Assembly: GCF_014764705.1 (NCBI RefSeq)
Contig: NZ_JACXXG010000010.1
Location: 1 to 64,000 of the forward strand
Direction: 5' to 3'
DNA length: 64,000 nt
From: Stutzerimonas kunmingensis
GTDB taxonomy: Bacteria > Pseudomonadota > Gammaproteobacteria > Pseudomonadales > Pseudomonadaceae
The position numbers and the translations under genes were made by a program. Below the pieces are notes generated by a model. It was given only the letters and a program-made list of their open reading frames with translations, made no database searches and had not been told where the DNA came from. Shown one piece after another: positions 1 through 64,000 of the stretch (the first letter of the stretch is position 1; each line of letters starts with the position of its first letter).

Positions 1-98
1 AGATCAACCGCAAGAGCGTGATCGTCCTGGCCGAGAACGGCACGAAACAGTACAAGGTCTCACCGGAATTGCTAAGGCCCCTTCGGGACGTAAAGTAA
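1..98 (+). CDS. C-terminal end of an unknown protein (cut by window edge)
   Basis: An open frame enters from the left edge and stops with TAA at 96-98, giving the last 31 residues, ending in LLRPLRDVK. The tail is basic and compact and looks like a small beta domain (KSVIVLAENG). Only this end is visible, so no function is assigned; a resemblance to tails of SprT-like metalloproteases carried on integrative elements is a weak impression only. It lies next to an AbrB-like gene and a dead transposase, so it may be part of an accessory segment. Confidence 0.5.
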   Translation, partial: INRKSVIVLAENGTKQYKVSPELLRPLRDVK

Positions 99-256
99 GT
101 CCAGTACGTCGTGGAATGAACGCTTACAATTTCGTGGTCGCTGGGCTCTGTCATGGTTTAGCCTCCAAATAGGGGGAATCTACGACATGGGTGTGCGCTA
201 TGGTAAGGCGTCTCCGCCATGCTTCTGACTTTAGCTTCTGTAAGGAGGGTGGCGTC

Positions 257-448
257 ATGGACACACCTAACAGCTGGCGAGTTGTCTGCCAAGATCCGGG
301 AGACGGCAGCGGAGACGTAATCGTTGAGCTTCCATCTGAGTTACTTGCGAAACTCGGTTGGACGCTGGGAGATGAGCTGATAGTGGAGAAAAGCGAGGAG
401 GGATTTTCCCTAAAGCTCAAACCGCGGCCCGTGAACGCACCTCTTTAG
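257..448 (+). CDS. AbrB/MazE/SpoVT-like small DNA-binding protein
   Basis: A 63-residue protein. The start chosen is ATG 257, because AAGGAGGG lies just upstream; the frame is open further back to 191 but without a ribosome site. The central part (VIVELPSELLAKLGW, then GDELIVEKSEEG) is the swapped-hairpin beta pattern of AbrB/MazE-type DNA-binding domains: a hydrophobic strand, a short helix, GW.LGD, then a strand. Such proteins act as transcription factors or as antitoxins that repress their own operon. No toxin gene follows: the next recognisable sequence is an IS1182-type transposase remnant read the opposite way, whose stop overlaps this gene's stop. It may therefore be an orphan antitoxin whose partner was lost, or a stand-alone regulator. 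Confidence 0.65.
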   Translation: MDTPNSWRVVCQDPGDGSGDVIVELPSELLAKLGWTLGDELIVEKSEEGFSLKLKPRPVNAPL

Positions 449-690
449 GCGGATTGCACCGCATAGGCGGCATAGCCAATGAGGCGTTCCGGCGTTAGAT
501 CGAACTGCGCTTCGAAACACTCGACCATCGTTCTGGTCGAGTCGACTGCGGCAGTACGATGCACCGGAGTCGTTTCCACTTACATGATCACGCCATGCTC
601 GGTGTCGCTCAGGAAGTTGGCGGAGTAGGCAAAATAAGCCGAGCCAGGGCGGCGGTGTCAGACTTTATTCCTGGCTGCGGTGGGGCTTTT
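445..690 (-). pseudogene. Degenerate IS1182-family transposase fragment
   Basis: Reading the minus strand from about 690 down to the TAA at 447-445 gives pieces typical of IS1182/IS5-like DDE transposases: SDTAALA in one frame, then after a frame change AYFAYSANFLSDTEHG, a TAA stop at about 586, then DSTRTMVECFEAQFDLTPER and a final truncated segment LIGYAAYAVQSA. In intact relatives this region (FFAYS.NYL.DTEH.I..VEATPA.R, followed by AARTM..R.E..F.L.P.RL..DTAYG) leads to the second catalytic Asp; here the DTAYG position reads YAAYA, so the acidic residue is gone. At least one frameshift, one nonsense codon and losses at both ends show it is dead. The family call rests on remembered consensus patterns, not on a search. 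Confidence 0.6.
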
Positions 691-710
691 CCGGCGGACG
701 CGTTAGGCTG

Positions 711-793
711 TGTCGAACTATATTTCCGTTGTTGCGGCATGCCATAGCGCTGAAGCTTGCGGATTTTGCGGCCCTCTATGTCAAACTATATTC
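711..793. repeat. Imperfect direct repeat, 68-bp period, spanning the kinase 3' end
   Basis: The 14-mer TGTCGAACTATATT at 711-724 recurs as TGTCAAACTATATT at 779-792, one mismatch, 68 bp apart. The second copy contains the stop codon and last codons (N-I-V-stop) of the minus-strand kinase gene. The 68 bp between start points is noncoding. This could be a small tandem duplication or a scar of the insertion event that left the nearby transposase remnant. Confidence 0.5.
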
Positions 794-2838
794 TGGGCAT
801 CCATGTTGTCTTCGCGCGTACCGGAGCTCAATGCCAGGGCCGGCTCCACCTGCTGTGGTGCAGCGGTGCGCGGCAGGAACACCTTGACCGTCGTACCGAT
901 GCCCTCGCGGCTTTCGATACATGCGCCGCCACCGGATTGTTTGGCGAAGCCGAAGACCTGCGCCAGGCCCAATCCCGAGCCCTTGCCGACTTCCTTGGTG
1001 GTGAAGAAGGGTTCGAATGCCTTGCTCAGCACTTCCTCGCTCATGCCGGTTCCGGTATCGGTTACCGAAAGCACCACGTACTCGCCTGGGCTGGGATCTT
1101 CGGCGCGCAGTGCCGGTTCGCTGATCACCACGTTGCGCGTGCCCAGCGTCAGGCGTCCGCTGTCACCCATGGCGTCACGGGCATTGATTGCCAGGTTGAG
1201 AATGATCATCTCGATCTGGGTCGGGTCCACCAGCGCGTGCCAGATATTGGCCTGGGTATCGGTCTCGATGCTGACGCTACCGCCTAGGGTGCTTTTCAGC
1301 AGGCTGAGCAGGCTGACCAGGGTGTCGTTGAGGTCGATCGCTGCTGGCGTCAGCTGCTGGCGACGGGCGAAGGCGAGCAACTGGCTGGTCAGCGTCGCGC
1401 CGCGCTCGCCGGATTCGCGGATGTACTGCAAGCGCCGCAAGCTGCGCTCTGCTGGGGCGCCCTGCTCAAGGTCGCTCTGTAGAAAGCTGGCACTGGTCAG
1501 AATGACCGTCAGCAGGTTGTTGATGTCATGGGCGACGCCAGCGGTCAGCTGGCCGACGGCTTCGAGGCGCTGCATCTGCTGCAGGGTCGCCTCGACACGT
1601 TCGCGCTCCTGGATCTGCGCGCGGAGCTCGCGGTTGGCCTCGGCCAGTTTGTCGACCGCGGCGATTTCGCTGGTGATGTCCCGCGCCGCCGAGTAGACGC
1701 GGCCGTCATCGGCGACCACCGACCAGGACAGCCAGCGGTAGCTGCCATCGCGATGGCGTAGGCGATTGACGAAGCGGTTGGTGACCTTGCCTTGGCCGAC
1801 ACGGGCATTTTCTTCCTGGGTCGCCTGCAGATCATCGGGATGCACCAGCCAGGTCAGCGGGTGCTGCATGAGCTGTTCCAGCGGCCAGCCGAAGGCATCC
1901 TCCCAGATCGGGTTGAGCGCGACCGGCATCATGTCCAGGCGGGTGACCGCCAGCAGGTCACGGGACAACTCCCAGGTGCGGTCACGTTCGCGGGTGCGCT
2001 CCTGCACGCGCTCGCCCAGGGTTTCGTTCATCTGCCTGAGGGTCTGGGTCGCCAGCTGTTGTTCGGTGATGTCCATCACCACGCCGACGAAGCGCGAGCA
2101 CTGCCCGCCTTCGAAAAAGGCTTGGCCGCGAGTTTCCATCCAGCGCAGGCTGCCGTCATCGAAGAGCACGCGATAGGTGGTGCAGTACTCGCCGTCATCT
2201 TCACCGGCGATGGCGCGGGCGATCTCCTCGCGTATCCGCTTGCGGTCTTCCGGGTGGCAGAGCCGTTCGAACAGCGGCATGTCCACCGGGTCCTGTTCAC
2301 CGATACCGAGCATGGCCCGGCAGCGCTGGTCCCAGATCAGCGCGCCACTCTGTGGTTCGTAGTCCCACATGCCCAGGCGTGCCGCATCGATGGCCAGGCG
2401 CGCGCGCACCTCGACCTCGCGCAGCGCCTGTTCGGCCTGCAGACGGCGGCGCCGTTCGTTGACTTCGGCCAGTGCACGTTCCACCGCCTTGGGCAGAAAG
2501 CCGAGGTTCTGCTTGAGCACGTAGTCGACGGCGCCGGAGCGCATCATGTTGACCGCGTGCTCCTCGCCAAAAACGCCGGAGAGAAAGATGAAGGGGGTCT
2601 GTGGCGCCAGCCGACGCGCTTCCTGTAGGGCCTGGCTGCCGGAGAAGCCTGGCAGGATGAAGTCCGCCAGGATCAGATCAAAAGCGCGTCGCTGCAGCGC
2701 TTCCACCACGCCGGCATGGCTGTAGACCAGCTCGGTATGCAGGGTGTAGCCACTGCGCTCCAGCGCCAACTGGGCAAGTTCGGCGTCGTGCGGGCTGTCC
2801 TCGATGAACAGGACGCTGATGTTCTTTGACGCTGGCAT
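781..2838 (-). CDS. REC-PAS-PAS sensor histidine kinase
   Basis: 685 residues from ATG 2838; a TTG two codons upstream is possible. An N-terminal receiver domain (about 5-120) has the acidic pair IED and phospho-acceptor Asp59 in LILADFILPG. Two PAS/PAC domains follow (about 145-260 and 290-390; VVMDITE and SAARDIT end the PACs). The HisKA H-box is GVAHDINNLL with His437, followed by an HATPase with N-box NLAINARDAMG, DTGTGMSEE and GKGSGLGLAQVFGF. This is the NtrB-like subtype. No membrane segment is seen, so it should be cytosolic. It lies 66 bases downstream of the response regulator and the phytochrome on the same strand. I infer that light input can reach it through its own receiver domain. 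The last 30 residues after the HATPase are low-complexity and end inside a short repeat. Confidence 0.88.
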   Translation of the reverse strand: MPASKNISVLFIEDSPHDAELAQLALERSGYTLHTELVYSHAGVVEALQRRAFDLILADFILPGFSGSQALQEARRLAPQTPFIFLSGVFGEEHAVNMMRSGAVDYVLKQNLGFLPKAVERALAEVNERRRRLQAEQALREVEVRARLAIDAARLGMWDYEPQSGALIWDQRCRAMLGIGEQDPVDMPLFERLCHPEDRKRIREEIARAIAGEDDGEYCTTYRVLFDDGSLRWMETRGQAFFEGGQCSRFVGVVMDITEQQLATQTLRQMNETLGERVQERTRERDRTWELSRDLLAVTRLDMMPVALNPIWEDAFGWPLEQLMQHPLTWLVHPDDLQATQEENARVGQGKVTNRFVNRLRHRDGSYRWLSWSVVADDGRVYSAARDITSEIAAVDKLAEANRELRAQIQERERVEATLQQMQRLEAVGQLTAGVAHDINNLLTVILTSASFLQSDLEQGAPAERSLRRLQYIRESGERGATLTSQLLAFARRQQLTPAAIDLNDTLVSLLSLLKSTLGGSVSIETDTQANIWHALVDPTQIEMIILNLAINARDAMGDSGRLTLGTRNVVISEPALRAEDPSPGEYVVLSVTDTGTGMSEEVLSKAFEPFFTTKEVGKGSGLGLAQVFGFAKQSGGGACIESREGIGTTVKVFLPRTAAPQQVEPALALSSGTREDNMDAQNIV

Positions 2839-2904
2839 ATCCAACCTGTCGAGGAAGCAGGAATCATCGAAACGGCCCGCCAGGCGCGGGCCGGCAATGC
2901 ACGT

Positions 2905-3378
2905 TCAGTTCTTTTCGTCTTTGTTGCGCGCGCGCTTGAGACGCAGCGAACCGGGTGGCGGCTCGTTGAGCACGGCCCAGAAGATGCCGAGGTCGGAGAT
3001 TGCGGCGACAAAATCTTTAAATTCGACCGGTTTGACGACGTAAGCGTTCACCCCGAGCTCGTAGGCTTTCATCAGGTCGGGCTCTTCCCGCGAAGAGGTC
3101 AGCATGACCACTGGAATGCTGCGCAGCTCGGCGGTCTCGCGGACAGTCTTGAGCACTTCCAAGCCGTCGACCTTGGGCAGTTTCAGGTCCAGCAGCAGCA
3201 CTGCTGGATTGCCATCGGCGCGATCGGCGTAAGCGCCGGTGCGCTGCAGGTAGTTCAGCGCCTCGGCGCCGTCACGCATGATCACCACCTCATTGGCCAG
3301 CTGGCTGCGCTCCAGCGCGATCAGGGTGAGTTCCAGGTCGTGGGGGTTGTCTTCGACCAGCAGTATTGGTTTCAGCAT
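2905..3378 (-). CDS. Single-domain response regulator of the phytochrome operon
   Basis: 157 residues forming one receiver domain: ILLVEDNPHD at the start, phospho-acceptor Asp64 in LLLDLKLPKVDG, Thr/Ser in VMLTSS and Lys in VVKPVEF. It has the longer alpha4/beta5 face and basic tail (LKRARNKDEK) common in phytochrome-associated Rcp1-type regulators, with no DNA-binding or enzyme output. Its ATG overlaps the phytochrome stop (ATGA), so translation is coupled and the phytochrome kinase is the likely phosphodonor. The receiver probably passes phosphate to, or binds, another protein; the kinase encoded next is one candidate. Confidence 0.9.
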   Translation of the reverse strand: MLKPILLVEDNPHDLELTLIALERSQLANEVVIMRDGAEALNYLQRTGAYADRADGNPAVLLLDLKLPKVDGLEVLKTVRETAELRSIPVVMLTSSREEPDLMKAYELGVNAYVVKPVEFKDFVAAISDLGIFWAVLNEPPPGSLRLKRARNKDEKN

Positions 3379-5648
3379 CAGATGTCTCGGTCCAGGAGGG
3401 ACGATGTGTAGGACAGTTTGGGGAGTGAGAAGTAGAACGTGGCGCCCTTGTCCAGCTGGCCTTCGGCCCAGACCTGGCCGTCGTGGCGCTCGATGATGCG
3501 GCGCACGCTCGCCAGGCCGATGCCGATACCTTCGAACTCCTCCATGCGGTGCAGGCGCTGGAACACGCCGAACAGCTTGCTCGAGTACTGCATGTCGAAG
3601 CCGACGCCGTTGTCGCGCACATAGACGACCACTTCGCCGGCGCGCTGTTCGGCACCCACCTCGATGACGGCCACCTCCCGGGTGCGGCTGTACTTGACCG
3701 CGTTGTCGATCAGGTTGCGTAGCACCATGTGAATGAAGGCGGCATCGGCGACGACGATCGGCATTGGCAGCAGGTGCCATTCGATCTGGCGACCTTCGCA
3801 GTCAGGCGCCAGCTCCTCGCGAATCGAGGCGACCAATGCACCGAGGTCGACATCCGACAGGCGCAATGCCGAACGGCCCATCTGCGAGAAGCTCAGCAGG
3901 TTGTCCACCAGCGTGCCGGCGAAGCGCGCGGCGTCGGCAATGTTGTCGAGAAAGCGCATCCCACGTTCGCTCAGTTGCTTGCTCTCCATCTCGCTGAGCA
4001 GCTCGGTGTAGCCAGCGATATGCCGCAGCGGAGCGCGCAGGTCGTGGGAAACGCTGTAGGAGAAGGCCTCCAGCTCCTTGTTGCTGGCGCGCAACTCGCC
4101 GGCCAGCTGGGCCATCTCCTCGGCTTTGCGCAAGACAATACCGAGCACCGCATTGCGCAGTTCCAGCGCGCCCTCGATCACCACCTGATCCCAGGGCTGC
4201 GCATAGCCGCGCAGGGTTTCCTGCCATTGTTCGAAGCTGTGCCGCGGACTGAGCGCACCGCTCTGACGGTCGATCTGTTTTTCCGGCTGACCGGCCCAGT
4301 TGACCGTCTTGATCTGCTCGTGGCGAAACCAGATCAGATAGTGCGCGTGCAGGCGCGAGATGGAGATGGCCATGACCCCGGCACAATGCTCGGCGAGTGC
4401 CGGCATGTCGGGAATGTCGCGGCTGATGCAGTCACAGTGGAAGACCAGTTCGTCGCGTCGTTCGCCCAGCCACCGCGCCAGCTGCAGGATCTGTTCATGC
4501 TCCGGTGTGTCGCCGACGGTTTCGCACTTGTCGGCGGAAATGATCGCCGCGCCGTCGGCACCGGCGAACCCCAGCACCACCTCGGGGAGGTGGCGGAAAC
4601 CCTCGACCACGCTGTCGCGATCGGCCATCGCCGCGAGCAGATGGACGATCTGGTGGCGCAGGTCCAGCTTGCGTTGCGCGAGGGTCTCGCTTTCCCGTGC
4701 CTCGATCTGCAGTGAGAGGATACGACCGAGCAGCTCGCAGGCGGTGCGCGTCTGGTAAGTGACTGCTCGCGGTTCGGCATCATGGCAGGAGATCAGCCCC
4801 CAGAGGCGGTCGCGAATGACGATGGAGATCGACATCGACGCCAGCGTGCCCATGTTGCGCATGTACTGCAGATGCACCGGGGAGACGCTGCGCAGTGCGG
4901 CGAAGCTCAGATCGAGCGGTGCCCCGGAGATCGGGTTGAGCGCCGGCACCAGGGGCGAGGGTTGATAGTTGGCGTCCTGAATCACCCGGATCAGGTTTTC
5001 GCGATACAGCCGGCGCGCCTGCTGCGGGATGTCGGCAGCCGGAAAGCACAGCCCGAGATAGCTTGGATAGCCCGGGTCGGCGACCTCTGCCAGCACTACT
5101 CCATTGTCTTCGGCATCAAAGCGATAGGCCTTGACGCGGCCGAAGCCGGTGATGCGCTTGACCTCCCGAACCGCCAGTTGGCAGAGCGCTTCCAGCTCGC
5201 GGCTGTCCTGCAGTTGGGCGACGAAGGTACGCATCAGCGGGTAGAGGGTGTCATAGGCCTGGCCGGAGGTTTCCGCGCGTTCGAATTCGAGGATCAGCTG
5301 GCCGCGATGGCGATGGCCGAGCAAGGCGAACGCCTGGCCGGCGACACCGGTGAGACCGATGCTTACATCGCTCAGGTGGAAGGGGTTGTGGTCGTCTTCG
5401 CTCAGTGCCGTGAGACCGGCTTCGATGCGTGCGGTGGGTAGCAGGTTCGACAGAGGCTGGCCGACCAGCGAGCGGGCGTCTATCCCGAGCCAGCGCTGAA
5501 CGTTTTCACTGGCCTGCTGCACACGCAGCTCGGGCTCGCTGACCACCAGCAGGAAACCATGGGGCTGGATGCTACCGGGGATATGGATTGGTTCGTCGGC
5601 GCATCGATCGATGGCCTGGAGCAACTCCTGGGCTTCGGTAGTAGTCAT
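3378..5648 (-). CDS. bphP: Bacteriophytochrome sensor histidine kinase
   Basis: 756 residues from ATG 5648 (AAGGA eight bases upstream); the frame is open further upstream without support. The PAS domain (about 10-115) begins with Cys16 in RCADEPIHIPGSIQPHG, the biliverdin-attachment position of bacterial phytochromes. The GAF domain (about 140-310) holds FPAADIPQQARRLY (Asp206-Ile-Pro) and the chromophore-pocket His259 in SPVHLQYMRNMG. The PHY domain (about 325-505) carries the tongue motif PRHSF (468-472). HisKA has His535 in SVSHDLRAPLRHI, and the HATPase has NLIDNAVKYS, RDNGVGFD and GIGIGLASVRRI. It is a cytosolic red/far-red photoreceptor kinase. No heme oxygenase gene (bphO) is adjacent, so biliverdin must come from elsewhere in the genome. 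The response regulator start overlaps its stop. Confidence 0.96.
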   Translation of the reverse strand: MTTTEAQELLQAIDRCADEPIHIPGSIQPHGFLLVVSEPELRVQQASENVQRWLGIDARSLVGQPLSNLLPTARIEAGLTALSEDDHNPFHLSDVSIGLTGVAGQAFALLGHRHRGQLILEFERAETSGQAYDTLYPLMRTFVAQLQDSRELEALCQLAVREVKRITGFGRVKAYRFDAEDNGVVLAEVADPGYPSYLGLCFPAADIPQQARRLYRENLIRVIQDANYQPSPLVPALNPISGAPLDLSFAALRSVSPVHLQYMRNMGTLASMSISIVIRDRLWGLISCHDAEPRAVTYQTRTACELLGRILSLQIEARESETLAQRKLDLRHQIVHLLAAMADRDSVVEGFRHLPEVVLGFAGADGAAIISADKCETVGDTPEHEQILQLARWLGERRDELVFHCDCISRDIPDMPALAEHCAGVMAISISRLHAHYLIWFRHEQIKTVNWAGQPEKQIDRQSGALSPRHSFEQWQETLRGYAQPWDQVVIEGALELRNAVLGIVLRKAEEMAQLAGELRASNKELEAFSYSVSHDLRAPLRHIAGYTELLSEMESKQLSERGMRFLDNIADAARFAGTLVDNLLSFSQMGRSALRLSDVDLGALVASIREELAPDCEGRQIEWHLLPMPIVVADAAFIHMVLRNLIDNAVKYSRTREVAVIEVGAEQRAGEVVVYVRDNGVGFDMQYSSKLFGVFQRLHRMEEFEGIGIGLASVRRIIERHDGQVWAEGQLDKGATFYFSLPKLSYTSSLLDRDI

Positions 5649-5874
5649 TGCGTGTCCTTGTTCAGGTCCGAGCGGACCAGATGTGTTTGGCAGGCACCAA
5701 TGCAAATTGCTACCTAATTTCTGCAATTGTGCGTATTGAATCGGGCAAGTCGCCGTGAATGTCTTAACCGAGCGTTTCGCTAAGCCATGCACTTTAACGC
5801 GACAGAACTGGCTCGCCAATCCGGCGGGCTGTATAAACGGGGCCTTGCCTGGGGGCATACGACAGGAGGTGGGT

Positions 5875-6285
5875 GTGGAAGAAGTCATCGAACAGCTGCG
5901 CGAGCTCAACGAGCCGGTGCCGGTACCGCTGGAGCTGCCCGACGACGATCTCTTGGTGGAGATCGAGGAGCAGCTGTTGATCAATCTCCCGTTCGGCCTG
6001 CGTGAGTTCCTGCTTCAGGTCAGCGATGTGATCTACGGGCGCCTGGAGCCGGTCACCGCCACCGATCCGCAGTCGCACACCTACCTGCCGGAAGTCGCCG
6101 CCAATGCCTGGGATGCTGGCGTGCCACGCGATCTGATTCCGATCTGCCAGGACGGGCGTGACTACTATGTGGTCGATCTGGAAGGCGAAGTCACCCTGTG
6201 GGACGGCGACGACTGCGAGCTGAGCGAGGAGGAAACCTGGGAGACCGTCTGGCATTGGGCGCGCGACGTCTGGCTGGAAAGCTGA
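5875..6285 (+). CDS. SMI1/KNR4 (SUKH) family protein
   Basis: 136 residues from GTG 5875, chosen because AGGAGG precedes it by a few bases; the frame extends to 5755 without a ribosome site. The protein is strongly acidic. The SUKH core is visible as PLELPDDDLLVEIEEQLLINLP followed by LREFLLQVSDVIYG, the usual helix pair and Trp/aromatic pattern, and a C-terminal strand region (DYYVVDLEGEVTLWDGD). SUKH proteins act as immunity proteins of contact-dependent toxins in many bacteria, but no toxin gene is beside it, and I recall closely similar solitary proteins across Pseudomonas. A housekeeping role is therefore more likely. It is divergent from bphP across 226 bases. Confidence 0.8.
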   Translation: MEEVIEQLRELNEPVPVPLELPDDDLLVEIEEQLLINLPFGLREFLLQVSDVIYGRLEPVTATDPQSHTYLPEVAANAWDAGVPRDLIPICQDGRDYYVVDLEGEVTLWDGDDCELSEEETWETVWHWARDVWLES

Positions 6286-6367
6286 AGCGGATATACGACG
6301 GTATCGACACGGCGGCGCCGCGACGGCCTGTTAAGCTGTGCGCCCGCCGGACACTTTCCATTACTTC

Positions 6368-6742
6368 ATGCTGACTCTGAGCAATCTGTTTCTGTTCATG
6401 CTGCTGGCTGCCGCCGGCGCCTGGCTGTGGCACTCCCACGGTATTCGCGAGCGCGCCCTGCAGGCGGTGCGCCGGCACTGCCAGAAGCTCGATGTGGAAT
6501 TGCTCGACGGCAATGTGGCCTTTCGCAAGCTGACGCTGTTGCCGGATGCACGCGGCCAGCGCCGGCTCGCGCGTATCTACGGGTTCGAGTTCACCGTCAC
6601 TGGTGAGCAGCGCCACCCAGGCACCATCGTCATGTTCGGTGCGCAGGTCGGTCGTATCGAGCTGGCGGCGCATCCGTTCCAGCCCGCCGACGAGCCGGGG
6701 CGGGTGATTCAATTGGACGACTGGCGCCGCCCCCGCGAATGA
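6368..6742 (+). CDS. DUF3301 membrane-anchored protein
   Basis: 124 residues from ATG 6368. One N-terminal membrane helix (about 5-20, LFLFMLLAAAGAWLW) is followed by HSHGIRERALQAVRRHC and a soluble domain with DVELLDGNVAFRKL, LARIYGFEFTVTGEQRHPG and a basic tail. This is the pattern of DUF3301, small proteins of unknown function conserved in gamma-proteobacteria. It lies 82 bases after the SUKH gene on the same strand and converges on the CobW gene with a 4-base gap. Confidence 0.8.
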   Translation: MLTLSNLFLFMLLAAAGAWLWHSHGIRERALQAVRRHCQKLDVELLDGNVAFRKLTLLPDARGQRRLARIYGFEFTVTGEQRHPGTIVMFGAQVGRIELAAHPFQPADEPGRVIQLDDWRRPRE

Positions 6743-6746
6743 CAGG

Positions 6747-7715
6747 TCATTCGTCGATAAGGCACTCGACCATGCCCTGTTGCAGTTCCGCCTGCGACTG
6801 AGGTTCGCTGAAGATCAGCTCTATCCTTGAATCCCGCCGCCATTCGCTGCTCCTGAAGACCAACGCCTGGCCGTCCAGCGCGTTGGCTGACTGCCAACCG
6901 CTGCGGCCGTGAATTACCAGCTTGGCGCGACGCCAGGGCCAGCGCGTCAGCCATTGCGAGAGCTGGCCGAGATCGAAGCGCTGGCTCGGGTGCCAGCGCC
7001 AGCCGATGCTCCAGTGCTCTGCTGTCGCCTGAACCTGGCAGATCGGCTGGCGCGGATCGAGCCACACCTGCGCCAGCGTCGCCGACCCGCTGGGCAGGGT
7101 GGTCGCGCGTGTCGGTTCACTGGCGCGTGCGCCGATGCCGGGAAGCTGTTCCAGGGACAGCTGGCCTCGCGTGGTCCAGTAAAGCGGCTGCTCAGACAGC
7201 TGCTCGGCCAGTCGGATACGGCTGGGTTGGTCCAGCGTTTCGCTCTTGTTCATCAGCAGCAGGCCGGCTTGGGCCAGGGCCTGCTGCTGGCTGTCGGGCA
7301 GGGGTTCGCCGCGGCTGAGGGCGGCGGCATCCAATACCAGCACGGTTGGCTGGACGCTCAGCACGTTCTGCCATGGCGGTAGCCTGAGCTGCCGCAGCAA
7401 TTCCGCCGGGTGGCCCAGGCCGGAGGGTTCGATCAGCAAGCGGTCTGGTTTTGCCTGACGCAGCAGGCGCGCTAGGCCGACCTGGAACGGGACGCCGTTG
7501 ACACAACACAGGCAGCCGCCGGGGATCTCCGCCAGGCTGATGCCGTCTGCTTCGGTCGTCAGTAACGCGGCATCCAGCCCGATCTGGCCGAACTCGTTGA
7601 TCAGCACCGCCCAGCGCTCGCCGGCTGGCTTCTGATCGAGCAGATGGCGAATCAGGCTGGTTTTGCCGGCGCCGAGCGGGCCGCCGATGAGATGGGTCGG
7701 GATATGTTCGAGCAT
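6747..7715 (-). CDS. CobW/COG0523-type metal-related GTPase
   Basis: 322 residues from ATG 7715; an ATG six codons upstream (7733) is the alternative. The P-loop GGPLGAGKTS sits near the N-terminus, followed by the metal-binding GGCLCCVNG (CxCC) motif, the Switch II-like LIEPSGLGHP and the guanine motif NKSE. The C-terminal CobW domain follows, with HPSQRFD. The length fits G3E-family metallochaperones of the COG0523 type, which couple GTP hydrolysis to metal (often Zn) delivery or cobalamin-related metal insertion. The substrate cannot be read from sequence. The GTPase half seems complete; the C-terminal half is somewhat short compared with zinc-linked YeiR/ZigA forms, which carry a His-rich loop absent here. 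Confidence 0.85.
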   Translation of the reverse strand: MLEHIPTHLIGGPLGAGKTSLIRHLLDQKPAGERWAVLINEFGQIGLDAALLTTEADGISLAEIPGGCLCCVNGVPFQVGLARLLRQAKPDRLLIEPSGLGHPAELLRQLRLPPWQNVLSVQPTVLVLDAAALSRGEPLPDSQQQALAQAGLLLMNKSETLDQPSRIRLAEQLSEQPLYWTTRGQLSLEQLPGIGARASEPTRATTLPSGSATLAQVWLDPRQPICQVQATAEHWSIGWRWHPSQRFDLGQLSQWLTRWPWRRAKLVIHGRSGWQSANALDGQALVFRSSEWRRDSRIELIFSEPQSQAELQQGMVECLIDE

Positions 7716-7803
7716 GGCGGCTATGGTGAGCATTTTGCGCTGAGTCTGAAAGGGGCGGGTGGCTCATGTTAAAGTCGCCGGCGATTCTCGGAGAGGTGAA
7801 ATC

Positions 7804-8166
7804 GTGCGGTTACCGTTCTTGCTGACAGCCCTGTGCGGCCTGCTCGTCGCTGGCGACGTGATGGCCGAAGCGTGCGTGATTAACAGCCACGACGACCGCG
7901 TGGCAGTGAAGCTTTGCCAGGCGAACATCAACATTCCCGCAGAGCTGTTCCGCAGCGGCTTCTGTCAGCCGCAGCTGAAGGATCACGAAGTCGAAGTGGA
8001 GTTCGTCGATCAGTGCCCGGACGGTGCCTTCGGTGTCTGCCGCAACGCGCAGGTGTCGAACATGCCGTACCGGCAGGACATTCACTATTACGGCATCGCC
8101 AGTGATGCGCGCTTTCTCCAGCCCGCCTGCGAGCAGAACAACCAGGGCAGCTGGAAGAAGAACTGA
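7804..8166 (+). CDS. Small secreted Cys-containing protein, function unknown
   Basis: 120 residues from GTG 7804, supported by GGAGAGG upstream; the frame continues back to 7759. The N-terminus is a signal peptide (basic start, LPFLLTALCGLLVAG, cleavage near VMAEA). The mature part is about 100 residues with Cys in EACVINSH, KLCQAN, SGFCQP, DQCPDG, GVCRN and PACEQN. That makes six mature cysteines, which could form three disulfides in the periplasm. I do not recognise a domain with known activity. It is convergent with the DUF3617 gene. Confidence 0.7.
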   Translation: MRLPFLLTALCGLLVAGDVMAEACVINSHDDRVAVKLCQANINIPAELFRSGFCQPQLKDHEVEVEFVDQCPDGAFGVCRNAQVSNMPYRQDIHYYGIASDARFLQPACEQNNQGSWKKN

Positions 8167-8184
8167 CCTCGGCCCAGCAGCCAT

Positions 8185-8206
8185 AGGGGTTTCACGTGGA
8201 ACCCCT
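8185..8206. terminator. Hairpin between convergent genes
   Basis: AGGGGTT and AACCCCT form a 7-bp stem around an E-box-like TCACGTGG loop. It stands between the convergent stops at 8166 and 8227 and could end transcription from both sides; there is no long T-run. Confidence 0.5.
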
Positions 8207-8226
8207 GCTGATTTCCCGGTGGCCTT

Positions 8227-8751
8227 CTACCGAGCCGGTTTCAATGCGCCGCAATCGTCCGCTATCCAGCGCGCGTGGGATTCGATTCGCGAGGTACCGG
8301 TCTCGGTGCCTTGGCGGTATTCACTTTCCACGGTACTGACGAACTCCTTGTCGCTGATGAAGCGCGTCTCGCCCTGACCTCGGGCATCAGGGCACTCGAA
8401 CCTGAATTTCCACAGCTTGTCGCCACGCTCGGTGATCTCCTGGGTACAGGCCGGGTCATCCTGAAAGGGCAGCTCATCGGACTCCACCTGGGCCTTGCTC
8501 AGACAGATCTGCACGCCCTTGCCGCCGAGTTTCACGCCCTGCGCGGCCAGCATCTCCTCCATCATCCGGCGCTGGTCGGCGGGCAGGTTCTCCATCTGCG
8601 CCAGCATCGCGTCCATGCCGGGCATCTGTTGGCCGTCCACCTGTATATCGCCGCTGCTGAATTCCCAGAGGCCCGGCAGAATCTGCGCATGGGCTGGCAG
8701 CAGTGTCAGGGAGAGAAGCGCGAAAGCGGCCAGACGTGGCAGTTGAGTCAT
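8227..8751 (-). CDS. DUF3617 periplasmic protein
   Basis: 174 residues from ATG 8751 with GGAGG nine bases upstream. The signal peptide (RLAAFALLSLTLLPAHA) is followed by PGLWEFSS, a Met/Gln-rich segment (QQMPGMDAMLAQMENLPADQRRMMEEML), then VQICLSKAQ, CTQEI, LWKFRFECPDARGQGETRF and TGTSRIESHARWIADDCG. This is the DUF3617 pattern (PG.WE at the start, paired cysteines, G.... ar W). It is a periplasmic protein of unknown role. It is divergent from the sigma factor gene. Confidence 0.8.
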   Translation of the reverse strand: MTQLPRLAAFALLSLTLLPAHAQILPGLWEFSSGDIQVDGQQMPGMDAMLAQMENLPADQRRMMEEMLAAQGVKLGGKGVQICLSKAQVESDELPFQDDPACTQEITERGDKLWKFRFECPDARGQGETRFISDKEFVSTVESEYRQGTETGTSRIESHARWIADDCGALKPAR

Positions 8752-8871
8752 GAGCGTGCCTCCGGAGATGGGTTGTTCCTTCAGCCTAGTCGAGCTTTTT
8801 CTGCACCGTGCTCGAACGGACGTCGGTGGACAAAAGAACGCGATACAGCGATTGCCGATGGATTTGTGCTG

Positions 8872-8896
8872 TTGAGAAGCGTTAGCATTAACGCTT
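8872..8896. promoter_or_regulatory. Palindrome and possible Fur site upstream of fecI
   Basis: AAGCGTTA-GCAT-TAACGCTT (8877-8896) is a perfect 8-bp inverted repeat. The overlapping stretch 8872-8890 also matches a Fur-box-like pattern (TTGAGAA..C.TTA.CATTA) at about 16 of 19 positions by eye. It lies 22 bases before the chosen sigma factor start, where Fur commonly represses FecI-type genes. Confidence 0.4.
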
Positions 8897-8917
8897 GCAG
8901 CGCTCATGGGAGGCCGC

Positions 8918-9433
8918 GTGGCAATTGAAGGTATGGTTCGACAGCAGATGCTGCATCGGCTCTATGCCGAGCATCACGGCTGGCTTAACGGCTGGCTGCG
9001 GCGTCAGCTGGGCTGTAATCAGCGGGCCGCCGACCTCGCGCAGGACACCTTCGTGCGGGTGATGACCAAGGATCAGGACGTGGGCGCCATCCGCGAACCC
9101 AGAGCCTACCTGCATACCATCGCCAAGGGCCTGTTGATCAACCATTGGCGGCGCCGACAGATCGAGCAGGCCTATCTTGATGCGCTGGCACTGCAACCCG
9201 AGCCCGTGGCGCCATCGCCGGAATCCCAGGCGTTGATCGTCGAAACCTTGCTGCAGGTCGACGCCATGCTGGCCCAGCTGCCGGCGAAGGTGCGCAGCGC
9301 CTTTCTCATGTCGCAGCTGCAGGGCATGACCTACGCCGCAATCGCCATCGAACTCGGCGTTTCCGAGCGGATGGTGAAGAAGTACATGGCTCAGGCCATG
9401 TTGCATTGCCTGCTGCTGGTGGCGGAGGACTGA
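8918..9433 (+). CDS. FecI-type ECF sigma factor
   Basis: 171 residues from GTG 8918, placed four bases after GGAGG; ATG 8906 and ATG 8933 are alternatives in the same frame. Region 2 (LYAEHHGWLNGWLRRQLGC, AADLAQDTFVRVM, EPRAYLHTIAKGLLINHWRRR) and region 4 (LPAKVRSAFLMSQLQGMTYAAIAIELGVSERMVKKYMAQAM) are the two sigma70 ECF domains. It belongs to the iron-starvation subgroup that is activated through an outer membrane receptor and an anti-sigma FecR protein. Both partners follow immediately. The stop overlaps the fecR start (TGATG). Confidence 0.93.
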   Translation: MAIEGMVRQQMLHRLYAEHHGWLNGWLRRQLGCNQRAADLAQDTFVRVMTKDQDVGAIREPRAYLHTIAKGLLINHWRRRQIEQAYLDALALQPEPVAPSPESQALIVETLLQVDAMLAQLPAKVRSAFLMSQLQGMTYAAIAIELGVSERMVKKYMAQAMLHCLLLVAED

Positions 9434-10395
9434 TGGGCATCGATTACCGCGTGCTGCAGGAAGCGGCGAAATGGTTTGCCGTGTTGCAGTCCGGTGCGGC
9501 CAGCGCTGGCGAGCGCCAGGCCTGGAGCGCGTGGCTGGAACAGCCGGAACATGCCCGCGCGTGGGCCAAGGTCGAACGCATCAGTGGCCAGTTCCAGCCA
9601 CTGGCCGACGATGCCGTCGGGCGCACTGCCGGCGCGATGTTGCACAGCCGCCAATCGAGCCGTCGCCAGGCACTGAAGGTGCTGTCCGTGCTTTGTGGCG
9701 GCGCGGCACTGAGCCTGGCCGGCGGATCGCTGCCCTGGCGACAGTGGACGGCCGATGAGCGGACCGCGGTTGGTGAGGTGCGCGATCTGCGCCTGGCTGA
9801 TGGCTCGCAGCTCTGGCTGAACACCGATACCGCGGTGGATATTGCCGATGACGCGACCGCGCGCAGGCTGGCGCTTTACCACGGTGAGCTGCTGGTCGAT
9901 GCCTCGCCCAGCCAAGGCGGGCGGCCGTTGCTGCTGACCAGTCGTGAAGGTCGCGTGCGCAGCGAGCAGGCCGCGCGTTTCTCGCTGCGCCAGGAAGATG
10001 GCCATACCCGCCTGAGCGTGTTCGCCGGCGTTGTGGATATCCAGCTGGATGGCTTAGGCGTCACCCGTGTGGCGGCCGGGCAGCAGACCGATTTCAGTCG
10101 CCGCTACATCGCCCCCCTGTCAGCGGCCCGCGCCGAACATCAGGCCTGGGCGAGCGGCGTATTACTGGCCGACAACCAGCGCCTGGAAGATTTCCTCGTC
10201 GAACTGTCGCGCTATCGACACGGCTATCTCGGCTGCGATCCGCGTATCGCCGATCTTCGGGTGGTCGGCGCCTTTCCCCTCGGTGACACCGAGCGTGTGC
10301 TGGATGCGCTGGCGGCGACGCTGCCGGTGCGCATCGAGCGGCGCATGGCCTGGTGGGTCAGCCTCGAACCTGCCGCGGCACGGGGTGGCGTTTAG
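9433..10395 (+). CDS. FecR-type anti-sigma factor/transducer
   Basis: 320 residues. The N-terminal cytoplasmic part has the DUF4880 pattern (EAAKWFAVLQSGAASAGERQAWSAWLEQPEHARAW). A membrane segment lies around residues 77-95 (LKVLSVLCGGAALSLAGG). The periplasmic FecR domain follows (GEVRDLRLADGSQLWLNTDTAVDI, RLALYHGELLVDA, RFSLRQ, LSVFAGVVDI, VAAGQ), and the C-terminal part (DFLVELSRYRHGYLGCDP, VVGAFPL) resembles the STN-like contact region. It should hold FecI inactive until the receptor signals. It overlaps the sigma gene by one base. Confidence 0.93.
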   Translation: MGIDYRVLQEAAKWFAVLQSGAASAGERQAWSAWLEQPEHARAWAKVERISGQFQPLADDAVGRTAGAMLHSRQSSRRQALKVLSVLCGGAALSLAGGSLPWRQWTADERTAVGEVRDLRLADGSQLWLNTDTAVDIADDATARRLALYHGELLVDASPSQGGRPLLLTSREGRVRSEQAARFSLRQEDGHTRLSVFAGVVDIQLDGLGVTRVAAGQQTDFSRRYIAPLSAARAEHQAWASGVLLADNQRLEDFLVELSRYRHGYLGCDPRIADLRVVGAFPLGDTERVLDALAATLPVRIERRMAWWVSLEPAAARGGV

Positions 10396-10494
10396 TTTGT
10401 TGCGGACACGAATAAAAAATATTCGCATCTGCAGTTCCCTTTCTTCGATCTGGTTGGGCATAGGGCTAAATCCGTCACTCGAACAGGAACACCC

Positions 10495-12987
10495 ATGCGC
10501 TCGACCGCCTTGCCGTTCATTCCCAATCGCTCCCGCGCCTTGGCGCTCGGCATTCGTGCCGCGCTGCTGTGTCTGCCGCTGGCCAGCGTCGTGCCCGGCG
10601 CTGCCATGGCGCAGTCTGCGACCCAGCAGGTGGTGCGCAGCTACGACATTCCCGCCGGCCCGCTCTCCAGCGTACTGAGCCGTTTCGCCGGTGAGGCAGG
10701 TGTGCTGCTTTCGGTCGATGGCAGCCTGCTGCAGGGTCTGGACAGCAACGGCCTGCAAGGTCAGTACGGCGTCGACGAGGGCTTCGCCGCGCTGCTGCAG
10801 GGCAGCGGCCTGCAGGCCGTACGCGACAGCCAGGGTAACTATTCGCTGGAGCGCCGGAGCGCGCAGGCCGATGCCGTCGAACTGCAACCGATGACCGTCG
10901 AAGGCTTCGCCCTGGGCAACGCGCTGGGCTCGATGGAAGGCTACAACGCGACCCACAGCAGCGTGGCGACCAAGACCAGTATGCCGTTGGCAGAGACTTC
11001 GCAGACCGTTTCGGTGGTCACCCGCCAGCAGATAGAGGATCAGGGCTCGCGCTCCATCGCTCAGGCGGTGCGCTACACGCCGGGACTGATGAGTACGCCG
11101 TACGGTGCGACGACGCGCTACGACTATGTCGCCATGCGCGGCATCACCGATGGCTCGGTGGATAATCTTTATCTCGATGGCCAGAAGCTGCTGGGCGACA
11201 GCGGCACCTACAGCAGCCTGCAGGTCGATCCGTACTTCATCGAGCGCATCGACATCCTCAAGGGACCGTCCTCGGTGCTCTATGGCCGCAGCCTGCCCGG
11301 CGGCCTGGTGGCGATGACCAGCAAGAAGCCGCAGAAGGAAGCCAGCCGCCAGCTGCAGTTCTCCTACGGCAGCAATGATTACAAGCAGGCAGCGTTCGAC
11401 TTCACCGGGCCTCTGGATGACGAGCGCATCAGTTATCGATTGGTCGGCGTGGCCAAGGATGCCGACAACCAGGTCGATGGAATCGAGGAGCAACGCTTTG
11501 CGGTGATGCCCTCGGTGAGTATCGACTTCACCGAAGACACCCGCCTGACCCTGCTGGCGATGCTGCAACGTGATCCGGAGAGCGGCTACCACGGCGGATT
11601 ACCGGCCGATGGCACGGTGACGTCGCGCAACGGTCAGCGCATCTCGCGCAGCTTCTTCGAGGGCGACGAGGACTACGAGAAGTTCGAGCGCGACCAGCAG
11701 ATGATCGGCTATCAGCTCGAGCACCGTTTCAATGATGTCGTTTCGGCGCGGCAGAACTTCCAGTACCTGGACTCCACCGTGGACTCGGGGCAGGTTTATC
11801 AGTACGGCTACGTGGCCCCAAGTTCCGATGAACTGGTGCGCTACTACACCGGGGCCGACGAAGCGCTGCATGCCTGGACCATCGACAACCAGTTGCAGTT
11901 CCTCTTCGATACCGGCGCACTCAGCCACACCCTGGTGACCGGCCTCGACTACCAGCGGCGCAAGGCCAAGGTGGTTTACGACGCAGCCTACGGCCTGCCC
12001 TCGGTCAATCCCTACACCGGTGCCGTAGGTGCGGGCAGCCCGGTGTTCTACCACCAGTACGACGAAACCCGTGAGCTGGAGCAGACGGGCCTCTATGTGC
12101 AGGACCTGATCAGCCTCGGCAACTGGCGCTTCTCGCTGGGTGTTCGCCAGGATTGGGTGGACGTCTCGTTCGATCACACCAACGATGCGAGCTACGGCGA
12201 TCAGTCCGATAGCGCCAAGCTCGAGCAATTCACTGGTCGCGTTGGTGTGCTCTATGCCTTTGATAACGGCCTGTCGCCCTACGCCAGCTACTCCGAGTCG
12301 TTCAATCCCAACGCCACTGCGGCCTATAACGCGAATGGCAGCGGCGGCTTCGACATCACACTGCTTGATCCGACTGAAGGCGAACAGTACGAGGTGGGCC
12401 TGAAGTATCAGCCGCTGGGCACCGACGATCTCTACACCATCTCCTACTTCGACTTGAAGCAATCCAACCTGGCGAACAAGGATTCCAACGAGAACTTCTA
12501 CCGCGCGGTGGGCGAACTTACCTCCAAAGGCGTGGAAGTCGAAGCTCGTCTGCGGCCGCTGGAACAGGTCAATGTCATCGCCAGCTATACCTATATGGAC
12601 GTCGAGTATTCCAAGGACTTCACCGGTGCTGCCGGCGTCAACAATCGCGGCAACACGCCCAACGCGGTGGCGCGCAACATGGCCTCGCTGTGGACCGACT
12701 ACACCTTCGACCGAGGGCCGTTGGCCGGGCTGCAGGTTGGCGGTGGCGCACGCTACTTCGGCAAGAGCTGGGCTGACGCGGAGAACACCCTGCGCATTCC
12801 GTCCTACACGCTGTACGACGCCATGCTTGGTTATGACCTGTCTCGCGTCGGGCTGCAGGGTGTCGGCGTGCGTCTGAACCTGAACAACCTCACCGACGAG
12901 AAGTACGTCGCCGCGTGCAACAGCCTGAGCCAGTGCTACTACGGCGAGGAGCGCAATGTCATGGCTACCGTGACCTACGACTTCTGA
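10495..12987 (+). CDS. TonB-dependent siderophore receptor with signalling (STN) domain
   Basis: 830 residues. The signal peptide ends near AMAQS (about residue 40). The STN signalling domain (about 50-115) reads RSYDIPAGPLSSVLSRFAGEAGVLLSVD and LQGQYGVDEGFAALLQGSGL. A TonB-box-like VELQPMTVEG follows, then the plug (SQTVSVVTRQQIEDQG, YVAMRGITDG, IERIDILKGPSSVLYG, GGLVAMTSKKP) and a 22-strand barrel ending in the terminal aromatic ATVTYDF. It imports an iron complex across the outer membrane using TonB energy and, through the STN domain, signals to the FecR/FecI pair upstream. The siderophore is not identifiable. The 99 bases before it contain the likely sigma-dependent promoter but no clear consensus. 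Confidence 0.95.
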   Translation: MRSTALPFIPNRSRALALGIRAALLCLPLASVVPGAAMAQSATQQVVRSYDIPAGPLSSVLSRFAGEAGVLLSVDGSLLQGLDSNGLQGQYGVDEGFAALLQGSGLQAVRDSQGNYSLERRSAQADAVELQPMTVEGFALGNALGSMEGYNATHSSVATKTSMPLAETSQTVSVVTRQQIEDQGSRSIAQAVRYTPGLMSTPYGATTRYDYVAMRGITDGSVDNLYLDGQKLLGDSGTYSSLQVDPYFIERIDILKGPSSVLYGRSLPGGLVAMTSKKPQKEASRQLQFSYGSNDYKQAAFDFTGPLDDERISYRLVGVAKDADNQVDGIEEQRFAVMPSVSIDFTEDTRLTLLAMLQRDPESGYHGGLPADGTVTSRNGQRISRSFFEGDEDYEKFERDQQMIGYQLEHRFNDVVSARQNFQYLDSTVDSGQVYQYGYVAPSSDELVRYYTGADEALHAWTIDNQLQFLFDTGALSHTLVTGLDYQRRKAKVVYDAAYGLPSVNPYTGAVGAGSPVFYHQYDETRELEQTGLYVQDLISLGNWRFSLGVRQDWVDVSFDHTNDASYGDQSDSAKLEQFTGRVGVLYAFDNGLSPYASYSESFNPNATAAYNANGSGGFDITLLDPTEGEQYEVGLKYQPLGTDDLYTISYFDLKQSNLANKDSNENFYRAVGELTSKGVEVEARLRPLEQVNVIASYTYMDVEYSKDFTGAAGVNNRGNTPNAVARNMASLWTDYTFDRGPLAGLQVGGGARYFGKSWADAENTLRIPSYTLYDAMLGYDLSRVGLQGVGVRLNLNNLTDEKYVAACNSLSQCYYGEERNVMATVTYDF

Positions 12988-13000
12988 TCAACGCTGAACT

Positions 13001-13029
13001 GCCGCCGGCCCCACAGGTCCGGCGGCTTT
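13001..13029 (+). terminator. Rho-independent-like terminator after the receptor gene
   Basis: GCCGCCGG (13001-13008) pairs with CCGGCGGC (13019-13026) across a 10-base loop, followed by TTTG. The downstream PepSY gene begins 29 bases later, so some read-through is likely. Confidence 0.65.
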
Positions 13030-13057
13030 GTGCTTTCTGAAGGACAGACAACCGACG

Positions 13058-14263
13058 ATGCGTTCCATTCTCGTGCTCCTGCACCGCTACATCGGCCTGG
13101 CCACGGCGATCTTCCTGTTTCTCGCCGGCATTACCGGCAGCATCCTGGCCTTCCATCACGAGCTGGACGAATGGCTCAACCCGGAGTTCTACCACACCAC
13201 CAGTGAGGGACCGGTGCTGGCGCCGGGAACGTTGGTCGAGCGCGTCGAGCAGGCCAACCCGCGTATGCAGGTCTGGTACATGGAGTTTCCCAGTGAGCCC
13301 GGTCACGCCGCTTTGATGGCACTGGTGCCGCGTAACGATCCGGCGACTGGCAAGCCGTACGGCGAGCGCCCGGTGGTGCACTACATCGATGCGGTGAGCG
13401 GGGACCCGGTGGGCACGCGTTACTGGGGCGAATGCTGCTTCTCGCGCAAGAACTTCGTGCCCTTCATCCTCGAGTTTCACTACAACCTGTCGCTGCCGGG
13501 CAACTGGGGGCTGTGGTTGATGGGTATCGTGGCGATCGCCTGGGTGATCGATTGCTTCGTCTCGCTGGTGCTGACCTTTCCTCGTGGCCGGCCGTTCTTT
13601 TCCAAGTGGTGGACGTCCTGGAAGATCAAGCGCCAGCGCATGAACCACGACGTACACCGCGCAGGCGGCCTGTGGCTGTGGCTGCTGCTCACGCCGGTGG
13701 CGGTCAGCAGCGTGGCGATGAACCTGCCGGAGCAGGTGTTCAAGCCGGTGGTATCGCTGTTCTCGCCCGTTGAGCCGAGCGTCTACGAGGCCCGCGGGCG
13801 GATGCCGGCAGAGCAGCTGGGCACCACCGCTTACGACTTCCACCAGGCGTACGACTACGCCATGCAGCACGCCGCCGAAGTCGGCCTGACCGAAGCGATC
13901 ACCGAGCTGTACTACAGCTTCGAGTACAACTTCTATGGCGCTGGCTTCGGCGAGCACGACAGCAACCAGGGCAACGCCTGGCTGTTCTTCCATGGAACCG
14001 ACGGTCGTCTGCTGGGGCAGGAGATTCCCGGCCAGGGCACGCTGGGGCAGCAGTTTCATCTGCTGCAGCCGGCGATCCATGGCGGGCGCATCCTCGGCCT
14101 ACCAGGGCGCATCCTCATCGCCGTGCTGGGCGTGGCGATCGCGGTGTTGTCGGTCACCGGTGTGGTGATCTGGTGGCGCAAGCGACGAGCACGCATCAGC
14201 GCGGTGCTGCGTGAACCTCGCAGGGGAAGCGCGGCGTCGGTAAGTTCGGTCGGTGAGCCATGA
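13058..14263 (+). CDS. PepSY-associated membrane protein (siderophore-linked)
   Basis: 401 residues from ATG 13058. The N-terminal helix LLHRYIGLATAIFLFLAGITGSILAFHHELD is the classic PepSY-TM start with a conserved HRY.G. Further membrane segments are near 155-180 (WLMGIVAIAWVIDCFVSLVLTF), 215-235 (LWLWLLLTPVAVSSVAM) and 360-385 (GRILIAVLGVAIAVLSVTGVVIWW), with RKRR at the end. Conserved histidines (HHELDEW, MNHDVHRAGGLW) resemble heme or metal ligands. Proteins of this family sit next to TonB receptors and act in periplasmic reduction or processing of ferric siderophores, as FoxB/PiuB-type proteins do. It is probably co-transcribed with the receptor. Confidence 0.85.
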   Translation: MRSILVLLHRYIGLATAIFLFLAGITGSILAFHHELDEWLNPEFYHTTSEGPVLAPGTLVERVEQANPRMQVWYMEFPSEPGHAALMALVPRNDPATGKPYGERPVVHYIDAVSGDPVGTRYWGECCFSRKNFVPFILEFHYNLSLPGNWGLWLMGIVAIAWVIDCFVSLVLTFPRGRPFFSKWWTSWKIKRQRMNHDVHRAGGLWLWLLLTPVAVSSVAMNLPEQVFKPVVSLFSPVEPSVYEARGRMPAEQLGTTAYDFHQAYDYAMQHAAEVGLTEAITELYYSFEYNFYGAGFGEHDSNQGNAWLFFHGTDGRLLGQEIPGQGTLGQQFHLLQPAIHGGRILGLPGRILIAVLGVAIAVLSVTGVVIWWRKRRARISAVLREPRRGSAASVSSVGEP

Positions 14264-14581
14264 TGGTCATGAGGTGAAGCGTCCCCTCAACCCTATGCTG
14301 GGCGCCCCAGCCGTCTCCCCGGAGGGGCGAGGGGGTTGGATCGCAGAGGTATGTGAGTATTGCGGTAGTGTTCGATGATTGTGCGGCCAAAGATGGTTGC
14401 TGCGCCGTGCTGACGTCCGAAGCGTGCCGCCTCTGGGCCGTGCGTTGATTCGCCAGAGCCTGCGCCATCATCGAACATTCCCCTCGCCCCCTTGGGAGAG
14501 AGCTTAGGGAGAGGGGGCGGGCTTCCAGGCCCAGCGCCAGCTATGGTCCGTACACTGCGAACGCCAACAGGCTCGCTTTCC
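14264..14581. repeat. 318-base gene-free stretch with G/C-block inverted repeats
   Basis: No convincing gene is present. GTTCGATGAT (14370-14379) is inverted as ATCATCGAAC (14467-14476). Outside it, GGGGCGAGGGGG (about 14323-14334) faces CCCCTCGCCCCC (about 14480-14491), followed by CTTGGGAGAGAGCTTAGGGAGAGGGGGCGG. This looks like a short non-autonomous repeat sitting between the convergent PepSY and sco genes. The inner about 85 bases have no recognisable content. Confidence 0.45.
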
Positions 14582-15217
14582 TCACTCCGCCTGCTTGACC
14601 AGCTCAGGCAACTGCTCGGCCAGTTTCTGCACCCGCAAAGGCGAGCGGATAAAGCCCTGCTGGCGGCCGTCCGGGCCGATCAGGACCAGGTTGCCGCTGT
14701 GGTCGACGGTGTAGTTTTCCTTGCTGGTATCGCCGGGTATGAAGGGAATGCCGACGCCGTTGGCCAGGGTCTGGATATCGTCCAGCGGGCCGGTAAGCCC
14801 TTGGAAACCGGCGTTGAAGTAGCCGAGGTATTCCTTGAGTTTTTCCGGCGTGTCGCGATTCGGATCGACGCTGACGAGGATGATGCGCAGCTGGTCGCGC
14901 ACGGCGTCCGGCAGCATGCCGTTGAGTTGGCGCAGTTCGGCCAGGGTAGTGGGGCAGATGTCCGGGCAGAAGGTGTAGCCGAAGAACAGTAGCGTCCACT
15001 GTCCGTCCAGTTCGTTCAGTTTTACCGCTTCGCCGTCCTGGTCCGTCAGGCTCAGCGACGGCACCGTGCGGCTCTGCGGCAGCACGACGATGCCGGCATC
15101 CAGCAACTGCGTGGGGTCGAGCTGGTGCTGGCTGTTGAGCACCTTGGAAACCGTCAGCCCGACGACCAGCGCGATCAGCGCCACGAGAATGAAGACGGTT
15201 TTCTGGATGCGGGTCAT
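14582..15217 (-). CDS. sco: SCO1/SenC copper chaperone
   Basis: 211 residues with an N-terminal membrane anchor (VFILVALIALVVGLTVS) and a periplasmic thioredoxin fold. The copper-binding cysteines are in GYTFCPDICPTTL (CxxxC) and the distal His is in VDHSGNLVLI. It delivers copper to the CuA centre of cytochrome c oxidase subunit II. It is the last gene of the cox cluster, 21 bases after ctaB, with CAAAGGA before the ATG. Confidence 0.95.
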   Translation of the reverse strand: MTRIQKTVFILVALIALVVGLTVSKVLNSQHQLDPTQLLDAGIVVLPQSRTVPSLSLTDQDGEAVKLNELDGQWTLLFFGYTFCPDICPTTLAELRQLNGMLPDAVRDQLRIILVSVDPNRDTPEKLKEYLGYFNAGFQGLTGPLDDIQTLANGVGIPFIPGDTSKENYTVDHSGNLVLIGPDGRQQGFIRSPLRVQKLAEQLPELVKQAE

Positions 15218-15238
15218 GAACGTCCTTTGGGCGACTAT

Positions 15239-16138
15239 CTAGAAATCGAGCAGCAGATAATGATCAACCAGCAGCGCGATGAACAGCGCGAACAGGTACC
15301 AGATGCTGAATTTGAAGGTCTTGATTGCCGCATGTGGCCGGCTGTCGCGGTACAGCGCGATCGTCCAGTAGAGGAAGCGTGCACCCAGCAACGCTGCGGC
15401 GGCGAGGTACAGCGGGCCGCTCATGTGAATGGCGAACGGCATGAAGCTGACCGCCAGCAGCATCACCGTGTAGAGCAGGATATGCACCTTGGTGTAGTGC
15501 ACGCCGTGGGTCACCGGCAGCATCGGCACGTTGACCTTGGCGTACTCGTCCTTGCGGTGAATCGCCAGCGCCCAGAAGTGCGGCGGCGTCCAGGCGAAGA
15601 TGATCAGCACCAGCAGTAGCGGTTCGGCGGTGACCTGGCCGGTCACCGCGACCCAGCCGAGCAGCGGCGGCGCGGCGCCGGCGAGTCCGCCGATGACGAT
15701 GTTCTGCGGCGTGGCGCGTTTGAGAAAGCCGGTGTAGATCACCGCGTAGCCGATCAGCGAGGCCAGGGTCAGCCAGGCGGCGAGGGCATTGGTGAAGGTC
15801 AGCAGCAGGGCCAGCCCGCTGACGCCGAGGGCGAAGGCGAAGGTCAGTGCCGCCGCTGGCGAGACCCGGCCTTCGGCCAGGGGTCGCTTGTGGGTGCGGG
15901 CCATCACCGAATCGATCTGCCGGTCCACCACATGGTTCACCGCCGCCGCGCCACCGGCACACAGGGCGATGCCCAGATTGCCGAACAGCAGCACCGTCCA
16001 GGGCACGCCGGCGCGGGTGGCGAGGAACATGCCCACCAGCGAGGTGATGAGCATCAGCAGCACCACCTTCGGCTTGGTCAGCTCCAGGTAGTCGCGCCAG
16101 CTGGCCTGGGCGCTGCGTTCGCTGAGTAGAGTCGCCAT
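15239..16138 (-). CDS. ctaB: Protoheme IX farnesyltransferase (heme O synthase)
   Basis: 299 residues from ATG 16138 (AAGGAG upstream). It is a UbiA-type polytopic prenyltransferase with about nine helices. The first Asp-rich substrate motif is NHVVDRQIDSVMARTHKRPL, and the second (normally DxxxD-like) lies around AWTPPHFWALAIHRKDEYAKVNVPMLP. It adds a farnesyl group to heme b to make heme O, the precursor of heme A. It follows ctaA by 17 bases in the cox cluster, so heme A synthesis is co-expressed with the oxidase. Confidence 0.96.
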   Translation of the reverse strand: MATLLSERSAQASWRDYLELTKPKVVLLMLITSLVGMFLATRAGVPWTVLLFGNLGIALCAGGAAAVNHVVDRQIDSVMARTHKRPLAEGRVSPAAALTFAFALGVSGLALLLTFTNALAAWLTLASLIGYAVIYTGFLKRATPQNIVIGGLAGAAPPLLGWVAVTGQVTAEPLLLVLIIFAWTPPHFWALAIHRKDEYAKVNVPMLPVTHGVHYTKVHILLYTVMLLAVSFMPFAIHMSGPLYLAAAALLGARFLYWTIALYRDSRPHAAIKTFKFSIWYLFALFIALLVDHYLLLDF

Positions 16139-16155
16139 GGGGGTTCTCCTTGTGG

Positions 16156-17211
16156 TCATGCGCGGGGCAGATCGAGCTGCCCCGTCGTGTTCGAAATCGA
16201 TGCTGGCTCGGTTTGCCGGGCGGCATGTGGAGGCTGGCGCAGCCGGTAATTGACCAGTACCAGCACCAGCAGCAGCGCGGCACCGCCGCCGTTGTGCGCT
16301 ACGGCGACCGCCAGCGGCAGGTTGAGCAGCACGTTGCTGATGCCCAGCCCGACCTGCAGCGCCAGCGCGGCGATGAGCAGCCCCGCCAGCCGGCCGAGTC
16401 CGCGGCGCATGAGCATTGCGGCCAGCAGCAGCAACACCAGCGTCACGCACAGCGCGCCGATGCGGTGGCTGACATGGATGGCCGTGCGCGCCTCGCCATA
16501 GAGCAGGCCGCCGAGGTAATTCGGGCCGATGTCGTGGTGGGTCAGGTTGAAGGCGTTGGCGAAGTCCATCCGTGGCCACCATTCGCCATGGCAGGTGGGG
16601 AAGTCGGTGCAGGCGACGGCCGCATAGTTGCTGCTGACCCAGCCGCCGAGCGCGATCTGGGCGACCACCGCGAGCATGGCGATGCCGGCGAATTTGCGCA
16701 GCCGACCGTCGATGGCTGGCAACGGAGCAAAGGCGCCGGACAGCCGCAGGCACAGCAGAAACAGCAGGCTGAGGGTGGTGAAGCCGCCGAGCAGGTGCGC
16801 GGTAACCACCTGAGGCCAGAGCTGCAGGGTCACTGTCCACATGCCGAAGATCGCCTGGGCGATGACCACCGCGAGCAGTAGCAGCGGCAACTTCACCGGC
16901 TGCCCGCGTTGGCCGCGACGGCGTATCGCCTGCGCCGCCATGGCGAGAATCACCAGCCCCAGCGCGCCGGCGAAATAGCGATGGATCATCTCGTTCCAGC
17001 CCTTGGTCACTTCCAGTGGCGTCTCGGGAAAGCGCAGCGCGGCGAGGTTCTGCTTGTGCTCGCTCATGGGCACGGCGAGAAAACCGTAGCAGCCTGGCCA
17101 GTCAGGGCAGCCGAGGCCGGCGTGGGTCAACCGCGTATAGGCACCGAGCAGCACGACCACCACCGCCAGCAGCGTGGCGATCAGGGCGAGGCGGTATCCG
17201 GGTTTGGCCAT
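16156..17211 (-). CDS. ctaA: Heme A synthase
   Basis: 351 residues with eight predicted membrane helices in two four-helix halves. GAYTRLTHAGLGCPDWPGCYG gives the conserved Thr-Arg-Leu-Thr and the Cys pair of the first extracellular loop; EMIHRYFA supplies a heme-ligand His. The second half repeats the pattern (NYAAVACTDFPTCHG, THHDIGPNYLG, HVSHRIGAL). It oxidises the C8 methyl of heme O to the formyl of heme A. It starts at ATG 17211 with AAGGAG nine bases upstream. Confidence 0.95.
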   Translation of the reverse strand: MAKPGYRLALIATLLAVVVVLLGAYTRLTHAGLGCPDWPGCYGFLAVPMSEHKQNLAALRFPETPLEVTKGWNEMIHRYFAGALGLVILAMAAQAIRRRGQRGQPVKLPLLLLAVVIAQAIFGMWTVTLQLWPQVVTAHLLGGFTTLSLLFLLCLRLSGAFAPLPAIDGRLRKFAGIAMLAVVAQIALGGWVSSNYAAVACTDFPTCHGEWWPRMDFANAFNLTHHDIGPNYLGGLLYGEARTAIHVSHRIGALCVTLVLLLLAAMLMRRGLGRLAGLLIAALALQVGLGISNVLLNLPLAVAVAHNGGGAALLLVLVLVNYRLRQPPHAARQTEPASISNTTGQLDLPRA

Positions 17212-17263
17212 CGGTTTCTCCTTGGGCGGCCAGTTTGGGACCCCAGCGAAGCGGCAGAGTGCG

Positions 17264-17848
17264 TCAGCCGATCTGCGAGATCTTCAGCAGGTATTTCAGG
17301 TCATCAAGGATTGCCTTGCCGTCGGCTTCGGCGTCGTATCGCAGCACCAGGTTGCCGTGCGGATCGACGATCCAAAGCTGCGGCGTGGCCGGTGCTTCGG
17401 GGTTGCGGGCATACACGCCGGCGTCGAGGCCATGGCGTTGCAATTGCGGATACTCGCGACGCAGGCGTTGCTCGTAGGCCTCGTCCAGAGCGGTGGCGCT
17501 GGCCAGGGCGTGGCTGGCGCGGGCGGCTTCGCGAGCCAGGCCGATATTGATCTGGCGGGCCAGGTAGACCAGCTGCTGGCACTGCGTTTCGCAGCCCTGC
17601 GGGGCGGTGACCAGCAGCTCCCAGCGCCGTTCGGAGTCGGCTGCAGTCACGCCAATGGCAGCGCGGTCCTGGCCGTTGGCGATCAGCACGCCGTCGTAGC
17701 TGCGGGTCTGCGGTACCCAGAAGCCGAAGCGATACATCGCCGTAGCCAGCAGCATCGGTCCCAGCACGACGCCGAGGATCAGCAGCAGTTGCAGCCGGCC
17801 ACGGCCGCGTTTTGGTTCACGGCCGGTGAGGGTCGGATTCATTGTCAT
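17264..17848 (-). CDS. Membrane-anchored thioredoxin-fold protein, SCO-like, cox-associated
   Basis: 194 residues from ATG 17848; ATG 17842 two codons in is possible. One N-terminal membrane helix (LLLILGVVLGPMLLATAMY) is followed by a periplasmic domain. It keeps a CxxxC pair (Cys86 and Cys90 in QGCETQCQQL) and a late DPHGNLVL segment that matches the SCO His position. The rest is divergent from SCO1. The gene starts inside the end of SURF1 (32-base overlap) and precedes ctaA, an arrangement I recall from other Pseudomonas cox clusters. I infer a copper- or thiol-handling role in oxidase assembly. Confidence 0.75.
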   Translation of the reverse strand: MTMNPTLTGREPKRGRGRLQLLLILGVVLGPMLLATAMYRFGFWVPQTRSYDGVLIANGQDRAAIGVTAADSERRWELLVTAPQGCETQCQQLVYLARQINIGLAREAARASHALASATALDEAYEQRLRREYPQLQRHGLDAGVYARNPEAPATPQLWIVDPHGNLVLRYDAEADGKAILDDLKYLLKISQIG

Positions 17849-18554
17849 CAATGTGCTTCTCCCGTGCCTGATGCACGCCGAAGTAGATGAACAGCGCCAG
17901 CAGGGCAGCCGCCAGGGCAAACCACTGCACGGCGTAGCCCAGATGCTGCGCCGGGCGCATGCTGGTGATCGCCCAATCGGCGCGGTAGGCGCTGGGGCCG
18001 GGCTCCAGACGCAATTCATGGATCACGCCTTCGCGGCCGGCCTGCTGCCACATCGCCTCGATGTCGACGTGGTTGATCAGGCGCGGCCAGCCCTCGGCCG
18101 TGCGGTGGCTGAAGATGAACGGCTTTCCTGGCGGTACGTAGACCCAGGCGGCGAGCTTCAAAGACTGCGCAGGTGTGTCGAAGGCCGGCGGCACGCGGCG
18201 ATCGGGCCAGGGAATCCAGCCGCGGTTGACCATTACCCAACGGTCGCTGAGCTCGTCATGAAAGGGCTGCAGCAGCTCTACGCCAACCTGGCCGTCACGG
18301 GTGCGGCTGTCGAGCAGGAAGCTGTGCTCGGCATCGAAACGACCCTGCAGATGCACGCGGGAAAAGGCCGGCTGGGCGCTGCTTTCGATCTGCTCCGGTG
18401 ACAGCGGCGCAGCTTGCTGCCTCGCCTCCTGGCGTGCCAGCAGATCGCGCTTTTGTTCGCCGCGCTCCAGCTGCCAGAAGCCCAGCCAGACCAGTACCGG
18501 CAGCATGGCCAGCACCAGCAGGGTAGGCAGCAGCCCCGGCCTGAAGCCGCTCAT
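17817..18554 (-). CDS. SURF1-family oxidase assembly protein
   Basis: 245 residues from ATG 18554. Two membrane helices flank a periplasmic domain: LLPTLLVLAMLPVLVWLGFWQLER near the start and YAVQWFALAAALLALFIYFG near the end, the SURF1 arrangement. Typical motifs are GFWQL.R...K, RVHLQGRFD, NRGWIPWP, and NHVD/YAVQWF. SURF1 helps insert heme a into subunit I of cytochrome c oxidase. The stop overlaps the next gene's start by 32 bases. Confidence 0.93.
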   Translation of the reverse strand: MSGFRPGLLPTLLVLAMLPVLVWLGFWQLERGEQKRDLLARQEARQQAAPLSPEQIESSAQPAFSRVHLQGRFDAEHSFLLDSRTRDGQVGVELLQPFHDELSDRWVMVNRGWIPWPDRRVPPAFDTPAQSLKLAAWVYVPPGKPFIFSHRTAEGWPRLINHVDIEAMWQQAGREGVIHELRLEPGPSAYRADWAITSMRPAQHLGYAVQWFALAAALLALFIYFGVHQAREKHIDDNESDPHRP

Positions 18555-18624
18555 GCCCGGCAGCCTGATGTGTCGATACGGCTGGCTATACTCCACCCCC
18601 AATACCCCTGTCGTGGAATCGCTC

Positions 18625-18828
18625 ATGCTCAAGGCGGCGATCGTTCTGTTGTTAGTGGCCACGCTGGTCAGTCTGTTCAGTGGGTTGTTCTTCCTGGTCA
18701 GGGACGAGGGCCGCACCTCCCGCGTGAACACGGCCCTGTTTATCCGGGTCAGCCTCAGCGCACTGACCGTTGCGCTGATCGGCTGGGGTTTCTATACGGG
18801 GCAGCTGCGCCCCGCCTTTGGTTTCTGA
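18625..18828 (+). CDS. DUF2909 twin-transmembrane protein
   Basis: 67 residues. Two helices (KAAIVLLLVATLVSLFSGLFFL and LSALTVALIGWGFYTG) are joined by VRDEGRTSRVNTALFIRVS, the DUF2909 pattern. It is the only plus-strand gene in the cox cluster; it diverges from SURF1 and converges on ctaE with four bases between the stops. The family's function is unknown, but its place among oxidase genes, which I recall from other pseudomonads, suggests a role in oxidase biogenesis. Confidence 0.82.
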   Translation: MLKAAIVLLLVATLVSLFSGLFFLVRDEGRTSRVNTALFIRVSLSALTVALIGWGFYTGQLRPAFGF

Positions 18829-18832
18829 TTCG

Positions 18833-19729
18833 CTAGATCACATAGACGAAGACGAACAGCGCGATCCACACCACGTCGACGAAGTGCCAGTACCAGGCCG
18901 CCGCCTCGAAGCCGAAGTGCTGCTCCGGGCTGAAATGCCCGCGCAGGATGCGCACCAGCATCACCGTGAGGATGATCGCGCCCATGGTCACGTGGGCGCC
19001 GTGAAAGCCGGTGAGCATGAAGAAGGTTGCGCCATAGATGCCCGAGCCCAGGGTCAGCCCCAGTTCGGTGTAGGCATGCACGTACTCCTCGATCTGCAGG
19101 ACCAGGAACGCGGCGCCGAGCAGCACGGTCAGCGCCAGGCCGATCTTCAGATGCTGGCGATTGTTCTTGCGCAGCGCATGGTGCGCCCAGGTCAGGGTGA
19201 AGCTGGAGCTGACCAGCAGGATGGTGTTGATCAGCGGCAGGCCCCAGGCACTGATGGTGCCTTCCGGTGCCGGATAGAGCTTGGGATCTGGGGTGTTGAG
19301 CAGTGGCCAGGTGTATTCGAAGTTGGGCCAGAGCATGTTGCTGATGCCCTTGTCGCCTTCGCCAGCCAGCCAGGGGCCGGCCCAGTAGCGGATGTAGAAC
19401 AGCGCGCCGAAGAAGGCGAGGAAGAACATCACCTCCGAGAAGATGAACCAGCTCATGCCCCAGCGGAACGAGCGGTCCATCTGTGCGCTGTACAGCCCGG
19501 CGCGGCTTTCCTTCACCACAGCGCCGAACCAGCCGAACATCATGTAGGCGATCAGCAGCGCGCCGACGAAGAAGATCATCGGCCCGCTCGACTCGTCACG
19601 CCCGGCTTTCAGGTCGTTGAACCAGCTGCCCAGTCCGTAGAAGGTGACCAGCAGGGCGATGGTGGCGATGATCGGCCATTTGCTCTGATCAGGAACGTAA
19701 TACTGCTCGTGGGTGGTCTGTTGGCTCAT
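18833..19729 (-). CDS. ctaE: Cytochrome c oxidase subunit III
   Basis: 298 residues with seven membrane helices. Characteristic sequence includes RWGMSWFIFSEVMFFLAFFGALFY (conserved Glu), INTILLVSSSFTLTWAHHAL, EYVHA, and GFHGAHVTMGAIIL, then WYWHFVDVVWIALF at the end. There is a longer insert after helix 3 (PWLAGEGDKGISNMLWPNFEYTW), as in other proteobacterial caa3/aa3 enzymes. Subunit III stabilises the proton-uptake path of subunit I. The start overlaps the ctaG stop (ATGA). Confidence 0.96.
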   Translation of the reverse strand: MSQQTTHEQYYVPDQSKWPIIATIALLVTFYGLGSWFNDLKAGRDESSGPMIFFVGALLIAYMMFGWFGAVVKESRAGLYSAQMDRSFRWGMSWFIFSEVMFFLAFFGALFYIRYWAGPWLAGEGDKGISNMLWPNFEYTWPLLNTPDPKLYPAPEGTISAWGLPLINTILLVSSSFTLTWAHHALRKNNRQHLKIGLALTVLLGAAFLVLQIEEYVHAYTELGLTLGSGIYGATFFMLTGFHGAHVTMGAIILTVMLVRILRGHFSPEQHFGFEAAAWYWHFVDVVWIALFVFVYVI

Positions 19730-20301
19730 TGCAGACTCTCCTTGGCCGGGGCCGATGTGGCGTTGACGGCCACCGGCGGCTGGCGGGACGTGATGTCGAA
19801 CAGCGTGTAGGCAAGGGTCAGGTTGTGCACGTCGGCGGGCAGGTCGCGATCGACGATGAAGCGCACCGGCATTTCGATGCGCTCGCCCGGTTGCAGCACC
19901 TGCTGGGTGAAGCAGAAGCATTCGGTCTTGTGGAAGTAGGCCGCCGCCCGCGACGGCGAGACGCTGGGGATCGCCTGGGCGGTCATCGGCTTGTCGGTCG
20001 GGTTGTAGGCGACGAAACGAATCTCCTGGCTGGCGCCCGGGTGCACGCTGAGCTGGTCGGCCAGCGGGCCGAACTCCCAGCGCATGCCGGCGGCGTTGGT
20101 GGCGAGGAACTGCACCCGCACCGCCCGCGCCGCGTCGGCGCTCTGCGAGCCGGTGTAGGCGCCGGCGGTCTTGCCGTTGATGCCGAACGCCTGGCACATG
20201 ACGTCGTAGATCGGCACCAGCAAGAAGCCGAAACCAAACATGCCGACCACGACGAACAGCAGGCGGCGAACCAGGCGTCGCGTGGGCAGGGACTCGTTCA
20301 T
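19726..20301 (-). CDS. ctaG: Cytochrome c oxidase assembly protein CtaG/Cox11
   Basis: 191 residues. One membrane helix (LLFVVVGMFGFGFLLVPIYDVMCQAFG) carries the conserved Cys near its periplasmic end. The beta-sandwich domain contains the copper-binding KTECFCFTQQVL (CxCF). Cox11 delivers copper to the CuB site of subunit I. The ATG at 20301 overlaps the stop of a 31-codon frame, and its own stop overlaps the ctaE start. Confidence 0.95.
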   Translation of the reverse strand: MNESLPTRRLVRRLLFVVVGMFGFGFLLVPIYDVMCQAFGINGKTAGAYTGSQSADAARAVRVQFLATNAAGMRWEFGPLADQLSVHPGASQEIRFVAYNPTDKPMTAQAIPSVSPSRAAAYFHKTECFCFTQQVLQPGERIEMPVRFIVDRDLPADVHNLTLAYTLFDITSRQPPVAVNATSAPAKESLQ

Positions 20302-20393
20302 GAGCGCCTCCCCGTTTGGTGGGAGCGGGCCTTTTCGCGGTCGACCTGGCAGACCCGGCCGGGCCTGCCAGCGACGCCCTGTTGCCTGCTCAC
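20298..20393 (-). CDS. Possible 31-residue small protein between ctaD and ctaG
   Basis: GTG 20393 overlaps the ctaD stop (GTGA), and its TGA at 20300-20298 overlaps the ctaG ATG, so the frame exactly bridges the two genes. The product is basic and hydrophilic (MSRQQGVAGRPGRVCQV start, RRS end) with no membrane segment. The exact double overlap suggests translational coupling from ctaD to ctaG, whether or not the peptide itself has a job. It could be chance in GC-rich DNA. Confidence 0.35.
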   Translation of the reverse strand: MSRQQGVAGRPGRVCQVDREKARSHQTGRRS

Positions 20394-22027
20394 GGCGTCA
20401 GCTCCCCGCCAGTGCCCTTGCGGTGCTCGTGCACATCGCTCATGTCCGGTGGTGTCTGGAAGGTGTGGTAGGGCGCCGGCGACGGCACGCTCCATTCCAG
20501 GCCCTCGGCGCCGTCCCAGGGCTTGGCCGGCGCCGGTACGCCGCCGCGGATGCACTTGATGACGATGAACAGGAACAAGAGCTGGGTGGCGCCGAACATG
20601 AAGGCGCCGACGCTGGAGACCATGTTGAAGTTGGCGAACATCATGTTGTAGTCGGGGATGCGCCGCGGCATGCCGGCCAGGCCGACGAAGTGCATCGGGA
20701 AGAACGCCAGGTTCATGCCGATGAAGCTCATCCAGAAATGCAGCTTGGCCAGCGTCTCGTCGTACATGTGCCCGGTCCACTTGGGCAGCCAGTAGTAGGC
20801 CGAGGCGAAGATGCCGAAGATCGCTCCCGGCACCAGCACGTAGTGGAAGTGCGCCACCACGAAGTAGGTGTCGTGGTACTGGAAGTCCGCCGGGGCGATG
20901 GCCAGCATCAGCCCGGAGAAGCCGCCGATGGTGAAGAGGATGACGAAAGCCACGGCGAACAGCATCGGCGCCTCGAAAGTCAGCGACCCGCGCCACATCG
21001 TCGACACCCAGTTGAACACCTTCACTCCGGTGGGCACGGCGATCAGCATGGTGGCGTACATGAAGAACAGCTCGCCGGTCAGCGGGATGCCGACGGTGAA
21101 CATGTGGTGCGCCCAGACGATGAACGAGAGAAAGGCGATCGCCCCGGTGGCATAGACCATCGAGGTGTAGCCGAACAGCGGCTTGCGGCTGAACGCCGGG
21201 ATGATCGAGCTGACCGCGCCGAAGGCCGGCAGGATCATGATGTACACCTCGGGATGGCCGAAGAACCAGAACACGTGCTGGAACAGCACCGGGTCGCCGC
21301 CACCGGCCGCGCTGAAGAAGCTGGTGCCGAAGTGGATGTCCATCAGCATCATGGTCACCACGCCCGCCAGCACCGGCATCACCGCGATCAAGAGGAAGGC
21401 GGTGATCAGCCAGGTCCAGACGAACAGCGGCATCTTCATCAGCGTCATGCCCGGTGCGCGCAGGTTGAGGATGGTGGCGATCACGTTGATCGCGCCCATG
21501 ATCGAGCTGATGCCCATCAGGTGGATGGCAAAGATGAAGAAGGTCACCGACTCCGGTGCGTAGGTCGTCGACAGCGGCGCATAGAAGGTCCAGCCGAAGT
21601 TCGGCCCGCCGCCTTCCATGAACAGCGTCGAGACCAGCAGGCCGAAGGCCGCCGGCAGCAGCCAGAAGCTGAAGTTGTTCATCCGTGGCAGCGCCATGTC
21701 CGGCGCGCCGATCATCAGCGGGATCATCCAGTTGGCCAGGCCGACGAAGGCCGGCATTACTGCGCCGAAGACCATGATCAGGCCGTGCATGGTGGTCATC
21801 TGGTTGAAGAATTCCGGCTGCACGATCTGCAGGCCCGGCTGGAACAGCTCGGCGCGGATCACCATGGCCATCGAGCCGCCGAGCAGGAAGGCGCAGAAGC
21901 TGAACCACAGGTACATCGAACCGATGTCCTTGTGGTTGGTGGTCAGCAGCCAGCGCGAGAGACCCTTGGCCGGGCCGTGGTGGTGGTCATGTCCGGCATG
22001 ACCATGATCGTCGATCACTGCACTCAT
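20390..22027 (-). CDS. ctaD: Cytochrome c oxidase subunit I
   Basis: 545 residues from ATG 22027; a GTG immediately upstream is also in frame. The N-terminus is His-rich (DDHGHAGHDHHHG), then 12 helices. Heme a and CuB ligands are visible: MHGLIMVFG (His), WFFGHPEVYIMILPAFG (the covalent His-Tyr pair), WAHHMFTVG (two His) and YFVVAHFHYVL (two heme His). A K-channel/D-channel acidic set is present. It is the catalytic subunit reducing O2 to water. The stop overlaps the bridging small frame. Confidence 0.97.
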   Translation of the reverse strand: MSAVIDDHGHAGHDHHHGPAKGLSRWLLTTNHKDIGSMYLWFSFCAFLLGGSMAMVIRAELFQPGLQIVQPEFFNQMTTMHGLIMVFGAVMPAFVGLANWMIPLMIGAPDMALPRMNNFSFWLLPAAFGLLVSTLFMEGGGPNFGWTFYAPLSTTYAPESVTFFIFAIHLMGISSIMGAINVIATILNLRAPGMTLMKMPLFVWTWLITAFLLIAVMPVLAGVVTMMLMDIHFGTSFFSAAGGGDPVLFQHVFWFFGHPEVYIMILPAFGAVSSIIPAFSRKPLFGYTSMVYATGAIAFLSFIVWAHHMFTVGIPLTGELFFMYATMLIAVPTGVKVFNWVSTMWRGSLTFEAPMLFAVAFVILFTIGGFSGLMLAIAPADFQYHDTYFVVAHFHYVLVPGAIFGIFASAYYWLPKWTGHMYDETLAKLHFWMSFIGMNLAFFPMHFVGLAGMPRRIPDYNMMFANFNMVSSVGAFMFGATQLLFLFIVIKCIRGGVPAPAKPWDGAEGLEWSVPSPAPYHTFQTPPDMSDVHEHRKGTGGELTP

Positions 22028-22039
22028 CACCGAATCCTC

Positions 22040-23173
22040 TTACTGGGTGGCTTCTTCGGCCTGTTTGAAGTCGAGCACGTCTTTCGGCGTGACCATTTCG
22101 CCGGTCTCGTTGCCCCAGGCGTTGCGCTCGTAGGTGATGACCGCGGCCAGGTCGACTTCCGACAGCTGCTTGCCGAAGGCCGCCATGGCGGTGCCCGGCT
22201 TGCCGTTGACGACGATGTCGATGTGCGCCTCGATGTCGCCGGTGGCGATGGCCGAGCCCTTGAGGGCCGGGAACATCGGCGGGATGCCTTCGCCGCCAGC
22301 CTGGTGGCAGGACGCGCAAGCGGTCTGGTAGACCTTCTCGCCGTGCGCGGAGAGCTCTTCCAGCGTCCATTCCTTGCTGGTCAGTTCGGCCACCTTGGCG
22401 GCTTCGGCCTTCTTCTCGCCGAGCCAGGCGGCGTAGTCCTCGGCGGACTTGACCTCCACCACCACCGGCATGAAGCCGTGGTCCTTGCCGCACAGCTCGG
22501 TGCACTGGCCGCGGTAGATGCCGGGCTCTTCGACGCGGGTCCAGGATTCGTTGATAAAGCCGGGAATGGCGTCCTTCTTCACCGCCAGATCCGGCACCCA
22601 CCAGGAGTGGATGACGTCTGCCGCGGTGATCAGGAAGCGCACCTTGGCGCCGGCGGGAATCACCAGCGGCTCGTCGACTTCCAGCAGGTAGTTCTCGCCC
22701 TTGGGCGCCTGGTTGTTGATCTGCTCGCGCGGCGTGGTGAGGTTGCTGAAGAACTCCACGTCCTCGCCCAGATACTTGTAGTGCCATTTCCACTGGTAGC
22801 CGGTGATCTGCACGTCGACGTCCGATTCGCTGGAGTCGTAGATGTGGATCAGCGTGCGCGTCGCCGGGATCGCCATGCCCACCAGGATCAGTAGCGGGAT
22901 GACCGTCCAGAGCACCTCGACGCGGGTGTTTTCGTGGAAGTGAGCGGAATGCTGACGCTTGGAGCGGCGGTGCGCGACCATCGACCAGATCATCACGCCG
23001 AATACCAGCACGCCGATGACCACACAGATCCAGAAGATCGTCATGTGCAGATCGAACACCGAACGGCTGACGTCGGTGGCGCCGGAGCGCATGTTCACGT
23101 CCCAGGCCGCCTGGGCCTGGCCAAATATTGCCGAAAGCCCAAGCCCCATCCAGATGCATGGATGTCGAGACAT
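22040..23173 (-). CDS. ctaC: Cytochrome c oxidase subunit II with C-terminal cytochrome c domain (caa3 type)
   Basis: 377 residues. The signal peptide ends near AQAAW. Two helices (about 43-66 and 87-107) are followed by the CuA cupredoxin domain with His189, Cys224, Glu226, Cys228, His232 and Met235 (QCTELCGKDHGFM). A fused class I cytochrome c domain begins around 270 with heme site CASCH (Cys286, Cys289, His290) and a distal Met in the GKPGTAMAAF region. It accepts electrons from soluble cytochrome c and passes them to CuA. It is the first gene of the cluster, so the promoter should lie in 23174-23405. Confidence 0.97.
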   Translation of the reverse strand: MSRHPCIWMGLGLSAIFGQAQAAWDVNMRSGATDVSRSVFDLHMTIFWICVVIGVLVFGVMIWSMVAHRRSKRQHSAHFHENTRVEVLWTVIPLLILVGMAIPATRTLIHIYDSSESDVDVQITGYQWKWHYKYLGEDVEFFSNLTTPREQINNQAPKGENYLLEVDEPLVIPAGAKVRFLITAADVIHSWWVPDLAVKKDAIPGFINESWTRVEEPGIYRGQCTELCGKDHGFMPVVVEVKSAEDYAAWLGEKKAEAAKVAELTSKEWTLEELSAHGEKVYQTACASCHQAGGEGIPPMFPALKGSAIATGDIEAHIDIVVNGKPGTAMAAFGKQLSEVDLAAVITYERNAWGNETGEMVTPKDVLDFKQAEEATQ

Positions 23174-23405
23174 TGCGGGTTCCCCTTATGATTCTTGTTA
23201 TCCCGCCGACCGCCATCGCACCGCCGAAAATCGGCTGGCCGGGGAAACCATTCCCGTCATGCCAGCTACGTTTTCGATCGGTCCGATTCTGCCCAACGCC
23301 ACCCGCGAAACGCTCGCTGGCGACATGGACGCTTGCACGCGCAGTCGGAACTCAATCAGGTACGCCTACGATTCGGAGTATAGACAGCGATCCCACTCTG
23401 GCAAT

Positions 23406-23672
23406 TTAAGCGCGGGGCGCGTCTGGCTCGGGCTGTGTGGGGGCATCGTTCTTCTTCACCCCACGCAGGTTCATCAGCGCCAGGCAGACCTGCAGGGTGA
23501 TCAGCGCCCACGCCTCGGCGTGCCAGCCCCAGATCACCCAGAGCAGGTTGCTCAGCAGAAAACAGCAGAAGCCGACGAAGCGCCGGCCGGGCTGCAGCGA
23601 GCCGATCAGCCAGGCGGCGATCACCGTGACCACCATGGCAGGCCATTGCAGCAGATCGATATAGACGTCCAA
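23406..23672 (-). CDS. Small three-helix membrane protein, unknown
   Basis: 88 residues from TTG 23672, chosen because GGAGG lies six bases upstream; no ATG is suitable. Helices span about 8-24 (WPAMVVTVIAAWLIGSL), 29-50 (FVGFCCFLLSNLLWVIWGWHA) and 51-67 (AWALITLQVCLALMNLRG). The tail KKNDAPTQPEPDAPRA is soluble. The GW..EAWAL...N..G part resembles short PQ-loop/YgjV-like inner membrane proteins. It lies 109 bases after the SulP gene on the same strand and may be its partner; the function is unknown. Confidence 0.65.
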   Translation of the reverse strand: MDVYIDLLQWPAMVVTVIAAWLIGSLQPGRRFVGFCCFLLSNLLWVIWGWHAEAWALITLQVCLALMNLRGVKKNDAPTQPEPDAPRA

Positions 23673-23781
23673 TTCAATCCTCCAGAAGCGCCGGCAGCGC
23701 ATGGGCTTACCCGATGCGCTGCCGGCTAGATGCACGTTGTGCATGGTCGTGTCTGAAAGATGAGGGGGCTGGTCGCCCTGA

Positions 23782-25323
23782 TTAGTTCCCGTCGGCAGCC
23801 GCGGCAAGATGCACGGCCTGCCGGCGGCGACCTTCGACCCGTCGCGTCAGTGCCCGCGGCTCGATGATCAGCCGTGCGCCGCTGGCCTGGTTGGCGCGCT
23901 GCCATTCTTCCAGCAGCTCCATGCAGGCATGGTCGATGTACTGCAGGTGTGTCATCGGCACATGCACGCAGGCATTCTTCGGTACGCCATCCAGCGCGCG
24001 GGCCAGTCGCGGCACCTTCAGAAAGGTCGCTGCGCCCTGCATGCGCAGTTCGACCCGGCGGCCTTCCTGCACCACCGCGACCCTCAGCCGCGAAGCCTGC
24101 CAAGCCAGTTGCCCCAGGGTCAGCGCGAAGCCCAGCAGCACGCCGGTCAGAAGGTCGGTGGCGACGATGGTCAGCGCCGTGGCGAGATGGATCAGCATGG
24201 CCATGCGCCCGTAGCGGCCGAGCTGGCGCAGCGCGTTCAGGTCGATCAGCTTGAGCCCGGTGTAGACCAGCACACCGGCCAGGCTGGCGATTGGAATCTG
24301 CTCCAGCAGCGCGGCCAGCAGCACCACCGCGGCCAGCAGCCAGAGCGCGTGCAGCATGGCCGACAGCCGCGTGCGCGCACCGGCCTGCACATTGGCCGAG
24401 CTGCGCACGATCACGCCGGTCATCGGCAGCGCGCCGAGCACGCCGCAGAGCATGTTGCCGATGCCTTGGGCGGTGAGTTCGCGGTCGAAATCGGCGCGCG
24501 GGCCCTGGTGCATGCGATCGACCGCCGCGGCGGAAAGCAGGGTTTCGGCGCTGGCGATAAAGGCCACGGCCAGCGCCGCGACCAGCAGACCGGGATCGGC
24601 GAAGGCCAGCAGATCGGCCGGTTGCAGCCAGCTGATGGCATCGGCGAGATTGTCCGGCACCTCGACACGGCGCACGTCGAGCCCAAGCCATAGCCCCGCC
24701 AGCGTTGCCGCCGCGACACCCAGCAGCGCGCCGGGCAGCAGGCGTAGGCGCTGCGGCTTGAGCCGATCCCATGCCCACATGCAGGCGATGGTCAGTAGGC
24801 CGAGAGATGCGGCGATCAGTCCGTTACCGCCGCCGGAAAACGGCAGCGCGGCCCATAGCGCGGCGGGAAAGGCGCCGATATTGTCCAGTCCGGAGGCTTC
24901 CGGCTGCCCGTCCAGCATCACGTGCAACTGCGACAGCACGATGAGGATGCCGATGCCGGCCAGCATGCCGTAGACCACCGCCGGCGCGGTGACGCGGAAC
25001 CAGCAACCCAGCTTCAGCCGACCGGCCAGCAGTTGCAGCGCACCGGCCAGTAGCAGGATCGGCCCGAGCATGGCCGCTCCGTATTGCTGCACCAGTTCGA
25101 ACACCAGCACCGTGAGTCCGGCGGCCGGGCCGCTGACCTGCAGGGGTGCACCGGCCAGCCAACCCACCACCAGCCCGCCGACGATGCCGGTGATCACGCC
25201 TTTGGTGGGCGGCATGCCCGAGGCGATGGCGATGCCCATGCACAACGGCAGGGCCACCAGAAAAACCACCACGGACGCCATCAGGTCACGCGGCAGCGTT
25301 GCTTTGAGTGTTTGTGCATTCAT
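23782..25323 (-). CDS. SulP-family anion transporter (probable bicarbonate uptake)
   Basis: 513 residues from ATG 25323. The polytopic membrane part (about 1-400) begins DLMASVVVFLVALPLCMGIAIASGMPPTKG, the SulP signature region, and includes GPAAGLTVLVFELVQQYG and FIASAETLLSAAAVDRMHQG. The C-terminal STAS domain (about 420-490) has VHVPMTHLQYIDHACMELLEEW. SulP proteins carry sulfate, bicarbonate or dicarboxylates. The neighbour immediately upstream is a beta-carbonic anhydrase, as in bacterial SulP-CA pairs, which favours bicarbonate. The substrate assignment is inferred from context. Confidence 0.85.
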   Translation of the reverse strand: MNAQTLKATLPRDLMASVVVFLVALPLCMGIAIASGMPPTKGVITGIVGGLVVGWLAGAPLQVSGPAAGLTVLVFELVQQYGAAMLGPILLLAGALQLLAGRLKLGCWFRVTAPAVVYGMLAGIGILIVLSQLHVMLDGQPEASGLDNIGAFPAALWAALPFSGGGNGLIAASLGLLTIACMWAWDRLKPQRLRLLPGALLGVAAATLAGLWLGLDVRRVEVPDNLADAISWLQPADLLAFADPGLLVAALAVAFIASAETLLSAAAVDRMHQGPRADFDRELTAQGIGNMLCGVLGALPMTGVIVRSSANVQAGARTRLSAMLHALWLLAAVVLLAALLEQIPIASLAGVLVYTGLKLIDLNALRQLGRYGRMAMLIHLATALTIVATDLLTGVLLGFALTLGQLAWQASRLRVAVVQEGRRVELRMQGAATFLKVPRLARALDGVPKNACVHVPMTHLQYIDHACMELLEEWQRANQASGARLIIEPRALTRRVEGRRRQAVHLAAAADGN

Positions 25324-25398
25324 TCGAAAATCCTCGACACGCGGCGACGCCCCTGGGGCGTCGCATGAAGCGAAAGCCAATGCCTTGCGGCCGGCGGT

Positions 25399-26133
25399 TC
25401 AGGCCTGCAGGTAGCGCGGCGTGGGCGTTGCTACCGGCAGCGGGCCGTCGCCGTCCAGCGGCGCGAAACGGCCGCTGGTGGCGTCGTAGGCGAGGATTTC
25501 GCTGGTCTCGATGCAATAGACCCAGCCGTGGATCGACAGCTGACCGCCGGCGAGGCGCGCGGCGACCGAGGGATGGGTGCGCAGGTGGTCGAGCTGGGCC
25601 ACCACGTTCTCTTCGGTGAGCACGCCCAGGGCTTCGCCGGCGCCGCAGCTGCAGTTCTGCTCCACCAGGCTGCGCGCCACTTCGCAATGCCGCAGCCAGG
25701 CCTTCACCGTGGGCATCCGTTGCAGGCCGCTGGGGTCGAGCACCGCTTTCATCGCGCCGCAGTCGGAATGCCCGCAGATGATGATGTGCTGCACGTTGAG
25801 CGTCATCACCGCGTACTCGATGGCGCTGGAGACGCCGCCGTTCATCTGGCCGTAGGGTGGCACCACATTGCCGACGTTACGGGTGACGAACAGGTCGCCG
25901 GGCAAACTCTGGGTGATCAGCTCGGGAACGATGCGCGAGTCGGCGCAGGTGATGAACATCGCACGCGGCTGCTGGGCCCTGGCCAAGCGGGCGAACAGCG
26001 CCTGCTGTTCGGGATAGACCTCGGTGCGAAAGCGGCGAAAGCCATCGACCAGATGGGCGAAGGATTCGTCGGCGCTTTCGCCATGTGCGGATGGTTCGTT
26101 GCGCTCGGCGCGAGCGGTGAATATTTCACGCAT
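25399..26133 (-). CDS. Beta-class carbonic anhydrase
   Basis: 244 residues from ATG 26133 (GGAG nine bases upstream). Zinc ligands are Cys63 with Asp65-Ser-Arg in ITCADSRIVP, and the His/Cys pair in IICGHSDCGAMKA. NVGNVVPPYG and YAVMTLNVQHI are also typical of the family. It interconverts CO2 and bicarbonate in the cytoplasm. It precedes the SulP gene by 75 bases on the same strand, so the pair likely supplies or balances bicarbonate. The C-terminal LYDxxTG-like part is AYDATSGRFAPL. Confidence 0.95.
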   Translation of the reverse strand: MREIFTARAERNEPSAHGESADESFAHLVDGFRRFRTEVYPEQQALFARLARAQQPRAMFITCADSRIVPELITQSLPGDLFVTRNVGNVVPPYGQMNGGVSSAIEYAVMTLNVQHIIICGHSDCGAMKAVLDPSGLQRMPTVKAWLRHCEVARSLVEQNCSCGAGEALGVLTEENVVAQLDHLRTHPSVAARLAGGQLSIHGWVYCIETSEILAYDATSGRFAPLDGDGPLPVATPTPRYLQA

Positions 26134-26330
26134 GGGTGGTCTCCTGATGCAGGGCAAGGCATGCCAGCACTCATCCAGGCCGGTTGTGCGGCTGGTGACT
26201 GGCTGGTCACATTTGCCCCGAGGCTAGTCAGCGAGACTTAACTGAAACTGAACGAACCGCTCTAGGACGAGCCTTTTCGGCTTTCTGATTGCTGTCGTAG
26301 TGATGGCGCGCTGGCGGCGCTTTCGAGGTC

Positions 26331-27395
26331 TCAGAGCAACGACATCTGCGAACCCGGCACGGCAAAACGGCTGCTATCCAGGCCGTAGTTCTGATCCCGT
26401 CGATTGAAGCCCAGGCGCTTGCACGCCAGCTGAAAGCGTTGCGCCAGCAGCTGGGCAAATTGGCCTTCACCGCGCATGCGGCTACCGAAGCGGCTGTCGT
26501 AATCCTTGCCGCCGCGCGATTGGCGCACCAGGCTCATGACATGGGCAGCGCGCTGCGGAAAATGCTCCTGCAGCCATTCATCGAACAGCGTCGCCACTTC
26601 GTGGGGCAGGCGCAGCAGCACATAGCCGGCCGAGCGCGCACCGGCCTCGCGGGCGGCTTCGAGCAAGCGCTCAAGCTCCATGTCGTTGATCATCGGAATC
26701 ATCGGCGCGCACATCACGCTGACCGGCACGCCAGCCTCATGCAGGGTACGCAACACCCGCAGCCGCGCCGAGGGTGAGGCCGCGCGCGGCTCCATGATGC
26801 GTTTCAGCTCGTCGTCCAGCGTGGTCAGGCTGACCGAAACGCTGACCAGCCGCTGCTCGGCCAACGGCACCAGCAGATCGAGATCGCGCAGCACCAGCGA
26901 ACCCTTGGTAATGATGTGCACGGGGTGCTTGAAGCGCAGCAGGATCTCCAGCGCCTGGCGCGTCAGCCGCTGCTCGTGCTCCAGCGGCTGATAGGCATCG
27001 GTGTTCACCCCCAGGGCGATCGGTTGCGGCACGTAGCCAGGCTTGGAGAGTTCCTGTTCGAGGCGCTCGGCGAGGTTGGTCTTGGCTATCAGCCGCGTCT
27101 CGAAATCGATGCCTGGCGACAGGTCCCAATAAGCGTGACTGGGTCGCGCGAAGCAGTAGATGCAGCCGTGTTCGCAGCCTCGATAGGGGTTTACCGAGCG
27201 ATCGAAACCCACGTCAGGCGACTGGTTACGGGTCAGTACACTCTTGGCCGTCTCCAGGCGCACTTCGGTGGCGCGGGTCGGCGGCACGTCCTGTTCCCAG
27301 CCATCGTCGTACGCCTCGCTGCGTGTCGGGGCGAAACGGTTGTCCGGGTTGATCGCAGTGCCGCGGCCGCGTGGTGTGGCACGGGGGAAGCTCAT
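26331..27395 (-). CDS. PA0069-family radical SAM protein
   Basis: 354 residues. The radical SAM cluster motif is GCEHGCIYCFARP (CxxxCxxC), preceded by SVNPYRG, as in the spore photoproduct lyase-like and PA0069 families. VNTDAYQPLEHEQRLTRQ, VHIITKG and PMIPMINDMELERLLEAA follow the SAM barrel. The C-terminus has SRFGSRMRGEG, a possible nucleic acid or substrate contact. Members are widespread in pseudomonads, but the reaction is not established. A 197-base gap separates it from the downstream carbonic anhydrase. Confidence 0.88.
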   Translation of the reverse strand: MSFPRATPRGRGTAINPDNRFAPTRSEAYDDGWEQDVPPTRATEVRLETAKSVLTRNQSPDVGFDRSVNPYRGCEHGCIYCFARPSHAYWDLSPGIDFETRLIAKTNLAERLEQELSKPGYVPQPIALGVNTDAYQPLEHEQRLTRQALEILLRFKHPVHIITKGSLVLRDLDLLVPLAEQRLVSVSVSLTTLDDELKRIMEPRAASPSARLRVLRTLHEAGVPVSVMCAPMIPMINDMELERLLEAAREAGARSAGYVLLRLPHEVATLFDEWLQEHFPQRAAHVMSLVRQSRGGKDYDSRFGSRMRGEGQFAQLLAQRFQLACKRLGFNRRDQNYGLDSSRFAVPGSQMSLL

Positions 27396-27694
27396 GGGGT
27401 GTCGGTCCGATTACTGTTCATTCATACAGTAGTCTTCTCGGCGACAGTACGCCAGCGCCGCTGATCGGTGCTGCCTGCTACCGCCTGTCGGTTGGCTCGG
27501 GAACATTTGCGCTGCACTCGGGACAAAGGGGCTGACCGGGTAACGCTTGCACGCGCGAGCGACGCCTGTCGTGGCGGCCGGCAAACAACAAGGACGATCG
27601 GAGCGCGGTGCGCGACCGATCCGGCAGTACCGGCATGCACCGCTTGCGTGCGCCCCTTTTCTTAGTCACTGCCGTTACTCGTCAGGAGCAGACC

Positions 27695-28765
27695 ATGCAT
27701 CCCACCGGCTCTTTCCACACCCGGGAGAATAATTTCGACTTCCTGCGCTTCTTCGCTGCGGCGCTGGTGCTGTTCGCCCACAGCTATCCGCTGGTTGGCC
27801 GCCGTGGAGATGAACCCCTGACGTTGCTCACCGGCTACGAAAAGGGCGGCTCGATCGCCGTCGGCATCTTCTTCGTCATGAGCGGCTATCTGATTGCCTC
27901 GTCCTGGCTGGCTAGCAGCAGCCCGAAAAGCTTCCTGATCAAGCGGGCGCTGCGCATCTTTCCGGCGTTGATCGTCGCGGTATTGCTCTCGGTGTTTGTC
28001 ATCGGGCCGCTGGTCACCCATCTGACCCTCGGCCAGTATCTCGCAGCCGACGGCACCTGGACCTATCTGCAGAACATCCTCTTGGTGACACGCTACGAGC
28101 TGCCCGGCGTATTTACCGGCAACGTCTACCCCGACGTGGTCAACGGCTCGCTGTGGACGTTGCCGCTGGAAGTGCTGATGTACATCGGCGTGATGATTCT
28201 CGGGCTGACCGGTTTCCTCAAGCGCCGGCTGATCTTCCTGCCGATTGCCGTGCTCGCCATCGGGCATTTCTGGCTGCTGGGCAAGCTGGGTATCGAGTCC
28301 TACTTCATCAAGAACATCTTCAAACTGGGGCTGCTGTACTACAGCGGCTCGGCACTGTTCCTCTATCGCGACGACATCCCCTGGCGCGGCTGGATCGCGG
28401 CGCTGTTGTTCGCCGCGCTGGTGGCAACCTTCCGTACCGACATCGGCCCGCTGGTGTACTTCATCGCACTGCCGTATCTGGTGCTCTATCTGGCCTACGC
28501 GCCGCTGCCGCTGATCTCGCGTTTCGGCAAGTACGGCGATTTTTCCTATGGCCTGTACATCTACGCCTTCCCGTTCCAGCAGCTGACGGTCTACCTGTTC
28601 GGTCCGCAGGTCGGCGTGCTCGGCCTGACGCTGATCGCCTTCGTGCCGACGCTGATCCTCGCTGCGCTGTCCTGGCACCTGATCGAAGCGCCGGCAATGA
28701 AGCTCAAGCGCCTGTTTGCTTCGCCACCGCAGCCGGGGCGAGCGACGCCGAAGGTCGAAGGCTGA
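27695..28765 (+). CDS. Acyltransferase family 3 membrane protein
   Basis: 356 residues from ATG 27695 with CAGGAGC upstream. About ten membrane helices. The N-terminal ENNFDFLRFFAAALVLFAHSYPLVG contains the family's Arg and catalytic His, followed by GIFFVMSGYLIASSWL and KRALRIFPALIVAV. The C-terminal end has YGDFSYGLYIYAFPFQQ and LSWHLIEAPAMKLKR. Such enzymes O-acetylate sugars of LPS, exopolysaccharide or peptidoglycan in the inner membrane. No polysaccharide locus is adjacent, so the acceptor is unknown. The 299 bases upstream (27396-27694) contain no gene. Confidence 0.88.
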   Translation: MHPTGSFHTRENNFDFLRFFAAALVLFAHSYPLVGRRGDEPLTLLTGYEKGGSIAVGIFFVMSGYLIASSWLASSSPKSFLIKRALRIFPALIVAVLLSVFVIGPLVTHLTLGQYLAADGTWTYLQNILLVTRYELPGVFTGNVYPDVVNGSLWTLPLEVLMYIGVMILGLTGFLKRRLIFLPIAVLAIGHFWLLGKLGIESYFIKNIFKLGLLYYSGSALFLYRDDIPWRGWIAALLFAALVATFRTDIGPLVYFIALPYLVLYLAYAPLPLISRFGKYGDFSYGLYIYAFPFQQLTVYLFGPQVGVLGLTLIAFVPTLILAALSWHLIEAPAMKLKRLFASPPQPGRATPKVEG

Positions 28766-28785
28766 TTTGGACTGGTACAAAAAAG

Positions 28786-28815
28786 GAACCCGCCACTTGG
28801 CGGGTTCTTTGTTTT
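28786..28815. terminator. Strong terminator after the acyltransferase gene
   Basis: GAACCCGCC and GGCGGGTTC form a perfect 9-bp stem with loop ACTT (28786-28807), followed by TTTGTTTTA. An A-run just before it means it could also work on the opposite strand for the DUF1835 gene that ends at 28858. Confidence 0.85.
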
Positions 28816-28857
28816 AGACGTTGGGCGCGCCGAGTCTTGGCCGCGAAGTGAAGTCTT

Positions 28858-29637
28858 TCACCTCATGACTCGGCGCACCTGCAGATCACGGTAACCGGCT
28901 GTTGGATCGCCCTGTACCTCCAGACGCCCTGCGGCAGCCAGTACGCGGGCGCGCCAGTAGAGGAAGAAATCCGTGGGAAAGAAGCCGTCGCAATGGCCCA
29001 TGACCTCGGCCATCGCACGCGCCAGCGGAGCGAATTCGTCGGGGCTGGCAGCGACTAGCGCCGCGTCGATCAGCCGATAGTCTTCGCCCCGAAACGCCCC
29101 CTCGAACCAGCGGCGAATGTCATGCGAGCTGGCGCACTGCTCGTGCCAGACCGCAGCGAGTTCAGCCTGGCGAGACGCGGGAACCGCCTGTGGGCTGTAT
29201 AGCGCCGCCAGTGCCTCGGGCGAATGCATGGACACCGCCTTGCGCTGGCCGGCGCGGCTGTCTCCGGTGCCGCAAGCAACTTCGTGCAACCCGCACCTGG
29301 AGCCCTGCAGCAGCGCGGCGATGCGAGCCAGCAGCAGCTGTTCGGATGCGCTGTCGCCGTGCCAGACCGTTACGGCTGCAGCCTGTTTGGCTAGGTTGGC
29401 TAGCCAGAGTGCATCAGCCGCTAGCTCATCGGCGAACACCGGGCGTGGCGCCACCTCTGCGGGCCAGACCTGCTCCCAGAATGTGGCGCGAGCAGCGCAA
29501 GGCGCACGATCCACGCCATTCAGCGGTCCGACAGCCAGGTCGTCGCGCAACACCCGCACCTGTACCTCGGGCTCTAGCCTGGCCAGCAGCGCACGTACGC
29601 TGTCGCCGGCCAGGTCGCCGCAGGTCAGGTGCAGCAC
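28858..29637 (-). CDS. DUF1835/DUF3658 domain protein
   Basis: 259 residues from GTG 29637, five bases after the yheV stop. The N-terminal DUF1835 part begins MLHLTCGDLAGDSVRALLA and has VRVLRDDLAVGPL with a Trp-rich stretch (TFWEQVWP) and VTVWHGDSASEQLLL. The C-terminal DUF3658 part covers HEQCASSHDIRRWFEG, YRLIDAALV, and YWRARVLAAAGRLEVQGDP. The function is unknown. It seems to be the last gene of the prlC-yheV transcription unit. Confidence 0.82.
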   Translation of the reverse strand: MLHLTCGDLAGDSVRALLARLEPEVQVRVLRDDLAVGPLNGVDRAPCAARATFWEQVWPAEVAPRPVFADELAADALWLANLAKQAAAVTVWHGDSASEQLLLARIAALLQGSRCGLHEVACGTGDSRAGQRKAVSMHSPEALAALYSPQAVPASRQAELAAVWHEQCASSHDIRRWFEGAFRGEDYRLIDAALVAASPDEFAPLARAMAEVMGHCDGFFPTDFFLYWRARVLAAAGRLEVQGDPTAGYRDLQVRRVMR

Positions 29638-29642
29638 AGTGG

Positions 29643-29921
29643 CTACTCGGGCTTCTTCAGCTTCGGATTAGGGAAGAACTGCACCGATTGCACCTGCGGG
29701 TTGGCCGGCTTGGGCTGGACCTTGTTCACCCGCGTGCCCAGCTCCATCGGTACCGACTGGCCCTGGGCGTTGAGGGTGTCGGCGTAGCCGCAGTCGATGC
29801 ATTCGCGGTGCGGCACGCCGTCGACGTCCCACATCTTGATGCAGTCCGTGCCGCTGCACGCGGGGCACACGGCCCCGGCGATGAAGCGCTTGGTGGTGAC
29901 ACGGGTTACTTCGTCGTTCAT
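29643..29921 (-). CDS. yheV: YheV-family putative zinc ribbon protein
   Basis: 92 residues. Two CxxC pairs, AVCPACSGTDC and RECIDCGYAD, make a zinc ribbon; IKMWDVDGVPHREC between them is conserved in the family. The tail is Pro/Lys-rich (VNKVQPKPANPQ, PKLKKPE). The ATG overlaps the prlC stop (ATGA). YheV sits next to prlC in many gamma-proteobacteria; its role is not known. Confidence 0.9.
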   Translation of the reverse strand: MNDEVTRVTTKRFIAGAVCPACSGTDCIKMWDVDGVPHRECIDCGYADTLNAQGQSVPMELGTRVNKVQPKPANPQVQSVQFFPNPKLKKPE

Positions 29922-31969
29922 GCCGCGGCCTCCGCTACCAGCCCGAGGTGGCGCAGCAGGGCGTCGATGGACGGCTCGCGGCCTCGGAAATCGACGAACA
30001 GTACCATCGGCTCCTGGGAGCCGCCACGGGCCAGGATCGCCTCGCGGAAGGCGCGCCCGGTCTCGGAGTTGAACACACCTTCTTCCTCGAAGCGCGAGAA
30101 GGCATCGGACGACAGCACCTCGGCCCACTTGTAGCTGTAGTAACCGGCCGCATAACCACCGGAAAAGATGTGCGCGAAGCTGTTGGGGAAGCGGTTGTAG
30201 GCCGGTGGGCGCATCACCGAGACCTCGTCGCGGATGTACTCGAGTACCTGCAGCACGCTGCGACCGTCGCCATGGGTGGCGTGCAGTTCGAAGTCGAACA
30301 GGGAGAATTCAAGCTGGCGCGCCATCATCATGCCGGACTGGAAGTTCTTCGCCGCCAGCATCATGTCCAGTTTGTCCTGCGGCAGGCGCTCGCCGGTCTG
30401 GTAGTGGCCGGAGATGTGCGCCAGGCCTTCGGGGTCCCAGCACCAGTTCTCCATGAACTGGCTCGGCAGCTCCACGGCATCCCAGGCCACGCCGTTGATG
30501 CCCGAGGCGCCGGCGTGCTCGACCTGGGTCAGCAGGTGGTGCAGGCCGTGGCCGAATTCGTGGAACAGCGTGGTGACCTCGTCGTGGGTCAAGAGCGCAG
30601 GGCGCTCGCCCACCGGCGGGGTGAAGTTGCACACCAGGTTGGCTACCGGCGTCTGCAGCGTGCCAGCGGCGGTACGGCGCTTGTCGCGGGCGCCATCCAT
30701 CCAGGCGCCGCCGCGCTTGTTCGGCCGCGCATAGAGGTCGAAGAAGAAGCGCCCGACGTGCTGGCCGTTCTCGGTGATCTCGAACAGACGCACTTCCGGA
30801 TGCCAGCCATCGAAGCCTTCCAGCTCATGAATCTCGATGCCGTACAGGCGCTGGACGATACAGAACAGCCCGGACAGCACCTTGTCGATCGGGAAGTAGG
30901 CGCGCAGTTCTTCCTGGTTCAGGCTGTAGCGCTGCTGGCGCAGCTTCTCGGCGTAGTAGCCGAGGTCCCAGCTCTGCAGATCGTCCAGGCCCTGCTCGGC
31001 GGCGAAGGCGCGCAGTTCGGCCAGGTCGCGCTCGGCGAACGGCTTGCTGCGCACCGCCAGGTCACGCAGGAAACTCAGCACCTGCTCGGTGGATTCGGCC
31101 ATCTTGGTCGCCAGCGACAGCTCGGCGAAGTTGCCGTAGCCGAGCAGCCCGGCCAGCTCGTGGCGCAGCTCGAGGATCTCGGCCATTACCGGGCCGTTGT
31201 CGAACTGCCCGGCATTCGGGCCCTGGTCCGAGGCGCGGGTGCAGTAGGCGGCGTAGACCTCCTCGCGCAGGTCGCGGTTGTCGGCGTAGGTCATCACCGC
31301 GTAGTAGCTGGGGAATTCCAGACTGATCAGCCAGCCGTCGAGATCCTTCGCCTTGGCTGCCTCGGCCATCTGTGCCTTGGCCGAATCGGTGATACCGGCC
31401 AGCAGGCTTTCGTCGGTGATGTGCCGGGTCCAGCCCTGGGTGGCGTCCAGCAGCTGGTTGGAGAATTTGCTGCCCAGCTCCGCGAGCTTCATCTGGATGG
31501 CGCCGAAGCGTTGCTGCTCGACCGGCGGCAGGTCGATGCCGGACAGGCGGAAGTCACGCAGCGAATGCTCGAGGATGGTCTTCTGCGCCACCTCGAAGCC
31601 AGCCGCCGCGGGGCTCGCGGCCAATGCCTGGTAGGCCTCGAACAGGTCGCGGTTCTGTCCGAGTTCGGTGTAGTAGGCCGACAGCTTGGGCAGGCAGGCC
31701 TCATAGGCGGTACGCAGCTCCGGGCTGTTGCACACGGAGTTGAGGTGGCTGACCGGCCCCCAGGCGCGCGCGAGGCGGTCGTTCAGTTCGTCGAGGCCGA
31801 CCACCAGGGTCTGCCAGTCCAGGCTGTCGGCCGGGCGGCTAAGCAGTTCCTGGATCGCCACGCGGTTGTCGCCGAGGATGGTGTCGATGGCCGGCTCGAC
31901 GTGCTCCGGGCGGATCTCGGAGTAGGGTGGCAGATCGAAATCTTGCAGCAGGGGATTGTTCGCGCTCAC
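29918..31969 (-). CDS. prlC: Oligopeptidase A (M3 metallopeptidase)
   Basis: 683 residues from GTG 31969, preceded by AAGGTG at six bases; a GTG three codons earlier is less likely. The protein begins SANNPLLQDFDLPPYSEI as in Pseudomonas homologs. The M3 zinc motif HEFGHGLHH has His470, Glu471 and His474, with the third ligand Glu in the following helix (GVAWDAVELPSQFMENW). It is a cytosolic protease that degrades short peptides, including cleaved signal peptides. It is divergent from the gamma-carbonic anhydrase gene across 257 bases with no recognised element. Confidence 0.96.
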   Translation of the reverse strand: MSANNPLLQDFDLPPYSEIRPEHVEPAIDTILGDNRVAIQELLSRPADSLDWQTLVVGLDELNDRLARAWGPVSHLNSVCNSPELRTAYEACLPKLSAYYTELGQNRDLFEAYQALAASPAAAGFEVAQKTILEHSLRDFRLSGIDLPPVEQQRFGAIQMKLAELGSKFSNQLLDATQGWTRHITDESLLAGITDSAKAQMAEAAKAKDLDGWLISLEFPSYYAVMTYADNRDLREEVYAAYCTRASDQGPNAGQFDNGPVMAEILELRHELAGLLGYGNFAELSLATKMAESTEQVLSFLRDLAVRSKPFAERDLAELRAFAAEQGLDDLQSWDLGYYAEKLRQQRYSLNQEELRAYFPIDKVLSGLFCIVQRLYGIEIHELEGFDGWHPEVRLFEITENGQHVGRFFFDLYARPNKRGGAWMDGARDKRRTAAGTLQTPVANLVCNFTPPVGERPALLTHDEVTTLFHEFGHGLHHLLTQVEHAGASGINGVAWDAVELPSQFMENWCWDPEGLAHISGHYQTGERLPQDKLDMMLAAKNFQSGMMMARQLEFSLFDFELHATHGDGRSVLQVLEYIRDEVSVMRPPAYNRFPNSFAHIFSGGYAAGYYSYKWAEVLSSDAFSRFEEEGVFNSETGRAFREAILARGGSQEPMVLFVDFRGREPSIDALLRHLGLVAEAAA

Positions 31970-32226
31970 GGGGGACACCTTGTGACGAAAGGGATTGCAG
32001 GCCGCTCACTTGAGTGAGGCTGGACAGGCCAGCGCGCAGGCAGATGTCCTAGATGGACGCGCTGCCGCGCTTTTTCAACGCCGGGCGACGAAACGCGCCG
32101 CCGGCAAGCAGCCGGTAGTTAACTCTGACCACGCCAGGCGGCATGCTGCTCAGGCCTGGTTCACCGCGGCAATGCCGACCATCTTAATTACAATCGACCC
32201 TTCCCGCAGCCAAAGAGGTTTCTATC

Positions 32227-32763
32227 GTGGCGATACGCAGCTACCACAACAGCACTCCGAAACTGGGCGAGCGCGTGTTCGTCGACGACTCCGCGGTGCT
32301 TATCGGCGATGTCGAGATCGGCGCCGACAGCTCGGTTTGGCCGCTGACGGTGATCCGCGGCGACATGCACCGCATCCGCATCGGCGCGCGGTCGAGCATC
32401 CAGGACGGCAGCGTGCTGCACATCACCCATGCCGGGCCGTACAACCCGGACGGCTTTCCGCTGACCATCGGCGACGAAGTCACCGTCGGCCACAAGGTCA
32501 CCCTGCACGGTTGCACCCTGGGCAATCGCATCCTGGTGGGTATGGGTTCGATCGTGATGGACGGCGTGGTGGTCGAGGACGAAGTGATCATCGGTGCCGG
32601 CAGCCTGGTGCCGCCGGGCAAGACGCTGGAGTCCGGCTACCTCTACGTCGGCAGCCCGGTAAAGCAGGCGCGCCCGCTGACCGACAAGGAGCGCAGCTTC
32701 TTCAGCTATACCGCCGGCAATTATGTGAAGCTCAAGGACCAGCACCTCGCCGAGCGCGGCTGA
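32227..32763 (+). CDS. Gamma-carbonic anhydrase family hexapeptide protein
   Basis: 178 residues from GTG 32227. The left-handed beta-helix is visible as repeated (I/V)G..... units: VLIGDVEIGADSSVWPLTVIRGD, IGARSSIQDGSVLHIT, LTIGDEVTVGHKVTLHGCTLGNRILVGMGS, VIIGAGSLVPPG. Zinc-ligand histidines are in HITH, VGHKV and LHGC. It resembles YrdA/PaaY-type gamma-CA homologs, active or not. It ends seven bases before the convergent VOC gene. Confidence 0.92.
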   Translation: MAIRSYHNSTPKLGERVFVDDSAVLIGDVEIGADSSVWPLTVIRGDMHRIRIGARSSIQDGSVLHITHAGPYNPDGFPLTIGDEVTVGHKVTLHGCTLGNRILVGMGSIVMDGVVVEDEVIIGAGSLVPPGKTLESGYLYVGSPVKQARPLTDKERSFFSYTAGNYVKLKDQHLAERG

Positions 32764-32769
32764 TCCCGC

Positions 32770-33195
32770 TCACTTGGCGAACAGCTGGCCGATGTCCTTG
32801 AACGCCTTGAACTCCAGGGCGTTGCCGCAGGGGTCGAGCAGGAACATGGTCGCCTGTTCGCCGACCTGGCCCTGGAAGCGCACGTAGGGCTCGATGACGA
32901 AGCGCGTGCCGCGCGCCTTCAGCCGCTCGGCCAGTGCCTCCCATTGTTCCCAGCCAAGCACCACGCCGAAATGCGGCACCGGCACGTCGTGGCCGTCCAC
33001 CGGGTTGCTATGCGCCGCCTCCTGATGCGGCATCTTCGGTGCTTCGTGGATCACCAGCTGGTGGCCGAAGAAATCGAAATCCACCCAGTGTTCGCTGCTG
33101 CGGCCCTCGGCGCAGCCGAACGCCTCGCCGTAGAAGGTGCGGGCGGCGGCCAGATCGTGGACGGGAATGGCGAGGTGGAAGGGCGAAAGCGTCAT
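32770..33195 (-). CDS. VOC (glyoxalase/dioxygenase fold) family protein
   Basis: 141 residues from ATG 33195 (GGAG eight bases upstream). Two beta-alpha-beta-beta-beta modules start with [23 protein letters not shown] and [22 protein letters not shown]. Possible metal ligands are His near the start (FHLAIP), HFG and Glu in [15 protein letters not shown]. The family covers dioxygenases, glyoxalases and resistance proteins; the substrate cannot be told. Confidence 0.85.
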
Positions 33196-33291
33196 AGATG
33201 GCACTCCTGAGCATGGGACGCTTCGAGTCTAGAGCCTTTTTCCACCGATCGGCCTACGCTCAGCAGAACAGAGACGAAAGGAGAGCCGTCG

Positions 33292-34275
33292 ATGCGCGCC
33301 ATGTTGCTGGAACAGATTGGCCAACCGTTGCAGCTGCGCGAACTGCCCGAGCCTCAAGCGGGGCCAGGGGAGCTGCGGGTCAAGGTACTGGCTTGCGGCG
33401 TCTGTCGCACCGACCTGCACGTGGTGGATGGCGAGTTGCCGGAGGCGCCGCTGCCGATCATCCCGGGTCACGAGATTGTCGGCCGCGTCGATGCGCTGGG
33501 CGAAGGCGTCAGCGGTTTCGAGCTGGGCCAGCGGGTCGGCATTCCCTGGCTCGGGCATACCTGCGGCACCTGCAGCTATTGCCAGCACGCCGAGGAAAAC
33601 CTCTGCGATGCGCCGCAGTTCACCGGCTACACGCGGCCAGGCGGTTATGCCGAATACGTGGTGGCCGACGCGCGCTTCGCCTTTGCCCTCGGCGACGAGG
33701 GCGATGCCGTGGCGCTGGCGCCGCTGCTCTGTGCCGGGCTGATCGGCTGGCGTTCGCTGGTCAAGGCCGGTGACGGCAAGCGCCTGGGCCTGTACGGCTT
33801 CGGTGCCGCGGCGCATATCGTCATGCAGGTGGCGCGCTGGCAGGGGCGCGATGTCTATGCCCTTAGCCGTCCTGGCGACATCGCTGCGCAGGACTTCGCC
33901 CGTTCGCTGGGCGCGCTCTGGGCCGGCGATTCGAACGAGTCGCCGCCGGTGCCGCTGGATGCCGCGATCATCTATGCGCCGGCCGGCGAGCTGGTGCCGG
34001 CGGCGCTGCGTGCCGTGCGCAAGGGCGGGCGGGTGGTCTGCGCCGGCATCCACATGAGCGACATTCCGAGCTTCCCCTACGACATCCTCTGGCAGGAGCG
34101 CGAGCTGGTTTCGGTGGCCAACCTGACCCGTCAGGACGGCCTGGACTTCTTCCCGGTCGCTGCGCAGGTCGGCATCCATACCGAAACCCATGCCTACCCT
34201 TTGGAACAGGCCAACCAGGCGCTGGACGATCTGCGCCATGGACGCTTCCAGGGCGCGGCAGTGCTGGTGCCGTGA
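33292..34275 (+). CDS. Zinc-dependent medium-chain alcohol dehydrogenase
   Basis: 327 residues with a GroES-like N-terminal half and a Rossmann C-terminal half. Catalytic zinc ligands Cys38 (CGVCRTDLH) and His60-Glu61 (PGHEIVG) are present, as are the structural zinc cysteines 91, 94, 97 and 105 (CGTCSYCQHAEENLC). Nucleotide binding is LYGFGAAAHIVMQVA, a variant of GxGxxG with Gly-Phe-Gly-Ala-Ala-Ala. It matches the adhA/yahK-like YjgB group of NAD(P)-dependent dehydrogenases oxidising primary alcohols; the physiological substrate is unknown. AAAGGAGAG precedes the ATG. Confidence 0.92.
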   Translation: MRAMLLEQIGQPLQLRELPEPQAGPGELRVKVLACGVCRTDLHVVDGELPEAPLPIIPGHEIVGRVDALGEGVSGFELGQRVGIPWLGHTCGTCSYCQHAEENLCDAPQFTGYTRPGGYAEYVVADARFAFALGDEGDAVALAPLLCAGLIGWRSLVKAGDGKRLGLYGFGAAAHIVMQVARWQGRDVYALSRPGDIAAQDFARSLGALWAGDSNESPPVPLDAAIIYAPAGELVPAALRAVRKGGRVVCAGIHMSDIPSFPYDILWQERELVSVANLTRQDGLDFFPVAAQVGIHTETHAYPLEQANQALDDLRHGRFQGAAVLVP

Positions 34276-34327
34276 AGAGCATGCTGCGCGAACCATTTCG
34301 TGGGCCCGCGTCCTGATATGGCTTGGT

Positions 34328-34424
34328 CGTAGGGTGGATCGCGCTTTATCGATCACGGGGTGGGGAACCACGGGTTAGCCGAGCGGGGGCTCGGTGGTTG
34401 TAAAAGGCGACATCCACCCTACGG
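34328..34424. repeat. Inverted-repeat element, copy 1
   Basis: CGTAGGGTGGAT at 34328-34339 is inverted as ATCCACCCTACG at 34412-34423. The roughly 70-base interior contains GATCGCGCTTTATCGATC and further short pairs. A second copy with the same ends lies at 47808-47886. Both sit between the ends of convergent genes. Confidence 0.75.
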
Positions 34425-34429
34425 CCAAA

Positions 34430-34460
34430 AACGAAAAACCCCGCCGAGGCGGGGTTCGTT
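34430..34460 (-). terminator. Terminator of the metNIQ operon
   Basis: AACCCCGC / GCGGGGTT stem (34437-34456, loop CGAG) preceded on the plus strand by AAAACGAAAAA, which gives a U-run on the minus strand after metQ. Confidence 0.85.
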
Positions 34461-34479
34461 CAGGACAGCGCGGTCAGGC

Positions 34480-35253
34480 TCAGAAGGCCGGAACGACGGC
34501 ACCCTTGTACTTTTCCTCGATGAACTGGCGTACTTGCTCGCTGTGCAGCGCGGCAGCCAGTTTCTGCATGGCATCGCTGTCCTTGTTGTCCGGACGGGCG
34601 ACCAGGATGTTCACGTACGGCGAGTCACTGCCCTCGATCACCAGGGCGTCCTGGGTCGGGTTCAGCTTGGCTTCCAGCGCGTAGTTGGTGTTGATCAGCG
34701 CCAGGTCGACCTGGGTCAGCACGCGCGGCAGGGTCGCGGCTTCCAGTTCGCGGATCTTGATCTTCTTCGGGTTCTCGGCGATGTCCTTCGGCGTGGCGGT
34801 GATGCCGGCGCCGACCTTCAGCGTGATCACGCCGGCCTTGTCCAGCAGCAGCAGTGCGCGGCCGCCATTGGTGGCATCGTTGGGAATGACCACGGTGGCG
34901 CCATTGGGCAGTTCGTCCAGCGACTTGACCTTGCTCGAGTAGGCCCCAAAGGGTTCGATATGCACGCCGGCCACGCTGACCAGATCGGTGCCCTTGCCCT
35001 TGTTGAACTCATCCAGGTACGGCTGGTGCTGGAAGAAGTTGGCGTCCAGACGCTTCTCGGCGACCTGGATGTTCGGTTGCACGTAATCGGTGAAGACCTT
35101 CACGTTCAGCTCGACGCCTTGCTCGGCCAGCTGCGGCTTGACGAACTCCAGCAGCTCGGCGTGCGGCACGGCGGTGGCGGCCACGGTCAGGGTTTCGGCG
35201 GCCTGTGCGGAAAATGCCGCGACGGTGGCCAGGGCGGCAATCAGTTTCTTCAT
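34480..35253 (-). CDS. metQ: Methionine ABC transporter substrate-binding protein
   Basis: 257 residues. The signal peptide ends near AQAAE; there is no lipobox Cys, so it should be soluble periplasmic rather than a lipoprotein. NlpA/MetQ family motifs are AVPHAELLEFVKP, FTDYVQPNIQVAEKRLDANFFQHQPYLDEFN, IEPFGAYSSKVKSLDELPNGATVVIPND and NTNYALEA. It binds methionine for the MetNI importer. Third gene of the operon, 58 bases after metI, followed by a strong terminator. Confidence 0.94.
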   Translation of the reverse strand: MKKLIAALATVAAFSAQAAETLTVAATAVPHAELLEFVKPQLAEQGVELNVKVFTDYVQPNIQVAEKRLDANFFQHQPYLDEFNKGKGTDLVSVAGVHIEPFGAYSSKVKSLDELPNGATVVIPNDATNGGRALLLLDKAGVITLKVGAGITATPKDIAENPKKIKIRELEAATLPRVLTQVDLALINTNYALEAKLNPTQDALVIEGSDSPYVNILVARPDNKDSDAMQKLAAALHSEQVRQFIEEKYKGAVVPAF

Positions 35254-35311
35254 CGTTCGGTTCCTTCGTAGATTGAGTGGGGTGCGAAGGTTCGCTCGCC
35301 CTGGTTGCGCT

Positions 35312-35989
35312 TCATTTGCGTGAAAAATGGGTGACCAGCCGGTCGCCGACGCTTTGCAGCACCTGCACCAGTACCAGCAGCAGCACCACGGTGACCACCA
35401 TCACGTCGGTCTGGAATCGCTGATAGCCGAAGCGGATCGCCAGGTCGCCGAGGCCGCCGGCCCCCACTACACCGGCCATCGCAGTGTAGGACACCAGGGT
35501 GATGGCAGTAACGGTGACCGCAGCGATGATGCCCGGACGCGCTTCCGGCAGCAATGCGCTGAAGATGATCTGCCGCGTCGTCGCGCCCATGGCCTGGGTC
35601 GCCTCGATGATGCCGCGGTCCACTTCGCGCAGTGCGGTTTCCACCAGGCGTGCGAAGAACGGCGCGGCGCCGACCACCAGCGGCGGGATCGCCCCGGCGA
35701 CGCCCAGCGAGGTGCCGGTGATCAGCACGGTGAACGGAATCATCACGATCAGCAGGATGATGAACGGCAGCGAGCGCAGCACGTTGACCACGAACGACAG
35801 CGCGGCATACAGCGGCCCGTTCTCGAACAGCTGGCGCGGGCCGCAGAGAAACAGCAGCACGCCCAGCGGCAGGCCGAGCAGGATGGTGAACAGCAGCGAG
35901 CCGCCGAGCATCAGCAGGGTGTCCAGCGTCGCCAGCCAGATCTCGTACCAGTCGACATTCCCTAACAAGGAGCTGAAAAAGGCGTCCAT
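35312..35989 (-). CDS. metI: Methionine ABC transporter permease
   Basis: 225 residues with five membrane helices. The ABC permease (EAA) motif lies near ALREVDRGIIEATQAMGATTRQIIFSALLPEARPG. It is the membrane channel of the MetNIQ importer. The ATG shares one base with the metN stop (TGATG), so translation is coupled. Confidence 0.95.
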   Translation of the reverse strand: MDAFFSSLLGNVDWYEIWLATLDTLLMLGGSLLFTILLGLPLGVLLFLCGPRQLFENGPLYAALSFVVNVLRSLPFIILLIVMIPFTVLITGTSLGVAGAIPPLVVGAAPFFARLVETALREVDRGIIEATQAMGATTRQIIFSALLPEARPGIIAAVTVTAITLVSYTAMAGVVGAGGLGDLAIRFGYQRFQTDVMVVTVVLLLVLVQVLQSVGDRLVTHFSRK

Positions 35990-36996
35990 CAGCGCAATAC
36001 CTCCACGTGCACGTCGGCGGCCTGCAGTTGTGCCATTGCCGCCGCCATGTCACCGCCGATCAGCGCCAGCGTGAGCTGGCCGTAGGGGGTGTCCTTGATG
36101 CGATCGATGCGCCCGGAAAGGATGCTGTAGTCGACCCCGGTTTCACGGGCGACGGTGCCCAGCAGGGGCTTGTAGGTGGCATCGCCCTGGAAGGTCAGGC
36201 GCAGGATGCGGCCCGGCACGTGGGCGAAATCGTCGTGCAGCTCGCTTTCATCCATCGCCTCGTCTTCCAGCACGAAGCGCTGGGTGGTCGGGTGCTTGGG
36301 ATGCAGGAACACCTCGGTGACCGGCCCCTGTTCGACGATGGCGCCGGCGTCCATCACCGCCACGCGGTCGCAGACGCGGCGGATCACGTCCATCTCGTGG
36401 GTGATCAGCACGATGGTCAGCTTCAGCTCGCTATTGATCTCGGCCAACAGCTGCAGCACCGATGCCGTGGTCTGCGGATCGAGGGCGCTGGTCGCCTCGT
36501 CGCAGAGCAGGATGCTCGGCTCGGTGGCCAGAGCACGGGCAATACCCACGCGCTGCTTCTGACCACCGGAGAGCTGCGCCGGATACTTGCGCGCGTGGTC
36601 CTTGAGGCCGACACGGTCGAGCAGGGCGGCGACGCGGGCGTCGATCTCACTGCGCGAGCGGATGCCGGCCAGGCGCAGCGGCATGGCGACGTTGTCCGCC
36701 ACGGTCTTGGACATCAGCAGGTTGAAGTGCTGGAAGATCATCCCGACGCGCTGGCGGAAGCGCCGCAGGCCGTCGGCATCGAGCGCGGTGACATCTTCGC
36801 CGTTGACCAGGATGCGCCCGCCGGAGGGTTCCTCGAGGCGGTTGATCAGACGCAGCAGCGTGCTCTTGCCGGCGCCAGAATGGCCGATCAGGCCGAAGAC
36901 TTCACCGGAGGCGATCTCCAGCTGCGTCGGCTGCAGGGCAGGGACGTCTCTGCCGCCGGTCCGATAGGTTTTGTGGACTTGATGGAATTCGATCAC
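35989..36996 (-). CDS. metN: Methionine ABC transporter ATPase
   Basis: 335 residues from GTG 36996 (AAGG upstream). Walker [11 protein letters not shown]-loop MIFQHFNLL, signature [15 protein letters not shown], Walker [13 protein letters not shown] and H-loop ITHEMD are all present. The C-terminal NIL/ACT-like domain (about 245-335) senses methionine and inhibits transport in homologs. It leads the metN-metI-metQ operon. The 264 bases upstream, shared with the divergent catalase gene, show no riboswitch that I can recognise. Confidence 0.96.
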
Positions 36997-37260
36997 GGGC
37001 GAACCTTGTGGGTGCGGCGTTCGTTGCCGGGATATTCGGCGAAAGCCGGGCATTCTACCCGTTTGCCGGCGAGGTCGCTTGTCTGTGCCGCTGCGATTGA
37101 GCAAATGCATCGGGCTTATAGCTAAAGCAAATCGGTTCGGCCGGCAACCATGTAGCCGCTATGGGGGTCACTAACCGGTACGCCGTGAAATGATCACGCA
37201 TCAGGTCCAGACCGTGGCCCGATCGTTCGCGGTTCAGCTCACCGCTAATGGAGGCCCATC

Positions 37261-39396
37261 ATGACCGAAAAGACCCCTAAACAGAGCGAGCTGGCCGGCA
37301 CCGATACCGTCGACCGTGCCAATCACAACGCCAAGCTCGACCAACTGGAAGAATTTCGCAGCGACGCCACCGGCGAGGCGCTGCGCACCAACCAGGGCGT
37401 GAAGATCGCCGACAACCAGAACACCCTCAAGGCCGGCGATCGTGGGCCCTCGCTGCTCGAAGACTTCATCATGCGCGAGAAGCTCACCCACTTTGACCAC
37501 GAGCGCATCCCCGAGCGCATCGTGCATGCGCGTGGTTCGGCGGCGCACGGTGTGTTCGTCAGCTACGCCGACCACAGCTGGCTGACCAAGGCCTCGTTCC
37601 TCGCCGCCGAAGGCAAGGAAACCCCGGTCTTCACGCGCTTCTCCACCGTGCAGGGCTCGCGCGGCTCGGCAGACACCGTGCGCGACGTGCGCGGCTTCGC
37701 CACCAAGTTCTACACCGACGAGGGCAACTTCGATCTGGTCGGCAACAACATGCCAGTGTTCTTCATTCAGGACGCGATCAAGTTTCCGGACTTCGTGCAT
37801 GCGGTGAAACCCGAGCCGCACAACGAGATCCCGCAGGCGCAGTCGGCTCACGACAGCTTCTGGGACTTCGTCTCGCTGACCCCGGAATCGGCGCACATGG
37901 TGCTCTGGACCATGTCCGATCGCGCCCTGCCGCGCAGCTTCCGGGCGATGGAAGGCTTTGGCGTGCACACCTTCCGCCTGATCAACGCTGAGGGCGTCAG
38001 CCGCTTCGTCAAGTTTCACTGGAAGCCGGTCGCGGGCGCCTTCTCGCTGGTCTGGGACGAGACACTGAAGATTGCCGGCAAGGACCCGGACTTCAATCGC
38101 CGCGACATGTGGGAGTCCATCGAGATTGGCGACTACTTCGAGTGGGAGCTGGGCGTGCAGGTGGTGGAAGAGGCCGACGAGCACAAGTTCGACTTCGACC
38201 TGCTGGACCCGACCAAAATCATCCCCGAGGAGCTGGTGCCGGTGCAGAAGCTCGGCAAGATGACCCTCAACCGCAACCCGGACAACTTCTTCGCCGAGAC
38301 CGAGCAGGCCGCCTTCCACATCGGCCATATCGTGCCGGGCATCGACTTCACCAACGATCCGCTGCTGCAGGGCCGGTTGTTCTCCTACACCGACACCCAA
38401 CTGCTGCGTCTCGGTGGGCCGAACTTCCACGAAATCCCGATCAACCGTCCGCTGTGTCCGTTTCACAACAACCAGCGCGACGCCTTCCATCGCCAGACGA
38501 TCCACAAGGGCCGCGCCAACTACGAGCCCAACTCCATCGACAGTGGCTGGCCCAAGGAAACCCCGCCGGCAGCTCAGGGCGGCGGTTTCGAGAGCTATCC
38601 GGAGCGGGTCGAGGGGCACAAGATCCGCAACCGCAGCGAATCCTTCGGCGACCACTTCTCCCAGGCCACGCTGTTCTGGAACAGCATGAGCGGCCCGGAG
38701 AAGGAGCACATCATCGGTGCCTATACCTTCGAGCTGGGCAAGGTCGAGCGGGTGTTCATCCGTGAGCGTCAGGTCAACGAGATCCTCGCCAACATCGACC
38801 TGGAGCTGGCCCGCCGCGTGGCCGAGAACCTCGGCCTGCCGGCACCCGCTGCGCCGACCGTAGCGGCGAAGGTACCGACCCCGCAAAGCTCGCCGGCCCT
38901 GAGTTTGATGAACCATGCACCGGGCAATATCAAGTCGCGCAAGATCGCCATTCTGGTGGCCAACGGCGTTGATGGTGCTGCAATCGATGCATTCAAGGCC
39001 AAGCTGGCCGAGCAGGGCGCGCTGGCCAAGATCATCGGTCCCTCGCCGGCGCCGGTGAAGACGGCGGACGGCAAGATGCTGCCGGTCGACGCCGCGATGG
39101 ACGGCATGCCCTCGGTGATGTTCGACGCCGTGTTCGTCCCCGGCGGTGCCGATGCGGCGGCGGCCATGGCCAAGTCCGGCGAAGCCAAGCACTACCTGCT
39201 GGAGGCCTACAAGCACCTGAAACCCATCGTGGTGCTCGGTGCCGCGCGTCCGCTGCTGGCGACCCTGGGCCTGCAGCCCGACGCTGGTCTGCTGGAAGGC
39301 GATGATGTGGATGGGGTGTTTGGCAACTTCGCCCAGGCGCTTGGCCAGCATCGGGTCTGGGCGCGCGAGGCCGCGGCGGACGCAATTCCCGCGTGA
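37261..39396 (+). CDS. katE: Large-subunit catalase HPII
   Basis: 711 residues, the clade 2 length. Catalytic His89 is in [14 protein letters not shown]. Asn is in [11 protein letters not shown], and the proximal heme Tyr376 lies in [23 protein letters not shown]. The C-terminal extension (about 555-711) has the DJ-1/GATase-like fold typical of HPII ([33 protein letters not shown]). It decomposes hydrogen peroxide, usually in stationary phase. It begins with GGAGGCCCATC before the ATG and ends at a strong terminator. Confidence 0.97.
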
Positions 39397-39459
39397 CGCT
39401 TGCGCAAGGTTCGGCGCGGGCGCCAGCCCGCTCGAAACGTGCTGCGAACCATCGACCAC

Positions 39460-39496
39460 AGAACGCCGGCGCATGCCGGCGTTCTGCTTTTTTTTT
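39460..39496 (+). terminator. Strong rho-independent terminator after katE
   Basis: AGAACGCCGGC and GCCGGCGTTCT form a perfect 11-bp stem with loop GCAT (39460-39485), followed by GC and a run of nine T. Confidence 0.95.
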
Positions 39497-39599
39497 ACTT
39501 GGTTAACTCGCCGCAAAGGCCCGCAATAGACACAGGTCATGGTCTCGCTGATCTGGCTTGCCCATGCTGAAGGCGTCTGTCAGCGGATGGAGCCATACC

Positions 39600-41087
39600 A
39601 TGAGCGATACCCCTAACGTAGCCCTTCGCCAAGGTCTGCTTGGCATCCCGATCGGTCTGTTGGTGGCCGTACTGGCGCTCATTGGCGTGCTGCTGATGCC
39701 ACTGCCTGCCGACCTGCCCGTGGCCGGCCAGCGAGTGCTGGCGATCCTGGTGTTCGCGGTGGTGGTGTGGATCACCGAAGCGGTGTCCTATGAGGTCAGC
39801 GCGATCATGATCACCGCGCTGCTGGCGTTCCTCATCGGTACGGCGCCTACGCTGGAAAACCCCGAGGTCGTCTACGGCACCTCAAAGGCGATCGGCATGG
39901 GGCTTTCCGGCTTCGCCAATCCGGCATTGGCGCTGGTAGCCGGAGCCCTGTTCATCGCTGCGGCGATGACCCTGACCGGGCTCGACCGGCGCATTGCGCT
40001 GATGACCCTATCCAGGGTCGGCACCAGTTCGCGGCATATCCTCGGCGGCACGCTGGTGGTCATCGTCCTGCTCAGCCTGGTGGTACCCAGCGCCACGGCG
40101 CGCGCCGCCTGCGTGGTGCCGATCATGCTTGGCATCATCACCGCATTCGGGATCGACAAGCGTTCGAACTTCGCCGCCGGCATGATGATCATCGTCGCCC
40201 AGGGCACCAGCATCTGGAACATCGGCATCCAGACCGCAGCGGCGCAGAACCTGCTGCTGGTGGGCTTCATGGACAAACTGCTGGGTGAGCGAGTCAGCTG
40301 GATCGACTGGCTCATCGCCGGCGCACCCTGGGCCGTGATGATGTCCTTCGTGCTGCTGTTCATCGTGCTCAAGCTGCTGCCGCCGGAAACCGAGCGGATA
40401 GCCGGTGGCAAGGAAGCCGTGGCACGCTCGCTTGCCGAACTTGGGCCGATGACCTCGGCGCAGAAACGCCTGCTCGCCGTGTCCATCGGGTTGCTGCTGT
40501 GCTGGGCCACCGAGGGCAAGCTGCACAGTTTCGACACCACCAGCACCACCTACGCGGGTCTGGTGATCCTGATGCTGCCGCGCATCGGCGTGATGAACTG
40601 GAAGGAGGTTCAGGCGCGGGTGCCCTGGGGCACGGTGATCGTCTTCGGCGTCGGGATCAGCCTCGGCACGGTATTGCTCACGACTCAGGCCGGACAGTGG
40701 CTCGGCGCGCAGGTGGTGGCCCACACCGGGCTTGGCGTGGTGGGGCCGCTGGGTATCTTCGCCATTCTCGGCGCTTTTCTCATCGTGATCCATCTGGGCT
40801 TTGCCAGTGCCACGGCGCTGACCTCGGCGATGCTGCCGATCCTGATCTCGGTGTTGCTCAGCCTGCCAGGGGATTTCAGCCGGCTGGGGATGACCATGCT
40901 GCTCGGTTTCGTCGTCAGTTACGGCTTCATCCTGCCAATCAACGCGCCGCAGAACATGGTTTGCCTGGGCACCGAGACCTTCAGCGCCCGGCAATTCGCC
41001 AAGGTCGGCGTGCTGGTAACGCTGATCGGCTATCTGAGCATGTTGCTGTTCGCGATGACCTGGTGGCGCTGGCTGGGCTGGATTTGA
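39600..41087 (+). CDS. SLC13/DASS-family permease
   Basis: 495 residues from ATG 39600 (GGAG nine bases upstream). About 11-12 helices with two inverted repeats. Characteristic parts are WITEAVSYEVSAIMITALLAFL, SLVVPSATARAACVVPIMLGI, the first (S/T)N-like turn GTSIWNIG, and GFASATALTSAMLPILISVL with FILPINAPQNMVCLGTETFSARQFAKVG near the end. The family takes up sulfate or di/tricarboxylates with sodium. SxT replaces the usual SNT in the first site, so the substrate is uncertain. It stands alone between katE and the zinc cluster. Confidence 0.87.
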   Translation: MSDTPNVALRQGLLGIPIGLLVAVLALIGVLLMPLPADLPVAGQRVLAILVFAVVVWITEAVSYEVSAIMITALLAFLIGTAPTLENPEVVYGTSKAIGMGLSGFANPALALVAGALFIAAAMTLTGLDRRIALMTLSRVGTSSRHILGGTLVVIVLLSLVVPSATARAACVVPIMLGIITAFGIDKRSNFAAGMMIIVAQGTSIWNIGIQTAAAQNLLLVGFMDKLLGERVSWIDWLIAGAPWAVMMSFVLLFIVLKLLPPETERIAGGKEAVARSLAELGPMTSAQKRLLAVSIGLLLCWATEGKLHSFDTTSTTYAGLVILMLPRIGVMNWKEVQARVPWGTVIVFGVGISLGTVLLTTQAGQWLGAQVVAHTGLGVVGPLGIFAILGAFLIVIHLGFASATALTSAMLPILISVLLSLPGDFSRLGMTMLLGFVVSYGFILPINAPQNMVCLGTETFSARQFAKVGVLVTLIGYLSMLLFAMTWWRWLGWI

Positions 41088-41131
41088 GCGCACTGCCAGC
41101 ATACGAGGCGAGGCCTGGCGCCATTCGTGCG

Positions 41132-41653
41132 CTAGGCGTCGTCGCCGGAGCCGGCATCCTGTGCCCGCAGCTCGCGCCAATGCAAAAACAGGCGCAGATC
41201 GAACTCGATCTGCCCGTAGCCGGGCAGCATGTGTTCGCACAGCTTGTAGAAGGCACGGTTGTGCTCGCGCTCACGCAGATGGGCGAGTTCGTGCACCACA
41301 ATCATCTGCAGGAATTCCGGCGCCGCCTCGCGAAACAGTGCGGCGACGCGAATCTCCTTTTTCGCCTTGAGCTTGCCGCCCTGCACCCGTGATACCGCGG
41401 TATGCAGGCCCAGCGCGCGATGGGTCAGGTCGAGGCGATTGTCATAGAGCACCTTGTCGATCGGCGGCGCGCTTTTGAGGTGGTCCTGCTTGAGCTGCTG
41501 CACGTAACCATACAGCGCCTTGTCGCTCTGCACCTGATGGCGGCCAGGGTAGCGCCGCGCGAGGTAATCGCCCAGGCGATCCTCGGCGATCAGCTGGCGT
41601 ACCTGAGCCAGCAGCGGCTCGGGGTAGCCGCGCAGGTACTTCAGGTCACTCAT
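41132..41653 (-). CDS. YgjP-like zinc metallopeptidase (DUF45/M48)
   Basis: 173 residues. The zinc motif VVHELAHLREREHN has His121, Glu122, His125 and a following HNRAFY, the YgjP/WLM gluzincin pattern. A basic N-terminal half precedes it. The start ATG overlaps the znuB stop (ATGA), so this zinc enzyme is translated as the last gene of the zur-znuC-znuB operon. The substrate is unknown. Confidence 0.87.
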   Translation of the reverse strand: MSDLKYLRGYPEPLLAQVRQLIAEDRLGDYLARRYPGRHQVQSDKALYGYVQQLKQDHLKSAPPIDKVLYDNRLDLTHRALGLHTAVSRVQGGKLKAKKEIRVAALFREAAPEFLQMIVVHELAHLREREHNRAFYKLCEHMLPGYGQIEFDLRLFLHWRELRAQDAGSGDDA

Positions 41654-42435
41654 GCGCGCTTCGGCCAGGCGAAGCTGAGCAGGAACAGCGCGGCGGCGCT
41701 GACCACGATGGACGGCCCGGCGGGGGTGTCTTCGAACCAGGACAGCGTCAGACCCAGGCACACCGCGACGATGCCCAACACGCTGGCGCCAAAGGCCATC
41801 TGCTCCGGCGTGCGCGCATGGCGTTGCGCCGCGGCGGCGGGAATGATCAGCAGCGAGGTGATCAGCAGCACGCCGACGATCTTCATCGCCACGGCGATCA
41901 CCACGGCGATCAGCAGCATCAGCGCCAGGCGGATACCGGCCACCGGCAACCCTTCGACCTTGGCCAGCTCCTCGTGCACGGTGATCGCCAAGAGTGGCCG
42001 CCACAGCGGAATCAGCATCAGCAGCACCAGGGCGCTGCCGCCGATGATCCAGGCCAGGTCGCTCGGCCCGACGGCGAGCAGATCGCCGAACAGATAGCCC
42101 ATCAGGTCGATGCGCACGTCATCCATGAAGCTCAGCGACACCAGGCCGAGCGACAGCGTGCTGTGGGCGAGGATGCCGAGCAGCGTGTCCGAGGCCAGCG
42201 GCTGGCGCTGCTGCAGGGTGACCAGCAAGAGCGCGAGCAGCACGCAGCCGACCGTCACCGCCAGAGTCAGGTTGACGTCGAGCATCAACCCGAGGGCGAC
42301 GCCGAATAGCGCGGCGTGGGACAGGGTGTCGCCGAAATAGGCCATGCGCCGCCAGACGACGAAGGAGCCGAGCGGGCCGGCGACCAGCGCCAGGGCGAGG
42401 CCGGCGAGCAGGGCGTTGAGAAGGAAATCGGGCAT
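41650..42435 (-). CDS. znuB: Zinc ABC transporter permease
   Basis: 261 residues with eight helices. The ABC-3 family start FLLNALLAGLALALVAGPLGSFVVWRRMAYFGDTLSHAALFG is clear, as are VHEELAKVEGLPVAG and LLIIPAAAA. It forms the membrane channel of ZnuABC. It begins one base after the znuC stop and overlaps the peptidase gene. Confidence 0.96.
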   Translation of the reverse strand: MPDFLLNALLAGLALALVAGPLGSFVVWRRMAYFGDTLSHAALFGVALGLMLDVNLTLAVTVGCVLLALLLVTLQQRQPLASDTLLGILAHSTLSLGLVSLSFMDDVRIDLMGYLFGDLLAVGPSDLAWIIGGSALVLLMLIPLWRPLLAITVHEELAKVEGLPVAGIRLALMLLIAVVIAVAMKIVGVLLITSLLIIPAAAAQRHARTPEQMAFGASVLGIVAVCLGLTLSWFEDTPAGPSIVVSAAALFLLSFAWPKRA

Positions 42436-42436
42436 G

Positions 42437-43207
42437 TCAGTGCTTGCAGTTCGGGCCGTGGACGTGGGGTTTGCCGGTCACCACGCTGCCGTGCAGGTCG
42501 TGGCTGTGGTCGTGCTGGTGGTGATAGATCGCCAGACTGCGCGCGTCCTGGCCGAACAGCTCGACGAAGGCCGGGTCGCTGCTGACCTGTTCCGGATGCC
42601 CCGAACAGCAAACGTGGCGATTGAGGCAGACCACCTGGTCGGTGGCGCTCATCACCAGATGCAGGTCGTGGGAAACCATCAAAACGCCGCAGCCGTAGCG
42701 GTCGCGTAGCACGCCGATCAGCCGGTACAGCTCGGCCTGGCCGGCGACGTCGACACCCTGCACCGGTTCGTCGAGCACCAGTAGCTCCGGCTCGCGCAGC
42801 AGCGCGCGGGCGAGCAGCACACGCTGCATTTCGCCGCCGGAAATCTTCTGCAGCGGGCTGTCGATGACGTGCTCGGCGCCGACTTCGCCCAGCGCAGCCA
42901 GGGCTCGGGCGCGATCGACGCCGGGCACCAGGCGCAGAAAGCGCAGCACCGACAAGGGTAGGGTGGGGTCCACGTGGAGCTTCTGCGGCATGTAGCCGAC
43001 ACGCAGCTTCGGCTTGCGCCAGACCTGGCCGCGATCGGGTTTCAGCAGGCCGAGCACTGCCCGTACCAGCGTGGTCTTGCCGGCGCCATTGGGGCCGATC
43101 AGGGTGACGATCTCGCCGCGATGCACCTGCAGTTGCGCGCCTTCCAGCACGTTCTGGTTGGCGAAGCGCACGTGGATGTCATCCAGCCGCAGCAGCACCT
43201 CGCTCAT
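42437..43207 (-). CDS. znuC: Zinc ABC transporter ATPase
   Basis: 256 residues. Walker [10 protein letters not shown], signature [15 protein letters not shown], Walker [13 protein letters not shown] and H-loop VSHDLH are present. The C-terminus is a His-rich tail ([12 protein letters not shown], then HVHGPNCKH) that may bind zinc. It powers zinc uptake by ZnuABC. The ATG overlaps the zur stop (ATGA). Confidence 0.96.
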
Positions 43208-43689
43208 GCGGCTTTCCGGCAGTTTGAGCAGAGGCCGACCACTTCCACGGTCTGCCCCTCGACGGCGAAGCCGACGCTGCTGGCGGCGCTGTCGATGGCC
43301 TCGGCGATGGCGCGTTGCTCGAGTTCGATGGCGGTGTGGCAGTGCCGGCAGATGAGGAACTGGCCCTGGTGTGGATGCTCCGGATGGTTGCAGCCGATGA
43401 AGGCGTTGAGCGACGCGATGCGATGCACCAGGCCGTTCTCCAGCAGGAAATCCAGCGCGCGGTAGACAGTGGGCGGCGCGGCGCGGCGGCCATCCTGCTC
43501 GCTCAGTACGGCGAGGATGTCGTAGGCGCCGAGCGGCCTGTGGCTTTGCCAGACCAGCTCCAGCACACGCTTGCGCAGGGCGGTCAGGCGTACGCCCTGG
43601 CGCGCGCAGAGGCTGTCGGCTTCGGCCAGCGCGTGGCTGACGCAATGGTCATGGTCGTGGGGCGTACAGGCCAGCGGGGTCTTGGACAT
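43204..43689 (-). CDS. zur: Zinc uptake regulator Zur (Fur family)
   Basis: 161 residues. The winged-helix part contains [28 protein letters not shown] and [29 protein letters not shown], the Fur-family DNA-recognition region. The metal sites include [21 protein letters not shown] (CxxC) and [10 protein letters not shown] (CxxC). It represses zinc uptake genes when zinc is sufficient. It heads the zur-znuC-znuB-peptidase operon and is divergent from znuA. Confidence 0.95.
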
Positions 43690-43715
43690 GAGCGGCGACG
43701 TGTTGGGGTAGAGAC

Positions 43716-43728
43716 GTTATTATGTACC
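43716..43728. promoter_or_regulatory. Possible Zur operator between zur and znuA
   Basis: GTTATTATGTACC matches the Zur-type palindrome GTTATAnTATAAC at about 10 of 13 positions. It is centred in the 64-base gap between the two divergent genes, where one site could control both. Imperfect, so uncertain. Confidence 0.4.
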
Positions 43729-43753
43729 AATTCCCCCCGTACGAGTGACGCCC

Positions 43754-44737
43754 GTGAATCGTCTTTTTTCCCTTCCCTTGCTCGCGGCGCTGGTTGCTGG
43801 CGCCGCGTCCGCCCACGCCGAAGTCCGCGTGCTGACCAGCATCAAGCCGCTGCAGCTGATCGCCGCGGCGGTTCAGGATGGCGTCGGTGAGCCTGACGTT
43901 CTGCTGCCGGCCAGCGCTTCGGCGCATCATTACTCGCTGCGACCGTCCGACGTACGGCGTATCCGCGATGCGCAGCTGTTCTACTGGATCGGCCCGGATC
44001 TGGAGAGCTTCCTGCCGCGCGCACTGAGCGCTCGTGAAGGCACGACCGTGGCGGTGCAGGACCTGCCGCAGCTGACCCTGCGTCGTTTTGGTGATGCGCA
44101 CGCGCACGACGATCACGACGATCACGACGGCCATGACCATGATGCTCACGAGCATGACGAAGCCGCACATGGCGAGACCGCGCATGCCGAGGAGCACGAC
44201 CACGACCATCGCCCGGGCACGCTCGATGCGCACCTGTGGCTGCTGCCGGCCAACGCACTGGTGATCGCCGAGCGCATGGCTGCGGACCTGGCCACCGCCG
44301 ACCCGGCCAACGCACAGCGCTACCAGACCAACTCGGCGGCCTTCGCCCAGCGCATCGAGGCGCTCGACGCCCGCCTCAAGCAGCGCTTCAGCAAGGTGCA
44401 GAACAAGCCGTTCTTCGTTTTCCACGAGGCCTACGACTACTTCGAGGCGGCCTACGGCCTTCGCCATGCCGGCGTGTTCAGTGCCGGTGGCGAGTCGCAA
44501 CCCGGCGCCCGGCATGTCGCGGCGATGCGCGAGCGGTTGCAGCAGGCTGGGCCGAGCTGCGTGTTCAGCGAACCGCCGGCGCGTCCGCGACTGGCCGAGA
44601 CGCTGACTGCCGGGTTGCCGGTGAAGATGGCGGAGCTGGATGTGCTCGGTGTCGGCCTGCCGACCGATGCCAAGGGTTACGAAAAGTTGCTGGAAGGCCT
44701 TGGCGACACCCTGGCCGGCTGCCTGGAATCGCTTTGA
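43754..44737 (+). CDS. znuA: Zinc ABC transporter substrate-binding protein
   Basis: 327 residues from GTG 43754; a GTG three codons earlier is in frame. The signal peptide (LFSLPLLAALVAGAASAHA) is followed by a cluster A-I binding fold. Zinc-ligand histidines are in SASAHHYSLRPSD, LDAHLWLLP and VFHEAYDYF. A charged His/Asp loop (about 118-153, HAHDDHDDHDGHDHDAHEHD) is typical of ZnuA. It captures periplasmic zinc for ZnuBC. Confidence 0.96.
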   Translation: MNRLFSLPLLAALVAGAASAHAEVRVLTSIKPLQLIAAAVQDGVGEPDVLLPASASAHHYSLRPSDVRRIRDAQLFYWIGPDLESFLPRALSAREGTTVAVQDLPQLTLRRFGDAHAHDDHDDHDGHDHDAHEHDEAAHGETAHAEEHDHDHRPGTLDAHLWLLPANALVIAERMAADLATADPANAQRYQTNSAAFAQRIEALDARLKQRFSKVQNKPFFVFHEAYDYFEAAYGLRHAGVFSAGGESQPGARHVAAMRERLQQAGPSCVFSEPPARPRLAETLTAGLPVKMAELDVLGVGLPTDAKGYEKLLEGLGDTLAGCLESL

Positions 44738-44743
44738 TCCAGT

Positions 44744-44769
44744 GCCCGGCCTGATCCGTCAGGCCGGGC
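44744..44769. terminator. Perfect hairpin between convergent znuA and aminotransferase genes
   Basis: GCCCGGCCTGA and TCAGGCCGGGC form an 11-bp stem with loop TCCG, six bases after the znuA stop. There is no T-run, but its place between two gene ends suggests bidirectional termination. Confidence 0.65.
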
Positions 44770-44790
44770 CACGCCTCTCGGGGCGCTGCG

Positions 44791-46116
44791 TCAGCCGGCC
44801 TTGCGGATACCGTCGGCGAGCAACTCCATCATCTGGTCGATCTCGGCCTTCTCGACGATCAGCGCCGGCGACAGGGCGATAGTGTCGCCGCTGGCGCGTA
44901 CCAGCAGGCCCTTCTCGAAACACTTGCGGAACACCTCATAACCGCGCTTGCCGACGCCATCGGCATGGGCAGCGAACTGAATACCCGCGACCAGCCCGAC
45001 CGTGCGGATGTCGATCACGTTGGGCAGGTCCCTGAGGCTGAAGAGTGCTTCCTGCCAGTAGGGCTCCAGGTCGATGGCCTTCTGGAACAGGTTCTCCTGC
45101 TGATAGATCTGCTGGGTCGCCAGTGCCGCTGCACAGGCCACCGGGTGCCCGGAGTAGGTGTAGCCGTGGAAGAACTCGATGACGCTTTCCGGTCCCTTCA
45201 TGAAGGCATCGAACAGGTGGTCGGCGACCAGCACTGCGCCCATGGGAATCGCGCCGTTGGTCAGGCCCTTGGCGCAGGTGAGGATGTCCGGCGTCACGCC
45301 CCAGCGCTGGGCGGCGAAGGCTTCGCCGACACGGCCGAAGCCGGTGATGACCTCATCGAAGATCAGCAGAATGCCGTGCTTGGCGGTGATCTCGCGCAGA
45401 CGCTGCAGATAGCCCACCGGCGGCAGGATCACCCCGGCCGAGCCGGACATCGGCTCGACGATCACCGCGGCGATGTTCTCCGCGCCATGCAGCACCACCA
45501 GCCGCTCCAGTTCATCGGCGCGCTCCACGCCATGCTGCGGCAGGCCCTTGCTGAAGGCGTTGCGCTGCAGATCGAGGGTGTGCGGCAGGTGATCGACGCC
45601 CGGCAGCATCGGGCCGAAGGCGCGGCGATTGTTGGCCATGCCGCCCACCGACATGCCGCCGAAACCGACGCCGTGATAGGCCAGCTCGCGGCCGATCAGC
45701 CGCGTACGCGAGCCCTGACCGATGGCGCGCTGATAGGCCAGGGCGATCTTCAGCGCGGTATCCGCCGACTCCGATCCGGAGTTGGTGAAGAACACCCGGT
45801 TCAGTCCTTCGGGGCTGATGGCGGCGAGTTTCTCGGCCAGCTCGAAAGGTAGCGGATGGCCCATCTGAAAGGTCGGCGCGAAGTCCATCTTGGCGATCTG
45901 CTTGCTCACCGCTTCGCTGATCTCGCGTCGGCCATGGCCGGCATTGCAGCACCAGAGCCCGGCCGTGCCGTCGAGCACCTGGCGGCCGTCGCTCGCCGTG
46001 TAATACATGCCCTCGGCGCTCTCCAACAGGCGCGGCGTGGCCTTGAACTGGCGGTTGGCGGTGAAGGGCATCCAGAAGTGATCGGGCGAGGCGTTGGGAT
46101 GGAAATCCTGTGACAT
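44791..46116 (-). CDS. Class III omega-amino acid:pyruvate aminotransferase
   Basis: 441 residues. The PLP Lys is in ILTCAKGLTNGAIPMGAV, the cofactor Asp in LLIFDEVITGFGRVG, and NSGSESADTALKIA and YTYSGHPVACAAAL are family motifs. It resembles the beta-alanine/omega-amino acid transaminases of pseudomonads (FWMPFTANRQFKATPRLLESAEGMYY start). It is divergent from the kauB-type dehydrogenase, a pairing I recall from Pseudomonas polyamine/aminoaldehyde catabolism, so it likely makes the aldehyde that the neighbour oxidises. The exact substrate is inferred. Confidence 0.9.
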   Translation of the reverse strand: MSQDFHPNASPDHFWMPFTANRQFKATPRLLESAEGMYYTASDGRQVLDGTAGLWCCNAGHGRREISEAVSKQIAKMDFAPTFQMGHPLPFELAEKLAAISPEGLNRVFFTNSGSESADTALKIALAYQRAIGQGSRTRLIGRELAYHGVGFGGMSVGGMANNRRAFGPMLPGVDHLPHTLDLQRNAFSKGLPQHGVERADELERLVVLHGAENIAAVIVEPMSGSAGVILPPVGYLQRLREITAKHGILLIFDEVITGFGRVGEAFAAQRWGVTPDILTCAKGLTNGAIPMGAVLVADHLFDAFMKGPESVIEFFHGYTYSGHPVACAAALATQQIYQQENLFQKAIDLEPYWQEALFSLRDLPNVIDIRTVGLVAGIQFAAHADGVGKRGYEVFRKCFEKGLLVRASGDTIALSPALIVEKAEIDQMMELLADGIRKAG

Positions 46117-46307
46117 GGGGCTGGCTCCGGGTGGCGAGCGGCTATGCTGCGACGGCGAGCCGCAGGGTTTTCATCGAGTCTATGTTTAATAAAACGAACA
46201 AAACAAGGCGATAGACCGGCCGTTCGTAAAAAATATTGATAGGGTCCGCGCCGCTGGTTTAGGGTGCCTTTTCCACAGCCCGAAGACCTGACTAGAGAGG
46301 ATGCACC

Positions 46308-47801
46308 ATGCCCACCCTGACCCTCGCCGACTGGCAACAGCGTGCCCGCGACCTGCACATCGAAGGTCGCGCCTTTATCCAGGGTGAGTATTGCGCTGCG
46401 GCGGACGGCGGCCAGTTCGACTGCATCAGTCCGGTGGACGGGCGGGTGCTGGCGCAGGTCGCCAGCTGCGACCAGGCCGACGCCGAGCGCGCGGTGGCCA
46501 GTGCCCGTGCCGCATTCGATGCCGGCAGCTGGTCGCGTCTGGCACCGGCCAAGCGCAAGGCGGTGCTGATCCGCTTTGCCGATCTGCTGGAAGACCACCG
46601 CGAGGAGTTGGCGCTGCTGGAGACCCTCGACATGGGCAAGCCGATCGGCGACTCGCTGGCGGTGGACATCCCCGGCGCCGCGCGGGCGCTGCGCTGGAGT
46701 GGCGAGGCGATCGACAAGATCTACGACGAAGTGGCGGCCACGCCCCACGACCAGCTCGGCCTGGTCACCCGCGAGCCGGTCGGTGTGGTGGCGGCCATCG
46801 TGCCGTGGAATTTCCCGCTGATGATGGCCTGCTGGAAGCTCGGCCCGGCACTGGCCACAGGCAATTCGGTGGTACTCAAGCCGTCCGAGAAGTCACCGCT
46901 GACCGCCATCCGCATTGCCCAGCTGGCGATCGATGCCGGCATTCCGGCCGGCGTGCTCAACGTCCTGCCGGGCTACGGCCACACCGTCGGCAAGGCGCTG
47001 GCGCTGCACATGGACGTCGACACGCTGGTCTTTACCGGTTCCACGCGGGTAGCCAAGCAGCTGATGATCTATGCCGGCGAATCGAACATGAAGCGCGTCT
47101 GGCTGGAGGCTGGAGGCAAGAGCCCGAACATCGTCTTTGCCGACGCGCCCGATCTCGAAGCAGCAGCGCAAGCCGCGGCCGGCGCCATCGCCTTCAACCA
47201 GGGCGAGGTCTGCACCGCCGGCTCGCGGCTGCTGGTGGAGCGATCGGTCAAGGAGCGCTTCCTGCCCATGGTGGTGGAGGCACTCAAGGGCTGGAAGCCG
47301 GGCAACCCGCTGGACCCGGCGACCAACGTCGGCGCGTTGGTAGACACCCAGCAGCTCAACACCGTGCTCGGCTATATCGACGCCGGCCGTGAAGCGGGTG
47401 CGCAGGTGCTGATCGGCGGCCAGCGTACGCTGGAGGACACCGGCGGGCTGTACGTCGAGCCGACCATCTTTGATGGCGTCGACAATGCGATGAAGATCGC
47501 CCAGGAGGAAATCTTCGGCCCGGTGCTGTCGGTGATCACCTTCGACAGCGCCGAGGAAGCGGTGGCGATCGCCAACGACACGCCCTACGGCCTCGCCGCC
47601 GCCGTCTGGACCGCCGACCTGTCCAAGGCGCACCGCACCGCACGGGCGCTGCGTGCTGGCAGTGTGTGGGTCAACCAGTACGACGGCGGCGACATGACCG
47701 CGCCGTTCGGCGGCTTTAAGCAGTCCGGCAACGGCCGTGACAAGTCGCTGCACGCCTTCGACAAGTACACAGAGCTGAAGGCGACCTGGATTCAGCTCTG
47801 A
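46308..47801 (+). CDS. kauB: Aminoaldehyde (gamma-glutamyl-aminobutyraldehyde-type) dehydrogenase
   Basis: 497 residues. Catalytic Cys is in FNQGEVCTAGSRLLVERS, catalytic Glu in VWLEAGGKSPNIVFADA, and the cofactor region is VPWNFPLMMACWKLGPALATGNSVVLKPSE. The N-terminus (DWQQRARDLHIEGRAFIQGEY) and the end (SGNGRDKSLHAFDKYTELKATW) closely follow the Pseudomonas KauB/PauC and E. coli PuuC group. It oxidises aminoaldehydes from polyamine, GABA-related or guanidinobutyraldehyde breakdown. AGAGAGGA precedes the ATG. Confidence 0.92.
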   Translation: MPTLTLADWQQRARDLHIEGRAFIQGEYCAAADGGQFDCISPVDGRVLAQVASCDQADAERAVASARAAFDAGSWSRLAPAKRKAVLIRFADLLEDHREELALLETLDMGKPIGDSLAVDIPGAARALRWSGEAIDKIYDEVAATPHDQLGLVTREPVGVVAAIVPWNFPLMMACWKLGPALATGNSVVLKPSEKSPLTAIRIAQLAIDAGIPAGVLNVLPGYGHTVGKALALHMDVDTLVFTGSTRVAKQLMIYAGESNMKRVWLEAGGKSPNIVFADAPDLEAAAQAAAGAIAFNQGEVCTAGSRLLVERSVKERFLPMVVEALKGWKPGNPLDPATNVGALVDTQQLNTVLGYIDAGREAGAQVLIGGQRTLEDTGGLYVEPTIFDGVDNAMKIAQEEIFGPVLSVITFDSAEEAVAIANDTPYGLAAAVWTADLSKAHRTARALRAGSVWVNQYDGGDMTAPFGGFKQSGNGRDKSLHAFDKYTELKATWIQL

Positions 47802-47807
47802 CGGCAT

Positions 47808-47886
47808 CCGTAGGGTGGATGTCGCTTTTTACATCCACCTTGTTGCACGGCCATGGTGGATCGATGAAGCGTGATCCACCCTACGG
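47808..47886. repeat. Inverted-repeat element, copy 2
   Basis: CCGTAGGGTGGAT at 47808-47820 is inverted as ATCCACCCTACGG at 47874-47886, followed by TTTTTG. The interior has a further pair, GGTGGATC / GATCCACC. It shares its ends with the element at 34328-34424 and sits between the convergent kauB and glycosyltransferase genes, where it may terminate both transcripts. Confidence 0.75.
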
Positions 47887-47901
47887 TTTTTGAGCGTTCA
47901 G

Positions 47902-49305
47902 CTAGCTTTGCCCCCACTGCCCGCTGCGACGCATTGCGCCCCAGTGGTGCTTGCGTCGCGAGAACCATTGCCAGAGCCCGCGGCAGCGCCAGACGGTGTT
48001 CAGCTGGCGGTAGCCGAAGTTCTCCAGCACGGCCATCAGAAACAGCTGCAGCATGTCGCGTCGGCGGCTGTAGACGCGGAACGACATGGTTTCCAGCAGC
48101 AGGCCGTTGACCGACAGCAGGATGCCCATGCCGATCGCCACCAGCAGGAAGGCCGCCAGCGCCGCGTAGGACACCGCACCGAAGGCGAAGCCGGCGAGCA
48201 TGAAGCCGTAGCCGACCAGCTCGATCAGCGGGCCGATCCATTCGAACAGCGCCATGAACGGCCAGGCCAGCCAGCCCGGCGTGCCGCCACGCAGGCTGAA
48301 GGCCAGCCGGGCATGCCGACTCAGGCTTTCGGCCAGGCCGCGTTGCCAGCGGCTGCGCTGGCGGCCCAGGGTGCCGAGGTCTTCCGGGCATTCGGTCCAG
48401 CAGATCGGATCGGGCAGGTAGCGGATGCGGTAGGGGATGCGCTTCTCGCGGTGATAACGGTGCAGCCGCACCACCAGCTCCATGTCCTCGCCGACGGTAT
48501 CGGTGCGATAGCCGCCGACCGCCATCACCCGTTCGCGGTCGAACAGGCCAAAGGCGCCGGAGATGATCAGCACGGCGTTGAGCGGCGACCAGCCGAGACG
48601 GCCGAAGAGAAACGCACGCAGGTATTCGACGATCTGGAAGCGCGCCAGCCAGTTGCGTGGCAATCCGGCTTGGATAAGAAAGCCGCCGCGCACCTGCGAG
48701 CCATTGGCGATGCGCACGGTGCCGCCGGCGGCGATGGTGCGTTCGTCCTCGAGGAAGGGCTGCACCACGCGCAGCAGGCTGTCGCGCTGCAGGATCGAGT
48801 CGGCGTCGACACCGCAGAACAGGCCGTAGCGCGCGGCATTGATACCGGCATTCAACGCATCGGCCTTGCCGCCGTTGGCCTTGTCCACCACCCGCAGATT
48901 GGCGTAGCGCCGCGAACGATAGATGGCCTGCACCGGTTGGTGGGCCACGGCCTGGCGCAGCGGCTCGGGGTGCGGCACCAGGTCGAATTCCTCGATCAGC
49001 ACGGCGAGGGTGTTGTCCTTCGAACCGTCGTTGATCACCACGATCTCGAACTCGGGGTACTGTAGCTGCAGCATCGAGCGCACCGAGGTGCGGATCGTTG
49101 CCTCCTCGTTGAAGGCCGGCATGAGCACCGACACCGGCGGTTCGACGCCGAGATAGGGCGCCAGCTCGCCGGTTTCCGCGCGCTGGCGGATGTAGCCCAT
49201 CAGGCTTGCCATCGACAGCAGGTTTAGCAGCAGGTACATGCCGTTGAGCAGCAGGAAGTAGAGAATGAAGGCGACCTGCAGCCACCACAGCCAGTCGACC
49301 GTCAC
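47902..49305 (-). CDS. Membrane GT2 processive glycosyltransferase (polysaccharide synthase)
   Basis: 467 residues from GTG 49305, whose GTGA overlaps the upstream stop. An N-terminal helix pair (about 5-36) precedes the GT-A catalytic domain: VSVLMPAFNEEATI, VVINDGSKDNT, ANGGKADALNAG, the DAD metal motif (167-169), catalytic GED (272-274, TVGEDMELV) and QRSRW (316-320) with following QRG. This is the set found in cellulose, PNAG and hyaluronan synthases. C-terminal helices occupy about 343-425. No PilZ domain is present. It should polymerise a sugar and thread it through the inner membrane. The nearest described relatives by layout are PgaC and E. coli YaiP. It is the last gene of the signalling/export cluster. 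Confidence 0.9.
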   Translation of the reverse strand: MTVDWLWWLQVAFILYFLLLNGMYLLLNLLSMASLMGYIRQRAETGELAPYLGVEPPVSVLMPAFNEEATIRTSVRSMLQLQYPEFEIVVINDGSKDNTLAVLIEEFDLVPHPEPLRQAVAHQPVQAIYRSRRYANLRVVDKANGGKADALNAGINAARYGLFCGVDADSILQRDSLLRVVQPFLEDERTIAAGGTVRIANGSQVRGGFLIQAGLPRNWLARFQIVEYLRAFLFGRLGWSPLNAVLIISGAFGLFDRERVMAVGGYRTDTVGEDMELVVRLHRYHREKRIPYRIRYLPDPICWTECPEDLGTLGRQRSRWQRGLAESLSRHARLAFSLRGGTPGWLAWPFMALFEWIGPLIELVGYGFMLAGFAFGAVSYAALAAFLLVAIGMGILLSVNGLLLETMSFRVYSRRRDMLQLFLMAVLENFGYRQLNTVWRCRGLWQWFSRRKHHWGAMRRSGQWGQS

Positions 49306-50426
49306 CGGCGCACCTCCGCCATGGCCCGGCGCAGGGCATCCCTGCCGTAGCGGTCGTGCACCTGCTCGAGCAGCTGCTGCAGCGCTTCGGTGGATGCGCC
49401 GGGCAGTGTCGCCAGGCTGTCGGCCGCCGCCTGGCGCACCCACCAGCTGCTGTCCGATAGCAGCGGCAGGAACAGTTCGCTGTCTTCGCGGCGTGCCTGT
49501 TTGTGCAATGCCTGCAGCGCCGCCAGACGCACGGTGTCCTGATCGTGCTGCAGGGCGCGTAGCAGGCGGTGGCGGTCGCGCGGGTCGCCGAGTTCGCACA
49601 GGCAGCGCAGCGCTACCTGCAGATATTCTGCCGGTGCGCCTTCGTCCAGCCGGGCACGGGCCCAAGGCGCGGCGTGGCGGGGATCGCCCTGCACGAGCAG
49701 GGGAACCAGACGCTCGCGACGCGGATCCTCCGAGGAGGACAGCACGATCAGCAGCGGCGTGGTCACGGCCTGTTCGCCAGCCTGCTGGCAGAGACTGATC
49801 AGCCGCGGCAGTGCCCAGTCGGGGCGATTCACCGCCGCCGGCAGGATCAGCGCCATGGCTTTGCTGGCATCCATCGCCACCAGGGTCTGGGCGGCGGAGA
49901 GGGCGACGATGGAGTTGCGGCTCAGCAGTAGCGGTTGCACCGCCTGCCAGTGCGCCGGGTCAGCCAGATGCCGCAGGCACGTCAGGCCGATCAGCTTGCT
50001 GCGCACTCTCCCGCGCAGCAGGATCAAGGCCTGGCGGTCGATGCCCAGAGCGATCAGCGCGCGGTTCATGCGCTCGCGTGCGGCCCCGCGCAACTGCAGC
50101 TGGGTGCGGTTCCACTGCAGCAGGAACCACAGCTGTCGCCGCCGTGGCAATGGCGCATGGCTGGGCGGGAGTTCGTCGCTCAAGCTGCAGAGGGCGAAGA
50201 AGGGCCGCCACTGTTCGTTGAACTGCTGCCGGCGTACGGTGCGCCGGCGTGATACCTCACCGAGCAGCAGCACCTGCAGCAGCACCAGCACCGTCAGTGC
50301 GCCGAGGCCGAAAGCGCAGTACAGAGCCAGCTGCAGCATGCGGTCTTCCGGCCAGAGCTGCGCCCAGGCGTTCGCCGGTGCTTCGCACAGCCAGCGGGGG
50401 CAGCGCGCCAGCCATTCAGAAAGCAT
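49302..50426 (-). CDS. Membrane-anchored HEAT-repeat protein
   Basis: 374 residues. One helix (about 31-56, LQLALYCAFGLGALTVLVLLQVLLLGEV) is followed by a basic cytoplasmic linker (SRRRTVRRQQFNEQWRPFF) and alpha-helical HEAT/PBS-lyase-type repeats (about 140-370), e.g. LIGLTCLRHLADPAHWQAVQPLL, SIVALSAAQTLVAMDASKAM, EYLQVALRCLCELGDPRDRHRLLRAL, TVRLAALQALHKQARREDSELFLPLL, WWVRQAAADSLATL. HEAT solenoids bind other proteins, so it may be the scaffold that joins the synthase to a regulator. It overlaps the YaiO gene by 11 bases and the synthase by 4. Confidence 0.85.
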   Translation of the reverse strand: MLSEWLARCPRWLCEAPANAWAQLWPEDRMLQLALYCAFGLGALTVLVLLQVLLLGEVSRRRTVRRQQFNEQWRPFFALCSLSDELPPSHAPLPRRRQLWFLLQWNRTQLQLRGAARERMNRALIALGIDRQALILLRGRVRSKLIGLTCLRHLADPAHWQAVQPLLLSRNSIVALSAAQTLVAMDASKAMALILPAAVNRPDWALPRLISLCQQAGEQAVTTPLLIVLSSSEDPRRERLVPLLVQGDPRHAAPWARARLDEGAPAEYLQVALRCLCELGDPRDRHRLLRALQHDQDTVRLAALQALHKQARREDSELFLPLLSDSSWWVRQAAADSLATLPGASTEALQQLLEQVHDRYGRDALRRAMAEVRR

Positions 50427-51552
50427 GACGCAGGCCGAGCTGCAGCCATTGACGGTCGTAGTAGCTGCCCTGCTGGTGATGGCCGATTTCCCAGCTCAGC
50501 GCCCAGCGGCTGTCGAACCAGTGGCGACCCTGCAGGCTGATGGCGCGCACGTCGCTGGTGATCAGCTGCTGTTCCTCCACCGCTTCTTCCTCGCCCACGG
50601 TCAGGCGCAGGCCGGCGTAGCTCAGGCCCTGGTAGTAGTAGTCCAACGCCACATCATGGCCGATTGGCGTGCCGGCATTGGCGACATCGGTGACGTTCAG
50701 CGTGTAGCCGGCGCGCCAGGCATTCCAGTAGCGCTCGGCGCTCAGCGCCAGGCGGTCGACCCGGGTCGTCTCGTACTCGGTGCGGCGGACACTGACAGCG
50801 CCGAGGTAGCCGTCCGGTAGCCGCCGCTGCAGGCGCAGATCGGCATGCCAATCGGGAAGGAAATAGGGTGACGGCTGGTAGCCGACCTCCGGTTGCAGGG
50901 TCCAGTTCTCGTCCAGCGCAATGACGGCGCCGGCTTCGACGCCTTCGTCCCACTCGCCGAAGCGTTGCTCGCGTGTCAGCGCGCCATACCAGCCGAGACT
51001 CTCCGGCTTCATCGAGGCGTAGTCCAGGCGCTGGCTGCGCCAGTTGTCAAAGCCGCTGTCGAGCCAGTCCTGGCGAGCAGAGATTTCCAGTTCGTGGCGT
51101 CGCCTGGTCGCGGCGTCGACGACCGGCACGGGCGCCGCTGCGGTGCTGGGCACGGTCAGCGCAGCACGGGCCTGCTGGATCACCTGCTGCACCTCGGCAT
51201 AGTCCGGGGCGAGCTGGGCGGCGCGCTCGAGCGATTGCAGCGCACGTTGCGGATGACCGGCCCAGAGTAGCGCCTGGCCCTCGCCGAGCAGATAGTCGGC
51301 GTTGTCCGGCTGATGCTGCAGCAGGCGGCGATAGATCGGCAGCGCCTGTTCAGGGTGGCCTTGCCAGCTCAATACGCGGGCGAGCAGGAACTGCGCCGCG
51401 GTGTCGTCCGGCTGCCCGGCCAGATGCGCCCGAAGTGTTGCTTCGGCCGCGTCCAGTTGTTGCGCCTGGACCTGCCGCTCGGCGGTGGTGACGTCCGCCA
51501 GCGCCGCACCGCAAGGCAGCGCCAGGGCAAGCAGCATTACCGCTCGCTTCAT
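50416..51552 (-). CDS. YaiO-family outer membrane beta-barrel protein with TPRs
   Basis: 378 residues. The signal peptide (MLLALALPCGAALA) is followed by periplasmic TPR units (about 22-130: AEATLRAHLAGQPDDTAAQFLLARVLSWQGHPEQAL, LLQHQPDNADYLLGEGQALLWAGHPQRALQSLERAAQLAPDY) and then a 12-to-16-strand barrel with alternating residues, many Tyr/Trp and a terminal Phe (LQLGLRHAF), the outer-membrane insertion signal. This TPR-plus-barrel plan matches polysaccharide export porins such as PgaA and the YaiO family. It likely carries the polymer made by the GT2 synthase across the outer membrane. Confidence 0.86.
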   Translation of the reverse strand: MKRAVMLLALALPCGAALADVTTAERQVQAQQLDAAEATLRAHLAGQPDDTAAQFLLARVLSWQGHPEQALPIYRRLLQHQPDNADYLLGEGQALLWAGHPQRALQSLERAAQLAPDYAEVQQVIQQARAALTVPSTAAAPVPVVDAATRRRHELEISARQDWLDSGFDNWRSQRLDYASMKPESLGWYGALTREQRFGEWDEGVEAGAVIALDENWTLQPEVGYQPSPYFLPDWHADLRLQRRLPDGYLGAVSVRRTEYETTRVDRLALSAERYWNAWRAGYTLNVTDVANAGTPIGHDVALDYYYQGLSYAGLRLTVGEEEAVEEQQLITSDVRAISLQGRHWFDSRWALSWEIGHHQQGSYYDRQWLQLGLRHAF

Positions 51553-51938
51553 CGGCGGCCCCTCAGCAGACGGCGGATGCGCGCCAGCAGTTCTTCCGGC
51601 TGGAACGGCTTGGTCACGTAGTCGTCGGCGCCGAGTTCCAGCGCTCGGACGATGTCCACTTCACGGGCCTTGGCCGTCAGCATCAGCACCGGCACGCTGT
51701 CCCAGCCGGGCTGCGCCCGCAGCCGTTCGATCAGCTCGAGGCCATCATGGTAGGGCAGCATGATGTCCATCAGCGTCAGGTCCGGCGGCTCGCTCTGGGC
51801 GAAGTACTCCAGTGCCTGCCGGCCATCGGCGGCGTGGTCGACCACGAAGCCGTGACGTTCGAGCATGTAGCGGATGAGAAAGGCGATGTCTTCTTCGTCT
51901 TCCACCATGAGAATGCGTTTGCTGGCGGATTCGCTCAT
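51549..51938 (-). CDS. Single-domain response regulator
   Basis: 129 residues, one receiver: LMVEDEEDIAFLIRYML, phospho-acceptor Asp in LTLMDIMLPYHDGLEL, Thr in LMLTAKAREVD and Lys in YVTKPFQPEELLARIRRLL. There is no output domain. It is sandwiched by ATGA overlaps between the hybrid kinase and the YaiO gene, so it is probably the regulator that acts on the export machine, perhaps through the HEAT protein. Confidence 0.93.
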   Translation of the reverse strand: MSESASKRILMVEDEEDIAFLIRYMLERHGFVVDHAADGRQALEYFAQSEPPDLTLMDIMLPYHDGLELIERLRAQPGWDSVPVLMLTAKAREVDIVRALELGADDYVTKPFQPEELLARIRRLLRGRR

Positions 51939-54811
51939 GGGTGAGCCTCGTCGGTTTCGTGTGTGTGCCCCGGCGGCCAGTGTTGCAGCAGGTGCTGGAT
52001 CAGCCTGGCCAGCTCATCGCCGTCGTGACGGGATTTCACCAGTTGGCGCAGCGCCAGGCGGTCGTCCTGAATCGGGGTGTCGAGCGCGGAAAAGATGATC
52101 ACCGGCGGCGGTGGGACGCTCTGCGCCAGCTGGTCGAACAGCTCGGTGCCCTGGCCGTCCGGCAGCATCAGGTCGATGATCGCCAGGTCGAAGGTCTGTG
52201 CCGCGATCAGCTCGCGCGCGTCGTGCAGCGTCGCGGCGCCGGAAAGATCGACATCGAGCGCGGCGATCTGCCTGGCCAGCAGCACCCGCAGGTCGTCGTC
52301 GTCCTCGACGTGCAGGATGCGCGGTTTGTGCCCGCCGAGCTGCAGACAGGCGCGGATCACGTCCATGACCCGCGAGGGGTCGATCGGTTTGTGCAGCCAG
52401 TCGATCACGCCCACCGCGCCGCCGCGCAGCGTGCCGTCGTCGTCATCGCGGCGCTGCGGCTGCAGGCTGACGATCAGCACCGGCAGGTTGCGGTAGTTGT
52501 GCTGGCTGCGCAGGCTCTGCAGGAAGGCCGCGCTGTTTTCGTCATCCAGCGCCGGGCTGAGGGTCAGTGCCTCAATGTCGAACTGCTGCAACAGTCGGCG
52601 TGCCTCGGCTGCGGTGCCGCTGATCAAGGTCGCGTAGCCATGCTGCTGCAGCGCCGCGGCCAGCTGCTCGGCCGCATGGGTGTCCGGCTCGAGGATGAGG
52701 ATCAACGCAGCATTGTCAGGCTGGGCTGCTCTGGCCGGCGGCGTAGTGGGTCGCTGCAGCGGCGTCGCGGATCGCACCTCCAGCGGCAGCTGCAGCCAGA
52801 AGCGCGAGCCGTGACCTTCCTGGGAATCGAAGCCGATCTGCCCGTGCATCTGCTGCACCAGCGAGCGGGTGATTGCCAGGCCCAGCCCGGTGCCGCCGCG
52901 CTGGCGGGCGTCGGAGGAATCGGCCTGGGCGAAGCGCTCGAAGATGCGCCCACGGAAAGCCTCGGGAATCCCCGGCCCCTGATCCTGTACGCCGAGTTCC
53001 AGCACGTTGTCATGGTGACGTAGATCGACCGTCACGCTGCCGCCGGCGGGGGAATGCTTGATCGCGTTGGACAGCAGGTTGGCCATCACCTGGGCGAAGC
53101 GGTCGGGGTCGACCATGGCTTCGCTCGACAGCGACTCATCGGCGCCCACCAGCGTGAGATTGACGTCGTAGTCGCGGGCGTACGGCTGGATATCCGACAG
53201 CGCCTGCTGCACCAGCGCGCGCACGTCATGGTGGCCGAAGTTGAAGGCCAGGCGTCCGGCTTCGAGTTTTTCGATGTCGAGGATGTCGTTGATCAGGCGC
53301 ACCAGGCGTTCGCTGTTCTTGTGAGCGATATCCAGCAGCGGGCGGGCGTCGTCGCCGATATGTCCGGCAATGCCTCCGATCAGCATACCGAGGGCGCCGC
53401 GGATGGCGGTCAGCGGCGTGCGCAGCTCGTGGCTGACGGTGGAGATGAATTCGGTCTTCATCTGCTCCATGCGTCGGCGCAGGGAGATGTCCACCGCCAC
53501 CGTGACCACATGACAGGTACGTGTCGAGATCCGCAGCGGGCGCTTGACCACCTGGAACCAGTGCTCCGCGCCATGGGCATCGGTCAGCGCGACCTCGGTG
53601 CTGCGCAGATCGCCGCTGCCTCCCGCCAGTTCGGCCAGCTCTTCGTCACCCAGCAGCAGCGGTTGCAGCCGCACGGCAGACGGCACCTCGTCGGGGCGGC
53701 GCTGCTCGATGTCCTGCGGGCGCACGTCCAGCAGGGCCGCGAGCGCCGAATTGCAGAGCAGGAAACGGCCCTGGGCGTCGCGAACAAAGATCAGGTTCTC
53801 GTCGGTGTCGACCACGCGGCGGAGAAAGACCTGCTGGTCGTGCAGGCTGTCGCGGTTGCGCTGCAGTTCGCTGACGTCGCGCGCGATGGCCAGATGATCG
53901 CCCAGCCCGGTGGGCGTCAGACGAACCTCGAATGTGCGCTGGGTCTGCAGCTCGCACCAGGTCTTCTGGCGCAGTGCGCCCTCGTCGGTCTGATTGAGCA
54001 GCTCGATGAGCAAGGGTTCGATCGCTTCCGGCGGCGGTGCGCGGCGCGGGGTGCCTCGCGAAATGCTCGACACCTGCTGCTGCTCATCGACCGCGTAGAG
54101 ATGGTCCGGGATGGCCTGCAACAGCGCCCCGAGGCGTGCTTCGCCGGCCTGAGCGCTGCGGGCGAGCTGCTGGCGAATCTGCAGATTCCGCTGCAAGGCC
54201 CAGAAGGCCGCCAGAAACAGCCCGATCACCACCAGCGTGCCGATCAGTGCCAGTTGCTGCGCGCGCTCGGTGGTGCGTGCCACGGCTGCGCTGGCGGCGG
54301 CCAGGTGGCTGCGCTCGTGCTGCTCGACGGCGTTGAGCAGTGCGCGCAGGCGGTCCATCAGCAGGTGCCCGCCGGCCTCGCGCAGACGCTCCACGGCAGC
54401 CTGCAGCCCGGCCTCGCGGCGGGTTTGCATGTTGCCGGCGGCTACTTCGAGGCGGTCGGCGATGGTCGCATCGAGGGTCCGGAACCAGCGTCGGTCGGGA
54501 TAATCACGTCCTTCGACCTGGCGCTGCAGGCTGCGTCGGTTGCCTTCCAGCTGTCTGAGGCCACGTTCGTAGGGTTCGAGATAGGTGGGGTCGCCGGTGA
54601 GGATGAAACCGCGCGAACCGGTTTCGATGTCCTGTAACGAAGAAAAGATAGCCTGGACCGAGGTGATGATTTCCAGGCTGTGGCTGACCGAGCGATTGGT
54701 CTGCAACAGCGCTTCCTGCGTGCGCTTGCCTTGCCAGCCAAGCGCGACGAGCAACAGAAACGCAGCGAGAAAGGCGATTGAGTGCCAACCGATCGCGAGT
54801 CTTGCGGGCAA
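51935..54811 (-). CDS. CHASE3-PAS-PAS hybrid histidine kinase with two receiver domains
   Basis: 958 residues from TTG 54811, supported by AAGGAG six bases upstream and the lack of a suitable ATG. Helices at about 10-27 and 188-206 bracket a periplasmic CHASE3 domain (GSRGFILTGDPTYLEPYERG). Two PAS domains (about 220-315 and 325-445) lead to HisKA His461 (STVSHELRTPLTAI) and an HATPase (NLLSNAIKHS, DQGPGI, GGTGLGLAI). The first receiver (about 702-825) lacks the phospho-acceptor Asp: the position reads ALTLSPALDD. The second (about 830-945) is complete with Asp880 in LAIIDLMLP. It starts a run of overlapping genes down to the synthase. Confidence 0.93.
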   Translation of the reverse strand: MPARLAIGWHSIAFLAAFLLLVALGWQGKRTQEALLQTNRSVSHSLEIITSVQAIFSSLQDIETGSRGFILTGDPTYLEPYERGLRQLEGNRRSLQRQVEGRDYPDRRWFRTLDATIADRLEVAAGNMQTRREAGLQAAVERLREAGGHLLMDRLRALLNAVEQHERSHLAAASAAVARTTERAQQLALIGTLVVIGLFLAAFWALQRNLQIRQQLARSAQAGEARLGALLQAIPDHLYAVDEQQQVSSISRGTPRRAPPPEAIEPLLIELLNQTDEGALRQKTWCELQTQRTFEVRLTPTGLGDHLAIARDVSELQRNRDSLHDQQVFLRRVVDTDENLIFVRDAQGRFLLCNSALAALLDVRPQDIEQRRPDEVPSAVRLQPLLLGDEELAELAGGSGDLRSTEVALTDAHGAEHWFQVVKRPLRISTRTCHVVTVAVDISLRRRMEQMKTEFISTVSHELRTPLTAIRGALGMLIGGIAGHIGDDARPLLDIAHKNSERLVRLINDILDIEKLEAGRLAFNFGHHDVRALVQQALSDIQPYARDYDVNLTLVGADESLSSEAMVDPDRFAQVMANLLSNAIKHSPAGGSVTVDLRHHDNVLELGVQDQGPGIPEAFRGRIFERFAQADSSDARQRGGTGLGLAITRSLVQQMHGQIGFDSQEGHGSRFWLQLPLEVRSATPLQRPTTPPARAAQPDNAALILILEPDTHAAEQLAAALQQHGYATLISGTAAEARRLLQQFDIEALTLSPALDDENSAAFLQSLRSQHNYRNLPVLIVSLQPQRRDDDDGTLRGGAVGVIDWLHKPIDPSRVMDVIRACLQLGGHKPRILHVEDDDDLRVLLARQIAALDVDLSGAATLHDARELIAAQTFDLAIIDLMLPDGQGTELFDQLAQSVPPPPVIIFSALDTPIQDDRLALRQLVKSRHDGDELARLIQHLLQHWPPGHTHETDEAHP

Positions 54812-54943
54812 ACCGGACTCCTTCCGACGGGGACGACTGCACAGAATCCCCAGTTGCCTCGCTACCGCGTGGTCACCGGGATGAATTCAGTATAGTCAGA
54901 CCTGCCCGGACCACTGCGGTTCGCCGCCGAAAGGGCCGGGCGC

Positions 54944-56581
54944 TCAGCGCTGGGAGATCTGCACCTGGTTGCGGCCATTGTGCTTGGCCACATACAGCGC
55001 CTGGTCGGCACGCTCGAGCAGCAGGCCAGCGGGGCTGTGACCGTCGGTTTCGCAAATGCCGGCGCTGAAGGTCACGCAGAACTCCTGGTCGCCGGCATTG
55101 AAGCTCAGCGCGGCGAAGCGCACGCGGATTTCGTCGAAGATGCGCCGCGCCTGCAGGGCCGAGCATTCGGGCAATACGGCGACGAACTCCTCGCCGCCAT
55201 AGCGGCCGAGGCTGTCGATACGCCGCAGGCGCTGGCGCAGCAGGTTGGCCAGGGCGCGGATCACATTGTCGCCGGCGGCGTGCCCGTAGGTGTCGTTGAT
55301 CTGCTTGAAATGATCGAGGTCGAGCATCACCACGCTGGCGGGTTTGCCGGTGCGGGTGGTGCGCTGCACTTCCAGCGCCAGCTGTTCCTTGATATCGGCG
55401 TGCTTGAGCAGGCCGGTCAGGCTGTCGCGGGCCAGCGCCGTACTCAGCGAGCGCGCACGCTGGGCGTGGGAATACACCGCGGCCACCAGCGCGGTATCGC
55501 TGATCGGCTTGGTGATGAAATCGTCGCCGGCCTTGAGCAGCGCCGCCATCTGCCGGTGGGTATCGGTCTCGGCGGAAAGGTAGATGATGGTCACCCGCAG
55601 CCATTCGTCATGCAGGCGGATCATCTGCGCCAGCTCTGGCCCCGAGCAGTCCGGCATGTTGACGTCCAGCAGCAGTACCTCGGGGTTGAAGCTGCGCATG
55701 GTCTCCAGTACGCGGGTAGGTTCGGTGAGTATCTGCACCTGCATCTGCGCATTGCGCAGCACCAGGCTGTAGCGTGCTGCCAACTCGGCGTCGTCATCGA
55801 CGATCAGCACGCGGAAGGGTTCGCCCTGCTGGCGATCGAGGCAGCGCTCCAGGCTGTTCTCCAGCTGGGTGATATCCAGCGGGCGGACGAAGAAGCCCTG
55901 GGCGCCGGCACGCACCGCGGCCAGCTGGCTGGCGAAATCGGCCCGGTCGTGGATGACCAGCAGCGGCAGTGGCTGCTCGAGGCCTTGCTGCAGAGCAGCG
56001 AGCGCGTCGAAATCGCTGTCCTGCTGCACGCTGACGATCAGCGCGTCGGGCAGTTCATCGGCCACGGCCGCTTGCAGTGCGGCGAAGTTGGGCCACTGGC
56101 TGACCAGATAACCGAAGTTGCGCAGGGTCACCGCCATGCTGGCGCCCGCGACCGGATCGGCCTTCATCAGGTAGATGCGACAGCCGGGTGCAGGCTCCTC
56201 GTGGTGCTCCGGCAGTTCCGCCGCGCCGTCGCGTTCCTGGCCAGGGGTTTCGCCGGCCAACTGCAGCACCGCGCGGGCGAAGGCCTCGGCGGCGCGGCTG
56301 CCCGGCTTGGCCGAATCCAGCCAGCGGTCAGCCCGCTGCTCCAGCTGCCTGGCGCGCTCCCCGAGCTTGGCGAAGCCGAAGGTACCGGCGGCGCCGGCCA
56401 GCCGATGCAGGCGCTCGCGGATGCTCAGCATCACTAGCCGGCGGCTGGCGGTGGCACGGGTCTGCTGCAGATCCTGGGCGAGCGTGGCGAGGTCGGTCAG
56501 GTCGGCCTGCAGGCGCTCGCCGAACTGCTGTTCCAGCTGCGCCAGTTGCGCCTGCAGCGCCAGGCGGGTGCGATCATCCAT
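54944..56581 (-). CDS. Hpt-REC-REC-GGDEF diguanylate cyclase
   Basis: 545 residues from ATG 56581. An Hpt domain (about 5-125) has His59 in RLHRLAGAAGTFGF. The first receiver (about 134-250) is degenerate: DALIVSVQQDSD has no Asp at the acceptor site. The second (about 256-375) is intact with VDDD and Asp306 in VLLLDVNMPD, and Lys in ITKPIS. The GGDEF domain (about 385-545) has the active site GGEEF (462-466) and the product-inhibition site RRID (453-456) five residues before it. It should make c-di-GMP under phosphorelay control. It overlaps the upstream regulator by eight bases. Confidence 0.94.
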   Translation of the reverse strand: MDDRTRLALQAQLAQLEQQFGERLQADLTDLATLAQDLQQTRATASRRLVMLSIRERLHRLAGAAGTFGFAKLGERARQLEQRADRWLDSAKPGSRAAEAFARAVLQLAGETPGQERDGAAELPEHHEEPAPGCRIYLMKADPVAGASMAVTLRNFGYLVSQWPNFAALQAAVADELPDALIVSVQQDSDFDALAALQQGLEQPLPLLVIHDRADFASQLAAVRAGAQGFFVRPLDITQLENSLERCLDRQQGEPFRVLIVDDDAELAARYSLVLRNAQMQVQILTEPTRVLETMRSFNPEVLLLDVNMPDCSGPELAQMIRLHDEWLRVTIIYLSAETDTHRQMAALLKAGDDFITKPISDTALVAAVYSHAQRARSLSTALARDSLTGLLKHADIKEQLALEVQRTTRTGKPASVVMLDLDHFKQINDTYGHAAGDNVIRALANLLRQRLRRIDSLGRYGGEEFVAVLPECSALQARRIFDEIRVRFAALSFNAGDQEFCVTFSAGICETDGHSPAGLLLERADQALYVAKHNGRNQVQISQR

Positions 56582-56960
56582 GCTCGGCCTCCCAGATCTG
56601 CCGCAACTGGGTGGCAAGTTGCAGCGGGTCGAAGGGCTTGCCCAACACCTGGCGCACGCCGAGCTGGCGCAGCTCCTGCAGCCGTTCGGGCTGCAGGTGG
56701 CCGGTGAGAAACACCACGGGCGTCTGCTGCAAATCGACCAGATCGGCCAGTTGGCGAACCAGCTCGATGCCGTCCATCTGCGGCAGCATCACATCGAGCA
56801 GGATCAGGTCGGGGGCGAAGGCCTGTACCTGGTCGAGCGCGGCCTGGCCGGACTGACAGCTGAGCACTTCGAAGCCGCCGAGCTTTTCCAGGGCGATACG
56901 TGTCACCACCTGGATGGACGGTACGTCTTCGACGTGCAGGATGCGCTTAAGCTGTTTCAT
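56574..56960 (-). CDS. Single-domain response regulator (paralog of the 59446 gene)
   Basis: 128 residues from ATG 56960, which shares its first base with the stop of the upstream kinase (TGATG). RILHVEDVPSIQVVTRIALEKLGGFEV, Asp in LILLDVMLPQMDG, Thr in VFLTG and Lys in LGKPFDPLQLATQLRQIW form the receiver. About half of its residues match the regulator at 59446-59832 by eye, so the two arose by duplication. The coupled diguanylate cyclase with an Hpt domain follows directly; phosphate could flow kinase-regulator-Hpt. Confidence 0.93.
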   Translation of the reverse strand: MKQLKRILHVEDVPSIQVVTRIALEKLGGFEVLSCQSGQAALDQVQAFAPDLILLDVMLPQMDGIELVRQLADLVDLQQTPVVFLTGHLQPERLQELRQLGVRQVLGKPFDPLQLATQLRQIWEAEHG

Positions 56961-59371
56961 CACGGGCTCTCCTTGGCCTGGCCTTGTATGGGTAGTTCGA
57001 ACCAGAAGCAGGCGCCCTGGCCAGGTCCGGATTCGAAGCCGATCTGCCCGCCCATGTGCTCGATCAGCTCCTTGCTGATCGCCAGGCCCAGTCCGGTTCC
57101 GCCTTGCTGGCGGCTGTCGGACGAGTCGGCCTGGGCGAACTTCTGGAATACCCGCGCACGAAATTCGTCGGAAATGCCCGGGCCCTGGTCTCGGACGCTG
57201 ACCCGTACCCGGCCGTCACTGACCCGCGCCGACAGCTCGACCCGCTCACCGGCCGGGGAAAACTTCGCCGCGTTGGACAGCAGGTTGCTCAGCACCTGCT
57301 GCAGGCGCATGGCGTCGACCGTCACGTTCACCGGCGGGCAGGCGCCGAGTTGCAGTTGCACGCCATGCCGTTCGGCATAGCTGCCGTTGCTGCGCAGGGC
57401 CAGCTCCAGCTGCGGCTGCAGCGCTTGTTCGAGCATGTCGAAGCGCATCTTGCCGGCGTGCAGCTTGTCCATGTCCAGCAGGTCGTCGATCAGCGCGCTC
57501 AGGCGCAGGCTGTTCTGCTGGGTGATCTCCAGCAGCTCGTGCATCGACTCGGGTACTTCGCCCATGACGTTCGAGCAGATCAGCGCCAGGGCGCCGGTGA
57601 TGGAGGTCAGTGGTGTGCGCAGCTCATGGCTGACGGTGGAGATGAACTCACGCTGCAGACGCTCGATGCGCTTGCGCTCGGTGATGTCGTGCAGCACGAC
57701 TACCGCGCCCATGCGCTGGCCATCGGAGGTGTACAGCGGGTCGGCGTTGGACAGTACGTGCCGCGGTGCGCCATTGCTCAGCAGCACCATCTCGTGATCG
57801 ATGACGTGCTCGCCATTGAGGGCGCGGCGCAGGGGAATCTCCTCGGGTTCCAGCGGGGTGACGCCATCGGCGCGGTACAGCCGGTAATGGCGGGCCCATT
57901 CGCTCGGCGATAACGGGGCGACATCGGCGCCATGCCACTGTTTGGCCTTCTCATTGAAGAGGGTCAGATTGCCCTCGGCGTCGCAGGCGATCACCGCTTC
58001 GCTCAGCGCCTCAAGCAGGCGCCGGTTCATTTCCTGCTGCTTGTCCAGCTCCAGCTGCTCGGCCTTGCGCGCGGTGATATCGGTAACGAAGCCGTGCCAG
58101 AGCACCGAGCCATCGGCCTGCTGCAGCGGCGTGGCTCGTGCCTCGACCCAGATCAGCCCCTTGTGCGGGTGCTCGACACGGTGCTCGCTGTGCCAGGACG
58201 TGAGTTCACGAGCCGCCTGGCGGATGCTGAGCAACAGGGCGCTGCGGTCGGGGCCGTGGACCCGGCCGACGATCGGCGCAAAGCTGCTGGCCAGCTGCGC
58301 CGGGCTGAGCCCGTAGATCTGCTCGACCCCTTCACTGACATAGGGAAAGCACGCCGGCCCATCGGCGCGCCAGTGGAACTGGAAGAGCATGCCCGGGACC
58401 TGCGCGGCGATCTGCTGCAGGCGCAGTTGCAGCTGCTCCTGATAGGCCAGGTCGTAGGCGTTGATCAGGTAGCCGCGCTGGTGCTCCTGCTCGTCATGGA
58501 TCGCAGTCACGCCCAGCAGCACCGGCACCTCGTTGCCGTTCTGGTGGCGCAGGCGCCATTCGGACATGTCGCGCCGCCCGCGGTGCAGCGGCGCGCTCAG
58601 CACCGAGAAATCTGCCTCGACCGGCATCTGCAATTCGCTGGAAAGCAGCAATGCCCGGCGCTGCAGCGCCTCCGGACGGAACAGCGCGGCGGTCAGCGGA
58701 TGGCCGACCAGCGCCTGTTCACTGTAGCCCAGCAGGCGTTCGGCGGTCGGGTTGACGCTGGTGACCACGCCATCGGGGCGGGTCACCAGCACGGCGCTGG
58801 AGGCGCTGTCGAGGATCGCCTGTTGCAACGCCGCCTGCTCCGCATGGCGGTGCGCCAGCAGATGCTGCTCGAACAGGCGGATCACCTGGCGCCCGAGGCG
58901 CTCCAGGGTCTCGCGCTGCTCCGGGCTGAGGCGGCGTGGCTGGCGGTCGATCACGCACAGGGTGCCGAGGTTGTAGCCATCCGGCGAGGTCAGCGGCGTG
59001 CCGGCATAGAAGCGGATATGCGGATCGCCGAGCACCAGCGGGTTGTTGCTAAAACGCGGGTCCTGCAGCGTATCCGGTACCTCGAAGATCTCGTCGCCGG
59101 CGATGGTGAAGGTGCAGAAGGAGATCTCCCGCGAGGTCTCGCTGACGTCGAGGCCGACCCTGCTCTTGAACCACTGGCGGCGGTCGTCGACCAGCGAGAT
59201 CAGCGCGATCGGCGTGTCGCACATCTGCGCGGCAAGCGCTGTGAAGTCATCGAAGGCGCTGTCTTCGGGGGTGTCGAGGATTTCGTAGCGCAGCAACGCT
59301 GCCAGGCGTGACAGCTCGCGCGGCTGGGCGGTGGATGGCATCGGCGTCGTGCTTTGTTGCGGTGACTCCAT
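56960..59371 (-). CDS. GAF-PAS-PAS-PAS histidine kinase
   Basis: 803 residues. A GAF domain (about 22-172: RYEILDTPEDSAFDDFTALAAQ, FCTFTI, FYAGTPLTSPDGYNLGTLCVID), three PAS/PAC domains (about 180-305, 315-440, 445-568) and a HisKA with His582 (EFISTVSHELRTPLTSI) precede an HATPase (NLLSNAAKFS, RDQGPGI, GGTGLGLAISKELIEHMGGQIGFES). There is no membrane helix and no receiver, so it is a soluble sensor. The middle PAS (QFHWRADGPACF, then VLWHGFVTDITARK) parallels the first PAS of the 59879-62842 kinase. Confidence 0.94.
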   Translation of the reverse strand: MESPQQSTTPMPSTAQPRELSRLAALLRYEILDTPEDSAFDDFTALAAQMCDTPIALISLVDDRRQWFKSRVGLDVSETSREISFCTFTIAGDEIFEVPDTLQDPRFSNNPLVLGDPHIRFYAGTPLTSPDGYNLGTLCVIDRQPRRLSPEQRETLERLGRQVIRLFEQHLLAHRHAEQAALQQAILDSASSAVLVTRPDGVVTSVNPTAERLLGYSEQALVGHPLTAALFRPEALQRRALLLSSELQMPVEADFSVLSAPLHRGRRDMSEWRLRHQNGNEVPVLLGVTAIHDEQEHQRGYLINAYDLAYQEQLQLRLQQIAAQVPGMLFQFHWRADGPACFPYVSEGVEQIYGLSPAQLASSFAPIVGRVHGPDRSALLLSIRQAARELTSWHSEHRVEHPHKGLIWVEARATPLQQADGSVLWHGFVTDITARKAEQLELDKQQEMNRRLLEALSEAVIACDAEGNLTLFNEKAKQWHGADVAPLSPSEWARHYRLYRADGVTPLEPEEIPLRRALNGEHVIDHEMVLLSNGAPRHVLSNADPLYTSDGQRMGAVVVLHDITERKRIERLQREFISTVSHELRTPLTSITGALALICSNVMGEVPESMHELLEITQQNSLRLSALIDDLLDMDKLHAGKMRFDMLEQALQPQLELALRSNGSYAERHGVQLQLGACPPVNVTVDAMRLQQVLSNLLSNAAKFSPAGERVELSARVSDGRVRVSVRDQGPGISDEFRARVFQKFAQADSSDSRQQGGTGLGLAISKELIEHMGGQIGFESGPGQGACFWFELPIQGQAKESP

Positions 59372-59445
59372 CGTCGCGCCTTGCTGGTTCGGTGGGGGGC
59401 GTCCGGTCGGCAGCGTTTCACGACCGGGGGATTAAGCAGTTCTGC

Positions 59446-59832
59446 CTAGTATCGGCCACTCAGCCAGATGCTGCGAATCTGCTCGGCCAGCTGCATCGGG
59501 TCGAACGGCTTGACGATCACGTCGCGCGCGCCCAGCTTGCGCAGGTGCTCGATCTCGCTCGGCTGCACCTTGGCGGTCATGAATGTTACCGGAATCCGTT
59601 CCAGGTCGATGCGCTCGCGCAATCTGAGCAGCGTCTGCGGGCCGTCCATGCCCGGCATCATCACGTCCAGCAGGATGAAGTCGGGGGCGAAGGCTTCGAC
59701 TTCCTCCAGCGCCTGTGCGCCAGAGGAGCAGGACAGCACCTCGTATCCGCCAACGGCCTCCAGGGCCAGTTTGGTCACCGCCTGAATCGACGGATCGTCT
59801 TCAACGTGCAGGATGCGCCTTAGCTCGGCCAT
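59446..59832 (-). CDS. Single-domain response regulator
   Basis: 128 residues with GGAGG before the ATG. RILHVEDDPSIQAVTKLALEAVGGYEV, Asp in FILLDVMMPGMDG, Thr in TFMTAK and Lys in IVKPFDPMQLAEQIRSIW make a complete receiver with no output. It lies 46 bases after the membrane kinase and 74 bases before the GAF kinase on the same strand, and is a close paralog of the 56574-56960 regulator. Confidence 0.93.
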   Translation of the reverse strand: MAELRRILHVEDDPSIQAVTKLALEAVGGYEVLSCSSGAQALEEVEAFAPDFILLDVMMPGMDGPQTLLRLRERIDLERIPVTFMTAKVQPSEIEHLRKLGARDVIVKPFDPMQLAEQIRSIWLSGRY

Positions 59833-59878
59833 TGTGCCTCCGGGGGTCGTTTGCGTGCGCGTCCGCTTAACGGAAGCA

Positions 59879-62842
59879 TCAGAATCGATCTTGCGCCAGC
59901 GGCGCGACTGGTAATTCGCACCAGAAACAGGCGCCTTCGCCAGGCTCGGAATCGAAACCGATCCGGCCGTGCATGTGTTCGATCAGTTCCTTGCTGATGG
60001 CCAGGCCCAGGCCGGTGCCTTCCTTCTGGCGGCTGTCGGAGGAATCGGCCTGGGAGAATTTCTGGAAGATTCGTGTGTGGAATTCAGGGGCGATGCCCGG
60101 TCCCTGATCGCGTACCGAGATTCGCACCCAGTCATCGCGTCGCTCGCTGCCGAGCGTAACGGTGCCACCCTGCGGCGAGAATTTGACCGCATTGGAGATG
60201 AGATTGGCCAGTACCTGCTGCAACCGGTCGTCGTCTGCCATCAGCTGCACGTCCGGCGCGGGCAGCAGCTCCAGCGTGACGCCATGCTTGCTGGCGTAGC
60301 CCTGATTGGCGGCGATTGCCTGTTGCAGCTGCGTCGGCAGCGCATGCGCGCGCAGGTCGAGGGTCATCTTGCCGGCGACCAGCTTGTCCATGTCCAGCAG
60401 GTCGTCCACCAGGCGCCCCAGGCGCAGACTGTTCTGGTGGGCGATGCTGATCATCTGGCCCATGTTTGGCGAGGGTTCGCCCAAGGCACCGCCGACGATC
60501 AGGCCGAGGGCACCGGAGATCGAGGTCAGTGGCGTACGCAGCTCGTGGCTGACGATGGACACCAGTTCGCTCTTCATCCGCTCGATGCGCTTGCGTTCGG
60601 TGATGTCGCGCACCAGGCCGATGAATCGGCGCTCGCCGTGATGGTTGATCTGCGACACGCGCAACTCGATGGTGAAGGTTTCGCCGGTACGGCGCAGGGC
60701 GGTGAGTTCGCGGTTTTGTTCCAGCGCGCGAGGAATGCCGCGTCTTTCGTAGGTCTCCAGATAGCCGTCGTGGGCGGAGCGGTCCGGTTCGGGCATGAGC
60801 ATCGACAGGTTGCGGCCGATGACCTCCGCGGCGCTGTAGCCGAAGATCTGTTCGGCGGCATGGTTGAAGGTTTCGATGATGCCGCGGGCGTCGATGATGA
60901 TGATGGCGTCGATCACGTTGTCGATCAGCATGCTCAGGTAGCGCTCGCGCTCCTGCATCTCTTCCTTGGCCAGCGCCTGGTCGGTGACATCCCAGATGAA
61001 ACCGTCGCACCAGCCGACCGGGTCGTCACGCTCGTGCAGGACGCGGGCTTTTTCCCGCACGTAGACGGTGCGGCCTTCGGCATTGGTGAGTCGGTAGATG
61101 CCCTCGAAGGTGTCCTGCTCGGCGTGCTGCCGGGCCAGCTCGAGGTCGTCTGGGTGGATCAGGCTGGCGTAGCTGCGCACGCGGTCGCCGACGAAATCGC
61201 TGGCCGGGTAGCCGGTCAGGCGTTCGATGCCGTCGCTCAGGTAGCTCATGCGCCGGCGGCCGTCGTTGCGGCAGCGGTAGACCACGCCCGGGAGGTTGCC
61301 GACCATGGCGCGGTAACGGCTCTCGCTCTTCTGCAGCGCGCGGGTGGCTTCCATCAGTTCGGTGATCTCGGTGACGAAGCCGTGCCAGAGCACGGTGCCG
61401 TCAGGACGTCGCTCGGCGGTGGCACGTCCCTCGGCCCAGAGCAGACCGCGTTGCGGATGCTGGATGCGGAACTCCACCGAGCCGGTTGTCGACCCAGCTG
61501 CCACACGCAGCAGCGCGGCTTTCAGGCGTGGCAGGTCCTGCGGGTGAACGTGCACCAGGGCCTGGGAAGCATCTTCCAGTAGCCGCTGCGGGTCGATGCC
61601 GTAGAGGTCGCGTGCGCCCTCGCTGGCATAGAGAAAGGCATAGCGGCCGTTGGCGAAGCGCTTGAGCTGGAAAACCACACCGGGCAGCAGGCTGGCGATC
61701 TTCTGTGCGCGGTCGAGCAGGCGCTGGCGGCGTCGGCCCTGCTGTTGCTGGCTGAACTGATGCTGCAGCTGCGCGCCGATGCGCCGTTGCAGCAGTACCG
61801 CCAGGGTCAACAGCAGCGCCTCGGCGATCAGCCAGGCCAGACTCCATTTGATCAGCAGCCGGCGCTCGGCCTGTTGGTGCTCCTGCTGCATCGCGGTGAT
61901 GTCGCGCCAGACCAGCGCCGCTGCCAGCAGCGGCGCCGATGGCTGGGCCCGACGGTCGCTGTGCAGGGGAATCTGATTGAGCATATAGGTGCGGCCGTCG
62001 GCACTCAGCAGGCGCAAGGCCAGGCCGCTCTCCGGCTCGGGCAGCATGCTCTGCTGCGCCCAGTGCAGAATCTGTGTCGCCGAATGTTCGATCAGCAGCC
62101 AGCCGCCGTCGCTGCGCAGTTGCACGCCGCTGGGGGCTTCCACGTCTGCCGCCTGCAGTGCCTGGCGATTGACCACCAGCGCCAGTCCGGCAGCCAGCTG
62201 ATCGCCCAGCTCGGGCAATTCCGGCAGCACGTTGTAGCCGACTTCCAGGGCGCCGATGATCTCGCCGGACTCGCTGTCGGTGGCACGCAAAGGAACGATG
62301 GCGCGACTGCTGGCGCCGAGCGCATTGACCTCCATGCCGTACTGCATGCTGCCTTCGCTCATCGCGCGGCGCAGCATCGGGCGCTGCGCCGCCATTGCGT
62401 CACCGAAGCGCTCCGGTTGCTGCATGCGCAGCAGGGCGACCCCAGCGTCGCTCCAGAAGATCTGCAACTGCAACGCGCCGTGGCGTTGCATGGCGCTCCA
62501 GGCCGGGCTCAACGCGGCGCGCAGACGCTGACGTGCCAGCTCGATACGTGCATCGTCCATGGCCCGGCCATCACGTAGCGCCGTATCGATCTGGCGTACC
62601 TGGCGCAGCACTTCGGCATTGCCGGCCAGCGCCGTGGCGACCATGTCAGCCTGCCGCCGCTGATTGAGCTGCGCGCTCTGCAGTGCCAGGCTCTGCAGTT
62701 CGCCGTGGGTGTCGATTTCCAGGTGCCAGGCGGCATCGCGCGCGCGGTAGTCATTGAATGCCAGGCTACCGAACAGCAGCACGAGCAGCAGGCTGCCGAG
62801 CGTGAAGATCCAGTGGGGTGTGGTGATGCCGGCGTTCGTCAT
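59879..62842 (-). CDS. Periplasmic-sensor PAS-PAS-PAS histidine kinase with FixL-like PAS
   Basis: 987 residues from ATG 62842; the frame is open 47 codons further up without support. Helices at about 11-29 and 330-351 flank a long periplasmic CACHE-like domain (about 35-325). Three PAS domains follow: about 375-500, 505-625 and 630-755. The third contains LSMLMPEPDRSAHDGYLETY and NRELTALRRTGETF; by alignment to Bradyrhizobium FixL the heme-ligand His would be His691 and the distal Arg would be Arg711. HisKA His766 (SIVSHELRTPLTSI) and the HATPase end the protein. It likely senses a periplasmic ligand plus an intracellular signal, possibly O2. It is the promoter-proximal gene of the cluster. 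Confidence 0.92.
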   Translation of the reverse strand: MTNAGITTPHWIFTLGSLLLVLLFGSLAFNDYRARDAAWHLEIDTHGELQSLALQSAQLNQRRQADMVATALAGNAEVLRQVRQIDTALRDGRAMDDARIELARQRLRAALSPAWSAMQRHGALQLQIFWSDAGVALLRMQQPERFGDAMAAQRPMLRRAMSEGSMQYGMEVNALGASSRAIVPLRATDSESGEIIGALEVGYNVLPELPELGDQLAAGLALVVNRQALQAADVEAPSGVQLRSDGGWLLIEHSATQILHWAQQSMLPEPESGLALRLLSADGRTYMLNQIPLHSDRRAQPSAPLLAAALVWRDITAMQQEHQQAERRLLIKWSLAWLIAEALLLTLAVLLQRRIGAQLQHQFSQQQQGRRRQRLLDRAQKIASLLPGVVFQLKRFANGRYAFLYASEGARDLYGIDPQRLLEDASQALVHVHPQDLPRLKAALLRVAAGSTTGSVEFRIQHPQRGLLWAEGRATAERRPDGTVLWHGFVTEITELMEATRALQKSESRYRAMVGNLPGVVYRCRNDGRRRMSYLSDGIERLTGYPASDFVGDRVRSYASLIHPDDLELARQHAEQDTFEGIYRLTNAEGRTVYVREKARVLHERDDPVGWCDGFIWDVTDQALAKEEMQERERYLSMLIDNVIDAIIIIDARGIIETFNHAAEQIFGYSAAEVIGRNLSMLMPEPDRSAHDGYLETYERRGIPRALEQNRELTALRRTGETFTIELRVSQINHHGERRFIGLVRDITERKRIERMKSELVSIVSHELRTPLTSISGALGLIVGGALGEPSPNMGQMISIAHQNSLRLGRLVDDLLDMDKLVAGKMTLDLRAHALPTQLQQAIAANQGYASKHGVTLELLPAPDVQLMADDDRLQQVLANLISNAVKFSPQGGTVTLGSERRDDWVRISVRDQGPGIAPEFHTRIFQKFSQADSSDSRQKEGTGLGLAISKELIEHMHGRIGFDSEPGEGACFWCELPVAPLAQDRF

Positions 62843-63158
62843 CGGCGGGCCGGCCAGAGGCGCGAGGTGCTGCGCTCGACGTACGACGTTTGCATGAGCC
62901 GCAACTTTCCAAGGCAAAAAAGAAACAATGATAGCTCTATGCCAGTACGGCCGATAGCGTCTTTCGGGAATGCACGTCAGCATGGCGCCACGTACCGAAG
63001 CGTAGCGATTGCAGCCGAATCTGGCTAAAAAATCACCAGCTTTTAGACGGTCGGTCGGGCTGTTTCCTAGACTCGCCGACGCCTGGTGTTAGGCTGAAGG
63101 CAGGTGGACGCCAGCGGACGTCGCTGGTGCACCGTTCTGCAAGAGGCACCCCGTTATC
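62843..63158. other. 316-base gene-free region between divergent kinase and desaturase genes
   Basis: It should hold both promoters. CCAGCG-GACGT-CGCTGG (63111-63127) is a perfect 6-bp inverted repeat 32 bases before the desaturase ATG, and TAAAAAATCACCAGCTTTTAGACGG is the only AT-rich block. No gene, RNA or known operator could be recognised. Confidence 0.5.
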
Positions 63159-64000
63159 ATGTGGCACACCGGTTTACTCGACCTGTCGGTCTGGCAACTC
63201 ATCGCGACCACGCTGCTGCTGACTCACGTCACCATCGTCAGCGTCACGGTCTACCTGCACCGTTACTCGGCGCACCGCTCGCTGGAGCTGAATCCGGCAC
63301 TCAAGCATTTCTTCCGCTTCTGGCTGTGGCTGACCACGGCAATGAACACCCGCGAGTGGACTGCCATCCATCGCAAGCACCACGCCAAATGCGAGACCCC
63401 CGATGACCCGCACAGCCCAGTGCACAAGGGTCTGAGCACGGTGCTGCGCAAGGGCGCCGAGCTGTACATGGAGGAGGCGAAGAACGAGGAAACCCTGCGC
63501 ATCTATGGCAAGAACTGCCCGGACGACTGGATCGAGCGCAACCTCTATTCGCGTTTCCCCAATACCGGCATCGTGCTGATGCTGCTGATCGACCTGGCGC
63601 TGTTCGGTGTGCTCGGCCTCACCGTGTGGGCCGTGCAGATGATCTGGATTCCGTTCTGGGCCGCCGGCGTGGTCAACGGTCTCGGTCACGCGGTCGGTTA
63701 TCGCAACTTCGAATGCCGTGATGCGGCGACCAACCTCGTGCCCTGGGGCATCCTCATCGGCGGCGAGGAGCTGCACAACAACCACCATACCTATCCGAAC
63801 TCGGCCAAGCTGTCGGTGCGCAAATGGGAGTTCGACATGGGCTGGGCCTGGATTCGCCTGTTCAGCCTGCTGCGGCTGGCCAAGGTCAACCGTACCGCGC
63901 CGATCGCCCACCGCATCGAGGGCAAGCAGCAGCTGGACATGGACAGCGCCATGGCGATCCTCAACAACCGTTTCCAGATCATGGCGCAGTACCGAAAGCT
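63159..64000 (+). CDS. Membrane fatty acid/acyl-CoA desaturase (runs off the window)
   Basis: The first 280 residues are visible from ATG 63159 (AAGAGG upstream). The three iron-binding His boxes are present: YLHRYSAHRSL (HxxxxH), IHRKHHAKC (HxxHH) and EELHNNHHTYPNS (HNNHH). Helices near 8-32, 50-66, 140-175 frame the di-iron site. FDMGWAWIRLFSLLRLAKV near the visible end matches Pseudomonas delta-9 DesA/DesB-type desaturases that introduce double bonds into phospholipid or CoA-bound acyl chains. The end of the gene lies outside. Confidence 0.93.
   Translation, partial: MWHTGLLDLSVWQLIATTLLLTHVTIVSVTVYLHRYSAHRSLELNPALKHFFRFWLWLTTAMNTREWTAIHRKHHAKCETPDDPHSPVHKGLSTVLRKGAELYMEEAKNEETLRIYGKNCPDDWIERNLYSRFPNTGIVLMLLIDLALFGVLGLTVWAVQMIWIPFWAAGVVNGLGHAVGYRNFECRDAATNLVPWGILIGGEELHNNHHTYPNSAKLSVRKWEFDMGWAWIRLFSLLRLAKVNRTAPIAHRIEGKQQLDMDSAMAILNNRFQIMAQYRK

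Follow-up and report, generated by a model that had tools for sequence, protein, structure and literature searches.

The synthase-dependent systems for alginate, cellulose, PNAG and Pel are switched largely by c-di-GMP. In the cellulose synthase system Bcs, the synthase carries a PilZ domain and is accompanied by the partner BcsB, with BcsC as TPR-barrel exporter; PgaA has the same TPR-barrel exporter architecture, and c-di-GMP binding by PgaC/PgaD involves no PilZ domain. For the Escherichia coli NfrA/NfrB system, the available part of PMC8669469 describes overlapping genes, local regulation and c-di-GMP switching, NfrB bearing a c-di-GMP-binding MshEN domain.

The locus described here lies in a 64,000-nucleotide stretch of Stutzerimonas kunmingensis DNA (the window) and encodes a family-2 membrane glycosyltransferase (GT2), a HEAT-repeat protein and a YaiO-type TPR-plus-barrel protein, a triad for which no description was found in the open-access literature searched, nor was any HEAT protein there found tied to polysaccharide synthesis. 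We consider it likely that the locus is a synthase-dependent polysaccharide secretion system, with the HEAT protein as inner-membrane partner and a stand-alone receiver as probable switch. Gene anatomy, conserved linkage, monoderms that lack the barrel and the catalytic residues of the GT2 form the basis of this reading, together with predicted folds; from these we infer polymerisation, HEAT-GT2 contact, the export route and the target of the receiver.

Gene anatomy of the locus

The genes concerned, all on the minus strand, are as follows.

47902..49305, minus strand: family-2 membrane glycosyltransferase, 467 aa (PF00535/PF13641); proposed polymer synthase
49302..50426, minus strand: HEAT-repeat protein, 374 aa (PF13646); proposed GT2 partner subunit
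50416..51552, minus strand: YaiO-type TPR and outer-membrane beta-barrel protein, 378 aa (PF19413, TIGR04390); proposed exit pore
51549..51938, minus strand: receiver-only response regulator, 129 aa (PF00072, E 1.4e-32); proposed switch
51935..54811, minus strand: hybrid histidine kinase with CHASE3 and PAS domains and, at its C-terminus, receiver domains (start codon uncertain); probably the kinase acting upstream
54944..56617, minus strand: Hpt/REC/GGDEF protein (PF00990, PF00072, PF01627); probably a diguanylate cyclase belonging to this regulatory set
56960..59371, minus strand: GAF-PAS histidine kinase, from domain matches; possible member of the regulatory set
59879..62983, minus strand: PAS histidine kinase, weakly matching a dCache-like domain, from domain matches; possible member of the regulatory set

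The sequence-only reading had placed three overlapping genes at 51552-47902, and their coordinates and reading frames are correct, the overlaps being 11 nt (YaiO/HEAT) and 4 nt (HEAT/GT2). Profiles and frames uphold these three genes as a set, but a fourth part had been missed: the receiver-only gene (51938-51549) shares 4 nt with the start of the YaiO gene, which makes the set one gene longer than first noted. The receiver gene itself overlaps the hybrid kinase gene by 4 nt, and the kinases and the REC-GGDEF protein lie upstream of it on the same strand. In a survey of 37 genomes of the same genus, this one included, a full-length HEAT orthologue was present in 24, and since receiver, YaiO, HEAT and GT2 genes stand side by side in all 24, the run is not due to chance.

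Each protein feature first read from the letters, i.e. a GT2 with DAD, GED and QRSRW, a membrane-anchored HEAT solenoid and a TPR-plus-barrel protein ending in Phe, was found in the window proteins. The GT2 gene has a GTG start at 49305 and a stop at 47902 (PF00535, E 2.8e-23). In the HEAT protein (50426-49302; PF13646, E 5.3e-11) a single hydrophobic segment (37-55) is followed by GEVSRRRTVRRQ. The YaiO-type protein (51552-50416) has a hydrophobic N-terminus (residues 4-22), TPRs and a C-terminal Phe, and scores above the curated YaiO-family cut-offs (PF19413, E 6.4e-26, 91.8 bits against 23.9; TIGR04390, 143 bits against 32). The receiver-only protein has Asp58, Thr88 and Lys110. A defence role was rejected, PADLOC matches being weak and at domain level only (HEAT 1.9e-6, receiver 6.4e-9).

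Linkage of the parts across genomes

Among 274 class-level genomes the GT2 family occurs in 14, the YaiO barrel in 17 and both in 13 (Fisher 5.6e-18, relatedness ignored). HEAT matches above 100 bits were obtained in 12 of these genomes, 11 of which carry the GT2; in the twelfth (G247) YaiO adjoins the match, which is located at base 5 of its contig. Three of the 14 GT2 genomes gave a weak result or none in the HEAT search (G149, 83 bits; G122, 66 bits; G290, none at 1e-12), and in G149 and G290 a HEAT-like gene adjoins the GT2, as judged by eye and profile. In GTDB we considered the best 80 of at least 538 GT2 loci, a sample that includes near-copies and is biased to close relatives. A homologous HEAT gene is present in 77 of these best 80, adjoining the GT2 in 69 (locus L071 being counted as adjacent from coordinates) and lying 0.3-6.2 kb from it in eight, all Nitrospira or Nitrospiraceae, five of which have it on the opposite strand.

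GT2 loci were found under Stutzerimonas, Vreelandella, Massilia, Stenotrophomonas, Nitrospira, Clostridium, Desulfosporosinus and others. In the RefSeq annotation a Mesorhizobium plasmid has the order ATP-binding protein, two response regulators, YaiO, HEAT and GT2, and Emticicia has a response regulator, a protein with HEAT similarity, GT2, YaiO and LTA synthase. The 93 related loci contain two duplicates (L054 = L097, L057 = L121), and their gene starts are those of the longest open frames, so that small gaps and overlaps among them are unsafe. The gene set is thus a conserved unit spread over many bacterial phyla. Parts that are unlinked in some genomes, e.g. in Nitrospira and Massilia, might suggest unrelated envelope genes brought together by chance; given the Fisher value, the HEAT gene in 77 of the best 80 loci (of at least 538) and the five other GT2 matches of this genome, beside none of which a HEAT gene was found, this reading is refuted by co-occurrence, and we give it practically no credence. 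For the same reason the proposal of a minimal synthase-dependent export system withstands the co-occurrence test; co-occurrence and profile scores speak for it, but it had omitted the receiver, and its polymer product is putative.

The YaiO barrel was found by its own profile within 61 of the best 80 GT2 loci (of at least 538), and a PF19413 search placed a barrel elsewhere in the genome for ten more. One of these ten lies near another GT2 and one in a second REC-YaiO-HEAT run. With diderm or monoderm status assigned from lineage, the barrel is present in 71 of 74 diderm genomes against none of six monoderm ones among the best 80 loci; PF19413 gave no match in the diderm genomes G331, G335 and G338, nor any in the six monoderms, which keep HEAT-GT2 (positive controls were found in 5/5 cases). 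The TPR-plus-barrel protein is therefore probably, on sequence grounds, an outer-membrane exporter feature of the diderm members, with polymer export by the barrel putative: its TPR part would take up the chain in the periplasm and the barrel would release it, whilst in monoderms the barrel would not be needed.

That no modifying enzyme is present stands for the ten window genes scanned, but not for the relatives, many of whose GT2 loci have beside them a hydrolase-like TIM-barrel candidate and sulfatase-fold (LTA-synthase-like) genes. No homologue of the hydrolase (A6) was found in this genome, in a search run without a positive control, and a profile search of the PDB with the secreted protein A7 gave no match.

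Placement of the glycosyltransferase

The motifs required of a synthase-type membrane GT2, i.e. DxD, GED/TED and QxxRW, are present in the window protein, which has NDGS, DAD (167-169), GED (272-274) and QRSRW (316-320). The catalytic motifs are invariant across the 56 sequences of alignment A9, made up of the window GT2 and 55 of 62 non-redundant references (L051's second GT2, L059-L063 and L074 omitted); invariance therefore does not extend to L059-L063, and GED is lost in L061 and L062, both outside A9. The predicted GT2 model (pLDDT 90.4) has the fold shared by hyaluronan, cellulose and chitin synthases and an archaeal mannosyltransferase. By Z the top match is this mannosyltransferase, 6yv7 (Z 31.8, 338 residues), whose acceptor we take to be a lipid, with hyaluronan synthase at Z 29.5 (394 residues), so that the fold does not separate a polymerase from a lipid glycosyltransferase.

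This top match would suit an enzyme that is a non-processive lipid or surface-glycan glycosyltransferase, with YaiO and HEAT engaged in another envelope task, as would the few hydrophobic segments seen in a sequence scan of the GT2 and a tree in which the enzyme's place among processive ones is poorly supported. On the GT2-family profile, however, PgaC is the top scorer among the E. coli and NodC references with 130 bits, against 29 for YfdH and 24 for ArnC; YaiP reaches 51 and NfrB 13. Lipid glycosyltransferases of the ArnC/GtrB type combine low profile scores with a distant place in the tree, which is rooted on them and poorly resolved; the family falls on one side of a branch at only 37/68, and branches are very long (only the GT parts of BcsA and NfrB were used, and OpgH as well as four of this genome's five other GT2 matches had been dropped beforehand). 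QRSRW and DxD are retained throughout A9, the TPR-barrel partner is restricted to diderms, and many relatives have the adjoining hydrolase-like and sulfatase-fold genes; a non-processive enzyme thus appears unlikely. The expectation that the GT2 is not of the lipid type is borne out by the profile, and on these scores the minimal export-system proposal survives, but the tree and the 6yv7 match do not bear it out. As the polymer synthase of a secretion system, the inner-membrane GT2 would polymerise a nucleotide-sugar and thread the chain across the inner membrane.

Proposed partner and switch, and comparison with known systems

The N-terminal hydrophobic segment is present in all 70 HEAT sequences of alignment A8 (the window protein and 69 of 81 references; L058-L062, L068, L072, L074, L081, L118, L127 and L134 omitted), and in the predicted HEAT model (pLDDT 94.4) helix 29-82 continues into the solenoid. 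The solenoid is predicted to be cytosolic, with the N-terminal membrane helix as a one-helix anchor, and the HEAT protein, encoded in 77 of the best 80 loci (of at least 538), is the predicted inner-membrane co-polymerase or regulatory partner. Because its linkage to the GT2 is near-constant, we infer, as first proposed, that it may fill the structural and regulatory place held elsewhere by PgaD- or PilZ-type partners.

A receiver is the commonest further neighbour of GT2-HEAT among the best 80 loci. Of the 77 HEAT-bearing loci, 54 have it upstream of the unit, among them the six monoderms and this window; upstream here means a same-strand frame whose end falls between 1900 bases ahead of the HEAT profile start and 150 bases within it, an interval that leaves space for an intervening YaiO gene. 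In 16 of the 77, although 2 kb or more is available, none was detected by a profile grown from the window's own receiver, which misses divergent ones (e.g. L101); the seven other receiver-less loci offer less than 2 kb. The phospho-accepting Asp is retained in 43 of 46 aligned upstream receivers from the best 80 loci (of at least 538), and no receiver-HEAT fusion was found among the open reading frames examined.

The upstream-encoded receiver, here driven by hybrid histidine kinases, would most likely switch the GT2 via the HEAT solenoid. As a tentative extension, this may define a synthase class in which a phosphorylated stand-alone receiver docks on a membrane-tethered HEAT protein, the obligatory subunit of the GT2, so that a phosphorelay would control polymerisation at the level of protein, in monoderms and diderms alike, instead of PilZ/PgaD c-di-GMP sensing. 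The same secretion system could instead be under c-di-GMP control as in Pga and Nfr, with HEAT a mere scaffold and the receivers acting on the diguanylate cyclase or kinases, a possibility to be taken seriously, if short of probable: the cluster contains a REC-GGDEF protein, GGDEF genes occur in 21 of the best 80 loci, and a PilZ domain is dispensable for c-di-GMP binding in PgaC/PgaD. Against it, the Pfam matches of the 56 GT2s, nine families in all, include neither PilZ nor MshEN, nor do those of the 70 HEAT proteins, and upstream receivers (54/77) contrast with GGDEF genes in only 21/80 (best 80 of at least 538 loci). If receiver switching of a HEAT-partnered synthase is confirmed, a widespread GT2 family would form a further synthase class, YaiO-family barrels would gain a role, and the locus would offer a direct test case for a phosphorelay gating a polymerase without transcription.

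Several described loci share part of this arrangement. Clostridium perfringens NELoc-2 encodes, side by side, a HEAT protein of 377 aa and a GT2 of 466 aa (CP4_0467/CP4_0468), a monoderm HEAT-GT2 pair likened here by description, which the accessible portion of PMC2879425 calls 'chitin synthase' and ties to chitin use, proposing no secretion system for it. E. coli yaiO-yaiX-yaiP-yaiS also has a YaiO barrel near a GT2 (YaiP, at 51 bits on the family profile) but differs in a broken acyltransferase gene, a putative deacetylase and the lack of a HEAT gene, none being found in five E. coli regions. Bcs has the GT2 fold in common with the window protein (Z up to 26.1), but neither its PilZ domain nor BcsB was found here (window scan; Pfam for the 56 GT2s). 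NfrA/NfrB, the N4 receptor polysaccharide system, likewise pairs a GT2 with a TPR-and-pore protein, whereas the MshEN domain of NfrB was found by Pfam in none of the 56 GT2s, the window GT2 having 467 aa. The window GT2 lies far below the PgaC/IcaA cut-off (141.6 against 422.3 bits), and neither a PgaB-type deacetylase/hydrolase nor PgaD is among the matches listed when ten window genes around the cluster were scanned with Pfam and NCBIfam. PgaABCD, which makes poly-beta-1,6-GlcNAc in E. coli, nevertheless combines, as does this locus, a membrane GT2 synthase with a TPR-barrel exporter, the partner being PgaD there and the HEAT protein here, where the barrel is of the YaiO type.

The gene unit and its predicted proteins

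Four successive genes overlap by 4 nt (receiver/YaiO), 11 nt (YaiO/HEAT) and 4 nt (HEAT/GT2), and the three overlapping genes for a GT2, a HEAT protein and a YaiO-type protein described in the sequence-only reading are borne out. The unit and its surroundings are:

51938-47902, minus strand: receiver-only response regulator, YaiO-type TPR-barrel protein, HEAT protein and GT2, in that order
Upstream of the unit, minus strand: CHASE3 hybrid kinase with C-terminal receivers (domain matches)
Upstream of the unit, minus strand: Hpt/REC/GGDEF protein (domain matches)
Upstream of the unit, minus strand: two further kinases (domain matches)
Downstream of the GT2, convergent with the unit: aldehyde dehydrogenase

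An inverted repeat at 47808-47886 (CCGTAGGGTGGAT...ATCCACCCTACGG) separates the GT2 end from the dehydrogenase; its 13-mer has 7 copies in the genome, against 0 for the reversed control, and the repeat is possibly a dispersed terminator-like element.

On a GT2 family profile 21 scored members reached 419-797 bits, including six outside the profile-building set (Mesorhizobium, Emticicia and loci L059-L062; 419-619 bits). The best non-members were an Acidithiobacillus GT2 (148 bits), PgaC (130) and a PgaC-like GT2 in locus L051 (122), followed by YaiP (51), NodC (46), BcsA (31), YfdH (29) and ArnC (24); with the next score at 148 bits, the family stands apart. In the GT2 phylogeny a single branch sets it apart from all other sequences in 86% of bootstrap trees (branch support 37/68), the order among the processive references giving no resolution. 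The predicted GT2 model (pLDDT 90.4) matches an archaeal mannosyltransferase (6yv7; Z 31.8 over 338 residues), viral hyaluronan synthase (Z 29.5, 394 residues), BcsA (Z 19-26) and yeast chitin synthase (Z about 22), and Foldseek places hyaluronan synthases top. The HEAT model (pLDDT 94.4) comprises a 54-residue helix through the membrane and then a solenoid, for which the structural matches (artificial alphaRep and importin-type repeats) are uninformative on function. A positive flank, GEVSRRRTVRRQ, lies behind the membrane segment, and the solenoid is therefore predicted, by the positive-inside rule, to be cytosolic.

Conservation and distribution of the unit

A full-length HEAT orthologue is present in 24 of 37 same-genus genomes (own included), all 24 of which carry the response regulator, YaiO, HEAT and GT2; two more contain a weak partial HEAT match only, and 21 genomes representing other families of the order gave no match. 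Across the 23 other genomes the GT2 is the slowest-changing gene (85-99% identity to that of the window) and HEAT the fastest (63-97%). Among 274 genomes of the class, the GT2 family occurs in 14 (at E values up to 1e-60), the YaiO domain in 17 and both in 13 (Fisher p = 5.6e-18, relatedness ignored). The GT2 genome lacking a match to PF19413, the Pfam family of the barrel (G146), is matched upstream by our own barrel profile, and in G247, the one inspected of the four YaiO-only genomes (the others being G263, G269 and G319), HEAT adjoins YaiO at a contig end. HEAT matches above 100 bits were found in 12 class genomes, i.e. 11 GT2 genomes and G247; in the GT2 genomes G122, G149 and G290 the match fell below 100 bits or was absent in this search. 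None of the five other GT2 matches in the own genome has a HEAT gene beside it, and the E. coli regions fetched (yai, pga, bcs, nfr, opg) contain none.

Scanning GTDB genomes with the GT2 profile gave at least 538 relatives, of which the best 80 were analysed as loci. Apart from two unassigned loci these belong to 11 named phyla; many are metagenome bins, and the closest named relatives among the matches listed are Stutzerimonas (99% identical). HEAT occurs in 77 of these 80, adjacent to the GT2 in 69 and 0.3-6.2 kb away in eight titled Nitrospira or Nitrospiraceae (L083, L090, L091, L098, L099, L102, L112, L128), five of which have the two genes divergent. L088, L089 and L103 lack HEAT, the L103 genome having a HEAT-YaiO-hydrolase run elsewhere. 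The 13 class genomes with both GT2 and YaiO and the 77 HEAT-bearing loci mark the three genes as a conserved unit, which the sequence-only reading had set as its test. RefSeq's own annotation gives the same order, response regulator, YaiO, HEAT, GT2, in Mesorhizobium. A metagenome bin titled Klebsiella pneumoniae (L111) also carries the unit; the title may be wrong.

Several neighbours were noted in the relatives. In the eight Nitrospira-type loci, barrel and hydrolase-like genes lie between or beside HEAT and GT2. The hydrolase-like family occurs in 27 of 93 loci, or 26 of 91 once two duplicates are removed, with D369 and E371 invariant in 17 aligned proteins; a Pfam scan of five gave no meaningful match, and the profile matched PDB entry 10yv ('putative GH97') at 2.4e-16. 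Proteins roughly 700-900 aa long, whose N-terminus resembles a secretion signal, lie near HEAT-GT2 in three Clostridia loci and one Gemmatimonadetes locus (L135, L136, L137, L140), with no Pfam match for the L140 protein and no PDB profile match. In L051 (11035-13978) a second, PgaC-like GT2 directly follows the REC-YaiO-HEAT-GT2 unit, alongside its own YaiO-profile-matching protein and with no HEAT gene in the pair. The divergent HEAT-GT2-YaiO loci L061, L062 and L063 have neighbours resembling, by eye, NAD-dependent epimerases; the L061 and L062 GT2s have lost the GED motif and kept its Asp, perhaps reflecting another substrate or a weakened enzyme.

The barrel and the outer membrane

The YaiO barrel is present in 61 of the best 80 of at least 538 loci. 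Six of the 19 without it are from monoderm lineages (two Clostridium, Desulfosporosinus, Symbiobacteriaceae, two Acidimicrobiia), and none of these six genomes has a YaiO match anywhere. For the remaining 13, taken as diderm, YaiO lies elsewhere in the genome in ten: once with HEAT and a hydrolase (L172), once in a second REC-YaiO-HEAT run (L173), once near another GT2 (L171, L186), and seven times in a stretch of which about 3.5 kb was read and showed no gene of the GT2 family. In the one Massilia genome examined over a wider stretch (G330), this separate YaiO barrel, a 783-aa protein that is sulfatase-like by eye from its sequence and a 310-aa hydrolase-like protein are closely spaced (L184:4441-8882), in the order found behind HEAT-GT2 in Stenotrophomonas-type loci and on a different contig from that genome's REC-HEAT-GT2 locus. 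A second hydrolase-like gene adjoins the GT2 in that locus, and there is therefore no sharp boundary between the two modules. Most simply, HEAT-GT2 would be the core in the inner membrane, and YaiO a component of the outer membrane that is required only where an outer membrane exists.

The receiver and relation to known systems

In 54 of the 77 loci, across eight named phyla, a receiver-domain gene is found upstream, before HEAT or, if YaiO heads the unit, before YaiO; no receiver was detected in the 80 loci outside these 54. Most are small (43 of up to 160 aa, seven of 161-400 aa, four longer), and all six monoderm loci have one, three being of up to 160 aa by longest frame. In an alignment of 46 (receivers up to 250 aa and that of the window), the phospho-Asp is kept in 43 and the Lys in all. 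By profile, none was found in sixteen loci with at least 2 kb of upstream sequence, 13 being Stenotrophomonas-type or Nitrospira-type. Directly upstream of HEAT in L101 (7401-7835) is a receiver-like gene, missed by the profile, that has lost the typical motifs. Of the 80 loci, 21 have GGDEF genes and 30 have kinases. Gene order, and the predicted cytosolic location of both proteins, suggest that the receiver may act on HEAT, whose solenoid could cradle the GT2 and present a docking face to the receiver.

The sequence-only reading had called this a probable undescribed polysaccharide export machine, and in the portions seen of the open-access literature (which omits most subscription journals and all preprints) no description of a YaiO-HEAT-glycosyltransferase system was found; as far as these searches reach, the 'undescribed' stands. 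A Clostridium perfringens comparison tabulates a HEAT protein beside a GT2 labelled 'chitin synthase' in NELoc-2 (PMC2879425), a locus also named in a later comparison (PMC5964661). Judged from its genes, the unit is real and widespread and is probably a variant of synthase-dependent polysaccharide secretion, in which HEAT is the predicted partner and the receiver is the probable switch.
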